Source of the DNA: Ignavibacteria bacterium
Lineage (GTDB): Bacteria > Bacteroidota > Ignavibacteria > Ignavibacteriales > SURF-24
Length of the DNA: 64,000 nt
Reading direction: 5' to 3'
Assembly (NCBI GenBank): GCA_025612245.1
Contig: JAAXKQ010000002.1
Span: 372,001 to 436,000 of the forward strand
Shown here: positions 1-64,000 of the stretch, piece after piece
Layout of the letters: every line of letters begins with the position of its first letter
Numbering within the stretch: position 1 is the stretch's first letter
The notes under the pieces: model-generated
What the model was told of the DNA's origin: nothing
Databases searched by the model: none
Seen by the model: only the letters and a program-made list of their open reading frames with translations
Position numbers and translations under genes: made by a program

Positions 1-642
1 CTAAAGGACCCCTCAGCTATTCGTCCGGAAATAGTGTTTTCAAAAGCAAAAGAAAATGGGTCGATTACGCAGTATGTATATGCATGGATTAATGACAAGA
101 ATAACGACCCCGTTGAACTTAAAAACGGAGGCGTACTGCTGAATGGAAAGGAAATGCAGGTAAAGACGCTCCAGGGGTTGCCCTATTATTCGGGGCTTGA
201 CATTATCTCGGACATACGTGCGGGATATATTTACAATGTTGGCATAAAGCTGAATTCCGAGAAAACTTACAGCGCATCCATAAAGATCCCGGATAAGGAC
301 CTCTCAACGCTTACACTTCCTCTTTCACAGAACAGGAATCAGGATATGGTGATTAGCTGGACTGAAATTGATCCAAACAGGGAGCTGAAACTGGACATAC
401 TGAATTATTACAGGAAAGATAACCAGGAGCAAACGGAAGAGTTCCCGCTTTCTATTCCTCAAGAGAGCCTGAGCCAGGGGAAGCATACGATACCGTCTTC
501 TTATTTCAAGAATACAGAAAATGTTTATAAGACAAAAATAACTTTAATATCCACTGTAAAAGGAACGATATATGAAGGCTTCAGGGCAGGAAGTAAAATT
601 GAGGCAACGATATCAATTGCCAAATCCTGCCAGGTATATTAA
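1..642 (+). CDS. 3' part of a secreted or surface protein of unknown function
   Basis: The reading frame is open from the first base of the window, so the GTG at 34 is probably internal and the gene is cut at its 5' end. The visible ~213 residues have no catalytic motif that I recognise. They are polar, rich in Asn, Lys, Thr and Ser, with alternating hydrophobic positions typical of beta-sandwich extracellular modules. The sequence ends Ser-Cys-Gln-Val-Tyr with no sorting domain. No signal peptide can be judged because the start is missing. The next gene downstream is on the opposite strand, so this is the end of its transcription unit. A carbohydrate-binding, adhesin-like or cell-envelope role is possible but not shown. 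Confidence 0.7.
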   Translation, partial: LKDPSAIRPEIVFSKAKENGSITQYVYAWINDKNNDPVELKNGGVLLNGKEMQVKTLQGLPYYSGLDIISDIRAGYIYNVGIKLNSEKTYSASIKIPDKDLSTLTLPLSQNRNQDMVISWTEIDPNRELKLDILNYYRKDNQEQTEEFPLSIPQESLSQGKHTIPSSYFKNTENVYKTKITLISTVKGTIYEGFRAGSKIEATISIAKSCQVY

Positions 643-719
643 GGATCAGGGGATACTCTAAAGCAGTTTTCTTTAAAGAGATGGTCCTGAAATAAAAGTC
701 AGGACCATCGTTAAAAACT

Positions 720-1003
720 TTACATCAGCATCAAGCTCACCACAAAAGTTCCAATCAGCCCAACAATGATCGCAATTCCGTGGATTATGACCAGAGAAAA
801 AGATTTTCAGAGGGCAGAGTAAGTTTTCTGAGGGAAGGCATTTTCATGGATACGATAAAACAAAATATTGAGATCACAACAGTTGCCAGGACAAAACATG
901 CTGAATGATACAGAATTTCCAGTCCCCTCCCCGGGCTGCCGCCGCCACTTGTAAGGAGGTATTTCCGTATAAGGAGCTTTAGCGGCAGGCCCGGTAAGCC
1001 CTG
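720..1003 (-). pseudogene. Frameshifted remnant of a small membrane protein
   Basis: This 361-bp gap has no intact gene, but on the minus strand it reads like a broken one. Directly after the TAG of the YeiH-type gene, and in the same frame, an open stretch runs from 1003 to a TAA at 785-787 and contains a strongly hydrophobic segment (LATVVISIFCFIVSM) and a basic loop. A second hydrophobic stretch (IAIIVGLIGTFVVSLMLM) ends at the stop at 720-722 in another frame that is open only from about 806. Joining the two near 787-806 would give a protein of roughly 90 residues with two membrane helices. No good start codon is visible upstream. It could be a decayed gene or a chance hydrophobic reading. 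Confidence 0.3.
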
Positions 1004-1939
1004 CTAAACTACAAAAAACAGAGAGACCGACGAAACCGCAAGCCAGAGTAGTATGCCAAGTACAAATGGTCTTATTCCCACGGTTTTCAATGTAGAACGG
1101 GACAGGTTTGCCCCAATTAGGAAAAGCGTTACCACGAGTCCTCTTTTTGCAATCTGGTAAATAATTCCGGATAGGGGGCTCAAAAAGGGCAGATAGGTAT
1201 TAAGAATCATGGCGGCAAAAAATGCAAAAATGAAATATGGAATTTTGACCTTTTTTATGTTGCTTCTAAAGGCAAAGCCCGAAGCCAGGGCAACGGGAAT
1301 AATCCAAAGGGCCCGGGCTAACTTTATTGTTGTAGCAGTTGCAAGTGCAGACTTGCCGTACTGGGCAGAGGCCCCAACTACGGAGCTGGTATCGTGAATT
1401 GCAATTGCCGACCAGAGGCCGAACTGGCCCTCCGAAAGGTGGAAGTGATGGCCAACAGCCGGGAAAACCAAAAGTGCAATGCTGTTAAGAATAAATACCA
1501 CTCCCAGTGCAACAGAAGTATTTTCGTGTTTGGCGTCGATTACGGGGGCTACGGCAGCAATGGCGCTGCCACCGCAGATTGCAGTTCCGGCTGAGATGAG
1601 GTAGGAAGTTTTCCGGTCCACTTTAAGAATGCGCGAAATAACAAAGCCAAATGTGAATGTAAAAGCTATTCCTGAGACGGTAAAGATAAAGCCTTTTTTA
1701 CCGGCATCCAAAGCTGCCATTGCATTCATGCCGAAGCCGAGGCCGATTACTGAGAATTGCAGGAGCTTATGAGTAAGTCTGCCTGTTTTCTCCTGGAACG
1801 GGTTTCCGGTAGAAAGAGAAAATGCAATGCCCAGAAGGAGTGCAAGAGGCGCTGCTACAAATGGGAAGATGCAGAGTAGAATGAGAAAAACAAATGTTAC
1901 TTTTATAAGTGTCTGTTTTGAGAAAGAAAGTTTAACCAT
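1004..1939 (-). CDS. YeiH/UPF0324-family membrane protein (putative sulfate exporter family)
   Basis: Integral inner-membrane protein of about 311 residues with around ten hydrophobic helices, matching the usual length of the YeiH (UPF0324) family. The conserved central region with AGTAICGGSAIAAVAPVI followed by a His-containing stretch (AIHDTSSVVGASAQYG) is typical. The family is annotated as putative sulfate or anion exporters; the substrate is not established. I prefer the ATG at 1939, which has a weak GGA 8 nt upstream, over the GTG at 1963, which lacks a Shine-Dalgarno sequence; the longer form would add 8 residues. It lies 64-88 nt downstream of a LysR-type regulator on the same strand. 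Such regulators often sit next to yeiH, usually divergently. An inverted repeat in the gap may be the operator. Confidence 0.88.
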   Translation of the reverse strand: MVKLSFSKQTLIKVTFVFLILLCIFPFVAAPLALLLGIAFSLSTGNPFQEKTGRLTHKLLQFSVIGLGFGMNAMAALDAGKKGFIFTVSGIAFTFTFGFVISRILKVDRKTSYLISAGTAICGGSAIAAVAPVIDAKHENTSVALGVVFILNSIALLVFPAVGHHFHLSEGQFGLWSAIAIHDTSSVVGASAQYGKSALATATTIKLARALWIIPVALASGFAFRSNIKKVKIPYFIFAFFAAMILNTYLPFLSPLSGIIYQIAKRGLVVTLFLIGANLSRSTLKTVGIRPFVLGILLWLAVSSVSLFFVV

Positions 1940-2006
1940 ATCCGAAATCCAAATTTGTGACACGGTAAAACTATCAGTTTTTCCAGTTAAGGTCTAATGA
2001 ATAAAA

Positions 2007-2033
2007 GTTATTGGTTATAACGTAAAGTTATAG
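2007..2033. promoter_or_regulatory. Inverted repeat between lysR and the YeiH-type gene (possible operator)
   Basis: Arms TATAAC (2016-2021) and GTTATA (2027-2032) form a perfect 6-bp inverted repeat with a 5-bp spacer. A further GTTAT half-site occurs at 2008-2012, so GTTAT appears three times in 27 bp. A dyad of this size just upstream of a gene controlled by an adjacent LysR protein fits the T-N11-A class of LysR sites. It overlaps the lysR stop codon at 2028-2030. Binding is inferred only. Confidence 0.35.
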
Positions 2034-2930
2034 CTGAACATTATACCTGTTTTTAAGGAAAGCAATGAAATTGTTTACCAGCTTTTCAGGAGTTCCTTTT
2101 TGGTGCACAAAGTAAAAGTTCCTAAATATCCTTCCTTCCTCAAGCTCAATTACCTTGAATTCACCGCTTAAGATTTCCTCTTTTAATGCCTGAATTGATA
2201 CAACCCCAATTGCATCGGCGTGCTTGAGGAAAAGTTTTATGCTTTCCGTACTGCCAAGCTGAATGAGTGTATTCATTTCATCGAGTTTCAGTCCATACTG
2301 CCGGATAAAATCCCCGAAGACTTCCAGTGTACCCGAGCCGTTTTCGCGCAGCACGAGGTCCGATTTTCTGAGGTCATTTAACGAGCAGGCCTCGAGGCGG
2401 TAATAAATGCTGCTTTTATGGGTTATAAGAACGAGCTCATCCTTAATAAAAAGCGTATACTGAAGCGCACTGTTAGCGGGCAGGCCTTCAATTATGCCCA
2501 GGTTAATTTCGTGCTTCTGCAGGAGGTCTTCGACCGTTTTGCTGTTTTCGTTAAGCAGCGTCAGCTTAAGCGAAGGATTTGCCTGGCGGAACTGGGCCAG
2601 TACCGGAGGCAGTACATACTGGGCAATTGTGGTGCTGGCACCAATTGTAAGTTCGCCCGAAACCTGTTCACTTAGAAGTGACATGTCGTTTTTAAGCCTT
2701 TTATACTGGGCCAGTATAACGCCTGTATGCTCCAGAAAAAGCTTTCCCGCGGCAGTAAGCGCAATACCTTTGTTATTCCTTTCGAAAAGTTTTATGCCCA
2801 GTTCATCTTCAAGAGAACTGATCTGCTTTGTAACTGCCGGCTGGCTCACATAAAGGTCCTCGGCAGCTTTGGAAAAGCTTCCTCCGGTTGCAACTTTATG
2901 GAATACCAGCAGCTTAAATTCATTCATCAT
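2028..2930 (-). CDS. LysR-family transcriptional regulator
   Basis: A 300-residue protein, the standard LysR length. Residues 1-62 form the winged helix-turn-helix (FHKVATGGSFSKAAEDLYVSQ, then AVTKQISSLEDELG and LFERN). Residues ~90-295 form the periplasmic-binding-like effector domain, beginning at GELTIGASTTIAQYVLP. The effector domain resembles the CysB/YeiE group. That fits the downstream YeiH-type transporter, probably its target, although the ligand cannot be read from the sequence. It is transcribed toward that gene, and the two may form one unit. The start ATG-ATG at 2930 could also be the second Met. A short dyad at 2966-2981 lies just upstream and may serve autoregulation. Confidence 0.92.
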   Translation of the reverse strand: MMNEFKLLVFHKVATGGSFSKAAEDLYVSQPAVTKQISSLEDELGIKLFERNNKGIALTAAGKLFLEHTGVILAQYKRLKNDMSLLSEQVSGELTIGASTTIAQYVLPPVLAQFRQANPSLKLTLLNENSKTVEDLLQKHEINLGIIEGLPANSALQYTLFIKDELVLITHKSSIYYRLEACSLNDLRKSDLVLRENGSGTLEVFGDFIRQYGLKLDEMNTLIQLGSTESIKLFLKHADAIGVVSIQALKEEILSGEFKVIELEEGRIFRNFYFVHQKGTPEKLVNNFIAFLKNRYNVQL

Positions 2931-2965
2931 CTCAGGTATTCATCCGGAATTAATGTAACTTCATA

Positions 2966-2981
2966 AAGTAACAAATTACTT
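2966..2981. promoter_or_regulatory. Short dyad upstream of lysR
   Basis: AAGTAA (2966-2971) and TTACTT (2976-2981) form a perfect 6-bp inverted repeat separated by CAAA, 36 nt upstream of the lysR start. Autoregulatory LysR sites usually lie here, but the dyad is AT-rich and short enough to arise by chance. Confidence 0.22.
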
Positions 2982-3003
2982 CAAAACGTGCAAAAAAGCG
3001 CAA

Positions 3004-3954
3004 CTACCTGACGGTAAAATACCAGATTCCGAAATAATTATTCTCATCGGTCCAAAGGCTTTCTTTTCTGAAGCATTCGTGAGTAAGCCTTTCAAATTCA
3101 GCGGGGTTGTACTTGTAAGAATATTCAGTCAGTATTTTATCTCCCCTTGCAAAAAATATCTTGTGTCCGGCAATATGCACCGTTTGGACCAGGCTGCTAA
3201 CGAGGTACATCTCGATTCTGTCTTTGAGGTGATTATAGACAGCCTTGTGCGAGAAGTTCTGGATCTCAAAGTCGCTTCCAAACTCCCTGTTGAGTCTTTC
3301 GAGAATATTCAGGTTGAACCTTGCCGTAATATTTTCTCTGTCGTTGTATGCGCTATGCAGAATGGAGGGATCTTTTTTCAGGTCGACCCCAACCAGGAAT
3401 CCACCGCCATGGCCCAGGAACTGTGCCACTATTTTAAGAAAATGCTGGAGTTCCCTGTGCGTGAAGTTACCGATGCTGGAGCCCGGGTAATAGAGCACTT
3501 TCTTAAAATCCTGCGGCACGGCTCCGGTGAAGGCTTCAAAATCTTTTGTGTAATCGCCGGCAATAGGAATAACTTTCAGTCCCGGATAGTTACGCTTAAG
3601 CGTCTCTGCTGTTTTCAGGAGATGTTCTTCGGAAATGTCCAAGGGTACATAAACAGGCAGTTCTTTCATGTTATCGAAAAGAAGCCGGGTTTTGATGCTG
3701 CTTCCGCTTCCAGGCTCAATGAGCGCGGTCTTTGGGTTTTCAATAAAGGAGGTAATCTCGTGTATGTTATCTTTCATTATACGGATTTCAGTCCTGGTAA
3801 GATAATATTCATCGAGCATGCAAATAAGGTCAAAGAGCTTTGAGCCTCTCTCGTCGTAGAAAAGTTTGCTCGGCAGTCTTTTTGTTTCTGAAAGCAGGCC
3901 TTCGAGTATTTCTTCCTGCAGTCCGGGTTCCTTAAGGAGCTGGTTTTGTAACAT
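3004..3954 (-). CDS. egtD: L-histidine N(alpha)-methyltransferase (EgtD)
   Basis: Makes hercynine by trimethylating the alpha-amino group of histidine with S-adenosylmethionine, the first step of ergothioneine synthesis. The 316 residues match the family length. The N-terminal signature LPSKLFYDERGSKLFD (27-42) and EYYLTRTE (49-56) are typical, followed by the SAM motif EPGSGSSIKTRLLFD (80-94) and PGSSIGNF (157-164), whose Asn-163 corresponds to the histidine-binding Asn of the mycobacterial enzyme. Near the C-terminus, Glu-277 and Ser-279 in TEYSYKY align with the Glu/Ser pair that binds the substrate imidazole. The egtB homologue is next upstream on the same strand, 128 nt away with a strong hairpin between them, which supports the pathway assignment. 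EgtC and EgtE candidates are not in this window. Confidence 0.9.
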   Translation of the reverse strand: MLQNQLLKEPGLQEEILEGLLSETKRLPSKLFYDERGSKLFDLICMLDEYYLTRTEIRIMKDNIHEITSFIENPKTALIEPGSGSSIKTRLLFDNMKELPVYVPLDISEEHLLKTAETLKRNYPGLKVIPIAGDYTKDFEAFTGAVPQDFKKVLYYPGSSIGNFTHRELQHFLKIVAQFLGHGGGFLVGVDLKKDPSILHSAYNDRENITARFNLNILERLNREFGSDFEIQNFSHKAVYNHLKDRIEMYLVSSLVQTVHIAGHKIFFARGDKILTEYSYKYNPAEFERLTHECFRKESLWTDENNYFGIWYFTVR

Positions 3955-4041
3955 AGGTCATTTCCTCCGGTTTAATTAGTGATAGAAATCTGCCGGACTT
4001 TGGCTTAATAAGCCAGTGTCCGAATTATAGCAAAACCATGA

Positions 4042-4069
4042 GGCGCCGCAGAGCAAGCTCTGTGGCGCC
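4042..4069. terminator. GC-rich hairpin between egtB and egtD
   Basis: Twelve-base arms 4042-4053 and 4058-4069 pair completely, with one G-U, around a CAAG loop. On the minus strand the hairpin follows the egtB stop and is itself followed by a short interrupted T stretch (TCATGGTTTTG), so it is only a moderate intrinsic terminator. It may reduce read-through into egtD or protect the egtB transcript end. Confidence 0.5.
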
Positions 4070-4082
4070 GGTGAAAAAAACA

Positions 4083-5450
4083 TCAAATTACGGGAGCGTC
4101 CTTGGCCAGGCGGATTCCTGTAAACTGCCATCTGCTGTGAGGGGGAAAGAAGTTTCTGTAAGCTCTTCTGATATGCCAGAGGCTGGTTACGCAGGAACCT
4201 CCTTTTAAGACCATCTGGTTGGACATGAATTTCCCGTTATATTCACCCAGTACGCCCTGAAGCGGCCTGAAACCGGGATAAGCCGTGTAAGGGCTGGAAG
4301 TCCACTCCCACACATCCCCGAACATCTGATGAAGTATAGGTGAGGTGATGTTGTGCATTAGGGGAGCAGGATGAAAGCGTCCGTTTTCAACGAAATTTCC
4401 GTCCATCGGATGATCTGAAGCTGCCGATTCCCATTCCTCTTCTCTTGGCAGGCGGAAGCCTGCCCAGCGTGCATATGCATCTGCCTCATAAAAGCTCACG
4501 TGGCAGACAGGTTCCGAAGGGTTGAGCTTCAGCAAGCCTCCCAGCGTAAAATTAAACCATGCGCCGTCTTTTCTCTGCCAGTAAAGCGGGGCCTGCCAGT
4601 TATTCTTCTCAGCCGCCATCCAGCCATCCGAAAGCCAAAGCTCAGGGTGCTTGTAGCCACCGGCCTCAATAAAATCCAGGTATTCCCCGTTAGTCACGAG
4701 CCGCGAAGAGAGCCTGTAGGGTTCGAGAAAAACGTTGTGCAAGGGTTTTTCGTTGTCGAAAGAAAAAGCTTTTCCCTCGTAACCAATACGGTAAATCCCT
4801 TCGTCGAAACTGACCCACTCAACCGGAGGTATGTACACAACGGGGGATTCCTTAGCACTGCTGTAGACGGGATAAAGAGGGTTAACTGAAAACACATTCT
4901 TAATATCCGTAAGAAGCAGCTCCTGGTGCTGCTGCTCGTGATTAAGTCCGAGTTCAATTACAGGGGCAATGTTATTTATCTCCTCGTCCGAAGCCTTATC
5001 GAAAAATTCGAGCAGTAGCTTGTCGATGTGTCCCCTGTAGTCGTAAACTTCCCGAACCGTAGGCCGCGAGATGAGTCCTCGCATTGAGCGCTCATAAAAG
5101 TCGCCTGCCTGTACGTAATAGCTGTTAAAAAGATAGTTATAAACGGGGTTGAAAAAGCTATAGTTAATGATAAGCTTACTTAAGACGAAGGTCTCAAAAA
5201 ACCAGCTCGTATGTGCCAGATGCCACTTTGCAGGGCTAACCTCAGGCATCGACTGAACCACGTAATCCTCAGTTTCAAGCGGGTTGCAGAGAGTAGAGGT
5301 GAAGGCACGAACCGCCTTAAAATTTTGCATGAGCTCTGTCCTTTTCGTAAAGAGGTCATCAGTTCTTATCTTCTCTTCCGGTTCTCTTTTATCCTCTGTG
5401 CCCGCTTTACTTACCTCAGTTTTATTTTTTATTCCCGATCGATTCTTCAT
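4083..5450 (-). CDS. egtB: Hercynine oxygenase, ergothioneine sulfoxide synthase (EgtB)
   Basis: Iron(II) enzyme that joins hercynine to a thiol donor (gamma-glutamylcysteine or cysteine) using O2. An N-terminal DinB-like bundle is followed by a formylglycine-generating-enzyme-type sulfatase-modifying domain (~residues 205-455, with CHVSFYEADAYARWAGFRLP and GGSCVT). The iron ligands are visible: the His in WHLAHTSWFFE (H80) and the HxxxH in NHEQQHQE (H171, H175) in ATG-start numbering. I chose the ATG at 5450 because AGGA lies 6 nt upstream; a GTG at 5498 would add 16 residues and has no clear ribosome site. The start region is rich in Lys and Glu and disordered. The egtD homologue follows downstream. 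The thiol donor cannot be assigned from sequence alone. Confidence 0.88.
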   Translation of the reverse strand: MKNRSGIKNKTEVSKAGTEDKREPEEKIRTDDLFTKRTELMQNFKAVRAFTSTLCNPLETEDYVVQSMPEVSPAKWHLAHTSWFFETFVLSKLIINYSFFNPVYNYLFNSYYVQAGDFYERSMRGLISRPTVREVYDYRGHIDKLLLEFFDKASDEEINNIAPVIELGLNHEQQHQELLLTDIKNVFSVNPLYPVYSSAKESPVVYIPPVEWVSFDEGIYRIGYEGKAFSFDNEKPLHNVFLEPYRLSSRLVTNGEYLDFIEAGGYKHPELWLSDGWMAAEKNNWQAPLYWQRKDGAWFNFTLGGLLKLNPSEPVCHVSFYEADAYARWAGFRLPREEEWESAASDHPMDGNFVENGRFHPAPLMHNITSPILHQMFGDVWEWTSSPYTAYPGFRPLQGVLGEYNGKFMSNQMVLKGGSCVTSLWHIRRAYRNFFPPHSRWQFTGIRLAKDAPVI

Positions 5451-5680
5451 TTTCATTCCTAAAATTATATCAAAAATCAAAGCGCCATAAAACTTCACTT
5501 AGTGATTATTAATAAATTATCGGCCTTAATTCAATTGATGGAAATTTTATTACCCCCCGGCCCCGGCATAAGGCGGCAATCGGCTAAATGCCTTGATTTT
5601 ATTGCGTGGTATATTTTCTTAGAAATTAAAGGGTGAGCTTACCGCCGGGAAAATTATCCATAAACTTTAAGGAAACTACA

Positions 5681-6331
5681 TTGGAAATCAGCCGCAGTTC
5701 AGAAAATACCTGGCTAGATGTGAGCGCTCCGGTTCATAGCGGAATGCAGCACTGGCCCGGGGAGCCTGAGGTTTTAATCGACAGGATTGCAGACATGGGA
5801 AAAGGAAATGTGGCTAACGTTTCCGTGCTTTCGATGAGCGCACATACCGGAACGCACATGGACGCTCCACGTCACTTCTTCAAAGAGGGAAAGGATATAT
5901 CGCTGGTGCCGTTTGAAGTTCTCATAGGGCCGGCGCTTCTGATTGAAGTTAAAAATCCGCAGCGAGTTGACCTTTCTGACCTAATGGATTATGACCTCAG
6001 GCCGGAAAGCCGTGTGCTCTTGAAGACTGCAAACTCTGAAAAAGAGTGGTTTAACATGGATTTCAGCAAAAGTTACACGGGCCTTTCAGCCAGTGCAGCA
6101 AAGTACCTTGCCGAAAGAAAAGTCCGGCTTGTGGGAATTGACTTTCTTTCCATCGGCACTTATGAGGAGGACGAAGAGGTTCACAGAGTGCTTCTCGGCT
6201 CGGGCATCTGGATTATTGAGGGGCTTTATTTGAAAGGGATTCCCGAAGGGATCTATGACATGATCTGCCTGCCGCTAAGGCTTATAGGCTCCGACGGGGC
6301 TCCGGCAAGAGCAGTGCTAAGAAAAATATAG
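5681..6331 (+). CDS. Cyclase-family / kynurenine-formamidase-like metal hydrolase
   Basis: The HxGTHxDxPxHF signature of the cyclase (KynB-like) superfamily is clear in AHTGTHMDAPRHF, preceded by MQHWPGEP and followed by the conserved GIDFLSIG element. These enzymes are Zn or Mn hydrolases that open amides or cyclic esters; kynurenine formamidase is the best-known member, but most members have unknown substrates. I start at TTG 5681 because AAGGA lies 7 nt upstream and the protein (216 residues) then begins at the usual family position. The frame is open back to a GTG at 5633, which abuts its only purine-rich site. No tryptophan-degradation genes are nearby. It is the first gene of a tight operon with a 6-phosphogluconate dehydrogenase and an isocitrate-lyase-family enzyme, which suggests lactone or sugar-acid metabolism instead. 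Confidence 0.82.
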   Translation: MEISRSSENTWLDVSAPVHSGMQHWPGEPEVLIDRIADMGKGNVANVSVLSMSAHTGTHMDAPRHFFKEGKDISLVPFEVLIGPALLIEVKNPQRVDLSDLMDYDLRPESRVLLKTANSEKEWFNMDFSKSYTGLSASAAKYLAERKVRLVGIDFLSIGTYEEDEEVHRVLLGSGIWIIEGLYLKGIPEGIYDMICLPLRLIGSDGAPARAVLRKI

Positions 6332-6345
6332 TAAGGGGGCAAGTA

Positions 6346-7311
6346 ATGGAGGATAAGAAAAGAACCTTTGGAATAATAGGTCTGGGGAAAATGGGCGGAA
6401 GTCTGGCGCTGCAGGCAATGGGAAAAGGCTACAGCGTTGCAGGACTGGATAAATCGGAGCTATCATCCCAGCTGAAGGAATCGGCACTCAAGAGGGCAAA
6501 GGATGCCAGGGAACTGGTTGGAAGCCTTGAAAGGCCGCGGATTGTATTTATCTATGTGCCTGCGGGTAAGGTTGTGGATACGGTACTTGGGGAGCTTTCG
6601 GAGGCTATGACAAAAGGTGATATAATTGTTGACGGCGGGAACTCGTACTGGGGAGATTCCATAAGGCGGGCTGAAAGGTTAAAAGAGAAAGGATTGTACT
6701 TAATTGACTGCGGCACAAGCGGAGGCGTATCAGGGGCCAGAAACGGAGCATGCTTTATGGTTGGTGGTGAAACCGAAGCGGTTGACTTAATTGCACCCAT
6801 ATTAAAGGACCTGGCTGTTCCCGAAGGCTTTGTACGTGCAGGGGCCTCAGGCTCGGGGCATTATGTGAAACTCGTGCATAACGGAATTGAGTTCGGTATG
6901 CTTGAGGCAATTGCAGAAGGCATGGACCTTCTGGAAAACTACAGGGAGAAACTCGACATAAATAAAATCCTTCACACCTGGAATCATGGCTCTGTTATCA
7001 GGTCGTGGCTTGTTGAGCTGATGGAGCAGTCCTATAGCGAACTAAAGGGAATAGAAGCAGTGCCGCCTTATGTAGAGGATACAGGGGAAGTTAACTGGCT
7101 TGTTGGTGATGCAATGCACATGGAAGTTTCTATACCCGTTATAAGTCAGTCAGTTATGCGGCTTTTTGCCTCACGCGACAGCCGCAAGAACTGGGCACGG
7201 GCAATTGCCATGATGCGCCACGGCTTTGGCGGCCATCCATACGGCGAAAACGCAGGAATCAAGTACGAAAGGAAGTTTGGAAGAGTTGGCGGCTACCAGA
7301 TGGAAGAATAG
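6346..7311 (+). CDS. gnd: 6-phosphogluconate dehydrogenase, decarboxylating (short form)
   Basis: Oxidative decarboxylation of 6-phosphogluconate to ribulose 5-phosphate in the cytoplasm. The 321 residues match the short YqeC/GntZ-like class (~300) rather than the 470-residue class, and that class often prefers NAD. The Rossmann motif GLGKMGG is at residues 12-18. The substrate motifs are DGGNSYWGDS, DCGTSGGVSGA and the catalytic KxxHN in GSGHYVKLVHNGIEFG. The ATG is 14 nt after the preceding stop with GGGGG as ribosome site. The neighbours, a cyclase-family hydrolase and an isocitrate-lyase-like enzyme, suggest a catabolic role for a sugar acid rather than the housekeeping pentose-phosphate pathway; this is inference. 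Confidence 0.9.
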   Translation: MEDKKRTFGIIGLGKMGGSLALQAMGKGYSVAGLDKSELSSQLKESALKRAKDARELVGSLERPRIVFIYVPAGKVVDTVLGELSEAMTKGDIIVDGGNSYWGDSIRRAERLKEKGLYLIDCGTSGGVSGARNGACFMVGGETEAVDLIAPILKDLAVPEGFVRAGASGSGHYVKLVHNGIEFGMLEAIAEGMDLLENYREKLDINKILHTWNHGSVIRSWLVELMEQSYSELKGIEAVPPYVEDTGEVNWLVGDAMHMEVSIPVISQSVMRLFASRDSRKNWARAIAMMRHGFGGHPYGENAGIKYERKFGRVGGYQMEE

Positions 7312-7353
7312 AAAAAGTAACCGTACGGATTAACCCTCATAAGGAGAGAGAAA

Positions 7354-8232
7354 ATGAGAGATATATCTGCAGAGCGCCCCTCGTGGAAGGAACTCCTGCG
7401 CAAGGAAAAAATACTCGTTTTGCCGGCGGCACACGACGCGCTGACCGCCAGGCTAATTGAGCGCGCGGGTTTCAGGGCATACCAGATCGGCGGCTTTGCG
7501 CTCGTTGGCTCAATGCATGCTGCACCGGACGTGGATCTGGAACACTTCGGAGAAAAAAGCGAAGCTGCCCGGAATATCATTCATTCGTCAAAACTCCCTG
7601 CTCTTGTTGACTGCGACGATGGGTACGGGGACGTAAAAAATGTTAACCGTGTGATACGAAGCTACGAGCTGATGGGAGCAGCTGCCGTATTTATTGAGGA
7701 CCAGAAAGCACCCAAGCGCTGCGGGCATATGGCTAAAAAAGAGGTAATACCGGTAGAAGATATGGAAAAGAAGATCTGTTCAGCAGTAGACGCAAGGAGA
7801 AGCCTCGACTTTTTTATTCTGGCCAGAACAGATGCCATTGAGCCAAACGGCCTGAAGGACGCCTTAAAAAGAGGGGAGCGCTACCTGAAGGCCGGTGCCG
7901 ACGGGTTATACTTTGACGGAGTTGAAAGCAAAAGGGAACTAAAAAAGATCGGCAGCGCTTTTGAAGGCGTCCCTCTTGCCACAAGCGTGCTTGAAAGGGG
8001 TGGCAAGACTCCGGTACTAAGCCCTGAGGAATTCCGTGAGCTGAATTTTTCCATGGTGCTTTATCCAACGACAATTCTTTTCAGGATTACGCGGCAGGTT
8101 GAGCGGGCTCTTGAGGACCTGAAGGCAGGGCGAATGATGCCCGTAGATGAATCCGTTGATATGAATGAGTTTGAGGATATAGTGGACCTCCGGTACTGGG
8201 CGGAACTGGAGGACCGGTATTACACCCGGTAA
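7354..8232 (+). CDS. Isocitrate lyase / PEP-mutase superfamily lyase
   Basis: A 292-residue TIM-barrel enzyme. The N-terminus (LVLPAAHDALTARLIERAGF), the metal-binding acidic motifs DCDDGYGD (87-94) and IEDQ (114-117), and the active-site loop KRCGH (121-125) are all present. A Cys in that loop marks the C-C lyase branch (2-methylisocitrate or dimethylmalate lyase-like) rather than the phosphoenolpyruvate mutase branch. It probably cleaves or decarboxylates a 2-hydroxy or 2-oxo diacid; the exact substrate cannot be read. AAGGAGAGAG lies upstream of the ATG. It ends the operon begun at 5681, 42 nt after gnd. Carboxyvinyl-carboxyphosphonate phosphorylmutase is a common but less likely label. 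Confidence 0.82.
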   Translation: MRDISAERPSWKELLRKEKILVLPAAHDALTARLIERAGFRAYQIGGFALVGSMHAAPDVDLEHFGEKSEAARNIIHSSKLPALVDCDDGYGDVKNVNRVIRSYELMGAAAVFIEDQKAPKRCGHMAKKEVIPVEDMEKKICSAVDARRSLDFFILARTDAIEPNGLKDALKRGERYLKAGADGLYFDGVESKRELKKIGSAFEGVPLATSVLERGGKTPVLSPEEFRELNFSMVLYPTTILFRITRQVERALEDLKAGRMMPVDESVDMNEFEDIVDLRYWAELEDRYYTR

Positions 8233-8391
8233 ATTCTGAGGCTGAAAATTCAAGTGCCCTTCAAGCTCCGGAAAAGCATGGGGGCGGGATGCCACTTCTC
8301 TGCCCGGAACTTATGTTGCGTAAAAGCCCGATTCTTGCTTTTCATTCTTGCTAAACCTATATTGCCCTGTAATAAAACGGGGGGGCTCTTC

Positions 8392-9213
8392 ATGAAGAAA
8401 AAGTATCTTATCATTCCGGCTTTATTTCTCTCATTCTGTTTTCTTGCATTTATGGCGGCTGACCACTCAATTGAAACAATACTACAGAAACTTCAGATGA
8501 CTTCTGAAGATGCAAAAGAGTACGCATGGAGTGACTGCTCGGGCTGCTATTTCAGTTATCCTATGCCGGGTGATCTGAAAGATACCCCTTTGGACGAGCG
8601 TCCTGCAATTGTTAAAGCCGTAGGTGAATTTGTAAAGCTTTACTCAAAGTCGGACGACTTTAGAAATCGTTACCTGGAACATCGTGAAAGCAGTAAACCT
8701 TCCCCTCCGCAGCCTCCTGAATCAATGGAAGAGACGAGGAGAAGGCAGAAAGCAGAGATGGAAAAAAGCATTCGCGACATGGAAAAAGCAAAAGCCGACA
8801 TACCGGCTTCGCAGAAAGCTGACTATGAGAAAATACTCCAGGCATTAAAGCAGCAAATGGCTGAGTTTGAAAAGCCCGGCAATGACGCCGGCAGTTCTGA
8901 AATGGGCCAGTACACACAGCAGGCCTATGAAGCTGAAATGCAGGAGTACAAAGATAAACTTCAGGAATGGGAGAAAGAATACCCCAGGGAGCCCGGCATG
9001 ATGATAAGAAGGTGGCTGGAAGAGTTCCTGAGGGTTTCGGCAGACGTGGATTTTGGGGCCGAATTAAATACTGATGAATCAGGGAAGAAGAAATTTGTAA
9101 AGTCTGAATATGAGAGAAAGCCCGAGCTATGGAAACTCTGTTTCAGGGCAGGCAGGCAGACCACTGAAGCCGGGCGAGAATTTGCAGAGGAATGGCTCAG
9201 GGAATTAAAATAA
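8392..9213 (+). CDS. Secreted coiled-coil protein of unknown function
   Basis: A 273-residue protein starting at the ATG at 8392, which has a run of seven G about 6 nt upstream. The frame is open upstream to 8254, but those codons are not typical. Residues 1-22 form a classic signal peptide (KKKYLIIPALFLSFCFLAFMAA). A Cys-Ser-Gly-Cys pair near residue 46 could form a disulfide. Residues ~100-205 are charged, rich in Glu, Lys, Gln and Met, and likely to form a coiled coil. A more globular C-terminus follows with Trp, Arg and Glu. No enzyme motif is visible. It stands 160 nt after the preceding operon and ends at a strong hairpin shared with the converging slipin gene. Confidence 0.75.
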   Translation: MKKKYLIIPALFLSFCFLAFMAADHSIETILQKLQMTSEDAKEYAWSDCSGCYFSYPMPGDLKDTPLDERPAIVKAVGEFVKLYSKSDDFRNRYLEHRESSKPSPPQPPESMEETRRRQKAEMEKSIRDMEKAKADIPASQKADYEKILQALKQQMAEFEKPGNDAGSSEMGQYTQQAYEAEMQEYKDKLQEWEKEYPREPGMMIRRWLEEFLRVSADVDFGAELNTDESGKKKFVKSEYERKPELWKLCFRAGRQTTEAGREFAEEWLRELK

Positions 9214-9228
9214 ATATTTCCTCCATAG

Positions 9229-9267
9229 GGGCGCACGGCGCCGTGCGCCCAGAGAACAATTATTTTT
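9229..9267. terminator. Hairpin between converging genes
   Basis: A perfect 22-bp palindrome spans 9229-9250, with the arms meeting at 9239/9240. On the plus strand a T-containing stretch (9260-9267) follows. It separates the plus-strand secreted protein from the minus-strand slipin gene and probably terminates both. Confidence 0.6.
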
Positions 9268-10044
9268 CTAGATGACTTCATGTTCGTGCTTTGTGTGGTT
9301 GTGAAGAAACGGGGTCAGGAGGTCTATGGGGACGGGGAATATTGTTGTCGAATTCTTTTCAGTTGCTATTTCCGTTAAGGTCTGAAGAAATCTCAATTGT
9401 ACTGCCACGGGGTTATTGGCAATTACGGTTGCTGCTTCATAAAGCTTCTGGCTTGCCTGGTACTCCCCGTCGGCGTGAATAACCTTAGCCCTTCTTTCGC
9501 GCTCAGCCTCGGCCTGCTTTGCCATTGCACGCTTCATCTCTATAGGCAGGTCGACGTGTTTTACCTCAACGTTCGAGACTTTAATTCCCCATGGAGCTGC
9601 CTGTGCGTCAATTACCTTTTGCAACTCAGCATTGATCTTTTCTCTTTCAGCCAAGAGCTCGTCTAAAAGCGACTGTCCAAGGATGCACCTTAAGGTGGTC
9701 TGTGAAAGCTGCGAAGTTGCCTGGTAAAAGTTCTCAACTTCAACAATTGCTTTTTCGGGATGAAAGACGCGGAAATACACAACTGCGTTTACTTTCAGTG
9801 AAACGTTGTCCTTTGTAATTATGTCCTGCTCAGGTACGTCAAAGACTACCGTTCTCAGGCTTACCCTTACCATCCGGTCCACAATGGGAATCAGAAGCAC
9901 GAGTCCCGGTCCCTTGTTTCCGATCAGTCGCCCGAGGCGGAATACCACTGCGCGCTCGTATTCGCGCAGAATTCTGATGGCACTGAAAAGAATAATGAGT
10001 GCAAAGAAAACCAGTACCGTCAGTAATGCCGATGCGGTTTCCAT
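9268..10044 (-). CDS. SPFH/Band 7 protein (slipin, stomatin-like)
   Basis: A 258-residue membrane protein. One N-terminal membrane helix (residues 6-26) is followed by the SPFH domain ([20 protein letters not shown], then [18 protein letters not shown]) and a charged helix ([17 protein letters not shown]) that typically builds ring-shaped oligomers. The C-terminus is His-rich ([12 protein letters not shown]), which is less usual. Slipins pair with NfeD-type membrane proteases in bacteria and archaea. Here the nfeD gene is directly upstream on the same strand, 38 nt away, so they are probably co-transcribed and work together in membrane quality control or microdomain organisation. The start is supported by GGAGG four nt before the ATG. 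Confidence 0.9.
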
Positions 10045-10082
10045 ATTTCCTCCAATTGTTGTTAATACTTATGCTTGAAAAT

Positions 10083-11366
10083 TTATATGCCGTGATCCTC
10101 TTTTCTTACTTTCAGATTCATGCCATCTACATTTTCTACAATGACCCTTTCGCCTTTGTTTATTCCGCCTTCCAGGCTCTCGGCCGACCAGATCTCACCG
10201 TGGACGTGTATCTGCCCTATGGGTGATAAGTTAGAAATTGCCACTCCGGCTTCCCCTATTATACCCTGCACACCCGTTGAGGTCTTAAGCTTCTGTGCCC
10301 TTATTCCCATACCGATAACAAAGAGGAAGAAAATGACAGTCATAAGAACGATTGCAATTACAATTTCTTTTGAAAGCATCAGAACCTCCAGAAAAGAGCT
10401 CGTCTGAAAGAGCATCATGGAGCCGAGGAAAAGTGAAATTGCTCCCCCGATGGCCAGAAGCCCGTGGCTTACGATCTTAATTTCAAGAATGAATAAAATG
10501 ACTGAAAGAATAATTAAGCCCATGCCGGCGTAGTTAATTGGAAGCGTGTGCATGGCGTAGAAGGCAAGTATAAGACTGATAGCCCCGGCTACGCCAGGGA
10601 AAATGGAGCCCGGATTATAAAGTTCAAACATAATTCCATACATGCCCAGAATAAGCAGTATATAGGCGATGTTGGGGTCGCTTAGGACTTTAAGCATCTT
10701 CTGCTGGAAAGTCATTTCAACCTCAACAAGTTTAAGGTTGCCGGTCTTAAGTATCTTTTCGCCAATTGAGGTCCGGACTTTCATTCCGTTAACCTTTTCA
10801 AGCAGGTCCCTCACATTCTTTGCTATAAGGTCTATTACTTTTGTTTTCAGGGCTTCGGTTTCAGTAATAGAAAGGCTTTTGCGCACGGCGTCTTCGGCCC
10901 ACTGAATGTTCCTGTTTCGTTTTTCGCTGATTGTTCTTATGAATGCCGCGGCATCATTGGTGGCTTTTGTGAGCATAACGGAATCTGCCTGTCCCTGGAG
11001 TGTTACGGGATGTGCAGCCCCGATGTTTGTGCCGGGAGTCATGGCGGCAATGTGGGCCGAGAGCGTTATGAAAACTCCTGCCGAAGCCGCCTGTGCTCCT
11101 TCAGGAGTTACATATATGATTACGGGAACAGGGGAGCGGAGGATTTCCGAGACCATGTCGCGCGTGGAAGAAAGGAGCCCTCCTGGAGTATTAAGCCTTA
11201 CTATGAGGCATTCGGCGCCGTTTTCGGAAGCTTTCGAAATTCCAAGCGCAAGATAATCTTCAGCTACCTGAGTTATGGCTCCGTCAATCGAGATAATATA
11301 TGCCTTTCCCGGCTGGGCACATAATGAGGCAGAAAAAAGCGCTAATATGAAAACTAATACTTTCAT
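10083..11366 (-). CDS. NfeD-family membrane serine protease (ClpP class)
   Basis: A 427-residue long-form NfeD. A signal peptide (1-17) precedes a ClpP-like protease domain (~20-210). The Ser nucleophile is Ser-95 in AASAGVF and the Lys of the dyad is probably Lys-134, by analogy with the Ser/Lys pair of the archaeal 1510-N proteases. Four to five membrane helices (~235-350) follow, then a C-terminal OB-fold NfeD domain (~365-425). The archaeal homologue cleaves the C-terminal hydrophobic segment of its slipin partner; the same relation is likely with the slipin encoded just downstream, though not shown here. The dyad appears intact, so the enzyme is probably active. Confidence 0.9.
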   Translation of the reverse strand: MKVLVFILALFSASLCAQPGKAYIISIDGAITQVAEDYLALGISKASENGAECLIVRLNTPGGLLSSTRDMVSEILRSPVPVIIYVTPEGAQAASAGVFITLSAHIAAMTPGTNIGAAHPVTLQGQADSVMLTKATNDAAAFIRTISEKRNRNIQWAEDAVRKSLSITETEALKTKVIDLIAKNVRDLLEKVNGMKVRTSIGEKILKTGNLKLVEVEMTFQQKMLKVLSDPNIAYILLILGMYGIMFELYNPGSIFPGVAGAISLILAFYAMHTLPINYAGMGLIILSVILFILEIKIVSHGLLAIGGAISLFLGSMMLFQTSSFLEVLMLSKEIVIAIVLMTVIFFLFVIGMGIRAQKLKTSTGVQGIIGEAGVAISNLSPIGQIHVHGEIWSAESLEGGINKGERVIVENVDGMNLKVRKEDHGI

Positions 11367-11479
11367 GGCTTAACCTGGTTTATAATTTTCTTCCAGAAGC
11401 CAGAATATTTCCCTCAAAAAAAATCGGGAAAAATGGAAAGCTTATCTACGGTAAAATTTTGTTCCTTTTAATTCCTTGT

Positions 11480-11953
11480 TCAGATTTTAATCTTTTTTGT
11501 GAAATCAAGCACAATGGGATTTACGATACGGTTAAACTCATCCATTGTAAGTTCAACCGCGTCTGTATGGCTGCCGGCGTTGAAGAAAATTTCCTTGTTA
11601 TCCAGGAGGCATTTTGCCATGTAAACATCCACGTCGTAGAGTTTTCCCAAAGGTGGCATGGCTCCCGCCTCACAGTCGGGAAATTTGTTCCTGAATTCAG
11701 CTTCAGTACAGAGCCTTACTTCACCGGCATCAAGTATGCTTTTCAGCAATTCAAAGTCAATTTTCTGTGAAGCCGGAAGCACTGCCATAGCCAGCTGTCC
11801 GTCAATTTTAACCATGACGGTCTTGGCAAATTCCTTCCCCTTAATATGAATTGAGGCCGCGGTTTCCTGAGCAGTAAAAGCGAGCGGGTGAGTAATATTT
11901 TTGTAGCGGCTTGCGGTCCTGTCCAAATAATCCTTTACTTTGCTGGTAACCAT
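11480..11953 (-). CDS. YbaK/ProX-like aminoacyl-tRNA deacylase domain protein
   Basis: A 157-residue free-standing editing domain of the YbaK / prolyl-tRNA synthetase insertion family, the usual length for such proteins. The conserved Lys-containing strand (GKEFAKTVMVKIDG), the small motif near MAVLPASQKIDF, and AGAMPPLGKLYDVDVYMAKC are visible. Family members hydrolyse mischarged tRNA (for example Cys-tRNAPro or Ala-tRNAPro). The family has several specificities, and I cannot tell which this is. AGAGG lies 5 nt before the ATG. It is monocistronic by position: 113 nt separate it from nfeD downstream and 271 nt from the gene upstream, with no clear structure in either gap. Confidence 0.85.
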   Translation of the reverse strand: MVTSKVKDYLDRTASRYKNITHPLAFTAQETAASIHIKGKEFAKTVMVKIDGQLAMAVLPASQKIDFELLKSILDAGEVRLCTEAEFRNKFPDCEAGAMPPLGKLYDVDVYMAKCLLDNKEIFFNAGSHTDAVELTMDEFNRIVNPIVLDFTKKIKI

Positions 11954-12224
11954 ATATACCTCTTATGTTTGATTGTGTTATAATCAGCATATTGAAGAGC
12001 AGCATTTTCCCAGGAAGCAGTACATTGCGGCTTTCTTCCCTGAGGGGCGGGATGAATTAAGTAAAAGTTCAAAATCCCATTCCTCCAGTTCTAAATCAGT
12101 TTAATAAAAAGCCCTGACTAGCGCAATACAGAATCCCTCTTTTTTGCAAAATAGTCAAGTCATTTTGCTGAGGGTATTAATCCGCACAAATGCTAGAAGC
12201 CTGGATCTTCTGTTTTTTGTAGTT

Positions 12225-13355
12225 TCATGTTATAAGGCGTTCCCTAAAGCCATAGTGTACGTTCCGTTTTTCAAGGTACTGGAGGATTTTCGTATATATT
12301 CTTTCCTCCTTACCGAGCGCCTCAGGAGGTATTATTCCCATTGCCGTAATTTCACCCTGCAGAATGAGTTCTGCTGCAGCCGTGCACGTATATCCCGTAG
12401 CGCGTGCCATAGAGGAAGTTTTTTCATCAGGATCGCCTTCATCCAAAAGCAAAGCCGTGATCTCTCTTTGTCCTTCCGTAGAAGTTGCAGAGATAATGAT
12501 ATTCATTACCGTAAATGCTTTTTCACCGGGTTCCTCTTTCCAGAGCGGGAAGAGGAGCTTTGAGGTAAGGTCTATGGGTCTTAGCTTGTGGCTTCCCAGG
12601 TCGACAAAATTCCGGCTGAAAAATCCGGTGTCCTTAAGAGCCTTAATTACTTCAAGATGTCCCGGGTACCTGAGGGTTTTCTCCTCCATGTTGGGGACGT
12701 CCATGGTTCTTATGAGTGTACGAAGTCCGTCGGTAAGAAAGGCTTCAAGTGTGCCTATGCCTTTGATGTCAACATATTCAGGTTCTGAAAGAGCTTCCTT
12801 AACTACCACTTTGCCGCCTTGGACAACTTTTGCCGGGCGTGTATATTCCTCCAGGACGTCGGATGGGGAAAAAGGGGCCTTATACTGAAAAGGAAGAGTT
12901 CTCTCTTTAGGCAGGCCTCCGACCAGGCATTTATAGCTTTCCACCCTGTACTTCGAGGCATAGTGCCCTAGTATTACATTCCCCATTCCGGGAGCCACGC
13001 CGCAGTCGATTACGGCCGTCAGGTTATTGTCCTTTGCCAGGGAGTCCAGGAGAAACGGGTCCTCGCTGAAAAAAGAGATGTCGACAGTATTTTTGCCCTC
13101 CGAGATAACCGTCTTAAGCGTGTCGAAGCCCATGAAGCCCGGTACGGCGCATATAACCAGGTCGGCTGTCCGTATATTTTTTCTCAGTTCTTCGGCATCC
13201 CTTAAGTCCGTGGCTATGGTCTGTATTCCATAGTACTGCAGCGGCAGAAGGTTTTCCTCGAGGAGGTCAATTGAGGTCACTTTATATTTCTTAGCCAGGT
13301 CCCTTGCAATTACGCTTCCTATCATACCCGATCCGAGCACAGTAACGTTTTTCAT
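12225..13355 (-). CDS. Saccharopine-dehydrogenase-family oxidoreductase
   Basis: A 376-residue protein with an N-terminal Rossmann fold (GSGMIG at 8-13, then a strand ending in Asp, SIDL) and the saccharopine dehydrogenase catalytic/C-terminal domain (DCGVAPGMGNVI, then GTLEAFLTDGLRTL). The closest described relatives by layout are L-lysine 6-dehydrogenase and saccharopine reductase-like enzymes, which act on amino groups using NAD(P). No lysine-pathway neighbours are present, so the substrate stays open. It is divergent from the type II thioesterase gene, with a 279-bp AT-rich spacer that should hold both promoters. Confidence 0.82.
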   Translation of the reverse strand: MKNVTVLGSGMIGSVIARDLAKKYKVTSIDLLEENLLPLQYYGIQTIATDLRDAEELRKNIRTADLVICAVPGFMGFDTLKTVISEGKNTVDISFFSEDPFLLDSLAKDNNLTAVIDCGVAPGMGNVILGHYASKYRVESYKCLVGGLPKERTLPFQYKAPFSPSDVLEEYTRPAKVVQGGKVVVKEALSEPEYVDIKGIGTLEAFLTDGLRTLIRTMDVPNMEEKTLRYPGHLEVIKALKDTGFFSRNFVDLGSHKLRPIDLTSKLLFPLWKEEPGEKAFTVMNIIISATSTEGQREITALLLDEGDPDEKTSSMARATGYTCTAAAELILQGEITAMGIIPPEALGKEERIYTKILQYLEKRNVHYGFRERLIT

Positions 13356-13634
13356 TTTTGGCCTTCCCCCGGTTGAATTTATTTATTATTAGGATATATT
13401 ATTATAAACGGGGCAAAATGATTCCATTCACTTATACCGCAGGCTTTGTTTAAGGAACCGTTTACTGATTTATCTGACCGCCGGTTCATAATAATTTTTT
13501 AAAAAGCGAAAATTGTTTTTTTATACGGTAACATTCTTCACTGTTTCCATGAGGTTCAAAAGAGCGAAGCATTATAGTTATTATAAAAGATTTCCGTAAA
13601 GCTCCAATAGCGAAAAAAATAAAGGAGGGGGAAC

Positions 13635-14378
13635 ATGTATTTTAACGGAAAGGCCTGGCCGGAAAGAAGGCTAATCTGTTTCCCTTATGCCGGAGGAAGT
13701 TCGCACATCTTCAGGAGGTGGCATGAAACCCTCAGGCCGCAGGTTGAGGTCGTAGCAGTTGAACTTCCGGGCAGGGGAAGGCGCTATACGGAAAGGCTAA
13801 TTCACAGTTTGCCGGAGCTGTTAAAAGACCTGATGAATTCAATTCTGCCGTATCTGGATAAGCCTTATTGTTTTTTTGGCCACAGCATGGGAGCCCTTAT
13901 TGCCTTTGAAATGACGATGGCTTTGAGGAAAAGTTATCTGCCCGAGCCCGAGCACATTTTTGCTTCGGCGCATCCGGCTCCTTGTGTGGGAAAAAGAGGG
14001 CCATTTATGCATAAGCTGGCTGAGAATGAATTTATAGGAAAGCTGAAAAGCATGAACGGTATGCCCGATGAGGTAATAAATAACCGGGACCTCATGGAAC
14101 TCATGATGCCTATACTGAGGGCCGACTTTTCAGTCTGTGAGACATATTCATATAGACCGGGGTTAAAGGCCGATTGCCCGATTACGGCCTTCGGGGGGCT
14201 TGCAGATGACGGCATAGCGCTGGAGGAGCTTGAAGCCTGGGCAGAAGTTACAAACTCATCATTTGAGCTTAATCTTCTGCCCGGCGATCATTTTTACATT
14301 ACCAAATCCGAAGAGATGCTCTTAAAGATCCTCTCCGGAAAGCTGGCCCTGAGCAGGCAAAGCGTCGGGCCGTTTTAG
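13635..14378 (+). CDS. Type II thioesterase (alpha/beta hydrolase)
   Basis: A 247-residue enzyme with the standard type II thioesterase layout: FPYAGGSSHIFRRW (16-29), VELPGRGRR (42-50), the nucleophile elbow GHSMG with Ser-84, an acidic residue near FGGLADD (Asp-191/192) and the catalytic His-219 in GDHFY. These enzymes hydrolyse wrongly primed acyl or amino-acyl groups from carrier proteins of non-ribosomal peptide and polyketide synthases. No such synthase, phosphopantetheinyl transferase or carrier protein is in the window, so it is an orphan here. AGGAGGGGG precedes the ATG. Its stop lies only 3 nt from the 3' end of the converging RNA-helicase gene, so the transcripts must overlap. Confidence 0.88.
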   Translation: MYFNGKAWPERRLICFPYAGGSSHIFRRWHETLRPQVEVVAVELPGRGRRYTERLIHSLPELLKDLMNSILPYLDKPYCFFGHSMGALIAFEMTMALRKSYLPEPEHIFASAHPAPCVGKRGPFMHKLAENEFIGKLKSMNGMPDEVINNRDLMELMMPILRADFSVCETYSYRPGLKADCPITAFGGLADDGIALEELEAWAEVTNSSFELNLLPGDHFYITKSEEMLLKILSGKLALSRQSVGPF

Positions 14379-14381
14379 TTT

Positions 14382-16133
14382 TTAGAGCCTGTCTTTGGCC
14401 ACTTCGATACTGAGCCTTTTGCCGCGTATCTGGTTGTCCTGCATGACTTCCATTATCTCGTCTACGTACTTTTCAGGGACGTTGACGAAAGAGAATTTGT
14501 CGAACATGTCTATCTCTCCGATAATTTTCCCGGGCAGTCCTGTTTCGCCGGCAATTGCGCCTACGATGTCGCCCGGCTGAACCTTATCTTTCTTTCCAAC
14601 ATTAAGGAAGAGTCTGGCTACGGGGCCGTTTATTTTTCCCAGGTTTCCGCCTTTGCTCTTTTCACGCCTTGGGCTTTCATCCCAGAACTCGTCGAGCTTG
14701 CGGTTTTCTTTTTTGCGTCCGTCTTTTTTCTTTTTGTCTTCTTTGCGCCCTTCTTTTCTGCGGCCTTCCCTTGATCTGCCTTCACGCGGAGCTTCATCGC
14801 GTGAGAAAGATTCCCTTTCCTCGGGCACGAAATCCTGGGTTTCCAATTCGCTCTGGAAGCTCATTTTCATCATTGCAGACGCAATGTCCAGTGAGCTGGT
14901 TTCTTCGTCTATGAGCTTTTCAACAAACCGGGTGTATTTCTTCAGTCCGCCTTTTTTAATTGTTTCCCTGATGGCATCGAGGAATATGCCTGCCTTGACT
15001 TCCCTGACGTCATCGAATGTCGGAACATCCATGAGCTTCATTTTGGTCTTTGTATATTTCTGTATATCCTTCAGGCGGTAGAGGTCCCTGCCTGTTACAA
15101 AGGTAAAAGCCCTGCCCGACTTACCGGCTCTTCCCGTTCTGCCGATTCTGTGGACGTAGTACTCTTCGTCCTGTGGCATGTCGTAGTTAAAGACCGCTTC
15201 CACGTTTTCAACGTCCAGGCCGCGTGCTGCAACGTCGGTAGCAACAAGAATTTCAATTATTCCTTTTCTGAATTTAGACATTACTTTTTCGCGTGTAGCC
15301 TGTTTCATATCGCCGTGGAGGGCATCGGCCGCGTAGCCGCGGGCCTGCAGGTGGTCTGTGAGTTCGTCGACGCCTCTTTTTGTGTTACAGAAAACGAGTC
15401 CAAGTTTGATATTATAAAGGTCAACGGCGCGTGTCAGGGCTTCGAGCTTGTTTTTCTCGCGCACCTCGAAGTAGATCTGCTCAATGCCGGGGACTGTAAG
15501 GACCTCATGAACGACCTTAATGTTAACGGGGTCTTTCTGGTATCTTTTGGCCAGATCCTTTATGGGTTTGGGCATTGTAGCCGAGACCATGACGGTCTGT
15601 CTTTCGGTCGGGACATGTTTAAGAATGAGTTCAATGTCGTCACGGAAGCCCATATCCAGCATTTCATCGGCCTCATCAAGCACGACCATTTTAACGTTGT
15701 CGAATCTGATTGAGCCGCGCTCCATATGGTCCATGACCCTGCCCGGTGTTCCGATTACGATGTGTACGCCTCTGGAAAGGGCGTTAAGCTGTCTTTCAAT
15801 TGACTGTCCCCCATAGACCGGAAGGAAAGAGAATCCCTTTTTATATTTTGCAATTTTGCTTATTTCTTCAGAGACCTGCAGGGCGAGTTCCCTGGTAGGG
15901 CAGAGAATGAGGGCCTGGATATTTTTGTTGTGAATATCCAGCATCTCGAGTGCGGGAATTCCGAAGGCGGCAGTTTTTCCCGTGCCTGTCTGTGCCTGGC
16001 CGATTATGTCGTGCCCCTCAAGAAGTGCAGGAATGGCTTCTGACTGGATTGGTGTGGCTTCTTCGTAGCCAAGATCTGCAATTGCCTTTTGAATTTCCTT
16101 AGATAAGTTTAGTTCTTCAAACCTTTTGTTCAT
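14382..16133 (-). CDS. deaD: DEAD-box ATP-dependent RNA helicase (DeaD/CsdA type)
   Basis: A 583-residue cytoplasmic helicase. In order: Q motif near 28-30, motif I AQTGTGKT (47-54), PTRELA (79-84), TPGR, motif II DEAD (153-156), SAT (184-186), ATDVAARGLD (298-307) and HRIGRTGR (328-335). A highly basic Arg/Lys/Glu linker (~445-490) leads to a C-terminal DbpA-type RNA-binding domain (~505-580). This architecture is typical of CsdA/DeaD proteins that unwind structured RNA in ribosome assembly and cold adaptation. The upstream region is long and holds a strong hairpin at 16194-16216, so expression may be controlled through a structured 5' leader. AAGGGA precedes the ATG. Confidence 0.92.
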   Translation of the reverse strand: MNKRFEELNLSKEIQKAIADLGYEEATPIQSEAIPALLEGHDIIGQAQTGTGKTAAFGIPALEMLDIHNKNIQALILCPTRELALQVSEEISKIAKYKKGFSFLPVYGGQSIERQLNALSRGVHIVIGTPGRVMDHMERGSIRFDNVKMVVLDEADEMLDMGFRDDIELILKHVPTERQTVMVSATMPKPIKDLAKRYQKDPVNIKVVHEVLTVPGIEQIYFEVREKNKLEALTRAVDLYNIKLGLVFCNTKRGVDELTDHLQARGYAADALHGDMKQATREKVMSKFRKGIIEILVATDVAARGLDVENVEAVFNYDMPQDEEYYVHRIGRTGRAGKSGRAFTFVTGRDLYRLKDIQKYTKTKMKLMDVPTFDDVREVKAGIFLDAIRETIKKGGLKKYTRFVEKLIDEETSSLDIASAMMKMSFQSELETQDFVPEERESFSRDEAPREGRSREGRRKEGRKEDKKKKDGRKKENRKLDEFWDESPRREKSKGGNLGKINGPVARLFLNVGKKDKVQPGDIVGAIAGETGLPGKIIGEIDMFDKFSFVNVPEKYVDEIMEVMQDNQIRGKRLSIEVAKDRL

Positions 16134-16662
16134 TAAAATCCCTTTTTTATAAAATGTAATATATTAGCGGCTACTTTTCAGCACATTGATCCCTGCCCGC
16201 AGAAAAAAAGCGGGCACTGATTCATTATTCAGATTATTATTGTGCCCGGAATCCCATTTCTCAGAGAGACAAGGGTGAATAAAATTAAAGATAATCTGCT
16301 AGAGTAATCTTAAAACAGTAAGATATACTTGCCTGGCGGCAGCCGTTTTTACGCAAGGTGATATATACAATTGGCTTTCAAAGACAAATTGCACAGATAA
16401 TGACTGGATTAAATTACAACCTGGTTACAAGGGGAATAAAATCATACTACTCTTTGAGTAACAACGGAAAAGTAAACCGAATACAAGAATACCGAAATTA
16501 TTTGTAGAAAACAAGTTAAACTTGGATACCCGCCCTCCTTTGCGGGTCATAATACCGAAACAGACCGCTGCAGTGCAGGCACAATATTTTTAATATTTCG
16601 GGGTAAAATGCAAAAAAGTTGCAGAAAGGTGAACTTAATTGCAAAAATATTCGCCCTCAGAC
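16134..16662. other. Long intergenic region with two hairpins
   Basis: About 530 bp without a convincing gene between the divergent deaD and ilv/leu units. A perfect 7-bp hairpin (16194-16200 with 16210-16216, A-rich loop on the plus strand) lies 61 nt upstream of the deaD start and would be in its 5' leader. A second hairpin (16528-16533 with 16542-16547, loop of 8) lies toward the ilv side. An AT-rich stretch follows both. I see no tRNA, no T-box element and no gene remnant here. Confidence 0.5.
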
Positions 16663-16691
16663 TTGACAAAGCAGACCTACGGCCATATATT
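16663..16691 (+). promoter_or_regulatory. Near-consensus sigma-70 promoter of the ilv-leu operon
   Basis: TTGACA at 16663-16668 and TATATT at 16686-16691 are separated by exactly 17 bp, matching the housekeeping consensus with one mismatch. Transcription would start near 16698, about 15 nt before the ATG of the leader reading frame. That places the leader peptide, not the longer TTG-started frame, at the front of the transcript. Bacteroidota promoters often differ from this consensus, so use by this host is inferred. Confidence 0.6.
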
Positions 16692-16713
16692 GTTTTGCAA
16701 TAATTATAGATTT

Positions 16714-16884
16714 ATGAAAGACATAGCAGTAAATATTTTAGATAAGAAAGCTGCCGTACCACACGGAAGTCAGGGTTATGTCTTGCCTATTACTTCAATC
16801 AATAACATTTCTTTAGAAATTCTACTCCTAGGGATTAGCATTGTTATCGTAGTGCTCGGTATTATTATTAGCATTCTAGGCTAA
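16714..16884 (+). CDS. Candidate branched-chain amino acid attenuator leader peptide
   Basis: A 56-codon reading frame (ATG 16714, TAA 16882) between a near-consensus promoter and ilvD. In its last 23 residues, 17 are Leu, Ile or Val: 6 Leu, 8 Ile and 3 Val. Three of the six Leu codons are CTA, which seems uncommon in the surrounding genes. This is what an ilv/leu leader peptide needs for a ribosome to stall when these amino acids run short. The frame is open upstream to a TTG at 16639, which has AAAGGTG 7 nt before it; that start would give 81 residues but lies upstream of the predicted transcription start. The alternative reading is a small membrane protein, because the tail is also a possible membrane helix. 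It has no family match that I recognise. Confidence 0.6.
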   Translation: MKDIAVNILDKKAAVPHGSQGYVLPITSINNISLEILLLGISIVIVVLGIIISILG

Positions 16885-16891
16885 AAATACT

Positions 16892-17018
16892 GTCAATCCC
16901 TAATCAAAAATCAAAAAATTTCACGAACAAAATTAAAGATCAGATCAGGGGTTGACCTGAGTCCCAAAGGTATGTTTTTCTGAAGAGGATTTTCAGAGGA
17001 AAACGTGAGATCTGATTT
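16892..17018 (+). promoter_or_regulatory. Possible attenuator RNA with competing helices before ilvD
   Basis: Just after the leader stop codon, 16892-16901 can pair with 16947-16956: ten pairs, one of them G-U, with three more pairs beyond a mismatch. Independently, 16937-16946 can pair with 17009-17018 (eight Watson-Crick pairs, one G-U, one A-T), covering codons 2-5 of ilvD. A smaller hairpin TCAGG/CCTGA (16945-16949, 16956-16960) competes with the first helix. The two long helices interlock and could form together only as a pseudoknot, so they could act as alternatives. A run of five T is at 16975-16979, but no strong stem sits directly before it. Control at the ilvD start is therefore as likely as transcription termination. 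The pairings were found by eye, not by folding software. Confidence 0.4.
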
Positions 17019-18702
17019 AATTAAACAGGGTTTTGACAAGGCGCCGCACCGCAGCCTGTTGAGGGCTACGGGGTTAGTTAAGACCGAAGATGACCTGAAG
17101 AAGCCTTTTATAGGTATCTGCAATTCGTATGTGGATGTAATTCCCGGTCACGTCCACCTTCAGGATCTTGCCAGGGCGGTAAAAGAGGCGGTTCTTGAAG
17201 CCGGAGGCATTCCGTTTGAGTTTAACACAATTGGTGTAGATGACGGCATTGCGATGGGGCATATCGGCATGAGGTATTCACTGCCGAGCCGTGAATTGAT
17301 TGCGGATTCGGTTGAAACCGTCATGGAGGCTCACCGTTTCGACGGCATGGTTTGCATCTCCAATTGCGACAAGATAGTGCCGGGCATGATGATGGCTGCT
17401 GTAAGGATAAACGTGCCGGCCATATTTGTTTCAGGCGGGCCGATGAAGGCCGGACAAATGCCCTCTACCGGAGAAAGAACTGACCTGATTTCAGTCTTCG
17501 AGGGAGTGGGGCAGTACAAATCGGGGCAAATTGATTCCCGGAGACTGAAAGAACTCGAAGACTTCAGCTGCCCCTCCTGCGGATCGTGTGCGGGTATGTT
17601 TACTGCAAACTCAATGAACTGCCTGCTTGAAGCCCTCGGACTCGCTCTTCCCGGAAACGGAACCATACTTGCACTTGACCCAAGAAGAAAAGAACTGGCT
17701 AAGGAAGCCGGTAGAAAAATCATCGAAATCGTTAAAAAAGACGTGAAGCCGCGTGACCTGATAACGCGCTCCTCAATGCTGAACGCATTTGCTCTTGACA
17801 TGGCAATGGGTGGAAGCACCAACACCGTACTGCATACGCTTGCCGTTTCAAGTGAAGCCGGAATTGAATTCGACTTAAGGGAGTTAAATGAACTTGCCTC
17901 AAAGGTCCCTTACATCTGCAAAGTCAGTCCTGCAACGAGTCTCGTGCATATTGAAGACGTCGACAATGCGGGCGGGGTTTCGGCAATCTTAAAAGAACTC
18001 TCCGGCATCAAGGGCGTTCTTGATCTCGACAGGCCTACCGTTACGGGCAAGACGCTTGGCGGAAATATTGAACCGGCAAATGTAAAGGACAGGAAGATAA
18101 TTCATTCTGTTGAGGAGCCCTACAGTCGTGCGGGCGGACTTGCCGTACTTTTCGGCAACCTGGCGCCTTTAGGAGCAGTTGTAAAGACGGCAGCCGTGGA
18201 TGAAAAGATGCTGAAGCATACCGGTCCGGCAAAAGTCTTTAATTCACAGGATGAAGCCGTTGAAGCCATTATGGAAGGAAAAATAAAGGCAGGCGACGTG
18301 GTGGTAATAAGGTATGAAGGTCCCAGGGGAGGTCCCGGAATGCCGGAGATGCTTTCACCTACAAGTGCAATTGTAGGAATGGGCCTTGGCGACAAGGTTG
18401 CGCTTATTACGGACGGAAGGTTCTCCGGCGGCACCAGGGGAGCATGCATAGGGCACGTTTCACCTGAGGCAGCGGACAGGGGTCCTGTAGCCGCATTAAA
18501 AGACGGCGACATAATAAAAATTGACATACCCGGAAAAACTCTTCAGGTCGAACTTTCGGACGGTGAGATAAGTAAGCGTCTTGAGGAACTGCCGGAATTT
18601 GAGCTTAAAATTAAAACAGGTTATCTCGCCCGGTACTCACGTATGGTTACTTCGGCTAATACGGGTGCAGTCTTAAGAATCCCAGAAACCAGAAAGAAAT
18701 AG
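17005..18702 (+). CDS. ilvD: Dihydroxy-acid dehydratase
   Basis: Fe-S dehydratase that makes the 2-oxo acid precursors of valine and isoleucine. The 565 residues match the family. The N-terminus [20 protein letters not shown] and the cluster-binding cysteines in [11 protein letters not shown] and [17 protein letters not shown] are typical, as is the C-terminal [19 protein letters not shown]. The start is GTG at 17005 with AGAGGA 4 nt upstream; an ATG would be too far inside the conserved N-terminus. It is the first structural gene of the ten-gene ilv-leu operon and its first codons can pair with the leader RNA. The next gene, ilvB, starts 13 nt after its stop. Confidence 0.97.
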
Positions 18703-18715
18703 AAGGTAGAGAAAA

Positions 18716-20434
18716 ATGAAAGAAAACAACGGAGTGATGAAAGGGGCAGAAATATTTTTTGAATGCCTCAGGATGGAGAAAGTTGAATATATTTTCGGAT
18801 ATCCGGGAGGTGCGGTCCTTAAACTTTATGAAAAGCTATACGACGTGGATTTTCTTGAGCATATACTGGTACGTCATGAACAGGGTGCCACCCATATGGC
18901 TGAAGGCTATGCAAAGGCTACCGGAAAGCCGGGCGTTGTGCTTGTAACCTCAGGACCCGGTGCTACGAACACCGTTACAGGAATAGCTGATGCTTACATG
19001 GATTCAGTGCCGCTTGTTATCTTTACGGGGCAGGTTGCTTCACACCTGATTGGTAACGACGCCTTTCAGGAAGCGGACATAGTAGGCATTACGCGCCCGA
19101 TTACAAAGCATAACTTCCTGGTACGCGATGTGAAGGAACTGGCCTCAACAATAAAAAAGGCTTTCTACATTGCCTCTACGGGAAGACCGGGCCCCGTACT
19201 GGTGGATCTTCCAAAGGATGTCATTAACTCGGAGTGCGAATTCCAGTATCCGGAGAACGTTGAGCTGAAAGGCTACAGGCCATTTTTCTACGGGCATCAG
19301 TACCAGATAAAAAAAGCAGCCGAGATGTTAAAGAATTCAAAGCGCCCCCTGCTTTACGTAGGAGGCGGTGTAATTATCTCAAACGGCTCGAACGAGTTAA
19401 GGGTGCTTGCAGGTGAGCACAACCTGCCGGTTACGATGACCCTTCAGGGCCTGGGAGCTTTTGACGGCATGAACGACCAGTCGCTGGGTATGCTTGGAAT
19501 GCACGGCACTTACTGGGCAAACCAGGCTGTAAATAACTGCGACCTTCTTATTGCGCTCGGAGCACGTTTTGACGACAGGGTTGCGGGCGACGTATTAAAC
19601 TTTGCACCGAAGGCTTTTAAGATACACGTTGATATCGACCCTACGGCAATTGACAAGAACGTAGTGGTGGATCTTCCAATTGTAGGCGACGTTAAACACG
19701 TAATGGCTGAGCTTGCGGCTGAGTTGACCGAACCGTTGAGCTTCCCGGAATGGTGGAATGAAATCAATGCCTGGAGAGACGAAAGCCCGCTGGAATATGA
19801 GGATGGCGACGGGCTCCTGAGGACGGAATTTATAATCGATAAGATCTCGCAGAAGACAAAGGGGCAGGCCGTAGTTATATCCGACGTGGGGCAGCACCAG
19901 ATGTGGACGGCGCAGTACTACAAGTTTACTCATCCTCGCTCTTTTCTTACGAGCGGGGGACTAGGCACCATGGGCTTTTCCGTGCCTGCAGCCATAGGCG
20001 CTTCATTTGCGGTGAAGGACAGGCCAATTGTTTCGATCAGCGGCGACGGCGGTTTCCAGATGAACATTCAGGAGCTCATTACAGCTGTTGCATACAAGCG
20101 TCCCGTGAAATTCATAATTATAAACAACAGCTTTCTCGGCATGGTGCGCCAGTGGCAGGAACTCTTTCATCTTGAAAAGTACAGCTTTACGGACCTTTCC
20201 GCGAGCAATCCCGACTTCATAAAGGTTGCCGAGGCATTCGGCCTTAAGGCATTTTCGACCGATTCCCCGAAGGAAGTGGATGAAATACTGGACAAGGCTT
20301 TTGAAATAAATGACGGCCCCGTACTCATTGAGTTCAAGGTGGTACGCGAAGATATGGTGCTTCCGATGGTTCCACCGGGAGAGCCGTATGAAAAAATGAT
20401 AGTTAAACGACTGAATCAAAAATCAACAAAGTAA
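18716..20434 (+). CDS. ilvB: Acetolactate synthase large subunit
   Basis: Thiamine-diphosphate and FAD-dependent catalytic subunit (572 residues). It condenses two pyruvates, or pyruvate with 2-oxobutyrate, in the first common step of valine, leucine and isoleucine synthesis. The cofactor glutamate is in VRHEQGATHMAEGYA and the thiamine-diphosphate motif runs from SGDGGFQMN to IIINN. The FAD region and the conserved GMLGMHGTYWAN stretch are present. This is the anabolic type: its regulatory partner ilvN follows 6 nt later. Feedback control by valine is expected through that subunit. Confidence 0.96.
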   Translation: MKENNGVMKGAEIFFECLRMEKVEYIFGYPGGAVLKLYEKLYDVDFLEHILVRHEQGATHMAEGYAKATGKPGVVLVTSGPGATNTVTGIADAYMDSVPLVIFTGQVASHLIGNDAFQEADIVGITRPITKHNFLVRDVKELASTIKKAFYIASTGRPGPVLVDLPKDVINSECEFQYPENVELKGYRPFFYGHQYQIKKAAEMLKNSKRPLLYVGGGVIISNGSNELRVLAGEHNLPVTMTLQGLGAFDGMNDQSLGMLGMHGTYWANQAVNNCDLLIALGARFDDRVAGDVLNFAPKAFKIHVDIDPTAIDKNVVVDLPIVGDVKHVMAELAAELTEPLSFPEWWNEINAWRDESPLEYEDGDGLLRTEFIIDKISQKTKGQAVVISDVGQHQMWTAQYYKFTHPRSFLTSGGLGTMGFSVPAAIGASFAVKDRPIVSISGDGGFQMNIQELITAVAYKRPVKFIIINNSFLGMVRQWQELFHLEKYSFTDLSASNPDFIKVAEAFGLKAFSTDSPKEVDEILDKAFEINDGPVLIEFKVVREDMVLPMVPPGEPYEKMIVKRLNQKSTK

Positions 20435-20440
20435 ACAAAT

Positions 20441-20959
20441 ATGAAGCATATAATTTCTGTATTGTTAGAAAACAGGTACGGTGCTTTTAACCGCGTTGCT
20501 ACCATGTTCAGCGGAAAGGGATTTAATATTCAGAGCATCTCTATCGGTGAAACTGAAATACCCGAGGTCTCAAGAATGACACTCGTTACCTCGGGCGACG
20601 ACAAAATTATCGAGCAGGTGGTAAAACAGCTCAACCGCCTCATCGATACTATAAAAGTAATTGATCTTACACAGACTCCTACGGTTATAAGAGAACTAGC
20701 ACTTATTACCGTTTTTTATCAGAAAGGCACGCGTTCAGAGATCCTGAACGTGGGTGACATTTTCCGGGGCAATGTGGTTGATATAAACAATAAAACCATA
20801 ACGCTCGAAGTGACAGGACCACCCGACAAAATTGACGCCGCAATAAACGTCCTTGCCCCTTACGGCATTAAGGAACTGGCGCGCTCGGGAGCTGTAGCCT
20901 TGAAAAGAGGCGAACAGAACAAAGATTTTAAAAAGCAGACTAATTATTCACAACTTTAA
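20441..20959 (+). CDS. ilvN: Acetolactate synthase small (regulatory) subunit
   Basis: A 172-residue regulatory subunit. The N-terminal ACT domain (residues 3-75) starts with the typical VLLENRYGAFNRVATMFSGK and FNIQSISIG, followed by the C-terminal ALS-SS domain. It binds the large subunit encoded directly upstream and normally confers valine feedback inhibition. The length corresponds to the IlvH-type small subunit with both domains. It starts 6 nt after ilvB and is followed by ilvC after 14 nt, so translation is probably coupled across these genes. Confidence 0.95.
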   Translation: MKHIISVLLENRYGAFNRVATMFSGKGFNIQSISIGETEIPEVSRMTLVTSGDDKIIEQVVKQLNRLIDTIKVIDLTQTPTVIRELALITVFYQKGTRSEILNVGDIFRGNVVDINNKTITLEVTGPPDKIDAAINVLAPYGIKELARSGAVALKRGEQNKDFKKQTNYSQL

Positions 20960-20973
20960 TTTAAGGATTAAAA

Positions 20974-21990
20974 ATGAAAGTTTATTATGAACAGGATGCG
21001 AACCTGGATGTATTAAAAAATAAAAAAATTGCCGTCCTCGGCTTCGGTAGCCAGGGACATGCTCACTCACTTAATTTATTGGAAAGCGGACTTGACGTAT
21101 GTGTAGGCTTAAGAAAAACCAGCTCTTCATGGCCCAAGGCCGAGAAAGCAGGCCTTCCTGTCAAAACCGTAAAAGACGCCGTTAAGGACGCAGACGTGGT
21201 AATGGTGCTCCTGCCGGATCAGACACAGAAAAAAGTTTATGACGAGGAAATAGCCCCGAATCTTAAGCCCGGCGCCACGCTGGCCTTTGCACACGGATTT
21301 AATATACACTACAAGCAGATTGTTCCGCCAAGCGACATTAACGTAATGATGATTGCTCCTAAAGGTCCGGGCCACCTGGTAAGAAGAACATACCTCGAAG
21401 GCAAAGGCGTTCCATGCCTCATAGCTGTTTATCAGGATCCTTCGGGCAAGACAAAAGATATGGCTCTGGCATGGGCTAAGGGCATAGGCGGAACGAAAGC
21501 CGGTGTTATTGAAACAAACTTCAAGAATGAGACCGAGACAGACCTTTTCGGTGAGCAGGCAGTCCTTTGCGGCGGTTCTGCAGAACTGATAAAAGCCGGA
21601 TTTGAGACACTGGTTGAAGCCGGTTACCCGCCTGAACTTGCATACTTTGAATGCATGCACGAAATGAAGCTCATTGTTGACCTTTACTATGAAGGAGGAC
21701 TTTCAAGGATGAACTACTCTGTAAGCGATACGGCCGAATACGGCGGTATGTCGCGCGGCAAGAGGGTTATAAATCCCGAAGCAAAGAGCGAGATGAAGAA
21801 GATACTTACAGAGATACAGGACGGACGTTTTGCAAAGGAATGGCTCGACGAATGCAACGCAGGGCTTCCGAACATGACGAAAATGAGAGAAGAAACAAAA
21901 GAGCACGAGCTCGAAAAAACAGGCGCAAAGCTGCGCGGCATGATGAGCTGGCTCTTTAAGAAGAACCCCAAGGAAGAGGTGGGCGTATGA
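20974..21990 (+). CDS. ilvC: Ketol-acid reductoisomerase
   Basis: A 338-residue class I (short) enzyme that isomerises and reduces acetolactate or acetohydroxybutyrate with Mg and NAD(P)H. The nucleotide loop [13 protein letters not shown] is followed by GLRKTSSSW; the Arg and Ser residues there point to NADPH rather than NADH. The metal and substrate residues are found in [10 protein letters not shown] and [25 protein letters not shown] precedes the ATG. Its last four bases ATGA contain the start of leuB, a stop-start overlap that suggests translational coupling. Confidence 0.96.
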
Positions 21991-23075
21991 GTTTCAAGAT
22001 AATGCTGCTCCCGGGCGATGGTATTGGTCCCGATATTGTCAGTTCAGCCGTTAAGGTAATGAAACTGGTAGCCGGAAAAATGAGTATCCCTCTGGAATTT
22101 TCAGAGGGGCTCATGGGCGGGTGCTCATATGAAAAATACGGCACCCCGCTTTCAGAGGGAGTCCTCGCCGAATGCAAGGCATCCGACGCGGTGCTCCTTG
22201 GGGCTGTAGGCGGGCCCAAATGGGAAAGCCTGCCGCACAATCTAAAGCCTGAGGCAGCGTTATTGAGGATCAGAAAGGAACTGGGTCTCTTTGCCAACAT
22301 CAGGCCTGCAAAAGTATACGACAGCCTTGTAGAGTCCTCATCGCTTAAAGCTGAAGTGGTCAAGGGCACCGACTTTATAGTGGTAAGGGAGCTCACGGGC
22401 GGCATATATTTCGGCCAGCCCCGCGGTTTTAATGAAACCAGGGGATGGAACACCATGGAATATTCGCGTCCTGAAGTTGAGCGCATTGCAAGGATAGCCT
22501 TCGAGATGGCGCGTTCAAGAAATAAAAAAGTAACCTCCGTTGACAAGGCCAACGTTCTTGAGGTCTCACAGCTCTGGAGAACAGTGGTTCATGAGATACA
22601 CAAGGATTATCAGGATGTTGCGTTGTCCGATTTGTATGTGGACAATGCCGCAATGCAGATAGTAAAGAACCCGAAGCAGTTCGATGTTATTGTAACCGGA
22701 AACCTCTTCGGGGATATCCTGAGCGATATTTCCGGCATGATAACGGGAAGCCTGGGAATGCTTCCTTCTGCCAGCATGGGAACCAGGTATGCACTGTATG
22801 AACCGATACACGGCAGCGCTCCGGACATAGCAGGGCAGAATAAAGCAAACCCACTTGCCACAATAGCCTCAGGAGCCATGCTCTTTGCGCATTCGCTTAA
22901 GAATGCAAAGGCGTCGGCAGTAATTAATGAGGCAATTGAGGAAGTCCTTTCCGAAGGATTCAGAACAGCCGACATATTCTCGGAAGGCTCAAAACTACTG
23001 AGCACGACCGAGATGACAGAGGCGGTATTAGAAAAAACAGAAAAAATACTTTCCCAAAAGGAAAGTGTTTTATAA
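21987..23075 (+). CDS. leuB: 3-Isopropylmalate dehydrogenase
   Basis: A 362-residue Mg- and NAD-dependent beta-decarboxylating dehydrogenase of leucine synthesis. The family motifs are visible: [11 protein letters not shown] (N-terminus), [26 protein letters not shown], the Lys/Asp active-site region [21 protein letters not shown] and [14 protein letters not shown]. With the citramalate synthase in the same operon, it can also act on the citramalate-derived substrate in isoleucine synthesis. The ATG overlaps the ilvC stop codon. It is placed before leuA, unlike the common leuABCD order. Confidence 0.96.
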
Positions 23076-23119
23076 AAAGGTTAAGCACTTACAACCTTAA
23101 AGTCTTTTTAGGAGAAAAA

Positions 23120-24697
23120 TTGGATAATAAAATAGTAATCTTCGATACAACACTGCGCGACGGCGAACAATCACCGGGAGCATCTTTGAACATATTCGAA
23201 AAACTCGAGATCGCGCGTCAGCTTGTAAGGCTTAATGTGGATGTGATAGAGGCGGGTTTTCCCGTCTCTTCACCCGCACAGTTTGAAGCTGTAAAAAGAA
23301 TAGCAGACGAATCACCGGCCGTAATTGCGGCCCTGGCCAGGGCAAAAGAGGCGGACATTAAGGCTGCCGCCGAGGCGCTGAAAAGTGCCCAAAAGCCCAG
23401 AATACACACGTTCTCCAGTACTTCGGATATCCATATACTAGGAAAATTCGGGGACGAAAAGTATGGCAAAACCTTACAGGAGAAGCGTAATACGGTAATC
23501 AAGATGTCTTACGATGCAGTTGCATATGCAAAGACATTCGTGCAGGACGTTGAATATTCTGCCGAGGATGCCGGAAGAACGGACATAGGTTACCTCAGTG
23601 AAGTTGTTGAGGCTGCAATTGAAGCAGGTGCAACAACGGTAAACATACCGGATACGACGGGATACACTTTCCCGGAAGAGTTCGGGAAAATAATCGGTGA
23701 GCTCAGAAGAAGGGTAAAAAACATAGACAAAGCCATTATCAGCGTCCATTGCCATAACGACCTTGGTCTTGCCGTAGCAAACACCTTAAGCGCATTAACT
23801 AATGGTGCCCGACAGGTGGAGTGCGCAGTTAACGGCATCGGCGAAAGGGCCGGCAATGCATCTTTGGAAGAGATTGTAATGGCCATAAAGGTAAGAAAAG
23901 ATCTCTGCGGATTTTATACGGGTATAAACTCCCCAGAGATATTTAACACGAGCCGTATGGTCTCGGGCTTTACGGGCCTGGTAATACAGCCAAATAAGGC
24001 AATTGTAGGCGAAAATGCCTTCGCCCACGAGTCGGGAATTCATCAGGATGGAATGCTTAAGAACAAGCAGACATACGAGATCATAACCCCGGAACTGGTA
24101 GGCGTAAATAAGACGAGGATAGTGCTTGGAAGGCACTCCGGGCGTCACGGGCTGGAATCGCGCCTGAAAGAGCTTGGATACAATTCAAAGGGAGAGGAGC
24201 TCCAGGCGGTTTATGAAAAGTTCCTCGCACTTGCAGACAAGAAAAAAGAAATCTTTGATGAGGACCTGAGGGTTTTGATGGGTGACAAGGTCCGCAAGGA
24301 AGAAGAATATTTTGAGCTGGTTTCCCTGCAGGTACAGTCGGGTACCACGGCAATTCCAACAGCCACGGTAGGAATTAAAACAGGTGAAGAGATCCTTCAG
24401 GAATCGGCAATTGGCGACGGCCCGGTTGACGCATGCTTTAATGCAATTGAAAGGGCGCTTAACATAAAGCCCGAAGTTGAAGCCTACCACGTGCGTTCAG
24501 TTACCTCAGGCAGGCAGGCAATGGGAGAGGCAATAATTAGATTAAGGTGCAACGAGAAATCCTTTACCGGGCGCGGCATATCGACAGATATAATTGAGGC
24601 AAGTGCCAGGGCTTTCCTGCAGGCAGCAAACCAGGAATACCTATACCTGAAGAAACTGTCCCCTATTGAAGGTGAAGAGGAACTCTCGGTTGCCTGA
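23120..24697 (+). CDS. leuA: 2-Isopropylmalate synthase
   Basis: Condenses acetyl-CoA with 2-oxoisovalerate, the committed leucine step. At 525 residues it is a LeuA type 1 of normal length: a DRE-TIM barrel (DTTLRDGEQSPGASLN, HCHNDLGLAVANT, GIGERAGNASLEE) plus a C-terminal LeuA allosteric domain (~residues 385-510) for leucine feedback inhibition. It starts at TTG 23120, five nt after AGGAG; there is no ATG at this position and the family N-terminus fits. The 44-nt gap after leuB contains no stable hairpin, so it remains in the operon. It is clearly distinct from the second DRE-TIM enzyme downstream, which is citramalate-synthase-like. Confidence 0.95.
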   Translation: MDNKIVIFDTTLRDGEQSPGASLNIFEKLEIARQLVRLNVDVIEAGFPVSSPAQFEAVKRIADESPAVIAALARAKEADIKAAAEALKSAQKPRIHTFSSTSDIHILGKFGDEKYGKTLQEKRNTVIKMSYDAVAYAKTFVQDVEYSAEDAGRTDIGYLSEVVEAAIEAGATTVNIPDTTGYTFPEEFGKIIGELRRRVKNIDKAIISVHCHNDLGLAVANTLSALTNGARQVECAVNGIGERAGNASLEEIVMAIKVRKDLCGFYTGINSPEIFNTSRMVSGFTGLVIQPNKAIVGENAFAHESGIHQDGMLKNKQTYEIITPELVGVNKTRIVLGRHSGRHGLESRLKELGYNSKGEELQAVYEKFLALADKKKEIFDEDLRVLMGDKVRKEEEYFELVSLQVQSGTTAIPTATVGIKTGEEILQESAIGDGPVDACFNAIERALNIKPEVEAYHVRSVTSGRQAMGEAIIRLRCNEKSFTGRGISTDIIEASARAFLQAANQEYLYLKKLSPIEGEEELSVA

Positions 24698-24749
24698 GAA
24701 ATAAGAATTTAGAGAATTTGAAAACAGAATTATACTAAAAGGAATAAAT

Positions 24750-26045
24750 ATGGGAATGACAATAACCGAAAAGATACTCGCCAAATCGGCCGGCAAGTCG
24801 AGGCTGACTCCGGGCGAGAATGTCTGGCTTAATGTCGACGTACTGATGACGCACGACGTCTGCGGGCCACCGACAATTGAGATATGGAAGAAAGAATTCG
24901 GAAGCGAGGCTAAAATATGGGATAAGGATAAACTCGTCATTTTTCCCGACCACTATATATTTACAGAAAATGTCCACGCAAACAGAAACGTTGAGATGCT
25001 GAGAAAGTTTGCCAGGGAGCAGGAGCTGAAAAATTACTACGATCCGGGAACGGAGCGTTATAAGGGCGTCTGCCACATAGCCCTTGCCGAGGAAGGTTTT
25101 AACGTTCCGGGAACGGTACTCTTTGGAACAGACTCGCACACCTGTACTTCAGGCGCTTTCGGCATGTTCTCCACGGGCGTGGGCAATACGGATGCCGCTT
25201 TTATAATGGGAACGGGAAAGATATGGGAGAAGGTGCCTGAATCGATAAAATTCACCTTTAACGGCAAGATGCCTGAATACCTGACAGCAAAGGATCTGAT
25301 TCTTCACATACTGGGTGACATTGGTACCGACGGGGCTACATACTGCGCAATGGAATTTGACGGTGAGGCCATAGAGTCGCTTTCAATGTATGAAAGGATG
25401 ACACTTACAAATATGGCAATTGAAACCGGAGCCATAAGCGGTATAATTGCAGTGGACAAAGTAACTGAAGAATACCTGGAAGGCAAAGTCAGGGGCGGAT
25501 ATGAAGTCTTCAGGAGCGACAGCGATGCAAAGTATCTTAAGACTTACAGCTATGACGTTTCAAAGCTCAAACCCGTTGTTGCACAACCACACAGTCCCGA
25601 CAAGCGTGCCCTCGCAGGCGAAGTCAGCGGCACGAAGGTTACAAAATGCTATATCGGTTCATGCACCGGAGGCAAGATAACGGACTTCCGTTTTGCAGCC
25701 AGGATTCTTTCAGGCAAGAAGGTAAAGCTGCCGACTTACATTGTTCCGGGAAGCACTTCAGTTGCAAAGATGCTGACCGAAGAGACTTATGACGGAGCCA
25801 CGCTCAAGGAAATATTCCTCAAAGCCGGCTGCATGATTGCACCTCCTTCATGCGCAGCCTGCCTGGGCGGACCGAGCGATACGTTCGGGCGCTCGGTAGA
25901 TGGTGACGTCGTTGTTTCTACGACAAACAGGAACTTCCCGGGACGCATGGGAAGCAAGAATGCCGGCGTATACCTGGCTTCGGCTCTTACTGTAGCAGCA
26001 ACAGCAGTAAAGGGAAGCCTTGCCGATCCGGCAGAGTGCATGTAA
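24750..26045 (+). CDS. leuC: 3-Isopropylmalate dehydratase large subunit
   Basis: A 431-residue aconitase-family subunit. The three cysteines for the [4Fe-4S] cluster are visible in GSCTGGK and CAACLGGP, and the substrate region in FGTDSHTCTSGAFG. The length fits the shorter, archaeal/bacterial-type LeuC (~420) rather than the ~465-residue enterobacterial form. It works as a heterodimer with LeuD, encoded 43 nt downstream. It is expected to dehydrate and rehydrate both isopropylmalate and citramalate, which lets this operon make isoleucine from citramalate. The start ATG follows AAAGGAAT. Confidence 0.95.
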   Translation: MGMTITEKILAKSAGKSRLTPGENVWLNVDVLMTHDVCGPPTIEIWKKEFGSEAKIWDKDKLVIFPDHYIFTENVHANRNVEMLRKFAREQELKNYYDPGTERYKGVCHIALAEEGFNVPGTVLFGTDSHTCTSGAFGMFSTGVGNTDAAFIMGTGKIWEKVPESIKFTFNGKMPEYLTAKDLILHILGDIGTDGATYCAMEFDGEAIESLSMYERMTLTNMAIETGAISGIIAVDKVTEEYLEGKVRGGYEVFRSDSDAKYLKTYSYDVSKLKPVVAQPHSPDKRALAGEVSGTKVTKCYIGSCTGGKITDFRFAARILSGKKVKLPTYIVPGSTSVAKMLTEETYDGATLKEIFLKAGCMIAPPSCAACLGGPSDTFGRSVDGDVVVSTTNRNFPGRMGSKNAGVYLASALTVAATAVKGSLADPAECM

Positions 26046-26088
26046 ACAAAAGGTTCAGACAATAAAAATTTAACGACACAGGTAAAAG

Positions 26089-26652
26089 ATGAACAATAAA
26101 ATTACCGGCAGGGCATACGTCCTTGGCGACAATATAGATACAGACCAGATCATTCCGGCTGAGCACCTTGTCTACAGCACGAGTGATCCGGAAGAGCTGA
26201 AGAATTACGGGCGCTTTGCACTTTCGGGCGTGCCTCCAGTGGAGGCGGGACTGCCTGAAGGGAAAAAGCCTTTCATAAAGGAGAATGGATTTACCTCGGA
26301 ATTTTCGGTCATCATTGGCGGCTCAAACTTCGGGTGCGGCTCCTCGCGTGAGCATGCTCCACTGGCACTTATGGTTGCAGGTGTAAAGGCCGTTATTGCA
26401 GAATCGTATGCGAGGATATTCTACCGCAATTCAGTTGACGGGGGATTTGTAATTCCTTTTGAGACACCGGTGAAACTAAATAACGTATTTAAGACGGGTG
26501 ATGAGGTTGAAGTTGACTTTGAGAACAACACGATAACAAACCTGAATAGTAAGAAGACATACAGCCTGAATTCACTTGGAAGTGTTTATGACATCGTAAA
26601 GGCAGGCGGCATATTTTCTTATGCAAGAAATACAGGAATGCTGGCCAGGTAA
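26089..26652 (+). CDS. leuD: 3-Isopropylmalate dehydratase small subunit
   Basis: A 187-residue swivel-domain subunit with the conserved GDNIDTDQIIPAEHL near the N-terminus and the substrate loop GSNFGCGSSREHAP. The length is slightly above the ~165 residues of the partner type of shorter LeuC proteins. It forms the active dehydratase with LeuC. The gap to cimA is 18 nt, consistent with one transcript. Confidence 0.95.
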   Translation: MNNKITGRAYVLGDNIDTDQIIPAEHLVYSTSDPEELKNYGRFALSGVPPVEAGLPEGKKPFIKENGFTSEFSVIIGGSNFGCGSSREHAPLALMVAGVKAVIAESYARIFYRNSVDGGFVIPFETPVKLNNVFKTGDEVEVDFENNTITNLNSKKTYSLNSLGSVYDIVKAGGIFSYARNTGMLAR

Positions 26653-26670
26653 ATTCAAGAAGAGGAATGT

Positions 26671-28263
26671 GTGGAAAGTAAGAAGATAGAAATATTCGAT
26701 ACGACGCTGCGGGACGGTACACAGGGAGAGGGAATAAGCATTTCCGTGCAGGATAAGCTTTTAATTGCAAAAAGGCTCGATGAGTTCGGGGTGGATGTAA
26801 TTGAAGGCGGCTGGCCCGGAAGCAACCCCCGCGATGAGGAGTTCTTCCGATATGCAAAGGGGCTGAACCTGGCAAAGGCTCAGCTCTCGGCCTTTGGATC
26901 TACGGCCAGGGACTTAAAGAACGTCAAGGGCGATGCAAACCTGAATGCTCTTCTTCTGGCTGAAACCCCGGTTGTTTCGATATTCGGGAAAACCTGGCGC
27001 CTGCATGCCGAAAAGGGACTCGGGTTTTCCAGGGAGGAAAACGAGGAACTGATATTTAATTCGGTACGCTTTCTCAAGGAACACGGCAGGAGAGTCATAT
27101 TCGATGCCGAGCACCTCTTTGACGGCTACAAGGATGACCCGGACTTTGCCCTTTCCATGCTTCTTTCGGCTGAAAAGGCAGGAGCTGACGTACTGGTACT
27201 ATGCGATACTAACGGCGGATGCCTGCCCGATGAAATCTACAGGATCGTAAGCGCTATAAGCAAAAGGGTTAATACCAGGCTGGGCATTCATGCCCACAAC
27301 GACTCCGAGCTTGCAGTTGCAAATACTCTTTCTGCCTTGAAGGCAGGAGCGCTTCATATTCAGGGTACGATAAACGGTGTAGGGGAAAGATGCGGCAATG
27401 CAAACCTCTGCAGCATAATACCGAACATTATTCTTAAGGCAAAGTGTGAAACAGAGTCGAAAATCGACCTGCAGAGCCTGGCTGCGCTCTCGAACTTTGT
27501 ATATGAGACGATGAACCTTGCGCCTTATACAAGAGCCGCATATACGGGTAAATCGGCCTTTGCGCACAAGGGGGGCATTCACGTAAGCGCTGTTCTAAAG
27601 GACAGCAAAATGTATGAGCACATAGACCCTTCTGAGGTAGGCAACAAACAGAGGGTTCTGGTTTCTGATTTAGCCGGTCAGAGCAATATCAGGTACAAGG
27701 CCAGGGAGTTCGGGGTTGACATTGAAGGAGAGCCCGAACTGGCCAAAAGGCTGATATCGCACATTAAGTCCATGGAATTTGAAGGCTACCAGTTCGACGC
27801 TGCCGATGCGTCCTTTGAGCTGATACTTTACTCGGAAATGAAGGATTTCAAGCCTTATTTCCGCGTGCTGAATTCAAAGGTCAACGTAATGAGCGACATC
27901 AGCGGCATGAATGAATCCGAGGCCGTCTTAAAAATTGAGGTTAACGGTGAAGTTGAGCACACGGCTTCAAACGGCGACGGGCCCGTCAATGCCCTGGATA
28001 ACGCTTTGCGCAAGGCGCTGCTCAGGTTTTACCCTGAGATTGCCCTTATAAAGCTGATAGACTATAAGGTGCGCGTACTTGATGAAAAGAAGGGCACCTC
28101 GGCTAAGGTAAGGGTTTTAATACAGTCGAGCGACGGCTCTGAGACGTGGTCCACTGTAGGCGTAAGCAGCAATATTTTTGAAGCCAGCCTGCAGGCTCTT
28201 AACGACAGCATAAACTATAAATTATATAAATTGAACAACAGAATTATTTCACAAGCAAATTAA
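26671..28263 (+). CDS. cimA: Citramalate synthase
   Basis: Condenses acetyl-CoA with pyruvate to (R)-citramalate, opening the threonine-independent route to isoleucine. The 530-residue protein has the DRE-TIM barrel (FDTTLRDGTQGEGISISVQD, EGGWPGSNPRD, HAHNDSELAVANT, GVGERCGNANL) and a C-terminal allosteric domain. The Gly-Glu-Gly and GGWPGSNP variants distinguish the CimA group from leuA and homocitrate synthase. The start is GTG at 26671 after GAGGA. LeuC, LeuD and LeuB encoded upstream can carry citramalate to 2-oxobutyrate, which IlvB then uses. No threonine deaminase gene is in the operon, which strengthens this reading. Confidence 0.92.
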   Translation: MESKKIEIFDTTLRDGTQGEGISISVQDKLLIAKRLDEFGVDVIEGGWPGSNPRDEEFFRYAKGLNLAKAQLSAFGSTARDLKNVKGDANLNALLLAETPVVSIFGKTWRLHAEKGLGFSREENEELIFNSVRFLKEHGRRVIFDAEHLFDGYKDDPDFALSMLLSAEKAGADVLVLCDTNGGCLPDEIYRIVSAISKRVNTRLGIHAHNDSELAVANTLSALKAGALHIQGTINGVGERCGNANLCSIIPNIILKAKCETESKIDLQSLAALSNFVYETMNLAPYTRAAYTGKSAFAHKGGIHVSAVLKDSKMYEHIDPSEVGNKQRVLVSDLAGQSNIRYKAREFGVDIEGEPELAKRLISHIKSMEFEGYQFDAADASFELILYSEMKDFKPYFRVLNSKVNVMSDISGMNESEAVLKIEVNGEVEHTASNGDGPVNALDNALRKALLRFYPEIALIKLIDYKVRVLDEKKGTSAKVRVLIQSSDGSETWSTVGVSSNIFEASLQALNDSINYKLYKLNNRIISQAN

Positions 28264-28278
28264 ATTTTCGGAGAAATT

Positions 28279-29232
28279 ATGGCATTTGAATCAGATTATG
28301 TGTGGATGGAAGGGAAAATGGTTCCTTTTAACGAGGCTAAGGTACATTTTTTAACAAGTTCACTGCACTACGGCACGGGTGTCTTTGAAGGAATCCGCGC
28401 ATATTCTACTCCAAACGGTCCGGCGGTTTTCAGGCTTAAAGATCACCTGAAAAGGCTGATTAAAAGCACACAGGTTCTCGGCATGAGCGAGCTGCAGTAC
28501 TCAATAGATGAGATATATAATGCAACAATGGAGCTCGTACGCTTAAACAAAATGGAAGAATGCTACATCAGGCCGCTGGTGTACATAAAGGAAGGCGGAT
28601 GGAACCTTACGGTTGACGGCGTAACGATAGACCTGAGCATTGCAGTCTGGAAATGGACCAACTATCTTGGACAGGAAGCGCTGAGAAGAGGCGTAAGGGC
28701 AAACGTATCATCTTTCCCAAGGCATCATCCGAACATCATGATGACAAAGGCCAAAGTTGCAGGAAACTACGTCAACTCGGTTCTCGCAAAAACAGAAAGC
28801 CTGAGGGCAGGATTTGACGAGGCGATTCTTCTTGATCCTTATGGATACGTTTCCGAGTGCACAGGTGAGAACATATTCCTGGTAAGAGACGGGATAATTT
28901 ATACTCCGCACAGGTATGGCGTTCTGGAAGGCATTACGCGCGACAGCATAATTAAGGTGGCAGAGGACAAGGGCTACAAAATAGTTGAAGAGCAGATCTC
29001 GCGCGACCAGCTTTACATTGCCGACGAGGTATTCGTTACCGGTACAGCCTCTGAAGTTATAGCTCTAAGAGAGATCGATAACAGGAAAATTGGTGAAGGC
29101 TCAATGGGGCCTGTTTGTGCGGACCTTCAGGAGACCTACTCAAAGGTAATCCACGGTCAGGACAAGAAATACGAGAAATGGCTGGACCACATTTATAAGG
29201 ACGGTACAGCGGAAGCCCGCGAGGCAGTTTAG
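28279..29232 (+). CDS. ilvE: Branched-chain amino acid aminotransferase
   Basis: A 317-residue fold-type IV PLP enzyme that makes the final transamination to Leu, Ile and Val. The N-terminal LHYGTGVFEGIRAY, the PLP lysine in MTKAKVAGNYVNS, the ALLLDPYGYVSECTGENIF-like stretch and GVLEGITRDS are present. It closes the operon and lies 15 nt after cimA. Its stop codon overlaps a 22-bp palindrome that may end the transcript. Confidence 0.95.
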   Translation: MAFESDYVWMEGKMVPFNEAKVHFLTSSLHYGTGVFEGIRAYSTPNGPAVFRLKDHLKRLIKSTQVLGMSELQYSIDEIYNATMELVRLNKMEECYIRPLVYIKEGGWNLTVDGVTIDLSIAVWKWTNYLGQEALRRGVRANVSSFPRHHPNIMMTKAKVAGNYVNSVLAKTESLRAGFDEAILLDPYGYVSECTGENIFLVRDGIIYTPHRYGVLEGITRDSIIKVAEDKGYKIVEEQISRDQLYIADEVFVTGTASEVIALREIDNRKIGEGSMGPVCADLQETYSKVIHGQDKKYEKWLDHIYKDGTAEAREAV

Positions 29233-29252
29233 CCTTAAGCCGGCTTAAGGCT
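29231..29252 (+). terminator. Palindrome at the end of the ilv-leu operon
   Basis: A perfect 22-bp palindrome (11-base arms meeting at 29241/29242) starts at the second base of the ilvE stop codon. It would fold into a strong hairpin, but no T run follows directly, so it may be a transcript-end stabiliser or a factor-dependent terminator. The rest of the gap up to 29528 holds no visible gene. Confidence 0.45.
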
Positions 29253-29528
29253 GAAAACAGTTTAGTTGTGAATAAAATACCTGGTTGCCAGGTAAAAATA
29301 CTCCATGTCAGCCGGGGGAAGTGCTCCCGGCTGCCTTCTTAATTTTGAAAACACTTGATTAAAATTTAACGAAAGGCTAACTTTGCAGTAAGTCTTCATT
29401 AAAAAAGTGCCCGGGATCACTGTTGTACTCAGCTGATCCGGATATATTAATACAATGATCAAGAAGAGGAGAAAGAATGATAATTTGATACCTTGTTTCT
29501 TTACATCATCAACAACAGAGGTAGCAAA

Positions 29529-30185
29529 ATGTCAAAGTTAATTTCTCTATTACTGGCCCTTTTTTTAATTCCAGTATTGCCGGCAGTCTATGCCCAGAAT
29601 ACTCATTCCCTGCAGCTTAACGGCGGAATGGTATTTCCCATGAACTCATCCAAAGGCGCAGGTGCAGCTCTCCAGTATAATTATTCACTCAGTCCGGCTA
29701 TTCAGCTTTATGCATATTCAGGTATTTCCTACTGGGATGAAAACCATGAAATACATGAGATGGACCGGAAGGATATACAGAATAATCAGTTCAAGACCTC
29801 TTACAGTGCCGATGAGCACGTATTAATACCGCTTTATTTCGGGAGTCAAATTGCGCTGCACTCCGACCGGCTTTTTACCACTTTTGCAAATATAGAGCTT
29901 GGTTATTCGCATTTAAGCTACAATGCTTATGAAAACCTGATGGTAACAGATGAAAAAACCGGTGAGGTTTTGGAGTTCTATGCGGACCAGAAGACGAAAA
30001 GAAAAGTTAATGAGAACCTGTTCGGCATAGGTGCCGGAGTTGGGCTCTCGCATGAAATTACAAATGGCATAAAGCTGCAATTAAGCTATAAGCTGAACAC
30101 ATTTATTAATTCCAATTACAACGGATTTTTTACCAGCCGGGGGACCTACAACACACTTGTGCTTGGGGTTAATTGCGGCATCTGA
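29529..30185 (+). CDS. Outer-membrane beta-barrel protein
   Basis: A 218-residue protein. The start is ATG 29529, with GAGG 8 nt upstream; the frame is open to 29493, but that would place charged residues before the signal peptide. Residues 1-22 form a signal peptide ending VYAQ. The mature part alternates hydrophobic and polar residues, with many Tyr, Asn and Ser, glycines at turns (GIGAGVGLSHEI) and a C-terminal strand (YNTLVLGVNCGI) like small porin-like or OmpW/OmpX-type barrels. The substrate or function is unknown. A strong terminator follows at 30205-30250. It is separate from the ilv-leu operon by 296 nt. Confidence 0.75.
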   Translation: MSKLISLLLALFLIPVLPAVYAQNTHSLQLNGGMVFPMNSSKGAGAALQYNYSLSPAIQLYAYSGISYWDENHEIHEMDRKDIQNNQFKTSYSADEHVLIPLYFGSQIALHSDRLFTTFANIELGYSHLSYNAYENLMVTDEKTGEVLEFYADQKTKRKVNENLFGIGAGVGLSHEITNGIKLQLSYKLNTFINSNYNGFFTSRGTYNTLVLGVNCGI

Positions 30186-30204
30186 TTTTTTTATGTGAAT
30201 ATTT

Positions 30205-30250
30205 CAACCGGGGGCGGGGTTTGCCTCTCTCTCCCCCGGTTGGAATTTTT
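30205..30250 (+). terminator. Intrinsic terminator of the barrel gene
   Basis: Ten-base arms 30205-30214 and 30233-30242 pair perfectly and are followed by GAATTTTT. The position 20 nt after the stop and the U run fit an intrinsic terminator. The downstream gene is on the opposite strand. Confidence 0.8.
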
Positions 30251-30329
30251 AGCCCATAGAACCCGTCTTAAGAATCCGGGAGACTAAAGTTCCGGGAGGG
30301 ATTTGGGGCTCTGTAGCTGCCCGTTATGA

Positions 30330-30524
30330 TCATTCTAAAATTTCCTGTACGCGGCCGACCTGACCATCTTCGAGGCGCACCTTAATGCCGTGAGGATGAA
30401 ATTTGGATGAAGTCAGTATATCCTTAACTACTCCCTCGGTTCTTCTGCCCGTTCTCTGATCCTGTTTTAACACAATTGATACCCTCAATCCGGGCAATAT
30501 ATCTTTACGGTTTTTCCCGTCCAT
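30330..30524 (-). CDS. YwbE-family protein (DUF2196)
   Basis: A 64-residue small basic protein with the family core: GLRVSIVLKQDQRTG followed by GVVKDILTSSKFHPHGIKVRL and a final Gly-Val-Gln-Glu region. The family is widespread, cytoplasmic and of unknown role, with a KOW/SH3-like feel that suggests nucleic-acid or ribosome association (inference). AAGGGAAG precedes the ATG. It lies 18 nt downstream of the AttH-like gene, so it may be co-transcribed with the ABC-transporter genes, although no functional tie is evident. Confidence 0.85.
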   Translation of the reverse strand: MDGKNRKDILPGLRVSIVLKQDQRTGRRTEGVVKDILTSSKFHPHGIKVRLEDGQVGRVQEILE

Positions 30525-30542
30525 TTTACTTCCCTTGAAAAA

Positions 30543-31727
30543 TTAAAGCACTTCACCATAACCCGTCAGTTCCACGTAGCCGTTTCCTTCAACGGGCCTG
30601 TTATTCCACGTTCCCTTTATTTTTACCGCTCCTTCCCAGTAGCGCACGGAAACATTTAATTCCTGGTTGCTAAGATAAGGAATTATTTCCAGATTAATGT
30701 CCTTGCCGGGGACAGAAAGCCTCCATCCTGAAGGATATTTACCGGAAACGGGGCTGTTCCAGTAGTCCAGCACCTCAAGCTTAACATCCTCTTTTTTTAT
30801 GGGCTCACTGCTTCCGTCTTCGTTTACAATGAGTCCCTGGCTGAAGCTGTCGGCCATGCCGTTTTTTTGCCTCATCTGGTAGTACATAATTTCCTTTGAA
30901 TTATTCATCTGGAGAGAAAACCAGTCCCAGCCCGCCTGGTTGCGCCCGAGTGCGCTTGTGCTCCATTCGCGGTCCATCCAGGAGAATCCGGTAAGCGAAA
31001 AATCACCATTGCTGGTTTTGATTACGCCATTGGTTAGAAGCCTTGTTAAGGAGTAGTAATAAGATGCGTTCCCTTTTTCGGGGCCCTTCAGGCTTAAGCC
31101 TTTATTGCCCTGAAGGACAACGGGTTTCAGGCTCTTCAGTGTAAGGTCAATTAAAACGCCATTATCCTCAGCCTTAAGGTGAAAGGCCGGTATGCCGTAA
31201 CTTTCTTTTCCTGGAATTTCCGTTATCTCCCAGTCTTCCAGCCATACTCTGAAGGGTTTGGCCGCGGCCCCCGCAAGCTTTTCAGAGCCGCGGCTGAAGC
31301 GTTCGAAAAAGTAGAACTTTTTGTTATCTGCGTCTGTAATTGTAAAATGTCCCATATAAACCTGGCTGCTCCGCCAGGGAGAGACTTTTTCTGAAGGGGC
31401 GGCGGAATCCGAAGACTCGCTGTGTGAAATGGCCGTCCTGAAAATTGTAAGCTGAAAGCCGAAGTGGCGCCTGGAGGCTGACTGGAGGTTTCCCGTAAAG
31501 TACCACCATTCGGTTTTGTAATCCGGGTGGGGACCAAAGTCCGGAGGGAAAACAAATTCCCTTGGATGCAGTGCTTTTCTGTAGCCCGCGGTATCGCCTC
31601 CCGACATTGCCTTTGAGACCGAAAGGCTGGTATTTATTTCGGGGTTAAAACTTTTTTTTGTCAGGAAATATGTTCCTGCCGAAAGCATGAGAAGTATAAA
31701 TAAGATTATAAAAGCAGCCTTTTTCAT
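30543..31727 (-). CDS. AttH/CrtC-like lipocalin-fold secreted protein
   Basis: A 394-residue protein with an N-terminal membrane segment (residues 4-22) followed by the AttH/carotenoid 1,2-hydratase-like double lipocalin fold. The marker PDFGPHPDYKTEWWYFTGNL is near residue 62, followed by HFGFQLTIFR, and a second half carries FSWMDREWSTSALG. It is encoded directly after an ABC ATPase and an FtsX-type permease, 2 nt from the permease stop with its ribosome site inside that gene. The same ATPase-permease-AttH arrangement is known from attEFGH-type clusters. The protein probably acts outside the cytoplasmic membrane on a lipophilic substrate handled by the transporter; the reaction is unknown. 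Confidence 0.83.
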   Translation of the reverse strand: MKKAAFIILFILLMLSAGTYFLTKKSFNPEINTSLSVSKAMSGGDTAGYRKALHPREFVFPPDFGPHPDYKTEWWYFTGNLQSASRRHFGFQLTIFRTAISHSESSDSAAPSEKVSPWRSSQVYMGHFTITDADNKKFYFFERFSRGSEKLAGAAAKPFRVWLEDWEITEIPGKESYGIPAFHLKAEDNGVLIDLTLKSLKPVVLQGNKGLSLKGPEKGNASYYYSLTRLLTNGVIKTSNGDFSLTGFSWMDREWSTSALGRNQAGWDWFSLQMNNSKEIMYYQMRQKNGMADSFSQGLIVNEDGSSEPIKKEDVKLEVLDYWNSPVSGKYPSGWRLSVPGKDINLEIIPYLSNQELNVSVRYWEGAVKIKGTWNNRPVEGNGYVELTGYGEVL

Positions 31728-31729
31728 CT

Positions 31730-33529
31730 TTATTCCTCCCTCAGAGCAATTGCCGGGCGGGTGCGCGCCATCTTAAATGCGGGGTAAATTCCTGCCAGCA
31801 GGGCGGCAGCAAGGGCAACAATGATGGCCTCAAGCAAAACTCCGGGCAGAATCAGGTACTGCATTGTCCAGCCGAAAGATCTTCTATTGATAATGTATAT
31901 TAGTATCCACGCAAGTACGTTACCAAGCGGAAGCGAAAGGAAGCCTGAAAGTATTCCCATGAGGCCGGTCTGGATCGTAAGAAGTTTCCAGAGCTGGAGT
32001 GGAGTCATCCCGTTTGCGCGCAATATGGCAAACTCGCGGCTGCGTTCGAGCTGTAGCGCCATAAGTGAGCTGAGTATGCCGATAAAAGCGACTACAATTG
32101 CCAGGACCTGCAGGACATTTGTGATCATGAAGGAGCGGTCGAATACCTCAATTGAGGCTTTCCTCAGAAAATTACTGGAACGCACCAGTATTTCCTCGTT
32201 AGGATCGGGCATCGAGCGGATAAAGTTAATAAGACTGTCGCGCTTCACGCCTTTTTTTAAGAAAAGGGAAAGCCCCGAGATGCGGTGGTCTTTCCAGTAT
32301 TTTTTGTAGGTGTCGAATGCCATGGTAACCATTCCGAGGTCGGAGGCATAATCGTAATAGACAGCCTCGACGCGGAAGCTCCTGTTCCCCATTTCCGTGG
32401 GAATTGAAATCATGTCGCCGGACTTAATATTGTGCCTGTAGGCGAAGGGTTCCGTAACCATTACAATGTCGTTTCTGGTGAACCCGGGCCAGAATTTTTC
32501 AGGGTCCCCTTCCTTGAACTTAAAGTCGTTGTAGCTTCCTGGTCCCACGTTAAGAGCGAAAATGCGCACTTCGTCGTTCCCGGTGTTTACGGTTACCTCA
32601 CGGTAGAAGTTATAGCCCTTGACCTCGGGCAGGGTTTCAATTTTCCTGACTAGAGCCGAATCCATGGTAGCATCGTTATTCCTGAGGACAAGTCCGGGTG
32701 GTGAAATATAAATATCTGTTTCCAGGTTGCCGTTAAGCCATGTTATGACGGTCTGACGGAAGCTGTTTACCATGGTGCCAATTCCGACAGAAGCCGAGAC
32801 GGCAATGCTAAGTGCAGCCACGGCAACGGCGCTCCTGCTGATCTGTGAGACGATGCTGCCCGAGGCCATGCGCCCGGTGAGTCCGAAAAGCTTTCCTGAG
32901 ACAGGCTTAAGGAACTTCATGGAGTATAGGATCATGAATGGCGTAAGAAGGCTGAAGCCCAGTATAACGGGAAGTATACCGATATAGCTCAGAATAATGC
33001 TCCTTGCGGGAAGTGACAGGATGCCCGCGCCCAAAAGCAGGAAAGCCAGGCCAAGCGCGGCAAGGCGTGGAACTTTTCTCCTTAATTTAATTTCCTGCTC
33101 GCTGCGGCTCAGTGCAAGGCGCGGCGGGACGGATGAAGCCTCAAGTGAGGGCTTTAATGCTGCAAGCAGTGTTGCCCCGATGCCTATGAAGGCTCCTTTT
33201 GCCAGGCTGAACAGAGAGATATTCAGTTCCCTTACTGAAAGTACCAGGTAAAGATCGTTTATCGTCTGTGTTACGAGCCGGAGCATCCCACGGGCAAGCA
33301 CAATTCCAGCCAGTATTCCTAGAGCGGTTCCTGCAAGTGCAAGTATTGCCGCCTCGCTAAGGAATATTCTGAAGATTTCTTTTTGAGTTACCCCAATTGA
33401 ACGCAGAAGTCCTATATATGTCCGTCTTTGCAGTACGGAAAATGTCATGGTATTATAAATCAGAAACATTCCTACAATTAAGGCAAGGAGGCTTAAGGCG
33501 GTTAAGTTAATGTCAAATGCCTTAAGCAT
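31730..33529 (-). CDS. FtsX-type ABC permease, C-terminal part (frameshifted)
   Basis: This 599-codon frame holds the bulk of an AttF/LolC-like permease: about seven membrane helices, two FtsX domains and a large periplasmic loop (~residues 260-430). The coding frame continues upstream of the Met at 33529, without a stop, to about 33665, where the residues AGLLSRIDLIIPDNPQGEE directly continue the sequence of the N-terminal fragment. The full gene is 34284-31730, which is 2,555 bases, one short of a multiple of three, so one base is missing near the junction. The gene is therefore disrupted or the assembly has an error there. The ATPase and AttH-like genes on either side are intact. Confidence 0.85.
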   Translation of the reverse strand: MLKAFDINLTALSLLALIVGMFLIYNTMTFSVLQRRTYIGLLRSIGVTQKEIFRIFLSEAAILALAGTALGILAGIVLARGMLRLVTQTINDLYLVLSVRELNISLFSLAKGAFIGIGATLLAALKPSLEASSVPPRLALSRSEQEIKLRRKVPRLAALGLAFLLLGAGILSLPARSIILSYIGILPVILGFSLLTPFMILYSMKFLKPVSGKLFGLTGRMASGSIVSQISRSAVAVAALSIAVSASVGIGTMVNSFRQTVITWLNGNLETDIYISPPGLVLRNNDATMDSALVRKIETLPEVKGYNFYREVTVNTGNDEVRIFALNVGPGSYNDFKFKEGDPEKFWPGFTRNDIVMVTEPFAYRHNIKSGDMISIPTEMGNRSFRVEAVYYDYASDLGMVTMAFDTYKKYWKDHRISGLSLFLKKGVKRDSLINFIRSMPDPNEEILVRSSNFLRKASIEVFDRSFMITNVLQVLAIVVAFIGILSSLMALQLERSREFAILRANGMTPLQLWKLLTIQTGLMGILSGFLSLPLGNVLAWILIYIINRRSFGWTMQYLILPGVLLEAIIVALAAALLAGIYPAFKMARTRPAIALREE

Positions 33530-33654
33530 ATCGGATGCAATTTTGGTGCGGGTTTCGGACCTGATGAGTGATGAGCCCCCGGGAAGGCTTTCCCTTATTT
33601 TTCTGAGTGTTTCCTCTCCTTGCGGGTTATCGGGAATAATTAAGTCAATGCGGC

Positions 33655-34284
33655 TTAAGAGCCCGGCATATTGAGGAGCTCCTGAGCCGTTGAGATGTCG
33701 CAGAGTATGAGGTTATCCAGAATGTTTTTACTCCTTTCATTTTCGCCCTCAATAAAGCCAAGAATTCTGACTGTCTTATAGCTCCCGCCAATTTTCAGCC
33801 TGAGCGTGTCATTTTCGTGCAGGCCCATTTCGTTGGCCGTTCCGGAGGAGATAATGATGGAATTGGGCCTGGCCATAAAGGCGGAAATGTCTCCTGAGAC
33901 CTTCCCGCCAACGGGTGAAAGATAGGAGCGGAAAGGCTTTTCTGAAAATGGGTCCACGCCGAGTAAAGTAAAGGTCCTCATTTGTCGGCGCACGGTAGAA
34001 ACGTTGCCCTCAACGACTGGCGCCATGGGGCTAATATGCTTCTTGATTTTAAGATAAGTATAAATGGAGTCAGGAAGCCCTTTTGTTCCTGAAACTATCT
34101 GGTGCGTGGATTTTCCCGCAACGCTTTCCATTGAGAGCTCAAAAGCTCTTGAGGCTCCGGCGTTTGCAAGGTCGATGCCGACAACAACTGCTACACCAAG
34201 TGCAATGCCAAGAAGCGAGAGCACCAGCTGCAGGGGGTGCTTTATGAGGTAATTCAAGGCGGAACGGTTCAGTACACGGCTCAT
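33655..34284 (-). CDS. FtsX-type ABC permease, N-terminal part (frameshifted)
   Basis: A 209-residue fragment starting at ATG 34284 with GGAG 7 nt upstream. It has the first membrane helix (LQLVLSLLGIALGVAVVVGIDLANA, given here only by position ~20-44), followed by a MacB-type periplasmic core domain. It ends with DISTAQELLNMPGS and a stop at 33655-33657. In the +1 frame, the homologous reading continues into the C-terminal fragment without interruption. Permeases of this type have around 800-850 residues; the joined product would have about 851. I see a single frameshift and no other damage, so a very recent mutation or a sequencing error is more likely than long decay. Confidence 0.82.
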   Translation of the reverse strand: MSRVLNRSALNYLIKHPLQLVLSLLGIALGVAVVVGIDLANAGASRAFELSMESVAGKSTHQIVSGTKGLPDSIYTYLKIKKHISPMAPVVEGNVSTVRRQMRTFTLLGVDPFSEKPFRSYLSPVGGKVSGDISAFMARPNSIIISSGTANEMGLHENDTLRLKIGGSYKTVRILGFIEGENERSKNILDNLILCDISTAQELLNMPGS

Positions 34285-34297
34285 ACTGTTACTCCGC

Positions 34298-35035
34298 CTA
34301 TTGCTTTTCCACGTCTGAAGCCGAGAGCTCGATGATCTTTCCGTCCTTTACGGTAAGTATCCTGTCGGCAAGGCCAATGACCTCCCTGCTGTGAGTGGCC
34401 ATAAGCATTGTTTTGCCTTTCTTACGCACGAGGTTATCCAGGAGGCTTATGATAACAAGCCCGGTTTCATAATCGAGGTTGCCTGTTGGTTCATCGGCAA
34501 GAACAATCGAAGGCTCATGAATGAGAGCCCTTGCAATTGCAATTCTCTGCTGTTCGCCGCCCGAGAGCTGGTCGGGATAGCTTTGGGCCCTGTTGCTTAG
34601 TCCAACTTCCTTCAGCATATTAAGAGCCCTTGCCTTTCCTTCGGCATTAGCCATGTCGTTAAGTTCAAGCGGAAGCATGAGGTTTTCGAAGGCTGTTAGT
34701 GTAGGAATAAGGTTAAAGAACTGAAAAACAAAGCCGATATTTTTCCGCCTGAAAAGAGTTCTTTCCTGCTCTGAAAGCTTTGTAATATCTACGTTGTCAA
34801 TTAAGATGCCACCCCGGGTGGGGAGGTCAATTCCACTGAGCAAATTAAGAATAGTTGATTTTCCTGAACCGCTGCGGCCAAGCACTATAAGGATTTCGCC
34901 CTTTTTAATTATGGCGTTAACGTCATAAAGTACCCCGTGTTCGGTAAGGTTTTCCTCGGTATAGGATTTTGAGACATCTTTCAGGACAATCAGCGGACTA
35001 TAGCCGTTATTTCTTTCTATGTTACTTTCCTGCAT
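34298..35035 (-). CDS. ABC transporter ATP-binding protein (LolD/MacB type)
   Basis: A 245-residue cytoplasmic ATPase. Walker A is GRSGSGKST (53-61), the signature LSGGEQQRIAIARAL (157-171) and Walker B VLADEPTGNLD (178-188). The length and the Q-loop region (FVFQFFNLIPTLTAFENL) match the LolD/FtsE/MacB group, whose permeases are FtsX-like. The partner permease starts 13 nt downstream and the AttH-like secreted protein follows. Together they form a likely envelope export or lipoprotein-handling machine rather than an import system, as no solute-binding protein is present. Its own promoter would be in the 209-bp gap to 35244, which is AT-rich and otherwise featureless. Confidence 0.92.
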   Translation of the reverse strand: MQESNIERNNGYSPLIVLKDVSKSYTEENLTEHGVLYDVNAIIKKGEILIVLGRSGSGKSTILNLLSGIDLPTRGGILIDNVDITKLSEQERTLFRRKNIGFVFQFFNLIPTLTAFENLMLPLELNDMANAEGKARALNMLKEVGLSNRAQSYPDQLSGGEQQRIAIARALIHEPSIVLADEPTGNLDYETGLVIISLLDNLVRKKGKTMLMATHSREVIGLADRILTVKDGKIIELSASDVEKQ

Positions 35036-35244
35036 AAAAGCTTATGGATCCCTAAATTATTCATATCTGGCTTTAATAAGCCTCATTACTAAAAGGTAAC
35101 ACTTTTAATGCTTTCTTTGGAAGGGAATAATTATTGGAGTTGGAAGGAGCGGACAATTGTTCCAGTGCGGTATTTTGCAGCAATAATGTTAAATACGGCT
35201 TCAGCTAGGCCGGACTGGGCAGAGTAACATAGAGAATTTAGCTA

Positions 35245-37452
35245 TTATTTCAGTAAAATCATCTTCCCGGTTTTTACAAAGCTGCCCGATCTTAGTGTGT
35301 AGAAATATATACCGCTTGGCAGACTGCCCGCCTCGAACATAATCTCATGGCGCCCGGCTGCCTCAAGCTCATCTTTTAACGTTATGATTTCTTTCCCAAG
35401 CACATTGAAAACCTTTAATTGCACGCGGCTTTCAACCGGGAGCTCGTATGCGATTACCGTATTAGGGTTGAAGGGATTGGGATAATTCTGAAACAGTGTG
35501 TAGGCCTTCGGGAGCAGGAGGCCTTTTTTCCCTTCAATAAAGTTTTTATTTCCTATAATGAGGCTGAATTCTTTAATTTTCTCTTCGGGATTCAGGCTGA
35601 TAGCGGGGTTCTCCCTGAGATTATAAAACCTCTTTTGAAAGCTGTCGGCCAGGTATACTTCATAGCCTTCAAAGTTCCCGGTGCCTGAAAACCTGAGTTC
35701 ACAGCTCTTTTTTGATGTAGTCTTAATGACGAGGCTGTAGACCTGCCCCTGCGTAATACCGGGACGGCTGTCAATAAAGAGGTGCTTATAGTCTGTCCGG
35801 AGGCTTTCATTCAGTATGTAGATGCACTCATCGCTGAAGTCCGACGGGGGAGTGAAGTAATCAAATTCATCAAAGCCGTCGGATGAGTTTTTGTCAATTG
35901 AGGCATATACGGGCGATATTTCTTTCCCGTCTGAATACAGGTATGCCTTAACATATTTATCCGGATTATAAAGCGTCTTCTTGTGCAGACCCGAAGGCAG
36001 GGTTCCAGCAGTTGTGACCCTGGGGATTTTAAGTGTGGCGAGGTTGTTAAGGTTATTGAAATAATAGCCCTGGTATGCATTAAGTGAAGCCGGATTGCTC
36101 CAGCTTCCATTCCAGGCGTAAATGAGTGAATTGTTTGCAAGCTGGTTTGCCAGTTGAACTTCAGTCCACCCGACATCATCAGCAAAAGGGCTAGAAATAA
36201 GATTCCATCCGGCGTGTAGCGGAATCTGGCACACGCCTTCGGCATCAGTTGCAACAGGGTTGACTTCCGCTGAAACATTAAGAGCGTTTTTGCTTACCAC
36301 CCAGAATGCGTTGCCGGGTCTGAATGTGAAAGCCGCAGAGTTGTCAAATTCCACGAGGTAGTTTTCCGCCTTGCCGTTGTCATAAAAAGCGTCCCAGTTT
36401 TTTTTCTGTTCCCCGGCACCGGTAAACAGCTGAGACAGGGGCATATTAATATCTCCCGGAAGGCTTAATATCCTGTAGCTGCCGGAAGCTTTGGGATCCC
36501 CGAAGCTAAAGGTCCTGTTGATGGTGATGGTTGAAGGGGGAACAGATTGACTGCCGACTTCGACAGCAAAGATGATATCAGGTAATCCCTGCATAACGCC
36601 TGCAAGCGCGGTAATTCCGGGAAAGACCCCATTTAGTAGGCACAGGCCGCCAGCGAGCATGCTGTCTGCGTTGGCATACATGCCGGTTTGTTCAGCGTGG
36701 GCTTCAAGGTCCAGACTGATGTCGCGAGAAAGGTTTGTCGGTTTGCCAGTGGAGACGGTTAGCTGTGAGATTGTCTGCGGGCTTCCGTAGCCATTTCCCT
36801 GCCCGAAGAGCCAGAGGTACGGGCCGCTGGGGTCATAGGCAGCCGAATAAATGCCGGTGTTCCCGAGACTAGTGTAGGGGATGGTTCTAATGAGATTTCC
36901 GCTGAGGCTAATAAGCTGGAGGTCTGTAGTAAAGTTACCGATCCAGAGGCCTCCTTTACCGTTATTTGCAGATTGATCGAAAGTCACATACCTTGCCGCC
37001 TGTGGAGCCGGCATAGTACCTTTAAGCATTCTTTTGACGGGATCAATTATGAGTATGTTGGCGGTATTGTTTGCGGCATAGATATTTTCTCCGTCAAAGG
37101 TCATTGCCCTTACCTCCGAGACACCGGGAATGGTAACCGTGTACAGGTAGTTTGTCGTAGTGGCAGTCCATATAAAAATGGTGTCGCTATCCCATCTGGA
37201 TATCCAGACATCGCCGCTTGTGTTGAGATAAACAATGCCCGCGTGCCCCGTGTTTCCGGTGATGCTCGTGGCGTCCCAGAAGAGTTTTATGTCCCACATG
37301 TTTTTAGTAGAAAAAGGGGAGCCTGAATTAGGCTGTTTGGGGGACAAAGTGGCATCAGTTTTATTAAGAGGCCTGATCTTATCGTGTGGTTGCGCGAAAA
37401 GTATTCCCGCCATAAAGAGACTTACTAAGAAGCCGAAGCATAGAGTTTTCAT
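35245..37452 (-). CDS. T9SS-exported protein with propeller-like N-terminal half
   Basis: A 735-residue protein with a signal peptide (residues 1-20) and a C-terminal type-A sorting domain (~650-735, starting NYPNPFNPNTVIAYELP and ending GKMILLK). The N-terminal half contains repeats with Gly-Asn-Thr and Trp-rich strands (AMTFDGENIYAANNTANI, GGLWIGN) that look like a beta-propeller. The middle (~320-500) resembles other beta-sandwich segments with no catalytic residues that I can identify. It is 30 nt downstream of the caspase-like gene and so may be the last gene of the minus-strand cassette. Its exported location fits a target or effector of the proteases, but this is speculative. Confidence 0.75.
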   Translation of the reverse strand: MKTLCFGFLVSLFMAGILFAQPHDKIRPLNKTDATLSPKQPNSGSPFSTKNMWDIKLFWDATSITGNTGHAGIVYLNTSGDVWISRWDSDTIFIWTATTTNYLYTVTIPGVSEVRAMTFDGENIYAANNTANILIIDPVKRMLKGTMPAPQAARYVTFDQSANNGKGGLWIGNFTTDLQLISLSGNLIRTIPYTSLGNTGIYSAAYDPSGPYLWLFGQGNGYGSPQTISQLTVSTGKPTNLSRDISLDLEAHAEQTGMYANADSMLAGGLCLLNGVFPGITALAGVMQGLPDIIFAVEVGSQSVPPSTITINRTFSFGDPKASGSYRILSLPGDINMPLSQLFTGAGEQKKNWDAFYDNGKAENYLVEFDNSAAFTFRPGNAFWVVSKNALNVSAEVNPVATDAEGVCQIPLHAGWNLISSPFADDVGWTEVQLANQLANNSLIYAWNGSWSNPASLNAYQGYYFNNLNNLATLKIPRVTTAGTLPSGLHKKTLYNPDKYVKAYLYSDGKEISPVYASIDKNSSDGFDEFDYFTPPSDFSDECIYILNESLRTDYKHLFIDSRPGITQGQVYSLVIKTTSKKSCELRFSGTGNFEGYEVYLADSFQKRFYNLRENPAISLNPEEKIKEFSLIIGNKNFIEGKKGLLLPKAYTLFQNYPNPFNPNTVIAYELPVESRVQLKVFNVLGKEIITLKDELEAAGRHEIMFEAGSLPSGIYFYTLRSGSFVKTGKMILLK

Positions 37453-37482
37453 GGTAATTGCCGGAAAATTAAAAATTCGTTT

Positions 37483-39189
37483 TTATTCGGGATCATTTCC
37501 CTCCTGCAGGACAAATATGAACTGTCCGCCTTCATCGTACGTATCTTTTACAACCTGCAGCATAGGAGTCTGTTCGGAATTATTGGCTACACCGATTCTA
37601 AGGTCATTATAAAGCTGTGAGGAATCCATATACCTGCTTTTGTTTTCTTTCAGGGCTTTTAGCAGGTAAAAGGTAAAAATTGAATGCCCTTCCTTGCCAT
37701 CGTCCTGCACCTCTTCAATTCCCCCTGAAGTAAGAGCCAGTCTAGACTGCCTCCGGTAAACCTCACGGTAATACTTATCCATATTATTGGGATCGAAAGC
37801 CAGGCTTTCTCCTTTTGAGCCCCTGAAGATGTCCCCGGCAAAGCAGGCATCGGTAATCAGAAGCGTGTGCCGGGAGGGGATGCCCGCAAGAAAAGTCCTG
37901 ACTTCGCTGTTTGCTACATAGTCGGCTACAGAGTTTATCGTTGCGTCGACGGGGACCCAGTATCCCTTATTGAGGACCTTGTTGAACTGTCCGTGCCCGG
38001 CATAAAAGATAAGGAGGTTATCGTCCTTATTAAGGTTAGTTGAAAGCCACTCGAGGCACTGCATGATGTTTCTCCTGGTAGCCTCCTTATCCAGAATTGT
38101 AATAACAGAGTCGAACCTGTACCTGTCCTTGAGGACCTCGCAAATCTCCTTTGCGTCATTGACCGCACAGCGCAGGGCGGGCCAGTAGCCGCTGTAGGAA
38201 TTAATTCCAATGACGAGGGCGAAGTATCTTCCCCCGGTAAGCAGGTCTGCCATTTTTCTTGTAACGGTGAAAGTATCTACGGTGGCATTCAGGTTTTTGT
38301 CCAGCGCCTTTATTAAGACTTTATTATCCCCGGCCTTAAGGAACATGTTAAGTGAAAAAGTGCCGTCGGGTGAAAGTGAGGCTTTAATGTTATTTACCAA
38401 AACTTCACTGACGCCGCTTTCATCCTCGGCCTTGCCTTTGATCATCACGGTTTCACTTTTCCGGACGATCTTAATTCCTCTTGAAACTATGGGCTCCAGT
38501 ATGCTGATTAGAGGTCCCGCTTTGTCGATATTGGTGACGATGCTGAAGCTGCATTCGGAGGAAAACCCTTTTTTATCTGTGGCTCTTATGGTAACGGGAT
38601 TTATCCCGTCATTAAGGCTAAGGTTGATATAATACTCGGTTTTTCCAAGGAGGCGTGCTTTCTGGTTATTTATACGGACTTCCTTTATGCCGTCTTTGTC
38701 CGTTGCGCTTATTCTTATAACGAGGCTCTTTTCCTTGACTTTAACCTCGTTATTCAGGTCGGGCACGGGCTCCAGTATAGAGATTAACGGAGGATCATTC
38801 CGTGCCTTAAGGTTAACGGAAAAAGCAATTGAAGAAGAATTATCTTTCTCGTCGGTTGCCGTAATCAGGAAGCTGTTTAGCCCGGTCTGGAGCGTACAAT
38901 CCAGGCTGAAGGTGTTCTTGTCGTCAAGCTTCAGAACCTGCGTGTTGAGCCTGAGAGATTTAACCGGACTTGCGTCTTCTACACGTCCCGTGATCCTGAA
39001 AGTGCTGCTGTTTACGGTCAGCTCGTCCCCGTTTTTTGCCAGGGGCTGTATGAGCGTAATTTCAGGAGGGAGGTTATCCTGAATCGTCTCTTTTTTTTGT
39101 TTCAGTCTCCCTGTCTTTGAGGTGCCCCTGATCTGGGCGCAGAGGTTTATGCAGAAGGCAAAGACAATTAAAAAAGCAATCTTTCCCAT
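37483..39189 (-). CDS. Secreted caspase-like peptidase (C14) with Ig-like domains
   Basis: A 568-residue protein. A signal peptide (1-18) is followed by three immunoglobulin-like repeats (~40-128, 130-220 and 225-312), each starting near PPEITLIQPL, PPLISILEP or GPLISILEP and ending with a strand of the VTIRATDKKG type. The peptidase domain (~318-560) starts RYFALVIGINSY. Its catalytic pair is visible: His-399 in FYAGHGQ and Cys-449 in ITDACFAG, with a basic-specificity-like pocket region. Caspase-type proteases with signal peptides and Ig-like parts occur in Bacteroidota and Cyanobacteria; their substrates are mostly unknown. It is in a cassette with a papain-like protease and a CHASE2 protein, which suggests a regulated proteolytic system in the envelope. 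Confidence 0.88.
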   Translation of the reverse strand: MGKIAFLIVFAFCINLCAQIRGTSKTGRLKQKKETIQDNLPPEITLIQPLAKNGDELTVNSSTFRITGRVEDASPVKSLRLNTQVLKLDDKNTFSLDCTLQTGLNSFLITATDEKDNSSSIAFSVNLKARNDPPLISILEPVPDLNNEVKVKEKSLVIRISATDKDGIKEVRINNQKARLLGKTEYYINLSLNDGINPVTIRATDKKGFSSECSFSIVTNIDKAGPLISILEPIVSRGIKIVRKSETVMIKGKAEDESGVSEVLVNNIKASLSPDGTFSLNMFLKAGDNKVLIKALDKNLNATVDTFTVTRKMADLLTGGRYFALVIGINSYSGYWPALRCAVNDAKEICEVLKDRYRFDSVITILDKEATRRNIMQCLEWLSTNLNKDDNLLIFYAGHGQFNKVLNKGYWVPVDATINSVADYVANSEVRTFLAGIPSRHTLLITDACFAGDIFRGSKGESLAFDPNNMDKYYREVYRRQSRLALTSGGIEEVQDDGKEGHSIFTFYLLKALKENKSRYMDSSQLYNDLRIGVANNSEQTPMLQVVKDTYDEGGQFIFVLQEGNDPE

Positions 39190-39292
39190 CTTGCATCTCA
39201 GGAAATTTAATAAATCGGTTATTTAATCCGCAAATAACTAAAATGTTGACTATAGTCTTTTTTTTAGGATTCCCGGTTTCAGGCATTTCACA

Positions 39293-39784
39293 TCAGGGTC
39301 TTCCCGGGGGCACTGCAACGTTCTCAGATGCGGGGCCTTCTATTATGGGGGTACTCTTATCCTTGCTTAAAAGCAAATATGCCGCAGTTCCACCACCTAA
39401 AGCCGCTGCGCCAAGAAGGTACCAGTACCAGGAGCTTTTCTCCTTTATCTCGTCGGCAGTCACTTCAAAATAGAAGTCAACTCCTTCCAGACGGGCAATT
39501 TCATCTTCATTCATATTCCATACAATAGTGCAATTGCGGTTTGCGAATTTACCCTCGCCCACGTCACCCGACACGTTCTTCGGGATAATCTTAAATGACG
39601 GGTCGTCGGACTTTCTTAAGACTGTATTTACGTCGTAGGTTTTATTCTCGTCGCCATAAAGGAAGTAGGATATGAATATTTTATCCTCACCGGCTTCAAA
39701 GCTTACGTCGATTTTTTCCTGAGCGGGTAAAAGGCTGCAAAGAAGCATGAAGGAAATTAAGGTCAAGGAATATGAAATCTTCAT
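39293..39784 (-). CDS. Small secreted protein with one membrane helix
   Basis: A 163-residue protein of unknown function. I start at ATG 39784 because AGGGGG lies 6 nt upstream; the frame is open to 39811. A signal peptide (residues 1-21, ending LLPAQ) is followed by a beta-rich domain (~22-120) and a C-terminal membrane helix (~127-148) with many Gly, Ala and Leu. The last ~20 residues are Pro-rich, with Gly-Arg-Pro at the end. It sits between the papain-like and caspase-like genes on the same strand. A role as membrane anchor, inhibitor or adaptor of those proteases is plausible from position only. I do not recognise the family. Confidence 0.75.
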   Translation of the reverse strand: MKISYSLTLISFMLLCSLLPAQEKIDVSFEAGEDKIFISYFLYGDENKTYDVNTVLRKSDDPSFKIIPKNVSGDVGEGKFANRNCTIVWNMNEDEIARLEGVDFYFEVTADEIKEKSSWYWYLLGAAALGGGTAAYLLLSKDKSTPIIEGPASENVAVPPGRP

Positions 39785-39825
39785 TTTATCCCCCTGAAAT
39801 TTGACACTCAAAGAAGAAATTCCTC

Positions 39826-41187
39826 TTAAAAATGCCTTATTGCCACGAGCACCGGTATTAAGGTTTTGCCCCTGCTCCTGGCACTGAAAATGATACGATC
39901 TTTATACTTTAATTCAATGTCTTTTTTGCTGACCATCCCATAGTGAAAGGCTGAGGCGACTCTGTCCCAGAAAGTTCCCTTCCCATTCTCAATGAGACTC
40001 ATGAGGCTGTCGATCCTAAGCGGCTCTTTCGAATAAATGAAGCAGAAATAGGATATGCCTGCAACAGTGTCCAGCATATTATAGCTCTCCTCGTCAGGAA
40101 TTGCGATGTTGTTCTGCCTGTAGGGCAGGTATGCAAGCATCCTGTCCGTAAAGGGAAATATTTTGTACGTCTTAAACGTAAGGTCGCTGCTGAAGGCATA
40201 GACGTATGCGGGTTCGTTATTTGAGACCCTGAGCTCAAAGAGTGTATTGGATGGATAGGCTTTCTCCATCGTGAAAAACTCGCCGTTAAAAGTTGCTCTC
40301 ATCTCTTTGCCTGTAGTTTCCTTAAACAAAAGCGAGCCCGAGAGGTCAACTTTTGAGGAGTCATCAGCAGACTTATCGATCAGCTCAAAGGCAAGTTTAC
40401 AGAAGAAGTCGAAGTCTTTGTACCTGATCCATGTATAGCCTTCGAGTCCCCAGTTAGTGCCCCAGCTATTAATGATTTCAACCGCTCCGCCGAATTTGCT
40501 GTCGTCGTAGCCAATGGCTGCAATTGCATGCCCGCGCCTCCATTCTTTGTAGTCCAGGGAATCCGGGTACCAGACCTCCTTAGCCGAATAAAATGAAACC
40601 GGGCAGTCGAATGCCAGTACGACCGGCTTATTTTCAGCCAGGCTTTTCTTGATGAACCTGTGCTTATCTGCTGTGTTACGGTTGGCGATTTCCCTGTACT
40701 CAAGGATCCTGTATGGGCTGGCCTTCAGCCTGTCCGAGTCGGTGACATTCCTTGAGCAGTCGTATCCGAACTCCCGGAGTTTCATGTCTCCGGCATCCCT
40801 CAGGAGGTTAAGCGCATCAATTAAGGAAGCACCGGTTGAGCAGTCGTTGCCGACCCTTATCTGGTTATAGACGAACGAGGGTGAAAAAGTGTTTTCATCA
40901 ATTTCCTTGCGGCTCCACCTGTTCTTAAAGGCTTCAAGAATTGTCCTTGCCGCATAGGCCGAAGCCCAGCCAGTACAGGTGCCGTATGTCCCCTGGTGCC
41001 CTGGACGGGGAGAAAATTCTTTCAGGGAGGCCGAAGGGGGTAGATCCTGGTAGTCGCCGCGCATAAGGGGTGCCGAGTAAGGGCAGGTTTCGTACTTCGG
41101 GTCGTTAAGGTCAAGTCCCATACCGAATTGCTGCGGGTATATGGCATTATAAATATAAAGTATGAGGAATAAGAAAATCTTTTTCAT
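39826..41187 (-). CDS. Papain-like (C1 family) cysteine peptidase
   Basis: A 453-residue protein with a signal peptide (1-19). The oxyanion Gln-65 and nucleophile Cys-71 lie in GHQGTYGTCTGWASAYA, the catalytic His-220 in RRGHAIAAIGYDD and the Asn-240 in IINSWGTNWGLEGYTWI; the triad is complete and in the usual order. The mature catalytic domain covers about residues 50-260. The remaining ~190 residues (~265-453) have no clear domain and contain beta-rich sequence (DSSKVDLSGSLLF, YAFSSDLTFKTYKIFPF). No typical inhibitor propeptide is present. It lies in the middle of the CHASE2-to-caspase cassette, so two different cysteine proteases are encoded within 2 kb of each other. AGGAG-like GGAG is 7 nt before the ATG. 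Confidence 0.87.
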   Translation of the reverse strand: MKKIFLFLILYIYNAIYPQQFGMGLDLNDPKYETCPYSAPLMRGDYQDLPPSASLKEFSPRPGHQGTYGTCTGWASAYAARTILEAFKNRWSRKEIDENTFSPSFVYNQIRVGNDCSTGASLIDALNLLRDAGDMKLREFGYDCSRNVTDSDRLKASPYRILEYREIANRNTADKHRFIKKSLAENKPVVLAFDCPVSFYSAKEVWYPDSLDYKEWRRGHAIAAIGYDDSKFGGAVEIINSWGTNWGLEGYTWIRYKDFDFFCKLAFELIDKSADDSSKVDLSGSLLFKETTGKEMRATFNGEFFTMEKAYPSNTLFELRVSNNEPAYVYAFSSDLTFKTYKIFPFTDRMLAYLPYRQNNIAIPDEESYNMLDTVAGISYFCFIYSKEPLRIDSLMSLIENGKGTFWDRVASAFHYGMVSKKDIELKYKDRIIFSARSRGKTLIPVLVAIRHF

Positions 41188-41235
41188 TAGCTGTCTCCAT
41201 TTTAGAAAGCAGTTAAACGGGAAACAACAGGAAAC

Positions 41236-42180
41236 TTATTTTTCAATATTCCATTTTTCTGCGAGTACCTGTGCTCTTCTGAATAATCCGGCTCTTAAAA
41301 GGAATAAAAGGTATTTTTTCTGGAACTCAGGCACCTGTTCAGTAAGTGAAATTGCGTGGTTATAGCATTCAAGCGCCTTAAGATTCATTTTATTATTTTC
41401 AAAAAAAGTCGCCTCCATTATCTGCTGCAGGGGGCTTAAAGAATCTGAAAGGTCACTTCTTAAAGCCTCAAGCGAATCGTTTATGGCTGCGAGGTCCGAT
41501 CTGCTTAAAACCATAATGACGCTGCTATCGGATGACACTGAGGGGTCCTCAGTGTTAAAAACAAGCCACCTGTAAGGTTTCCCCGGTTCCAGGTTAAGGC
41601 CCGCGATATTGACGCTTAAAGTGCTCTCAGGGGTTTCTTTTATGAGGACCGTATTAGAAGAAGGGCCGAGGAGCCTGAAAGCATAAAGCCTGACGTCTTT
41701 TGCCGGATACCATCTGAATGTAACGGTGGAATCTATAATTACGCTAAAGACGGGAAAATCCTTGTCGATATAGGTGAGGTTCTGCCTGGCTACGGCACTG
41801 ATATACTTCATCTCCTTACTCTTATTTTTCACGACGATTTCATTTACAAGGAAGTCGGTGAGTTTTTTTGTTACAGAGTTGTTCTCGGCTTTAAGATTTT
41901 CGGAGAGTTCGTCGGCGCTGAACAGTCCGGCCTTCAGTATCTCGAGTGTACGTCCGTTTATGTGGCAGAGTCCAAGATAGCAGTTGTTGCCGGTTTTTAT
42001 CCTGTTTCCCTTAAGGACTTTGCCTCCGGTAGAAAGCAGGGTCCACCGGCTGGTATCGCTGCCGCTTAAAAATACTTTTCCGCTGCAGGCAATAACGGTA
42101 AACAGTTCATCCTGGGCAGATGTGCCCGCACCAAGGAATGCGGAAAGGAGTATAAATGTTAAAAGCATTGATGGCTTCAT
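41236..42180 (-). CDS. Secreted protein with FecR-like and TPR-like parts
   Basis: A 314-residue protein. A signal peptide (1-22) is followed by a FecR-like segment (~25-65: FTVIACSGKVFLSGSDTSRW, then GNRIKTGNNCYLGLCH) that is typically a periplasmic sensing or peptidoglycan-associated module. The middle (~105-205) is beta-rich and may be an Ig-like or FN3-like domain (DSTVTFRWYPAKDVRLYAFRL). The C-terminal 90 residues are helical with a TPR-like unit (LKALECYNHAISLTEQVPEFQ). No enzyme motif is visible. It follows the CHASE2 gene after 24 nt and precedes the papain-like gene. FecR domains often partner with CHASE2 proteins in such loci, so it is probably the extracytoplasmic partner. Confidence 0.75.
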   Translation of the reverse strand: MKPSMLLTFILLSAFLGAGTSAQDELFTVIACSGKVFLSGSDTSRWTLLSTGGKVLKGNRIKTGNNCYLGLCHINGRTLEILKAGLFSADELSENLKAENNSVTKKLTDFLVNEIVVKNKSKEMKYISAVARQNLTYIDKDFPVFSVIIDSTVTFRWYPAKDVRLYAFRLLGPSSNTVLIKETPESTLSVNIAGLNLEPGKPYRWLVFNTEDPSVSSDSSVIMVLSRSDLAAINDSLEALRSDLSDSLSPLQQIMEATFFENNKMNLKALECYNHAISLTEQVPEFQKKYLLFLLRAGLFRRAQVLAEKWNIEK

Positions 42181-42204
42181 TCTTTACTGCCCTACTCATA
42201 CACT

Positions 42205-43428
42205 TTATGTTCTCTTAAAGAGCCTTTTTTCAATATAACTCTGATAAAGGTCCATGCAGGTTGGAGTAAGAACAATAGCAGCCAGTAGCAAGGTAAGATT
42301 AATTTTATAATTAAAATAGTTGAAAATATTTACTCCTAAATCCAGCTCCAGAATTGCGAGCAAGAGCATGAACCATTTGAAAGCCAGGCCGAACCAGTCC
42401 TTGTAATGGCTTTTTATCGTAAACAAGCCAAGTGCGCAGAGGAAGCAAAATGTGATTGCAAGAAGAAGGCTCAGGAAGTAGGGCATTGTGTCTATGAAAT
42501 TTTCATTTAACAACATGGAAACGATATTGGCGTTAATTACCACGCCGTACATGTCGGGGAAGCTCCTTCCGGCATATCTTTCGTTCAGCGGGGTAAAGAA
42601 GATATCTTCCAGGATTTTTGTGTCCATATTTTCACCCATGAAGCCCATTAAGACTATTTTATTTCTTAAGATCCAGGGCTTCAGGTTTCCTTCAAGCAGG
42701 CTATTGGCATCGAGGAAATAGAATTTATTAAAGTTACCCCTGTAGTTAATAATCTCTTTCTGGTTATTGCGCCTGAGGAAACTCTGATAGCTCTTCTTAT
42801 CTGCTGTTTCGACAATTTTCAGCGGAAAAGCAGGAATTTTAGTGCCTTTATAAAGTGCAAAAGGCTGAAAGCTTCTTATGGTGCGGTAGCCCCCTTTTTC
42901 ATCCTCCGGGAAGTTGGCAAATCCCGTTAGGGCCTTTGCTCTGAATTTGCCCGTGGATGTAATAAGCGTGTCGTAGGTGTCTTTTTCGTCATTAAACTTA
43001 CTCAGCATGCTTACCATCACGAGCTTCTGGCATTTTGTGAGGGCTCTTGAAAGGGCGCTGTCGGATTGGGCGTTTTTCTCTGTCCAGAAAAAAATATCCA
43101 TGGCAACAACCTTCGGGCTGTATTTGTTCAATGTATCTATCTGCCTGGCAATTGAGCCCCTGTCCAGGTTCCCGATATTAACCAGGACAATACTGGTATC
43201 GGCCTTTTGTTCCGGGCGCAGCCTGGAGAAAACAAGGTCGTAGATGTCAAAATCGCTTATAGCCCGGCCGATGGGATCCAGTATTCCCGTCTTAAAGGGG
43301 ATAAGCGAGAAGAGTCCTATGATGGCAAAGACCATAGCCGTAACAAAAAGGCTGTCTATGTACTTCTTATTCACTGTTTGGGCACTGGATTTATATAAAG
43401 AAGATAAAACTTGAGGTTTAATTATCAA
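42205..43428 (-). CDS. CHASE2-domain membrane protein without output domain
   Basis: A 407-residue protein. One N-terminal helix (~28-45) is followed by the extracytoplasmic CHASE2 domain (~55-300, with FDIYDLVFSRLRP, VVAMDIFFWTEKNAQSDSALSRAL, and KIVLMGFMGENMDTKILEDIFFTPL) and three C-terminal helices (~315-395). CHASE2 domains usually precede a cyclase, histidine kinase or Ser/Thr kinase; here the protein ends after the helices, with only ~15 basic residues. Signal output must therefore go through partners. Its gene is the first of a cassette of a FecR-like protein, two cysteine proteases and an exported protein. It is divergent from the RND efflux operon with a 185-bp spacer, so the two share a promoter region. 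Confidence 0.87.
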   Translation of the reverse strand: MIIKPQVLSSLYKSSAQTVNKKYIDSLFVTAMVFAIIGLFSLIPFKTGILDPIGRAISDFDIYDLVFSRLRPEQKADTSIVLVNIGNLDRGSIARQIDTLNKYSPKVVAMDIFFWTEKNAQSDSALSRALTKCQKLVMVSMLSKFNDEKDTYDTLITSTGKFRAKALTGFANFPEDEKGGYRTIRSFQPFALYKGTKIPAFPLKIVETADKKSYQSFLRRNNQKEIINYRGNFNKFYFLDANSLLEGNLKPWILRNKIVLMGFMGENMDTKILEDIFFTPLNERYAGRSFPDMYGVVINANIVSMLLNENFIDTMPYFLSLLLAITFCFLCALGLFTIKSHYKDWFGLAFKWFMLLLAILELDLGVNIFNYFNYKINLTLLLAAIVLTPTCMDLYQSYIEKRLFKRT

Positions 43429-43613
43429 TAGAAGAGCTATAGTGTTGAAAATCAGGAGGCTCTAAAGTGAATTAAATCGGGGGAAAATTCGGTTATATTG
43501 ATATTCAGGGGCAAATTTACTAACTTAGGCTGACCACAGTGCTCCCGCAAAGAGGGTAAAATCAAGTCAATTCTGTCCGTTCATTGGCAATTGAACTTAA
43601 GCCGGAGGAAGTC

Positions 43614-44666
43614 ATGAAAAGGCGTGTAATTACGTTTTCATTTCTTGCAGCAGGTTTAGTCATTCTCGCGTATATGTTTTTCAGGCCCACAAAGATCCAG
43701 ACAGTAACGCGGGAAAAGCTAATTGGCGATGTTCCTGTAAGCGTGACATGGGCAAAGAAGGGCAAAATCTCAAACTCCCTGTCCTTAGTCGGCGTGATAC
43801 AGGCCGACAAGGACATAAATGTAGTATCGGAGACTCAGGGACGGGTTACGGCAATACGATTTAAGGTAGGTGACAACGTCAGGCAGGAGGCAGTGCTTGC
43901 CGAAGTTGACGACGTCATAATGCAGTCGAACCTTGCCTCGGCAGAGATTAATTACCTCAAGGCAAAAAGGGATTTTGAAAGAAGCGAGGTTCTCTTCCAG
44001 GAGAACTCAATTTCGGCCTCGCAGCTGGATCTTGCGAGGCTTCAGCTAAAGGCAGCTGAAAACCAGCTCACTGTTGCAAAAAAGCAGCTCAACAATACGA
44101 AGATCACAACCCCAATTTCAGGCACCGTAAATACGAGAAACGTGGAAGTAGGTACGATGGTCCAGCCCGGAATGGTCATCGCAAACATAGTTGACATATC
44201 GACCTTAAAGGTTAAACTGAACATATCGGAAAAAGAAGCCTTCCAGATCAGGCCCGGTGACAAGGTTGAAGTTACGACGGATGTTTACCCGGGAGAAAGC
44301 TTTACCGGGCACGTAGATAATATAGCCTCAAAAGCCGACGAAGCCCACACATATGCCGTAGAGCTGAAGCTGTCAAACAGCCGCTTGCATCCTTTAAAAG
44401 CCGGGATGTTTGCAAGGGCAAACTTCAATTCTTCTGTGACAAGAGAAGCCATAGTAATTCCACGCGAAGCCCTCATAGGCAGCATCCGCAATGCACAGGT
44501 CTACCTCATCAGGAATAAACAGGCGCTGCTTCAGCCGGTTACAATAGGAAGGCAGTCGGGGCAGGAACTGGAAGTCTTAAGCGGGCTTACAGAAGGCGAC
44601 ATAATAGTGACAAACGGACAGTATAACCTTTCTAACAATTCAAGAGTAGTAACGATCAATAATTAA
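43614..44666 (+). CDS. RND efflux periplasmic adaptor (membrane fusion protein)
   Basis: A 350-residue adaptor connecting the inner-membrane RND pump with an outer-membrane channel. I start at ATG 43614 with GGAGGAAGTC in front; the frame is open from 43584, but that start has no ribosome site. An N-terminal membrane anchor (residues 6-21) precedes the barrel-sandwich/lipoyl domain (~55-100 and ~165-195), a short helical hairpin (~100-160, with Ala-, Glu- and Leu-rich repeats) and beta-barrel domains. Key pieces are VSETQGRVTAIRFKVGDNV and ITTPISGTVNTRNVEVGTMV. It is followed after 15 nt by the RND pump. No TetR- or MarR-type regulator is adjacent; the divergent neighbour is the CHASE2 cassette. 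Confidence 0.92.
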   Translation: MKRRVITFSFLAAGLVILAYMFFRPTKIQTVTREKLIGDVPVSVTWAKKGKISNSLSLVGVIQADKDINVVSETQGRVTAIRFKVGDNVRQEAVLAEVDDVIMQSNLASAEINYLKAKRDFERSEVLFQENSISASQLDLARLQLKAAENQLTVAKKQLNNTKITTPISGTVNTRNVEVGTMVQPGMVIANIVDISTLKVKLNISEKEAFQIRPGDKVEVTTDVYPGESFTGHVDNIASKADEAHTYAVELKLSNSRLHPLKAGMFARANFNSSVTREAIVIPREALIGSIRNAQVYLIRNKQALLQPVTIGRQSGQELEVLSGLTEGDIIVTNGQYNLSNNSRVVTINN

Positions 44667-44681
44667 AGTGAGGATGCTGCC

Positions 44682-47600
44682 ATGACATTAACCGAGCTAT
44701 CAATTAAGAGGCCGTCATTTGTAATAGTCATCTTTTCGGCTCTGGCTCTACTGGCAGTCTTCGGGTATTCCCAGCTGAAATATGAACTGCTTCCGAACAT
44801 AAATATTCCGTGGGTTGTGGTAACGACAGTCTATCCCGGTGCTTCACCAGGCGAAGTTGAAAACAACGTTACAAAGACAATTGAAGATGCACTCTCAGGC
44901 CTTGACAAGGTTGAAAGGATTATGTCCACCTCCTATGAGGGAATATCCGTCATAAGTATAGAGTTTAAGAAGTCGGCAGACGTGGATGTGTCGTTCCAGG
45001 AGGCGCAAAGAAAGATAAACGGCATGATGATGAATCTTCCAAAAGAAGTCAGAACCCCGGTGCTTCAGAAGATATCCCTGCAGGAGACTCCAATATTGCA
45101 GGTGGGTGCAACGGCCGACATGTCGTCGAAGGAATTCTACCAGTTTATTAAAGACCAGATACAGCCCGCCATTTCAAGGGTTGATGGCGTAGGGCTCATT
45201 CTGCTTACAGGAGGGCAGCAAAGGGAAATTAAAATCAACCTGGATGCGCAGAAAATAAGCGCCTACGGGCTTTCAATTGCAAGGATTGCACAGGCGGTCA
45301 ATACATCAAACCTCGACTTCCCGACGGGAAAAATTCAGGGTGCGCAGCAGCAGTTTATTGTAAGGGTTGCAGGAAAGTTCTCCTCCATTGACGACCTAAG
45401 GAATCTTACAGTCGGCCGTTCGGCACAGGGCGGCAACATCCGCCTTGAGGACGTAGCGGAAATTGAAGACGGTACGGCGGAGATAGAAACACTGAACCGC
45501 TTAAACGGAAAGAACTCCATCGGTATTGCAATATTAAAACAGGCGGGTGCCAACTCCGTGCAGGTAAGCAACCTGGTAAGGAAAGAACTCAGCCAGCTGG
45601 AAAAAGATTATGAGTCAATGAACCTGAAGTTTGACGTGGCGCAGGACCAGTCGCTTTTTACCGTGGAGGCTTCAGAGGCAGTGCAGAAAGACCTCTTAAT
45701 AGCAATACTGCTGGTTGCAGCTGTCATGTTTCTTTTTCTTCACAGCATCAGGAACTCCTTTATAGTAATGATTGCAATACCCACTTCACTGACGGCTGCA
45801 TTTGTTGTTATGTGGGCGTTTGATTTTTCACTGAACCTGATGACGCTGCTTGCACTTTCGCTCGTAATAGGAATTCTTGTAGATGACTCAATTGTGGTTT
45901 TGGAAAATATTTACCATCACCTTGAGAAAAAAGAGGACAGGAAAACCGCAGCGCTTAAGGGAAGGAATGAGATAGGCTTTGCAGCCGTTTCAATAACTTT
46001 TGTGGACGTGGTCGTTTTTGTGCCTTTGTCGCTTGTAAGCGGAATGATCGGCGACATAATGCGTGAGTTTGCAATTCTGATTACGGTCTCGACTCTGATG
46101 AGTCTTTTCGTCTCTTTTACCGTGACACCCGTTTTGGCATCCCGCTTCTCAAAGCTTGAAGTCATGTCACCGGGGTCACTCATGGGAAAGATAGCCGCAG
46201 GTTTTGAGAGGTTTTTCAGGAAGCTTACTGCTTACTACCTCAATATGTTAAAATGGAGCCTTAAGAACCCGTGGAAAGTTCTTGCCGGCGCGACCATAAT
46301 TTCCGTTGCCTCGATGGGTCTTCCCGCAATGGGGCTCATCGGCAGCGAATTCATGAAACAGCCCGACAGCGGGGAGTTTATAGTCGTCCTCGAAATGTCT
46401 CCCGGCTCAACGCTTTCAAATACGAACAGGGTAACCCGGCAGGTGGAAGAAATTATTTCGGAACTGCCCGGGGTGAAAAAAATACTGACAAACGTCGGGC
46501 GTGGTGCTAACCGCCAGACGGTCAACAATGCCTCGGAAATTACGGTCACGCTTCTTCCGAAAGAAGAAAGGCAAAAATCCACAAAGGAAATTGCAGACCT
46601 GATACAGGAAAAAGCAAGGCTCATTCCGGATGCAAGGGTTTACATTAATCAGATCGGCGTTACGGGTGAGTCGGGTGAGGCTCCCGTATTTATACAGATT
46701 ACGGGAAGGAGGCCGGACTCCATATGGGCAACGGCAGGGATGGTTACAGAGGCATTAAAGAAAACTCCCGGCATAACGGACATAAAAATGTCATCGGAAC
46801 AGGGGAAGCCCGAGACCAGGGTGGACATCGACCGGCAGAAGATGGCGAACTTCGGCATTACGGTTTTTGACGTGGGCACAACCCTGCAGGTGGCGCTTAC
46901 AGGAAATGACGACTCAAAGTACCGCGAGGGCCAGTTCGAGTATCCGATAAGAATCATGCTCGACCGGTTTGACCGATCGAATATGGATGACATATCCAAG
47001 CTCTCGCTGGTAAATTCCAGCGGGGCTCAGGTGCAGCTTCAGCAGTTTGCAAGTGTTTACCAGAGCCTGGGTCCGACGAAGCTGGAGCGCCAGAACCGCA
47101 ACCCTTCGATGGTTGTTTCGGCATACACCGACGGAAGGCCAATAGGAAGCCTTATGGCATCATTCAGCAAAATACTTGGGGATAAAAAAGCACAGGGAAC
47201 CTTCATCAGCCTCGAGGGGGACGAGAAGATGCGCTCCGAGGGAATGGACTCGCTTATGCTGGCTCTCATTGCGGCAATCATATTTGTCTACCTTATCATG
47301 GTGCTCCTTTTCGATTCCTTTGTCTATCCCTTCGTAGTTTTGTTTTCAATTCCCCTTGCCCTGATAGGCGCCATGGTTGCTCTCGCATTAACCAACAATG
47401 CGCTCAGCATATTCTCCATGCTGGGTGTTATTATGATGATAGGACTCGTTGCAAAAAATGCAATACTGATTGTGGAAAGGACAAACTTCCAGAGGGGGCA
47501 GCAGGCAAGTATCCATGAGGCTCTCATTGAAGCCGGGAGTTCCCGCATCAGGCCGATACTGATGACGACACTTGCAATGGTCTTTGGAATGCTTCCGATT

Positions 47601-47816
47601 GCAACGGCCTCGGGTGCAGGATCCGAATGGAAAAACGGGCTGGCATGGGCTCTGATAGGAGGGCTTACCAGTTCCATGTTCCTGACGCTGATTGTTGTAC
47701 CCGTAGTATATACAAAAATTGACAGGCTTAGAAGGTCAATCCCTGCTTTATTTAAGGCGCCTTTCCCGGTTAAAAGGCATCAGGAGGTGCCCGAAGAAAA
47801 TGCATTCGTAAAATAA
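44682..47816 (+). CDS. RND-family multidrug/efflux transporter permease
   Basis: A 1044-residue inner-membrane pump of the AcrB/HAE1 type, with 12 membrane helices and two large periplasmic loops. The N-terminus (LTELSIKRPSFVIVIFSALA) and the loop PGASPGEVENNVTKTIEDALSG are typical. The proton relay has the Asp pair at 401-402 in ILVDDSIVVLENIYHHLEK. The length is normal and the gene appears intact. It pairs with the adaptor upstream and with the TolC-type protein downstream (44 nt gap), giving a full tripartite pump in one operon. The substrate cannot be predicted; the absence of a metal-binding Met-rich site argues against a CusA-type metal pump. Confidence 0.95.
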   Translation: MTLTELSIKRPSFVIVIFSALALLAVFGYSQLKYELLPNINIPWVVVTTVYPGASPGEVENNVTKTIEDALSGLDKVERIMSTSYEGISVISIEFKKSADVDVSFQEAQRKINGMMMNLPKEVRTPVLQKISLQETPILQVGATADMSSKEFYQFIKDQIQPAISRVDGVGLILLTGGQQREIKINLDAQKISAYGLSIARIAQAVNTSNLDFPTGKIQGAQQQFIVRVAGKFSSIDDLRNLTVGRSAQGGNIRLEDVAEIEDGTAEIETLNRLNGKNSIGIAILKQAGANSVQVSNLVRKELSQLEKDYESMNLKFDVAQDQSLFTVEASEAVQKDLLIAILLVAAVMFLFLHSIRNSFIVMIAIPTSLTAAFVVMWAFDFSLNLMTLLALSLVIGILVDDSIVVLENIYHHLEKKEDRKTAALKGRNEIGFAAVSITFVDVVVFVPLSLVSGMIGDIMREFAILITVSTLMSLFVSFTVTPVLASRFSKLEVMSPGSLMGKIAAGFERFFRKLTAYYLNMLKWSLKNPWKVLAGATIISVASMGLPAMGLIGSEFMKQPDSGEFIVVLEMSPGSTLSNTNRVTRQVEEIISELPGVKKILTNVGRGANRQTVNNASEITVTLLPKEERQKSTKEIADLIQEKARLIPDARVYINQIGVTGESGEAPVFIQITGRRPDSIWATAGMVTEALKKTPGITDIKMSSEQGKPETRVDIDRQKMANFGITVFDVGTTLQVALTGNDDSKYREGQFEYPIRIMLDRFDRSNMDDISKLSLVNSSGAQVQLQQFASVYQSLGPTKLERQNRNPSMVVSAYTDGRPIGSLMASFSKILGDKKAQGTFISLEGDEKMRSEGMDSLMLALIAAIIFVYLIMVLLFDSFVYPFVVLFSIPLALIGAMVALALTNNALSIFSMLGVIMMIGLVAKNAILIVERTNFQRGQQASIHEALIEAGSSRIRPILMTTLAMVFGMLPIATASGAGSEWKNGLAWALIGGLTSSMFLTLIVVPVVYTKIDRLRRSIPALFKAPFPVKRHQEVPEENAFVK

Positions 47817-47860
47817 TGTTACCGAAAAAATTTACCGAGGAAAACATAAGGGTGTAAGAG

Positions 47861-50323
47861 ATGAGAGTTTTAAGAATTTCAACTGGAATTTTACCGGTCT
47901 TGATTTTTCTGCTTTTAGGCCTACAAACATTAGAATGCCAGGAACAGCGCGTAATCAGGATAGGCATTTCGCTTGACGGGCCGTGGCACAGAAATCAGGA
48001 GCTGGTTATGCTGCTTGAGAAAGAAATAAATGACGCCCTCTCCTCGCAGGCAGAAGTTAAGTTCCCGAAAGTGCTGACGGGGGATTGGACGAAAGAAAAA
48101 GTTTCAGCTCTTAATGACGAACTGCTGAATGACAGGGAAATAGATTGCGTAATAGGCTTCGGGCTTCTTTCATCATTTGACCTTGCAAAGAGGAAAAATT
48201 TCCCGAAGCCGGTAATTGCGCCCGTAGTCATAGATCCCTCACACCAGAAAATATCCTTCAGCTCGGGTACAAGCGGAGTAAAGAATCTGTGCTATCTCAT
48301 CTATCCCGATACTTTTCAAAGAGATCTGGAGCAGTTTGGGGAACTGGTTGGGTTTAAGAAGCTTGTGGTTATTGCAAGCAGAAAGTACCATAAGAGTCTT
48401 GAAGTAAATGACGCTCCGACGGAGAAATCCGGGACGGGGGAGAATTCCGGGAAAGCCGGCAAATGGAATATGGTTACGCTTTTCTATGACAATTCCGCCG
48501 ATGAGGTATTGTCGGAAATTCCCAAGGACGCCGATGCCGTCTACCTGCACATAGTACCGATGCCCGAGGCAGAATTTCAAAAGATAACCAAAGAGCTGAT
48601 AAAAAGGAGGCTGCCGAGTTTTTCTTTTTTGGGCGAGTATGACGTAAGGCGGGGAATTATGGCTGCTGCAAGCCCAGACATTTTCCCGAGGATGATCAGG
48701 AGAATTGCCCTCAATGTTCAGAGGATTGCACTTGGCGACGATCCCGGGATGCTGGGTGTTACGTTCTCCCCGGCAAAAAGACTTTACATAAACCTGAAGA
48801 CGGCCTACTCTGTAGGCGTATCTCCAAAGTGGAACACGCTCCTTGAAGCTGAGCTTATACAGCTCGATTCGACTGCAATTCCCGGAGCGCAGAACCTGAC
48901 GCTTAAGTCTGCTGTAAGCAGGATATCTGCGCAGAACCTGGATATACTTTCCAAGCTTCAGGAGATGAATGCGGCCTCGGATAAAATCAGCATCGCACGC
49001 TCAAGCCTCCTGCCGAGAATTGACCTTAATGCCTCGGGCCTTCAGATAGACCAGGACAGGGCTGCCGCGGGCTATCAGCCCGAAAGGCGCGGTACGGTGG
49101 ATTTTTCCGTAAGCCAGGTCTTATTCTCCGAGCAGGCGCTGGCAAACATAAGTATACAGTCGTCTTTGTACGACTCAAAAAAAGATGAGTTTGAAGTCAT
49201 GCGCCTTAACACGGTTTCCGAAGGTGCAAAGCTATACCTGAATTACCTGCGAACAAGAAAGCTGTTCTACATATTGCTCGAAAACTTAAGGCTCATGCGC
49301 CAGAACCTGGAGATTGCATCCATAAGGCAGTCGACCGGTACGGCGGGGCCTGAGGAAAAACTAAGGTGGGAGGCTGAAATTGCCGACATGAGAAAAACGG
49401 CGATGGAAGTTCAAAGCCAGATGAACCAGGTGCAGCTGGCACTCAAACAGGTGATGAACATTCCCTTGATCTATTCAGTCAATATTACGGATGTGTCGCT
49501 GGATGATCCTGAACTGATAATTTCAGACGCCAGAATAAGAAGCTACCTTGAAGACCCCGTAAGCTTTGACCTCATGACGGATTATCTTGTCCAGGAAGGA
49601 ATAAAAAGCTCAAGGGAGATCACACAGATCAGTTCGCTCATGGAAGCACAGAACAGGAATCTGACTTCAATAAGGTATTCATATTATACTCCTGCCATTA
49701 CCGCCTTTGCAACCTACTCAAACACGTTCTATAAATCCAGGATCAACCAGCCCTTCCAGCTGAAAACTCTTCCCTCGCCTCCGGGTTCAATACCGGCTGA
49801 ATTCCCGGCTTACATGGGGCAGCTGCTTTCACTTGTCTCTCCCGGCATTCCGGACAATAACGACTGGAGCCTCGGCTTGCAGGTTTCGCTTAATTTGTCC
49901 GACGGGTTTGCAACGCGCTTTACCGAACAGAAGACAGTTGCAGAGTTGAGCCAGCTGGATTACCAGAAAAAATCCGTAGAGGATAAAATTGCGCTCAGGA
50001 TAAGATATGAAATGGAAACGCTTAAGGCTGCATACTTCGGGATACAGCAGTCGAAAATAGAGCAGGAGGCTGCGCAGAAAACGCTCAGGATTGTAACGGA
50101 TGCATATTCAAGGGGCGCTTTGTCAATTCTGAGCCTCATGGATGCGCAGGCCTCGGCACTCAGGGCAGACCAGATATCTGTAAATGCTTATTACGACCTT
50201 TTCATTGGTTATATGCAGCTGCAGCGTGCAATAGGCAAGTATGACTTCTTCCTGAGCCCGGATGAAAGGAGCCGGTTTAGTGGCGGGCTAATAGACTTCA
50301 TGGAAAGCAAGGTAAAAAGATAA
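47861..50323 (+). CDS. TolC-family outer-membrane protein fused to a binding-protein-like domain
   Basis: An 820-residue protein, far longer than the ~450-residue TolC family. A signal peptide (1-26) is followed by a ~300-residue region (30-335) that resembles an ABC substrate-binding (type I periplasmic-binding) fold: it begins VIRIGISLDGPW and holds alternating strands such as DCVIGFGLLSS, KLVVIASRKYH and DADAVYLHIVPMP. The TolC-like part (~345-810) has the periodic helices, for example LKSAVSRISAQNLDIL and GALSILSLMDAQASALRADQISVNAYYD. The operon partners are an RND adaptor and pump. The N-terminal part could sense a ligand or bind the exported compound; such a fusion is unusual and I know no described function for it. 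There is no internal stop or frameshift. Confidence 0.83.
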   Translation: MRVLRISTGILPVLIFLLLGLQTLECQEQRVIRIGISLDGPWHRNQELVMLLEKEINDALSSQAEVKFPKVLTGDWTKEKVSALNDELLNDREIDCVIGFGLLSSFDLAKRKNFPKPVIAPVVIDPSHQKISFSSGTSGVKNLCYLIYPDTFQRDLEQFGELVGFKKLVVIASRKYHKSLEVNDAPTEKSGTGENSGKAGKWNMVTLFYDNSADEVLSEIPKDADAVYLHIVPMPEAEFQKITKELIKRRLPSFSFLGEYDVRRGIMAAASPDIFPRMIRRIALNVQRIALGDDPGMLGVTFSPAKRLYINLKTAYSVGVSPKWNTLLEAELIQLDSTAIPGAQNLTLKSAVSRISAQNLDILSKLQEMNAASDKISIARSSLLPRIDLNASGLQIDQDRAAAGYQPERRGTVDFSVSQVLFSEQALANISIQSSLYDSKKDEFEVMRLNTVSEGAKLYLNYLRTRKLFYILLENLRLMRQNLEIASIRQSTGTAGPEEKLRWEAEIADMRKTAMEVQSQMNQVQLALKQVMNIPLIYSVNITDVSLDDPELIISDARIRSYLEDPVSFDLMTDYLVQEGIKSSREITQISSLMEAQNRNLTSIRYSYYTPAITAFATYSNTFYKSRINQPFQLKTLPSPPGSIPAEFPAYMGQLLSLVSPGIPDNNDWSLGLQVSLNLSDGFATRFTEQKTVAELSQLDYQKKSVEDKIALRIRYEMETLKAAYFGIQQSKIEQEAAQKTLRIVTDAYSRGALSILSLMDAQASALRADQISVNAYYDLFIGYMQLQRAIGKYDFFLSPDERSRFSGGLIDFMESKVKR

Positions 50324-50331
50324 ATGTCGTC

Positions 50332-50360
50332 AAAAGAGCCTTCTCCCCTCAGGAAGGCTC
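50332..50360 (-). terminator. Terminator of the TPR gene (minus strand)
   Basis: GAGCCTTC (50336-50343) and GAAGGCTC (50353-50360) form an 8-bp stem with a 9-nt loop. On the minus strand it is followed by TTTTG, right after the stop of the TPR gene at 50379. On the plus strand it lies 12 nt after the TolC-type stop and could also slow transcription there. Confidence 0.55.
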
Positions 50361-50378
50361 CCTTGACTTACGCCGGGA

Positions 50379-51830
50379 TCACCTTTTTGAGAGCGCCTCT
50401 TTTGAAAGGGCGCGGGCAATTCCCAGTTCCACACTATTGTTGCTGCACCTTGCAACTTTTGCAAACCAGTCGTTTGCGTTATTGGCATCTTTCTTTTTCT
50501 CGTAAGCAAGTCCTGTATAATACCAGTTAAGAGGGCTTTCCCTGTTGCCATCGGCTAAGTATTGGAGCGCCTCGTCGTACTTGCCCTCCTGAATTGCAAG
50601 TGCTCCGAGAGTAGTGTTGAAGTACATTTTCTGTGGCTCGGACTTTTCAACCTCCCTGCACTGATTAAGCAGGTTATGAGCTTCAGCAAGGTCCCCTTTT
50701 TCTATCATTGCGCGGCACCTTCCGAGGTTAGCCTCTATTAGCTTTTGCTGCCTGAGGCTGCCGGGGAGAGTGGAATTTGTAATGAGGGCTGAGGCCTGTT
50801 CAAAGTACTTTACACCTTCTACGGCCCTTCCCATCTCAGAGAGAATTACACCGCTGCCCAGAAGGGAGCGGAATTCCTGGTCTATGAGCTTCTCCTGTTC
50901 AGACATGGTTTTGCTTTTTTCCATCAGGCTTACGGCCTCGTTAATTTTTCCTTCATAAAGGTAGGAGATGGCTTCATTATACATGGCCTCCAGTTTGTCA
51001 GTTGCTGAAGAGGCCTGGTCGAAAGCTTTCCGGAAATTGGTTCTAGCAGTTTCGTAATCGCCTCTCATTGCGTAGTTGGTGCCGATGCTGTTTAATGCCT
51101 GGAAGAATGAGGGGTCTTTTTCAAGCGCTTTTTCATTCTGTTTGCGCGAATCAGTGTAGCGGCCTGAGCGGAGCAGATAGTCCGCATAATAGTAGTAAGG
51201 TGCTGCGTCATCGGAGCCGAGTTTAATATAATCCAGGTATACGTTCTCCGCCTTTTCGTCGTCATTAAGCCTTGCGTAGCAGGAGCCGAGCAGGCCGTAA
51301 GGGGCGGCATATTTCCTGTCGGCATCAATTGCCTGTTTCAGGTGTTCGGAGGCCAGGGAGTAGTTGTTGAAGTCCTCGTAATATAGTTTTCCCAGCGTGT
51401 ACTGCACGGCTTTGTCTTTTGGATAAAGGGCGTCCAGCTTTTCCATGCGGGTCTTATAATCCTGAATGGGGCCTTCGAAGCGTGCCTTCATCAGGAGTAT
51501 CCAGTCTTTTTCACCTTCGGATACGCTGCCCGTAAGGCTGAGAGCTTTATCGAGGTAAGCCTTACTTTTTTCAAAGTCATTTCTGGCAATTTCAGCCATC
51601 CTCAGGTATCCCATTGCAAAATTAGGGTCTGCCTTGACGGCTTTTTGAAGCAGATCCATTGCGGCATCAAATTTCATTTTGCAGGCCAATTTTTCGGCAT
51701 CCGTATAATATTTCAGTACTTCGGCTGAAGAAGCAGTAATTTTCAGCTGTCCTTTCTGCGGAAAAGCCGGTCCGCTTAGAATTGCAGTAAGTAGCAGGAA
51801 GAAAAGAATAGTGTTTATGGAGCTTTTCAT
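50379..51830 (-). CDS. Secreted TPR-repeat protein
   Basis: A 483-residue protein with a signal peptide (1-24) and at least eight tetratricopeptide repeats. The first is ALVYYTDAEKLACKMKFDAAMDLL-like (given by position ~38-65), followed by DPNFAMGYLRMAEI, AVQYTLGKLYY, and QALNSIGTNYAMRGDYETA. The repeats span residues ~40-470 with no catalytic part. It probably serves as an envelope protein-interaction scaffold; the partner is unknown. AGGAGG precedes the ATG. It faces the RND operon tail to tail and the terminator between them is shared. Family members are widespread in Ignavibacteria and Bacteroidota. Confidence 0.85.
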   Translation of the reverse strand: MKSSINTILFFLLLTAILSGPAFPQKGQLKITASSAEVLKYYTDAEKLACKMKFDAAMDLLQKAVKADPNFAMGYLRMAEIARNDFEKSKAYLDKALSLTGSVSEGEKDWILLMKARFEGPIQDYKTRMEKLDALYPKDKAVQYTLGKLYYEDFNNYSLASEHLKQAIDADRKYAAPYGLLGSCYARLNDDEKAENVYLDYIKLGSDDAAPYYYYADYLLRSGRYTDSRKQNEKALEKDPSFFQALNSIGTNYAMRGDYETARTNFRKAFDQASSATDKLEAMYNEAISYLYEGKINEAVSLMEKSKTMSEQEKLIDQEFRSLLGSGVILSEMGRAVEGVKYFEQASALITNSTLPGSLRQQKLIEANLGRCRAMIEKGDLAEAHNLLNQCREVEKSEPQKMYFNTTLGALAIQEGKYDEALQYLADGNRESPLNWYYTGLAYEKKKDANNANDWFAKVARCSNNSVELGIARALSKEALSKR

Positions 51831-52243
51831 TTTGACCTCCTGAAATAACCATTTATTTATGAAATAGAATTATTACAGCCGGTAATTGAAAGCGTGCCGA
51901 TTGACTCTGAGGGGTTCGGGAAGTCCTGCGGGTATATGGTATCTTCTGCCGGGAGAAAAAAAAGTTTCTTCTGGAGAGAAAATGATAAAAGCGTGAATGC
52001 AGGATTTTTCTTGACCTCTCCTAAAACTCATATACAATTATCAATTTTATTTGATCAAATTCAAGTCGTGAAAAGATATTGAAACTCTGCAGGGAAAGAT
52101 AATTCAAGTTCCGGAAGCGGGTGCCTGCTAATTGGAAGCTCTCCTTTCTACAAGAATCGCGGGTCCTGGATAATCATAAACTTATGTATTACATTTTATC
52201 TGGTGGGCAGCTTGTTTTTAGGTTAAAGAAAGGGGGCTAAAAA
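51831..52243. other. Intergenic region with an FNR/CRP-like site
   Basis: A 413-bp divergent gap between the TPR gene and the barrel gene. It holds no gene I can support; the only longer reading frame (62 codons, 51894-52082) has no coding signature. TTGAT-CAAA-TTCAA at 52051-52064 matches the FNR-type dyad TTGAT-N4-ATCAA with one mismatch, and ATCAA-N6-TTGAT overlaps it at 52040-52055. In AT-rich DNA one such match is expected by chance fairly often. Confidence 0.35.
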
Positions 52244-52846
52244 ATGAAAAAAGTAATACTGGTGTTTTTTCTTCTGAGCGCGTGCACATATGCACAGAGA
52301 GAAACTGTTTTTGAAGGCGACATTGAAAATGGCGGCTTCGGGGGTCCGGTAGTTAAATTTACCGAGGTAAAGAAAAGCTTCGGCGTCATTGTAGGAGGCT
52401 ATGGCGGGTGGCTCATTAACCATCAGTTTCTTGTTGGGGGAGGCGGCTTCGGCCTGGCCAACGACATACTTGCAGACGAGGAGGTGACGGATATTTTCGG
52501 GTTCACGGAGCGCCCGCGCCTGAATTTCGGGTACGGCGGACTCATACTGGAATACTATCATGACCCGATGAAGCTCGTTCATTTTTCTTTTTCGCTGCTC
52601 GTAGGCGGCGGCGGGGTTTCCTACCGTGAAGGAATCTTTATGGAGCACTCATCGAGGGATAATACTCCCGATGCGTTTTTTGTGCTGGAGCCCGCAGTAA
52701 GCGGTGAACTGAACGTGGCAAAGTTCTTTAAGGTGGGCCTGGGTGCGGGCTACAGGTGGGCCTCAGGCATAAATATGCCCGGGGTAAAAAATTCCGATTT
52801 CAGCAATTTCTCAATAAACCTGGCACTGAAATTCGGTAAATTCTGA
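52244..52846 (+). CDS. Small outer-membrane or periplasmic barrel-like protein
   Basis: A 200-residue protein with a signal peptide (1-18: KKVILVFFLLSACTYAQ); the Cys at residue 14 lacks a good lipobox, so signal peptidase I is more likely. The mature part is rich in Gly, Phe and Val (GVIVGGYGGWLINHQFLVGGG, SFSLLVGGGGVSYREG) with alternating hydrophobic residues, and ends in NLALKFGKF, a terminal aromatic residue typical of outer-membrane barrels. About eight strands are possible. The function is not known. AGGGGG is 6 nt before the ATG. It lies 73 nt before the serine-hydrolase gene and may be co-transcribed with it. Confidence 0.7.
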   Translation: MKKVILVFFLLSACTYAQRETVFEGDIENGGFGGPVVKFTEVKKSFGVIVGGYGGWLINHQFLVGGGGFGLANDILADEEVTDIFGFTERPRLNFGYGGLILEYYHDPMKLVHFSFSLLVGGGGVSYREGIFMEHSSRDNTPDAFFVLEPAVSGELNVAKFFKVGLGAGYRWASGINMPGVKNSDFSNFSINLALKFGKF

Positions 52847-52919
52847 AAATGAAGGGGAGCCCTGAAACAAATTTTGCAATGCCCGCGTCTAATTTATTAA
52901 ATAAAGCCGGGGTATCTCG

Positions 52920-54347
52920 ATGCATATCTTCTGCAGGGTTCTCCTCATTATATTATTCACTGCTTCGGCAGCCATGGCGCAGAAACTGCCGGCTTCCGAC
53001 AGAGTTTATATAGACAGCATTATGAACGCGCATTATAAGTCCGGTTGTCCGGGCGCAGTAGTGCTGGCGGCAATAAACGGCAGGATCCTTTTCCGCAAAG
53101 CTTACGGAATGGCAAGCCTGGAACTCAGTGTAAGGCAGAAACCTGAATTCCTTTTCCCGCTCGGATCAATTGTAAAACAGTTTACTGCTGTAAGCATACT
53201 TAAGCTTGCACAGGAAGGAAAACTCTCGCTTCAGGATGAGGTTAAAAAATTCATTCCGGACTATAACACGCACGGATATAAGATTACGCTTGAAAACCTC
53301 CTTACGCATACAAGCGGCATTAAGAGCCTTTATGAACTGCCGGGCTACATGAAGCTAAGACGCGAGGAATACGGACCTGATGACTTAAGGAAACTCTTCG
53401 AGGAGCAGGAGCTTTACTTTGAACCGGGTACGGACTGGAACTATTCAAATTCAGGATTTAGCCTGCTTGGCATGGTAATAGAAAAGGTCTCGGGCATGAG
53501 TTTCAGCGCCTACCTTAAGGAGAACATATTTAGACCTCTTAAGATGACAAGAACATTCATTCTTACGGGGGATCAGGTCATCCCGGGATTCGTTCCATAC
53601 TATAAGTCTTCAGGCAAGGGCCTCTACAGGCCGGGCCCTTATTTCAGCTTCAGCTCACTTTTTGCTGCAGGCGACATAATCTCCTGCTGTGACGACATGC
53701 TTAAGTGGGATGAAGCCCTTTACACGGAAAAAATACTGAAGCATGAGTGGCTTTCCAAAGCCTGGAGTTCTTTTATGCTGCCTGACGGGCAGAAAACAAA
53801 CTACGGGTACGGCTGGGCCTTGGGGGAATTCAAGGGGATGCATTTTATTCAGCATGACGGGATTGCAGGATACCTTTCGGATGCCATACGTGTTCCTGAA
53901 AAACACCTCTATGTTTTTATTGCATCCAATAACGGCTCTTTGAGCCCTAATGATGCCGCAAATAAAATTGCCTGCAGGCTCCTTGGGCTTAATACGGACA
54001 GACCGGTAAAGCCTGATGGCAAGATATTGCCCGAATATGCGGCTACGTTTGAAGTCAAGCGCCCGGCGGGAAATGACTTCCGTTATTTTTCTAAGGACAA
54101 AGTCTACCGCAGAATAACCATTTCCGGCGACTCGCTTTTCTCTGAATGCACTACTGAAGGAAAGTATAAGCTTCTTCCCATTGAAAAAGACGTCTTCCTT
54201 TTTGAAGGAACCGATACAAAAGTGCAGTTCAAAAGGAATGAGGAAGGAAAGATTACAGGACTTAGAATTTATAGCGAGCCTGTTAACTACGGTCCCGAAG
54301 ACGTCGAACAGGTTTCGGAAGTAGAGTTATCTGAAAAGAAAAATTAA
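52920..54347 (+). CDS. Beta-lactamase-family serine hydrolase (class C-like)
   Basis: A 475-residue secreted hydrolase. A signal peptide (1-20) is followed by the penicillin-binding/class C beta-lactamase fold: SxxK at Ser-83 to Lys-86 (GSIVKQFTA), the YxN-type motif Tyr-175 to Asn-177 (WNYSNSG) and a HxG-like element (HDGIAGYLSD) in place of KTG. The last ~120 residues form a beta-rich C-terminal extension (~365-475) seen in esterases and D-aminopeptidase-like proteins. It is more likely an esterase, peptidase or cell-wall hydrolase than an antibiotic-resistance beta-lactamase. The gene ends at a bidirectional terminator shared with the converging creatininase-like gene. Confidence 0.85.
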   Translation: MHIFCRVLLIILFTASAAMAQKLPASDRVYIDSIMNAHYKSGCPGAVVLAAINGRILFRKAYGMASLELSVRQKPEFLFPLGSIVKQFTAVSILKLAQEGKLSLQDEVKKFIPDYNTHGYKITLENLLTHTSGIKSLYELPGYMKLRREEYGPDDLRKLFEEQELYFEPGTDWNYSNSGFSLLGMVIEKVSGMSFSAYLKENIFRPLKMTRTFILTGDQVIPGFVPYYKSSGKGLYRPGPYFSFSSLFAAGDIISCCDDMLKWDEALYTEKILKHEWLSKAWSSFMLPDGQKTNYGYGWALGEFKGMHFIQHDGIAGYLSDAIRVPEKHLYVFIASNNGSLSPNDAANKIACRLLGLNTDRPVKPDGKILPEYAATFEVKRPAGNDFRYFSKDKVYRRITISGDSLFSECTTEGKYKLLPIEKDVFLFEGTDTKVQFKRNEEGKITGLRIYSEPVNYGPEDVEQVSEVELSEKKN

Positions 54348-54365
54348 AACTTAAAGAGAGGAAGT

Positions 54366-54396
54366 AAAAAGGCGGGGTGTGCAGCCCCACCTTTTT
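54366..54396. terminator. Bidirectional intrinsic terminator
   Basis: Arms 54366-54377 (AAAAAGG, mismatch, GGGG) and 54385-54396 (CCCC, mismatch, CCTTTTT) form a stem flanked by A5 and T5, the layout of a terminator used from both sides. It lies between the stops of the plus-strand hydrolase (54347) and the minus-strand creatininase-like gene (54400). Confidence 0.85.
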
Positions 54397-54399
54397 AGT

Positions 54400-55299
54400 T
54401 CAGTGAATTTCAGTCTTCAGGGGGTTTTCGGACTCGTCAAAGAACTCTTTTTGCAGCTCCAGTATGTTGTTATTCTTCTTGACGTTGCGAATAAAGTTTG
54501 TAAGCTGTTCCACCTCGTTATTTATCAGCAGCTCGCCAATTTCCCTGCTGGCGAAGCTTCCATCGCCTGCGTAGTGGTTCGGGAATTTTGCATACCACCA
54601 GATGCCGGAGAAGGAATCCGGCAGATCCTTAAGTCGCTTCTGGTCGTCGCCGTTCTGGCTTTTAGCGGCCTCAAGGTGAACAAGGTTACGGCTGGTAACG
54701 AGCATTTCGGAAGTCTCGGTTTCACCGGCGTGGCCGTCGTTGGTGGTCCTGCGGAGCTTTTTGACCTTCTCGGCGACTTCAGGGTTTTCGGCGGGAGTAA
54801 AAAGTATTACCGCGTAATCCTTTCTTTTTTCGAGCTGTGCCTGGCAGAAGTATCTGAGGAAGTAATTGTTGCCGCCGTGGCCGTTTACAAGTATGATCTT
54901 TTTAATTCCGTTTCGTGCAAGCTCCTCGCAGGTCTCCTGAAGAAGGTTCCATACGAGGCTGCTGCTGTATGCAATTGTGCCCGGCTGGTGTTTTGCTTCA
55001 AAGATCTGTCCGAAGTAGTACTGCGGGAATATGATTGTATATTCCTTTAGGGCTGCACGCGAAACGATTTCCCTTGCATCAAGCATGTCGGTGCCAAGCG
55101 GCAGGTGGGGGCCGTGCTTTTCAAGTATTCCCATCGGTATGATGCATGTCCGCTCCGACATTTCCACGGCCTTCTTAAAATCGGGCGAAGTGAGCTCCTC
55201 GTATTTAGTTGAAAGTCTCTCGCCGGAGGCCTGGGCAAAGGAAGTTCCGGATATCAGTATCAGAACTGAAAGGGTAAAAATGGACAGGGTATTTTTCAT
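54400..55299 (-). CDS. Secreted creatininase-family amidohydrolase
   Basis: A 299-residue protein of the creatininase superfamily. The metal-binding pattern is visible: Glu-60 and His-62 with Asp-71 in GILEKHGPHLPLGTD, then NGHGGNN (VNGHGGNNYFLRYF) and a Glu in DGHAGETETSEM. The spacing matches creatininase, but the family also includes mycofactocin-type peptidases and formamide hydrolases, so the substrate is uncertain. Unusually, an N-terminal signal peptide (residues 1-22, ending SFAQA) is present, so it should be periplasmic or exported, whereas creatininases are normally cytoplasmic. It converges with the serine-hydrolase gene. AGGAAACGCC precedes the ATG. Divergent from the large T9SS protein gene at 55577. 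Confidence 0.85.
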   Translation of the reverse strand: MKNTLSIFTLSVLILISGTSFAQASGERLSTKYEELTSPDFKKAVEMSERTCIIPMGILEKHGPHLPLGTDMLDAREIVSRAALKEYTIIFPQYYFGQIFEAKHQPGTIAYSSSLVWNLLQETCEELARNGIKKIILVNGHGGNNYFLRYFCQAQLEKRKDYAVILFTPAENPEVAEKVKKLRRTTNDGHAGETETSEMLVTSRNLVHLEAAKSQNGDDQKRLKDLPDSFSGIWWYAKFPNHYAGDGSFASREIGELLINNEVEQLTNFIRNVKKNNNILELQKEFFDESENPLKTEIH

Positions 55300-55576
55300 G
55301 GCGTTTCCTAAAAACAGTTGTAAGAGTAATGACTAATTCCCACGGCAAGTTTCAAAAATCTCCGGCATAAATGCAAATAATTTATTGACTGAAATTCAGC
55401 GGAACGGAATGAAATATGTATCAAAAAGATACATGATTATCATTCTGAGAAAACGCAGACGGAAGTAGTCTGCAGAAAGGGCTTAAAACGCGTGTGAAGG
55501 AGCCGGTACAATTTTTGCATTTTTATTCATTTGGGACTGTTCTTCACTTATTTCAACACCAACAATTGGAGGGGCC

Positions 55577-58500
55577 ATGCAAGGATTGTTTCGGCGCTTT
55601 AAGATCTTGAATCTTTTGGTCCTGGCTGTTTCATTTGTTCTCTTATGTGCCTGGAACGTTAATGCCCAGTACTCGATTTTTAGCGACCAGGTACCCGCCG
55701 CTTCAGGAGAAGACAGCGACTATGAGCTTGGGACAAAGTTCGTCTCCTCGCACCCGGCGGAAATTACAGCCATACGTTTTTACAAAATGCCGGGAGAAAC
55801 CGGAGCTCACAAGGGCACGGTCTGGACATCCGCAGGAGCAAAAATTGTGGATGTCTCTTTTTCTTCCGAGTCACCTTCGGGCTGGCAGACAGCCCAGCTT
55901 CCCGCTCCCTTAAGAATCGAATCAGGTACAGTTTATGTAGTTTCAGTCAATACCAACAGGGTCTATCCGATTACTCAGAACGGGCTTGCCAGCGTCATAA
56001 CAAACGCCTTTCTGAGTACAGCCGGAGGGGATAACGGGGTATTTAATGATACTCCCGGTGCTTTCCCTTCATCGACTTATAACAAGTCAAATTATTTCGT
56101 GGATATTGTAGCCTCCCCGATGGATGCAGTGTTTACAAGCCAGGTGCCCGCAGAATCTTTTTCCGGTGAAGGGCCGCTTGAGCTCGGGCTCAAATTCACC
56201 GCATCGGCCATGGCAAAGGTGCGCTTTATCAGGTTTTATAAAGTTGCCGGAGAAACCGGGCTTCACACGGGAAACCTCTGGGACAGTCATGGGACATGGC
56301 TTGCGACTGTTAACTTTAATGGAGAAACATCCGAAGGCTGGCAATATGCAGAGGTGAACCAGGATGTTTACCTGGATGCCGGGGTCACTTATATAGTTTC
56401 CGTGAATTCAAATGGGCTTTATGGCGCAACAAAAAACGCCTTAGCCACACCAGTAACTAACGGCATATTAACTGCACCGGCAGGCCAGAACGGGGTTTAC
56501 AGCAACACGCCTGGAAACTTCCCGGACGTAAATTTCGGCAGCCCTAATTATTTCAGGGACATTGTTGTCATCCCACTCTACACGCCTGCTGCACCTGTAC
56601 TGCTTTCACCGTCTAATGAGTTGACGGGTGTGTCAATTGAACCCGTGCTTACCTGGAGGGCAATTGCGGGCGTAACCTCGTATACGCTGCAGATTGCAGA
56701 AGACGCCGCTTTTACGGTTAATCTCAGGACTTATACAAACCTGACCTCCAGCTCGCTTGCTTTAACGGGGTTATCCAATAGTAAGACCTACTATTGGCGC
56801 GTAAAGGGAATAAATGATCCTGCCGCTGGCAACTACTCGCAGGCATTTAAGTTTACTACAATCGCTCATACGGACGTAGTACTTTCATACCCTACCGGTG
56901 GAGTAAAGCTTTACACCGACAAGCCGGGACTTACATGGTACGTTCCTGCAGGCGGGAGTGGCTGGAAGTATGACCTTATTTATTCTACAGACATAAACAT
57001 GGCCACTTATACTACAATAAGTAACCTGACAGAAAGCCGGTATACGCTGCAGGGCCTGCTGGCAGGAAAGACTTATTACTGGAAGGTAAGGCTTAAAACC
57101 TCCAGCGGTGCCGTTGCAGGATATTCTGCAAAAGAAAGCTTCGTTTCGGCCGGTGAAGCTTTGAAGCCGGTAGCCTCCTGGCCCGTTGGAAATACTACGG
57201 TCAATAGTTTATCCCAGGAGTTGTACTGGTATCTTAACGGTGCCTCTGTGGGTCTGAGTTATGAGCTTGAGATCAGGGAAGGCACTACAGCAGCACTTAC
57301 CGGTGCTGCAACGAATGAGGGTATAAGCGAGACTCATTTCAATGTAACAGGACTCCTGTCCGGTAAGCAGTACTCCTGGCATGTAAGGTCCAAAACAGCC
57401 TCGGGCGATTACTCACCATGGTCGGAGGCGGTAAGCTTTAAGACTGCAAGTTCAGGAGGCGTAATTGTGCCAACGGCATCCTGGCCCGTGGGGTATCCTG
57501 TAGTTTACACTTTGAGCCCGACGCTCAACTGGTATCTGGGTGCGGAAAACGCGGGGCTGACTTTTGAGGTGGAAATTGTTGAAGGACTAAATACCGGCTT
57601 TACGAACGTTCCAACAATTTCAGGAATAAACTCGCTCTCAGTAGTTTCCCCTTTGCTTACTCCGGGGAAAGACTATAAGTGGCAGGTAAGATCATTTGAC
57701 GGCGTTCATTATTCCGACTGGTCGAAGCCGGCTACGTTCAAAGTTGCAGGTACGGTTGGAAATGTGCCTGTAGTGCCCGTAGCCTCCTGGCCCGTTGGAG
57801 GAGCTCTGGTATATTCCTTGGAAACAACTCTCAGCTGGTATCTTGGAGCATCATCAACAGGACTTGAGTATGAGGTTGAATACGGACAGGGAACCCTTTC
57901 CGGAACGCCCGTAATAACCGGTATAAAAGCGCTTTCGGTTAATATAACGGGGCTTGAGGCTGGAAAGACATACAGCTGGAGGGTGCGTTCAAGGAGTTCA
58001 TTGGGGCCTTCAGCCTGGTCGAAGACAGAAACCTTCAGGACCATTGCTAGCGCGGTTGTGGCTGAAAAGCCCATTCTCTCGTGGCCCGTTAAAGGTGCAG
58101 TTGTCTATACTAACTCCCCGACACTTTCGTGGTTCTTAAATTCTTCGTCGGCGGGATTGACTTTTCAGCTGAGCTACTCGACGTCCTCGTCAATGACGGG
58201 TGCGGTCAATTTCAACGGCATTACAACGACAAGCTACGAATTGAAAAACCTGACTCCGGGTGCAACTTACTACTGGCAGGTGCGCTCATTTGACGGGATG
58301 GTCTATTCGGCTCCCTCAGAGACGGGAAGCTTTGTGGTATTTGCCGGAAATGCCGCGGTTGTACCGCTTGCAGGCAGCCCAATTGGCGGAGTTCTGGTTG
58401 GAGATATTCAGCCCGTGCTCTCGTGGTTTACACCCGTAAGCGGTGACGTCCAGAGTTACATAGTAGAGTACTCGAAAAAGCCCGACATGTCGGATCCCTT

Positions 58501-58936
58501 AAGCCTGGAGGTTAAGAGCAATTCTGTAAGGCTCGAGAAGCTGAAATCGGGAAGCCCCTATTACTGGCGTGTACTTTCCTTGAACTCCAGGGGTGAAAGG
58601 TCGGCCTTCTCTGAAACAGAAACCTTCAGCACTTCTTCTGTTACAAAGGTCGATAAAGAAGAGGCTCTGCCTTTGAAATTTTCACTGGAGCAAAATTTCC
58701 CGAATCCATTTAACCCTTCGACAAAAATTGAATTCAGCATCGCAAAGGACGGCTACTACAGCCTGGAACTCTATAACATCCTGGGGCAGAAAGTATATTC
58801 AATTATGCAGGGGAATATGAAAGCAGGGAACTACAAGGTCGATTTTAATGGCAGGGACCTGGTCACCGGCATTTATCTCTACAGGCTTACTGGAAATGGA
58901 ATTTCCATTGTAAAAAAGATGATGCTGGTTAAGTAA
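55577..58936 (+). CDS. T9SS-exported protein with DUF4082 and tandem FN3-like repeats
   Basis: A 1119-residue exported protein. A signal peptide (residues 1-32, ending NVNAQ) is followed by two DUF4082 beta-domains (~35-175 and ~180-335), each starting IFSDQVPAAS- or VFTSQVPAES-like and containing ITAIRFYKMPGETGAHKGT or its counterpart. Seven fibronectin-III-like repeats follow (~340-1020), most beginning with SWPVG and with YYWRVR-type central strands. The last ~90 residues (~1030-1119) are a type-A sorting domain (NFPNPFNPSTKIEFSI, ending KKMMLVK). DUF4082 is found in secreted carbohydrate-associated proteins, so surface attachment or polysaccharide binding is plausible. No catalytic domain is visible. 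GGAGGGG precedes the ATG. Confidence 0.85.
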   Translation: MQGLFRRFKILNLLVLAVSFVLLCAWNVNAQYSIFSDQVPAASGEDSDYELGTKFVSSHPAEITAIRFYKMPGETGAHKGTVWTSAGAKIVDVSFSSESPSGWQTAQLPAPLRIESGTVYVVSVNTNRVYPITQNGLASVITNAFLSTAGGDNGVFNDTPGAFPSSTYNKSNYFVDIVASPMDAVFTSQVPAESFSGEGPLELGLKFTASAMAKVRFIRFYKVAGETGLHTGNLWDSHGTWLATVNFNGETSEGWQYAEVNQDVYLDAGVTYIVSVNSNGLYGATKNALATPVTNGILTAPAGQNGVYSNTPGNFPDVNFGSPNYFRDIVVIPLYTPAAPVLLSPSNELTGVSIEPVLTWRAIAGVTSYTLQIAEDAAFTVNLRTYTNLTSSSLALTGLSNSKTYYWRVKGINDPAAGNYSQAFKFTTIAHTDVVLSYPTGGVKLYTDKPGLTWYVPAGGSGWKYDLIYSTDINMATYTTISNLTESRYTLQGLLAGKTYYWKVRLKTSSGAVAGYSAKESFVSAGEALKPVASWPVGNTTVNSLSQELYWYLNGASVGLSYELEIREGTTAALTGAATNEGISETHFNVTGLLSGKQYSWHVRSKTASGDYSPWSEAVSFKTASSGGVIVPTASWPVGYPVVYTLSPTLNWYLGAENAGLTFEVEIVEGLNTGFTNVPTISGINSLSVVSPLLTPGKDYKWQVRSFDGVHYSDWSKPATFKVAGTVGNVPVVPVASWPVGGALVYSLETTLSWYLGASSTGLEYEVEYGQGTLSGTPVITGIKALSVNITGLEAGKTYSWRVRSRSSLGPSAWSKTETFRTIASAVVAEKPILSWPVKGAVVYTNSPTLSWFLNSSSAGLTFQLSYSTSSSMTGAVNFNGITTTSYELKNLTPGATYYWQVRSFDGMVYSAPSETGSFVVFAGNAAVVPLAGSPIGGVLVGDIQPVLSWFTPVSGDVQSYIVEYSKKPDMSDPLSLEVKSNSVRLEKLKSGSPYYWRVLSLNSRGERSAFSETETFSTSSVTKVDKEEALPLKFSLEQNFPNPFNPSTKIEFSIAKDGYYSLELYNILGQKVYSIMQGNMKAGNYKVDFNGRDLVTGIYLYRLTGNGISIVKKMMLVK
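56600..58640 (+). repeat. Tandem FN3-like coding repeats
   Basis: Inside the gene, a unit of about 300 bp (roughly 100 residues) recurs about seven times. The conserved start, encoding (A/L)SWPV(G/K), is found near 56888 (diverged), 57170, 57474, 57779, 58075 and 58372. The 21-base stretch at 57170-57190 is identical to 57779-57799, which shows recent duplication or conversion between units. The other copies have diverged at the DNA level. Confidence 0.75.
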
Positions 58937-58943
58937 TAGGCAT

Positions 58944-58975
58944 AAAAAGCAGGGCAGGAATTCTTCCTGCCCTGC
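58944..58975 (-). terminator. Terminator at the end of the DJ-1/PfpI gene
   Basis: Twelve-base arms 58949-58960 and 58964-58975 pair perfectly around TTC. On the minus strand, the run TTTTT (complement of 58944-58948) follows immediately, a textbook intrinsic terminator for the gene that ends at 59000. On the plus strand it lies 12 nt after the T9SS-protein stop but lacks a T run there. Confidence 0.85.
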
Positions 58976-58999
58976 CTGCTAATCTAAGTCTTAATAGGT

Positions 59000-59587
59000 T
59001 TAGGGTTCGATCTTTGTGCCTAAAACCTGCAGGAATTGTTTCATCCATTCGGGGTGTGCGGGCCAGGCCGGCGCAGTGACCAGGTTGCCGTCCGTAAGCG
59101 CATTGTCGGCATCGGGACTTATGTCGCCGTAATTAGCGCCTGCAATTCTGCACTCGGGGCCGACCGCAGGGTAGGAGATCATTTTTTTACCCCTGAGGGC
59201 ATCTGCAGCTGCAAGTATCTGCGGGCCGTGGCAGATGGCGCCAATCGGCTTATTTTCCTGCGCAAAGTGTTTTACAATTTCAAGCACCCTGTTATTAAGC
59301 CTCAGGTATTCAGGGGCCCTTCCGCCCGGCAAAACCAGGGCGTCGTACTTTTCGGGTAATATCTCGTTAAAGTCGGCATTAATCTTAAACCTGTGTCCTG
59401 GGAATTCCGCATAAGTCTGGTCACCGATAAAATCGTGAATTGCAGTCTTTACCGTGTCCCCGGGTTTTTTATTAGGGCAGACCGTATGCACCTGGTGGCC
59501 TACCATTGTGAGTATCTGGTAAGGCACCATAACTTCATAATCTTCCACAAAGTCACCAACGATCATGAGAATTCTTTTAACAGACAT
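59000..59587 (-). CDS. DJ-1/PfpI-family protein
   Basis: A 195-residue cytoplasmic protein with the DJ-1/PfpI fold. The nucleophile Cys-119 lies in GAICHGPQIL, followed by His-120, and Glu-16 is the conserved acidic partner near GDFVEDYEVMVP. The family comprises intracellular proteases/deglycases, glyoxalase-like and chaperone members; catalytic use of this protein is undetermined. The length is close to the PfpI type (~170-190). AGGAGG lies upstream of the ATG. It lies between two giant T9SS-substrate genes and is unrelated in strand; the large upstream gap holds a CRP/FNR-like pair of sites. Confidence 0.88.
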   Translation of the reverse strand: MSVKRILMIVGDFVEDYEVMVPYQILTMVGHQVHTVCPNKKPGDTVKTAIHDFIGDQTYAEFPGHRFKINADFNEILPEKYDALVLPGGRAPEYLRLNNRVLEIVKHFAQENKPIGAICHGPQILAAADALRGKKMISYPAVGPECRIAGANYGDISPDADNALTDGNLVTAPAWPAHPEWMKQFLQVLGTKIEP

Positions 59588-60287
59588 TTGGACCTCCTGT
59601 TATTTTATCAGTTAATAATTCCCCTCCAAGCCGAGGAAGTGTTCTGCCGGCGGTAATAAATAAAAACCGGACTGCCTAATAATTTAAGAAACTGAAAACA
59701 AAAAGCCAGAGAAAATTTATGCTTGCCCTTTGCCCGTCCCTGAAGGAAAAAGTGTATCCCCATTATTCCTGAAAAAAATTCCTTCTACTTTCTTTTAAAA
59801 ATGCCTTGATTCCGATCACAAAAACTTCTATATCATTATAACTGCGACATCGATCACAGCGGAAGGCAAAAATTAAAATACCCAAATGAGCCGCTGTGCA
59901 TGAAAAATAAACAGAGGGGAAAAGTGGAAGAGATTATACCGGTGAGTCCGCTTTTGTTGCTGATGGGTATTCAGGTATACATGAGTATACGCCATCAATA
60001 TTTCACCTTGGCAGCTGCCTCCTGCAGCAGAATAATCACATATCCGGAACTTCTTCATAAGCATGCTAATAAATGTATCTCACTTCGGTTGAAACCAAAG
60101 ACTTACATAGATAAGACCCTGTTCACCCCATGGATTGAATGTTCTTTTGTGTTCTGCCACTTGAGCTCCGGGGACGCGGGCCCAACAAAGGTGCGTTAAA
60201 TATTCAGTGTGTTCTAAAACGGCTTTACTGTACGAATAGATAAAGTTCTACTGATAATATCTAACTTAATTTGACGGAGGGCGGGAT
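59588..60287. other. Long intergenic region with possible CRP/FNR sites and a hairpin
   Basis: A 700-bp gap. TTGAT-TCCG-ATCAC at 59806-59819 matches the FNR-type dyad with one mismatch, and TGCGA-CATCGA-TCACA at 59843-59858 matches the CRP-type dyad with one mismatch; they are 37 bp apart. A hairpin at 59961-59997 has arms TGATGGGTAT and ATAC-G-CCATCA (ten pairs, one bulged G), with the palindromic stretch GTATAC-ATGA-GTATAC at 59975-59990. The plus-strand frame 59900-60199 (99 codons) looks non-coding. I see no tRNA or transposon. Confidence 0.4.
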
Positions 60288-63200
60288 ATGAAGAGTCGAT
60301 ACGTATGCACTATGTTTTTACTGCTATGGTTTATTGCCATTTCCGGGAATAACCCGGCACAACAGGTTCAATGCGATCTGAGCAAGTTTACAACTTATTC
60401 CAGTGCGGGCTGGAGCTGCGATGCAAGCGGGGCAAATATCGGAGCCATGAGAGATATTTATTTCCCGAATATGTTCCCAAACGGACTTACCATTGGAGGA
60501 ACATATACCATAAAACTTACTTCGTCCAAGGCGCTGGTTACCTATCTGAAAGGAGACGGCAGTCCCGACAAGCTGAGCCACAGTTACGTGAACCCGGTTT
60601 CAACTGAAAGCGGCATTTTCGGTATTCAGGTGGCGGCTCTGACGTTAAACGTTTTATTTGACGAAACCTTTAAGTCAGGTACAGGTTCCCTTCTTCTGAA
60701 GGATCTGGTAATAGCCTCGGGGACATTCCAGGGCAAGAGTGTCGGGGAGTTCCTCACCCTGGCAGATAAGACGCTGGGCGGGGAGAACCTCGGCTACACG
60801 GTTTCAGTTGTGAACGACATGGCTTCCAAGATAAACGGAAACTTTGACGGGGCGGGGGTAAACCGCGGGGTTCTTGCCTGCCCTTCAGGCGGAGGCCCGG
60901 ACGTACTTGGTGACAAGGTATGGCTGGACAACAACAAGAATGGGATTCAGGACCAGGATGAACCTGGAATTCCGAATGTAACGGTGAAGCTTTATAAATG
61001 CGATAATACACTGGCCGGAACCACAGTTACCAGTATGGATGGGAACTATACATTTACAAACCTGGGCACCGGAAGTTATTATATAAAGGTAGTAGTACCC
61101 GAAGGCTTTGCCATAACGCTGCAGGATCAGGGAGGAAACGATGCCCTTGATTCGGACATCGATAGCGACGGCAAGAGCAAATGCTACACACCAGCCGGCT
61201 GCAAATGCGATTACGATAAAATTGTGGATGCCGGACTTTACAGGACGAGCCAGGGAAATTTTCTTCTTGGCGACTTTGTATGGAATGACCTGAACGGCAA
61301 TGGAATTCAGGATTCCAACGAACCCGGCATATCGGGAATTCTAGTTGAACTTCATAACTGCGTGGGAACACTAATCTCCAACAGGATAACAGATTCACAG
61401 GGTAAGTACACTTTTATTAATGTCCCACAGGGAAGCTACTATATTATGGTGGTTACTTCGGAGTACACGTCCAGTCCCCAGAACCAGGGCTCAGATGACG
61501 CAAAGGATTCCGACATAGGAGCAGACGGCAAGACCGCCTGTTTTAACGTGGCGGCAAACGTTACAAACCTTACCGTTGACGCCGGACTGGTAAAACAGCA
61601 GCAGGTGTGTACCGACCTTGAAGTGGTGGTGACAGTAAGCAAGACGAGCCTTGAGTGTGCCGAAGGTTTCTTTTACACCGTGACGGTGAAGAATTTGGGC
61701 CCCGTTTCAGCCTCGGAAGTGGTAGTTGGTGACGTGCTGCCTTCAGGGGTGGACTTCGTGAGCAGTAATGCTTCGCAGGGCGCGTACAATTCGGGGGACG
61801 GAAAGTGGGCCGTAGGAAGCCTTGCCGTTGGTGCAAGCGCATCGCTTAAGATAAATGTAAAAATTAACTGTGACGAGTTGAGCAAAAAGGCGCTGGACTT
61901 TGGTCCGGCCAAGGGTTATAACGTATTCGTGCTTGAAAATCTCACACAACCCTCGGCCGATACACAGGGCAAAATGGCCGTGGGCGGAAACGCCTACCTG
62001 GCGAATTATTCGGTCGGCGACCTGCTGCCTCCAAATAGCGGGAACGTACTTGTAGTGGGAGGCAACCTGACTTATATCAGCGGAGCCGTAAACAATGGCA
62101 ACGTTGTCTATGGGGGGACTACAAACCTTCCGCAGATTGCGGTTTCGATAACCGGGGGAACACTCATAAAGGGTTACCCGATAGATTTTAATGCGGCAAG
62201 GGTGTTTCTGCAGAATCTTTCGACCTCGCTAAAGAATTACCAGGTAAACGGAACGGTTTCCTCGCAGTGGGGAACTATCAGTCTTACCGGAAGCGACCCG
62301 TTCCTGAATGTATTTAACGTTTCGGGAAGCGAGCTGTCGAATTCCCATGGCTTTGTAATCAATGCTCCCGGAGGATCTGTTGTAATAGTAAACGTTTCGG
62401 GGCAGAATGTTTCCTGGAGCGGTGGAATGAGCGTTAATGGACCCGGCGCAGCCAATGTGATCTTTAACTTTTACCAGGCCCAGACTTTGAATATTCAGGG
62501 AATAGCGGTAATTGGAACAGTGCTTGCACCGTGGGCTTCTCTGGAGTTTCCTTCAGGACTCATTACCGGTCAGGTTATAGTAAGGTGCATGAATGGTTCG
62601 GGGCAGTTTAACAACGCCCTCTTTGCCGGCAATATCACTTCATCCATGACAATTACCAATTCGGCAGCGCTTTTATACAGTGTACCTGCCGATATCATAC
62701 TCTCAAATAACAGTTCCAGCGTTACGGTAAACATCAATACGCCGGGTGGAGGCGGCGGCGGAACGACAATCCCTCCTGTCTGGACGTTCGGCCAGCTGAT
62801 CTATGCATTTGCCTTTGACGGTTGCACGGTATATGCGGCAACCTTTGGAGGCAAAATTTACAAGTCAACTGATTCGGGTGTAAGCTGGGTCATATTCTCC
62901 GACGGGATGGATGCAACATACATCTGGGCTTTGACAATAGTTCAGGGGCGCGTCTTTGCTGCTACGGCAAAGGGAATTTATTTGTATAACGGAAGCAAGT
63001 GGGTCTTAGCAGGCTGTGCAAACCTGGACGTGCACGATATAGCCTTCTATAACGGCGTAATCTATGCCGCCACCTGGAGCTCGGGAGTATTTATGTCTGT
63101 AGATTTCGGAGTAAACTGGACTCCGATAAACAACGGCCTTAACGTCTGGAAGGTCATTCAGGCAATTACCATTGCCGGCAACGGGGATCTTTATGCTGCC

Positions 63201-63893
63201 ACGTTCGGCTTCGGAATCTACAAGCTTGCATTTGGCACTGCAACGTGGGTTCAGGTGAACTGCTCCTACCAGATATTCTGGGCAATTACAGCCTCAAAGA
63301 CTACACTTTTTGCTGCAAGCTATGGCGACGGATTGTACCAGTCGGCCGACGGGCAGACATGGACCAAAGTGACAAGCCTTCCCGTTCAGTTTGTCTATGC
63401 AATTGACGTGGCGCCATGCGGCAAGATTTATGTGAGCTCGCTTACGGGAGGCCTTTACATGTCGTCTGATAACGGCCTTACGTGGACAAGCCTTGGCTTT
63501 AATGGCTGCAACGTATGTGCTTTAAGGGTAGACCCCATAAGCGAGGACCTCTTGGTTGGAACCAAAACAGGTGAGGTCTATAAAGTTTCAGCCGGCCTGA
63601 CAAGTGGTGAAGGCAAAATGGAGAAGCCGGTAGAATTCGGACTTAGCCAGAACTATCCGAATCCGTTTAACCCGTCAACAACAATTGAGTTTGCAGTTCC
63701 TGAGGCCGGTAAGTACACGCTTAAGGTATACAACATGCTTGGGCAGGAGGTTGCAACTCTTCTAAAGGGCGGGCTTGCGGCCGGATACCACAAAGCTGTT
63801 TTTAATGCAGGCAGTGTACCTTCGGGAGTATACATATACAGGCTTACGGGTAACAAAGTCCTTTTGACAAGAAAGATGATGGTTGTTAAATGA
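60288..63893 (+). CDS. T9SS-exported multidomain surface protein
   Basis: A 1201-residue exported protein. A signal peptide (~1-25) is followed by a ~170-residue N-terminal region with Thr/Ser-rich sequence, two SdrD-B-like beta-domains (~205-315 and ~326-435, each starting GD-V-W-D/N-x-N-x-N-G-I-Q-D and with a calcium-type Asp-rich loop) and a DUF11-type isopeptide-like domain (~440-535). A choice-of-anchor-A domain (~540-790, with MAVGGNAYLANYSVGD) comes next, then a Trp-rich propeller-like set of repeats (~825-1105: IYAATFGGKIYKSTDSGVSW-like units). The C-terminal ~85 residues are a type-A sorting domain (NYPNPFNPSTTIEFAVP). This is a mosaic of Gram-positive-type adhesin modules and a T9SS tail. 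It may act as an adhesin or in substrate binding; no catalytic residues are visible. GGAGGGCGG precedes the ATG. Confidence 0.87.
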   Translation: MKSRYVCTMFLLLWFIAISGNNPAQQVQCDLSKFTTYSSAGWSCDASGANIGAMRDIYFPNMFPNGLTIGGTYTIKLTSSKALVTYLKGDGSPDKLSHSYVNPVSTESGIFGIQVAALTLNVLFDETFKSGTGSLLLKDLVIASGTFQGKSVGEFLTLADKTLGGENLGYTVSVVNDMASKINGNFDGAGVNRGVLACPSGGGPDVLGDKVWLDNNKNGIQDQDEPGIPNVTVKLYKCDNTLAGTTVTSMDGNYTFTNLGTGSYYIKVVVPEGFAITLQDQGGNDALDSDIDSDGKSKCYTPAGCKCDYDKIVDAGLYRTSQGNFLLGDFVWNDLNGNGIQDSNEPGISGILVELHNCVGTLISNRITDSQGKYTFINVPQGSYYIMVVTSEYTSSPQNQGSDDAKDSDIGADGKTACFNVAANVTNLTVDAGLVKQQQVCTDLEVVVTVSKTSLECAEGFFYTVTVKNLGPVSASEVVVGDVLPSGVDFVSSNASQGAYNSGDGKWAVGSLAVGASASLKINVKINCDELSKKALDFGPAKGYNVFVLENLTQPSADTQGKMAVGGNAYLANYSVGDLLPPNSGNVLVVGGNLTYISGAVNNGNVVYGGTTNLPQIAVSITGGTLIKGYPIDFNAARVFLQNLSTSLKNYQVNGTVSSQWGTISLTGSDPFLNVFNVSGSELSNSHGFVINAPGGSVVIVNVSGQNVSWSGGMSVNGPGAANVIFNFYQAQTLNIQGIAVIGTVLAPWASLEFPSGLITGQVIVRCMNGSGQFNNALFAGNITSSMTITNSAALLYSVPADIILSNNSSSVTVNINTPGGGGGGTTIPPVWTFGQLIYAFAFDGCTVYAATFGGKIYKSTDSGVSWVIFSDGMDATYIWALTIVQGRVFAATAKGIYLYNGSKWVLAGCANLDVHDIAFYNGVIYAATWSSGVFMSVDFGVNWTPINNGLNVWKVIQAITIAGNGDLYAATFGFGIYKLAFGTATWVQVNCSYQIFWAITASKTTLFAASYGDGLYQSADGQTWTKVTSLPVQFVYAIDVAPCGKIYVSSLTGGLYMSSDNGLTWTSLGFNGCNVCALRVDPISEDLLVGTKTGEVYKVSAGLTSGEGKMEKPVEFGLSQNYPNPFNPSTTIEFAVPEAGKYTLKVYNMLGQEVATLLKGGLAAGYHKAVFNAGSVPSGVYIYRLTGNKVLLTRKMMVVK

Positions 63894-63922
63894 GCCTGTG
63901 CCGCATGTATCTGCCGGGTAAG

Positions 63923-63934
63923 AGCCTTAAGGCT
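63923..63934. terminator. Short palindrome after the multidomain protein gene
   Basis: AGCCTTAAGGCT is a 12-bp palindrome 30 nt after the stop codon. It resembles the core of the longer palindrome after ilvE (29231-29252). No T run follows. No other feature is seen from 63894 to the window end. Confidence 0.25.
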
Positions 63935-64000
63935 GAGAAGAGAGGATTTACTTAAAGTCATCAGCCTCAGGAAAATAATATAACGAAATACTTCCCGGAA

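Follow-up and report, generated by a model that had tools for sequence, protein, structure and literature searches.

A predicted TrpX-type binding-protein domain fused to a TolC-type channel in an RND operon of an Ignavibacteria bacterium

Outer membrane factors of the TolC type are trimers with a 12-stranded barrel in the outer membrane. In the usual view, the specificity and control of the pumps they serve lie with the transporter of the inner membrane and with the adaptor. Thermus TtoA is an example of a relative of TolC that bears an additional domain. TrpX-type binding proteins belong to PF04392, a family whose members normally serve ABC importers. CD0873, VC_1101 and SP1069 of the TrpX family bind Tyr, Phe and Trp (PMC6816091), and in TrpX of S. 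suis the aromatic amino acid is contacted by T108, A127, T129, D152 and N233 (PMC9382623). In TolC, the N-terminal helix starts at the equatorial domain and reaches to the membrane, and in E. coli a lipoprotein, YbjP, is located between the belt of TolC and the outer membrane (PMC13082787).

We analysed a 64,000-nucleotide stretch of DNA from an Ignavibacteria bacterium, hereafter the window. An earlier note, made from its sequence, had proposed that the third gene of an RND operon joins a binding-protein-like domain to a TolC-type channel. The relevant features are the following:

43614..44666, plus strand: periplasmic adaptor (MFP) gene (TIGR01730 RND_mfp, 2.5e-71; HlyD_D23, 2.9e-32)
44682..47816, plus strand: RND efflux permease, 1044 aa (PF00873 ACR_tran, 3.8e-257)
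47861..50323, plus strand: fusion gene, 820 aa, with signal peptide, TrpX-type domain and TolC-type channel
47861..47941, plus strand: signal peptide, residues 1 to ~27 (hydrophobic helix 10-22 in the predicted model)
47948..48862, plus strand: N-terminal domain, residues 30-334, PF04392/TrpX-like type I binding fold with two lobes
48863..48895, plus strand: linker, residues 335-345, up to the first channel helix (limits from structure alignment)
48896..50254, plus strand: TolC/OEP channel part, residues 346-798 (1ek9 alignment; OEP 1.2e-30)

Since the MFP, RND and fusion genes follow one another in this order with gaps of only 15 and 44 bases, they constitute one operon-like unit. As listed, the adaptor ORF opens at a TTG at 43584; the ATG at 43614, which has a good ribosome-binding site (ggagg at 43604) and corresponds in place to the start of a 350-aa MFP in a same-genus relative (L066), is probably the true start. 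For the RND permease the nearest NCBIfam model was RND_permease_2, with a score under the curated cut-off. The fusion frame (47861-50323, plus strand) is uninterrupted through 820 codons. In a pattern scan of 24 fused members, two carried a lipobox pattern, and the window protein showed no classical one. Divergently encoded beside the pump operon is a CHASE2-domain protein (window 42205-43428, minus strand).

The Pfam OEP match of the window protein (1.2e-30) is confined to the C-terminal part, and OEP was found in all 24 fused members examined. In the full-length model, channel residues ~340-798 superimposed on TolC structures with Z-scores of about 29-30; for TolC 1ek9, residues 346-798 aligned with residues 1-411 of the chain (Z 29.3, 402 residues), so that the channel part opens at the equivalent of mature TolC residue 1. 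As modelled, the C-terminal part is a complete TolC-type channel. With the MFP and RND genes upstream, this agrees with the placing of a TolC-type protein third in an RND operon. Most ordinary TolCs in related genomes measure about 410-490 aa, and the extra domain thus explains the excess length, as had been supposed.

The identity of the N-terminal domain was approached by structure prediction and profile searches. The AlphaFold model of the entire 820-aa protein had a mean pLDDT of 84.5, and its residues 30-334 matched 3lkv with Z 26.1 over 285 residues, as well as 3lft and 6hni. Modelled alone, the domain reached a pLDDT of 90.2 and a pTM of 0.87, with Z 24.7 to 3lkv; the TrpX group scored Z 21-25 (best three 24.7, 24.4 and 23.8), and the next structure outside the group about 16.6. 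Foldseek matched this domain-alone model to 3lft at 1.4e-15, and the model is closer to the closed form 6hni than to the open form 6hnj. The agreement of both models and Foldseek bears out the earlier suggestion that the roughly 300 residues ahead of the channel adopt a type I periplasmic-binding fold; the contrary outcome, an extra region without such a fold, was considered and is not what the predicted models display. The TrpX assignment could not be confirmed from the window sequence alone, because this single sequence is too remote and its match to PF04392 (11.2-11.3 bits) lies under the 25.9 cut-off. However, PF04392 was matched by 12 of 19 and 13 of 24 fused relatives, at best with 5.2e-11, and a profile of 24 fused proteins searched against PDB sequences retrieved 3lkv (2.1e-12), 3lft (1.8e-7) and 6hni (6.5e-6). 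Together, the models and profiles confirm that the predicted fold is a type I binding-protein fold of the TrpX kind (PF04392).

The fusion is not restricted to the window. A same-genus genome (G001) carries it at 83% identity and two further genomes of the same order at 30% and 25% identity, each time as a single chain some 780-810 residues long. A scan of genome contigs with the single window sequence gave no match. A first profile, made from four N-terminal domains of the window's order, had matches in 22 of the 395 phylum genomes and in 11 of the 294 class genomes, its strong matches lying mostly in open frames of 790-890 aa; the family is sparse yet widespread in the phylum. A second profile (four rows, A5) yielded 33 named loci labelled Acidobacteria, Gemmatimonadetes, KSB1, Aminicenantes, Delta-, Gamma- and Alphaproteobacteria, Chlamydiae and others, the labels being record titles, mostly of metagenome bins, any one of which may be wrong. 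By these labels, the fusion loci span about ten or more phyla. A full fusion is present on a plasmid of an isolate, Sulfuricurvum kujiense (Campylobacterota). Plasmids of Cetobacterium (Fusobacteriota) carry shortened fusions with RND operons (L087:5503-7683, 726 aa; L088:5368-7539, 723 aa), which suggests that the domain is open to reduction. No pump genes were detected beside one fused gene of the window's phylum (L077:6567-9359), whose genome is a single contig. None were detected, either, beside a deltaproteobacterial copy (L094:7953-10367) with an in-frame stop where the channel part begins, which could be a nonsense mutation or a sequencing error.

Altogether, 51 further loci have both domains in one open frame, a few of them being duplicates of one genome. 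At 44 of the 51, RND or RbbA-type ABC exporter genes adjoin on the same strand; several of the seven loci without exporter neighbours stop at contig ends. Fusion-MFP-RND is the commonest order (36 loci), and the MFP-RND-fusion order is shared by the window and three others. Four loci, in Sulfuricurvum and three gammaproteobacterial bins, have an HlyD-type adaptor, an RbbA-type ABC protein and a second permease; the two RbbA-type proteins tested both scored far above the cut-off of equivalog model NF033858. Judged by gene neighbourhood, a fused channel of one kind appears to work with energised pumps of two kinds at least, RND and RbbA-type ABC. Two TetR-family regulator genes flank the fusion-HlyD-RbbA-permease set (L086:5349-14053) of the Sulfuricurvum plasmid pSULKU01. 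No second channel gene was noticed in the short fusion operons (the 44 loci with RND or RbbA-type genes), and the flanking genes of a few relatives revealed no common functional partner. In a same-order genome (G018), a 945-aa protein (L085:5520-8357) unites PF04392 and Peripla_BP_4-like domains with a BPD_transp_2 permease in a fusion of the importer type, and the gene after it resembles an ABC ATPase.

A tree of the channel halves was computed from 47 fused proteins and 29 ordinary outer membrane factors. Fused and ordinary channels formed two groups split by one branch with support 100/99. This is consistent with a single fusion event, in a tree that is unrooted and whose ordinary members all come from genomes of the window's order.

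The position of the fused domain can be estimated from the TolC alignment. It stops about ten residues ahead of the TolC-equivalent N-terminal helix, and because the channel part starts where mature TolC starts, the domain should lie at the equatorial belt, in the region that binds YbjP in E. coli TolC. By homology, three such domains should surround the belt of the trimeric duct, in the periplasm.

The two halves of the fused proteins are about equally conserved (mean entropy 1.94 versus 1.83 bits), which argues that the binding-protein domain is kept under selection. Within it, conservation peaks at the hinge crossing (S138-G139..N142..Y145) and in helix 276-292 with R280-R281, as expected if lobe movement matters; N311 is also conserved, and all 24 members share D39, which lies in the loop that follows the first strand. 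By contact sites transferred through remote profile alignment of sequence rather than coordinates, T108, A127, T129 and N233 of TrpX are each retained in none of the 24 fused proteins and D152 in one. The window protein has L102, V122, I124, Y148 and P233 at the T108, A127, T129, D152 and N233 sites, and replacements at 102 and 124 are nearly all hydrophobic across the 24. Because the contact residues are not retained, amino-acid binding in the manner of TrpX is unlikely. The hydrophobic replacements could merely fill a dead cleft. Within the fused family, strand-end loops facing the cleft showed no better conservation than far-side loops (2.25 versus 1.89 bits); the same was seen in most sub-clades looked at, with the three ABC-linked ones as an exception. 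Cleft conservation therefore failed as a proof of ligand binding.

We favour the explanation that the fusion gene provides an outer-membrane exit duct dedicated to an RND tripartite pump, with a TrpX-type domain that would be joined to each of its three subunits by a linker some ten residues long. In this domain, the TrpX clamp for amino acids would have been given up and the cleft re-lined, often with hydrophobic residues and differently from pump to pump. The domain would then bind a small molecule, as a periplasmic sensor or capture module at the belt. We put the probability of such a sensing or capture domain, with its re-lined, pump-specific cleft, at roughly 50%. Through the conserved hinge and helix 276-292, the domain could favour adaptor docking or duct opening. 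The stronger proposal that three domains sense or capture a periplasmic compound and control docking or opening from the outer-membrane side, making the duct ligand-gated, we regard as rather unlikely. The earlier idea that the domain could recognise the compound being exported, or gate the pump, is only partly supported: fold and hinge persist, whereas the TrpX contacts are gone and the cleft loops are not conserved family-wide.

The most serious alternative is that the fold serves without a ligand, as a rigid collar around the belt that holds the channel on its membrane, peptidoglycan or adaptor side, comparable to YbjP in its position between the belt of E. coli TolC and the outer membrane. 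What speaks against sensing, namely the lost TrpX contacts, the variable cleft loops and the shortened fusobacterial domain of Cetobacterium, speaks for such a collar, as does attachment near the YbjP site on TolC (PMC13082787). Retention of the domain with unrelated pumps, RND and RbbA ABC, likewise favours a role tied to the duct. However, a complete two-lobe fold in which the hinge is highly conserved and D39, in a strand-end loop, never varies exceeds what a collar needs. The sensing or capture explanation is favoured over the collar because, in our judgement, the conserved hinge and the complete two-lobe fold would be costly for a collar, which we nevertheless hold to be a quite possible, if less probable, role.

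It is very improbable that the domain functions as a binding protein of the importer type, delivering ligand to an ABC importer and only riding on the channel. The fusion of a permease with PF04392 in a related genome (L085) lends this some colour, but pump genes, and no recognised importer genes, were found beside the fusion in the loci analysed, and the TrpX ligand residues are absent. A search of the window genome yielded no PF04392 protein standing on its own, so there is no obvious case for seeing the domain as a spare importer subunit. That assembly or annotation merged two separate genes, an objection anticipated in the earlier note and suggested by the in-frame stop dividing the two parts in the L094 relative, has a negligible chance of being right, because both domains are confidently modelled on one chain and one frame of about 780-830 aa recurs in the large majority of loci and in independent assemblies, including the complete plasmid of the Sulfuricurvum isolate.

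The earlier note knew of no described example of this fusion, and we likewise found no description of a binding-protein domain on an outer membrane factor in the open-access journal literature; the accessible part of a large Chem Rev review does not mention 'periplasmic binding protein'. Databases name members after one half, either 'ABC transporter substrate binding protein' or 'TolC family protein'. It seems that the sequences are already known and the architecture is undescribed. We describe the protein as a TolC-type exit duct, itself of a known kind, to which a diverged TrpX-type domain has been added. A widespread binding-protein fold borne on the duct makes a role of outer membrane factors in substrate recognition or gating testable, and an import-type domain would have been recruited to export. 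A ligand-gated duct, if true, would constitute a regulatory principle undescribed for tripartite pumps in the literature searched, used across several pump types and phyla.

Among described systems, outer membrane factors of the TolC/OprM kind (PF02321) share with the fused channel the complete TolC fold and the operon with MFP and RND genes. The fused channel differs by about 310 extra residues in front and by forming a group separate from the TolCs of related genomes. The YbjP-TolC complex of E. coli (PMC13082787, PMC13095208) also has a globular partner near the belt, as placed here, with YbjP in a 3:3 ratio; YbjP is a separate lipoprotein, whereas the window domain is part of the channel chain and has a binding-protein fold. 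RbbA (NF033858) with an HlyD-type adaptor and an ABC-2 permease is the exporter paired with the fused channel in four loci, whereas the partner of the window fusion is an RND pump. TrpX-type binding proteins (PF04392; 3LFT, 3LKV, 6HNI/CD0873) have the predicted fold in common over nearly the whole domain (Z 24-26), with homology detectable by sequence profile. In contrast to these proteins, the fused domain has lost the aromatic amino-acid contacts, resides on a channel chain and is partnered by an exporter rather than an ABC importer.
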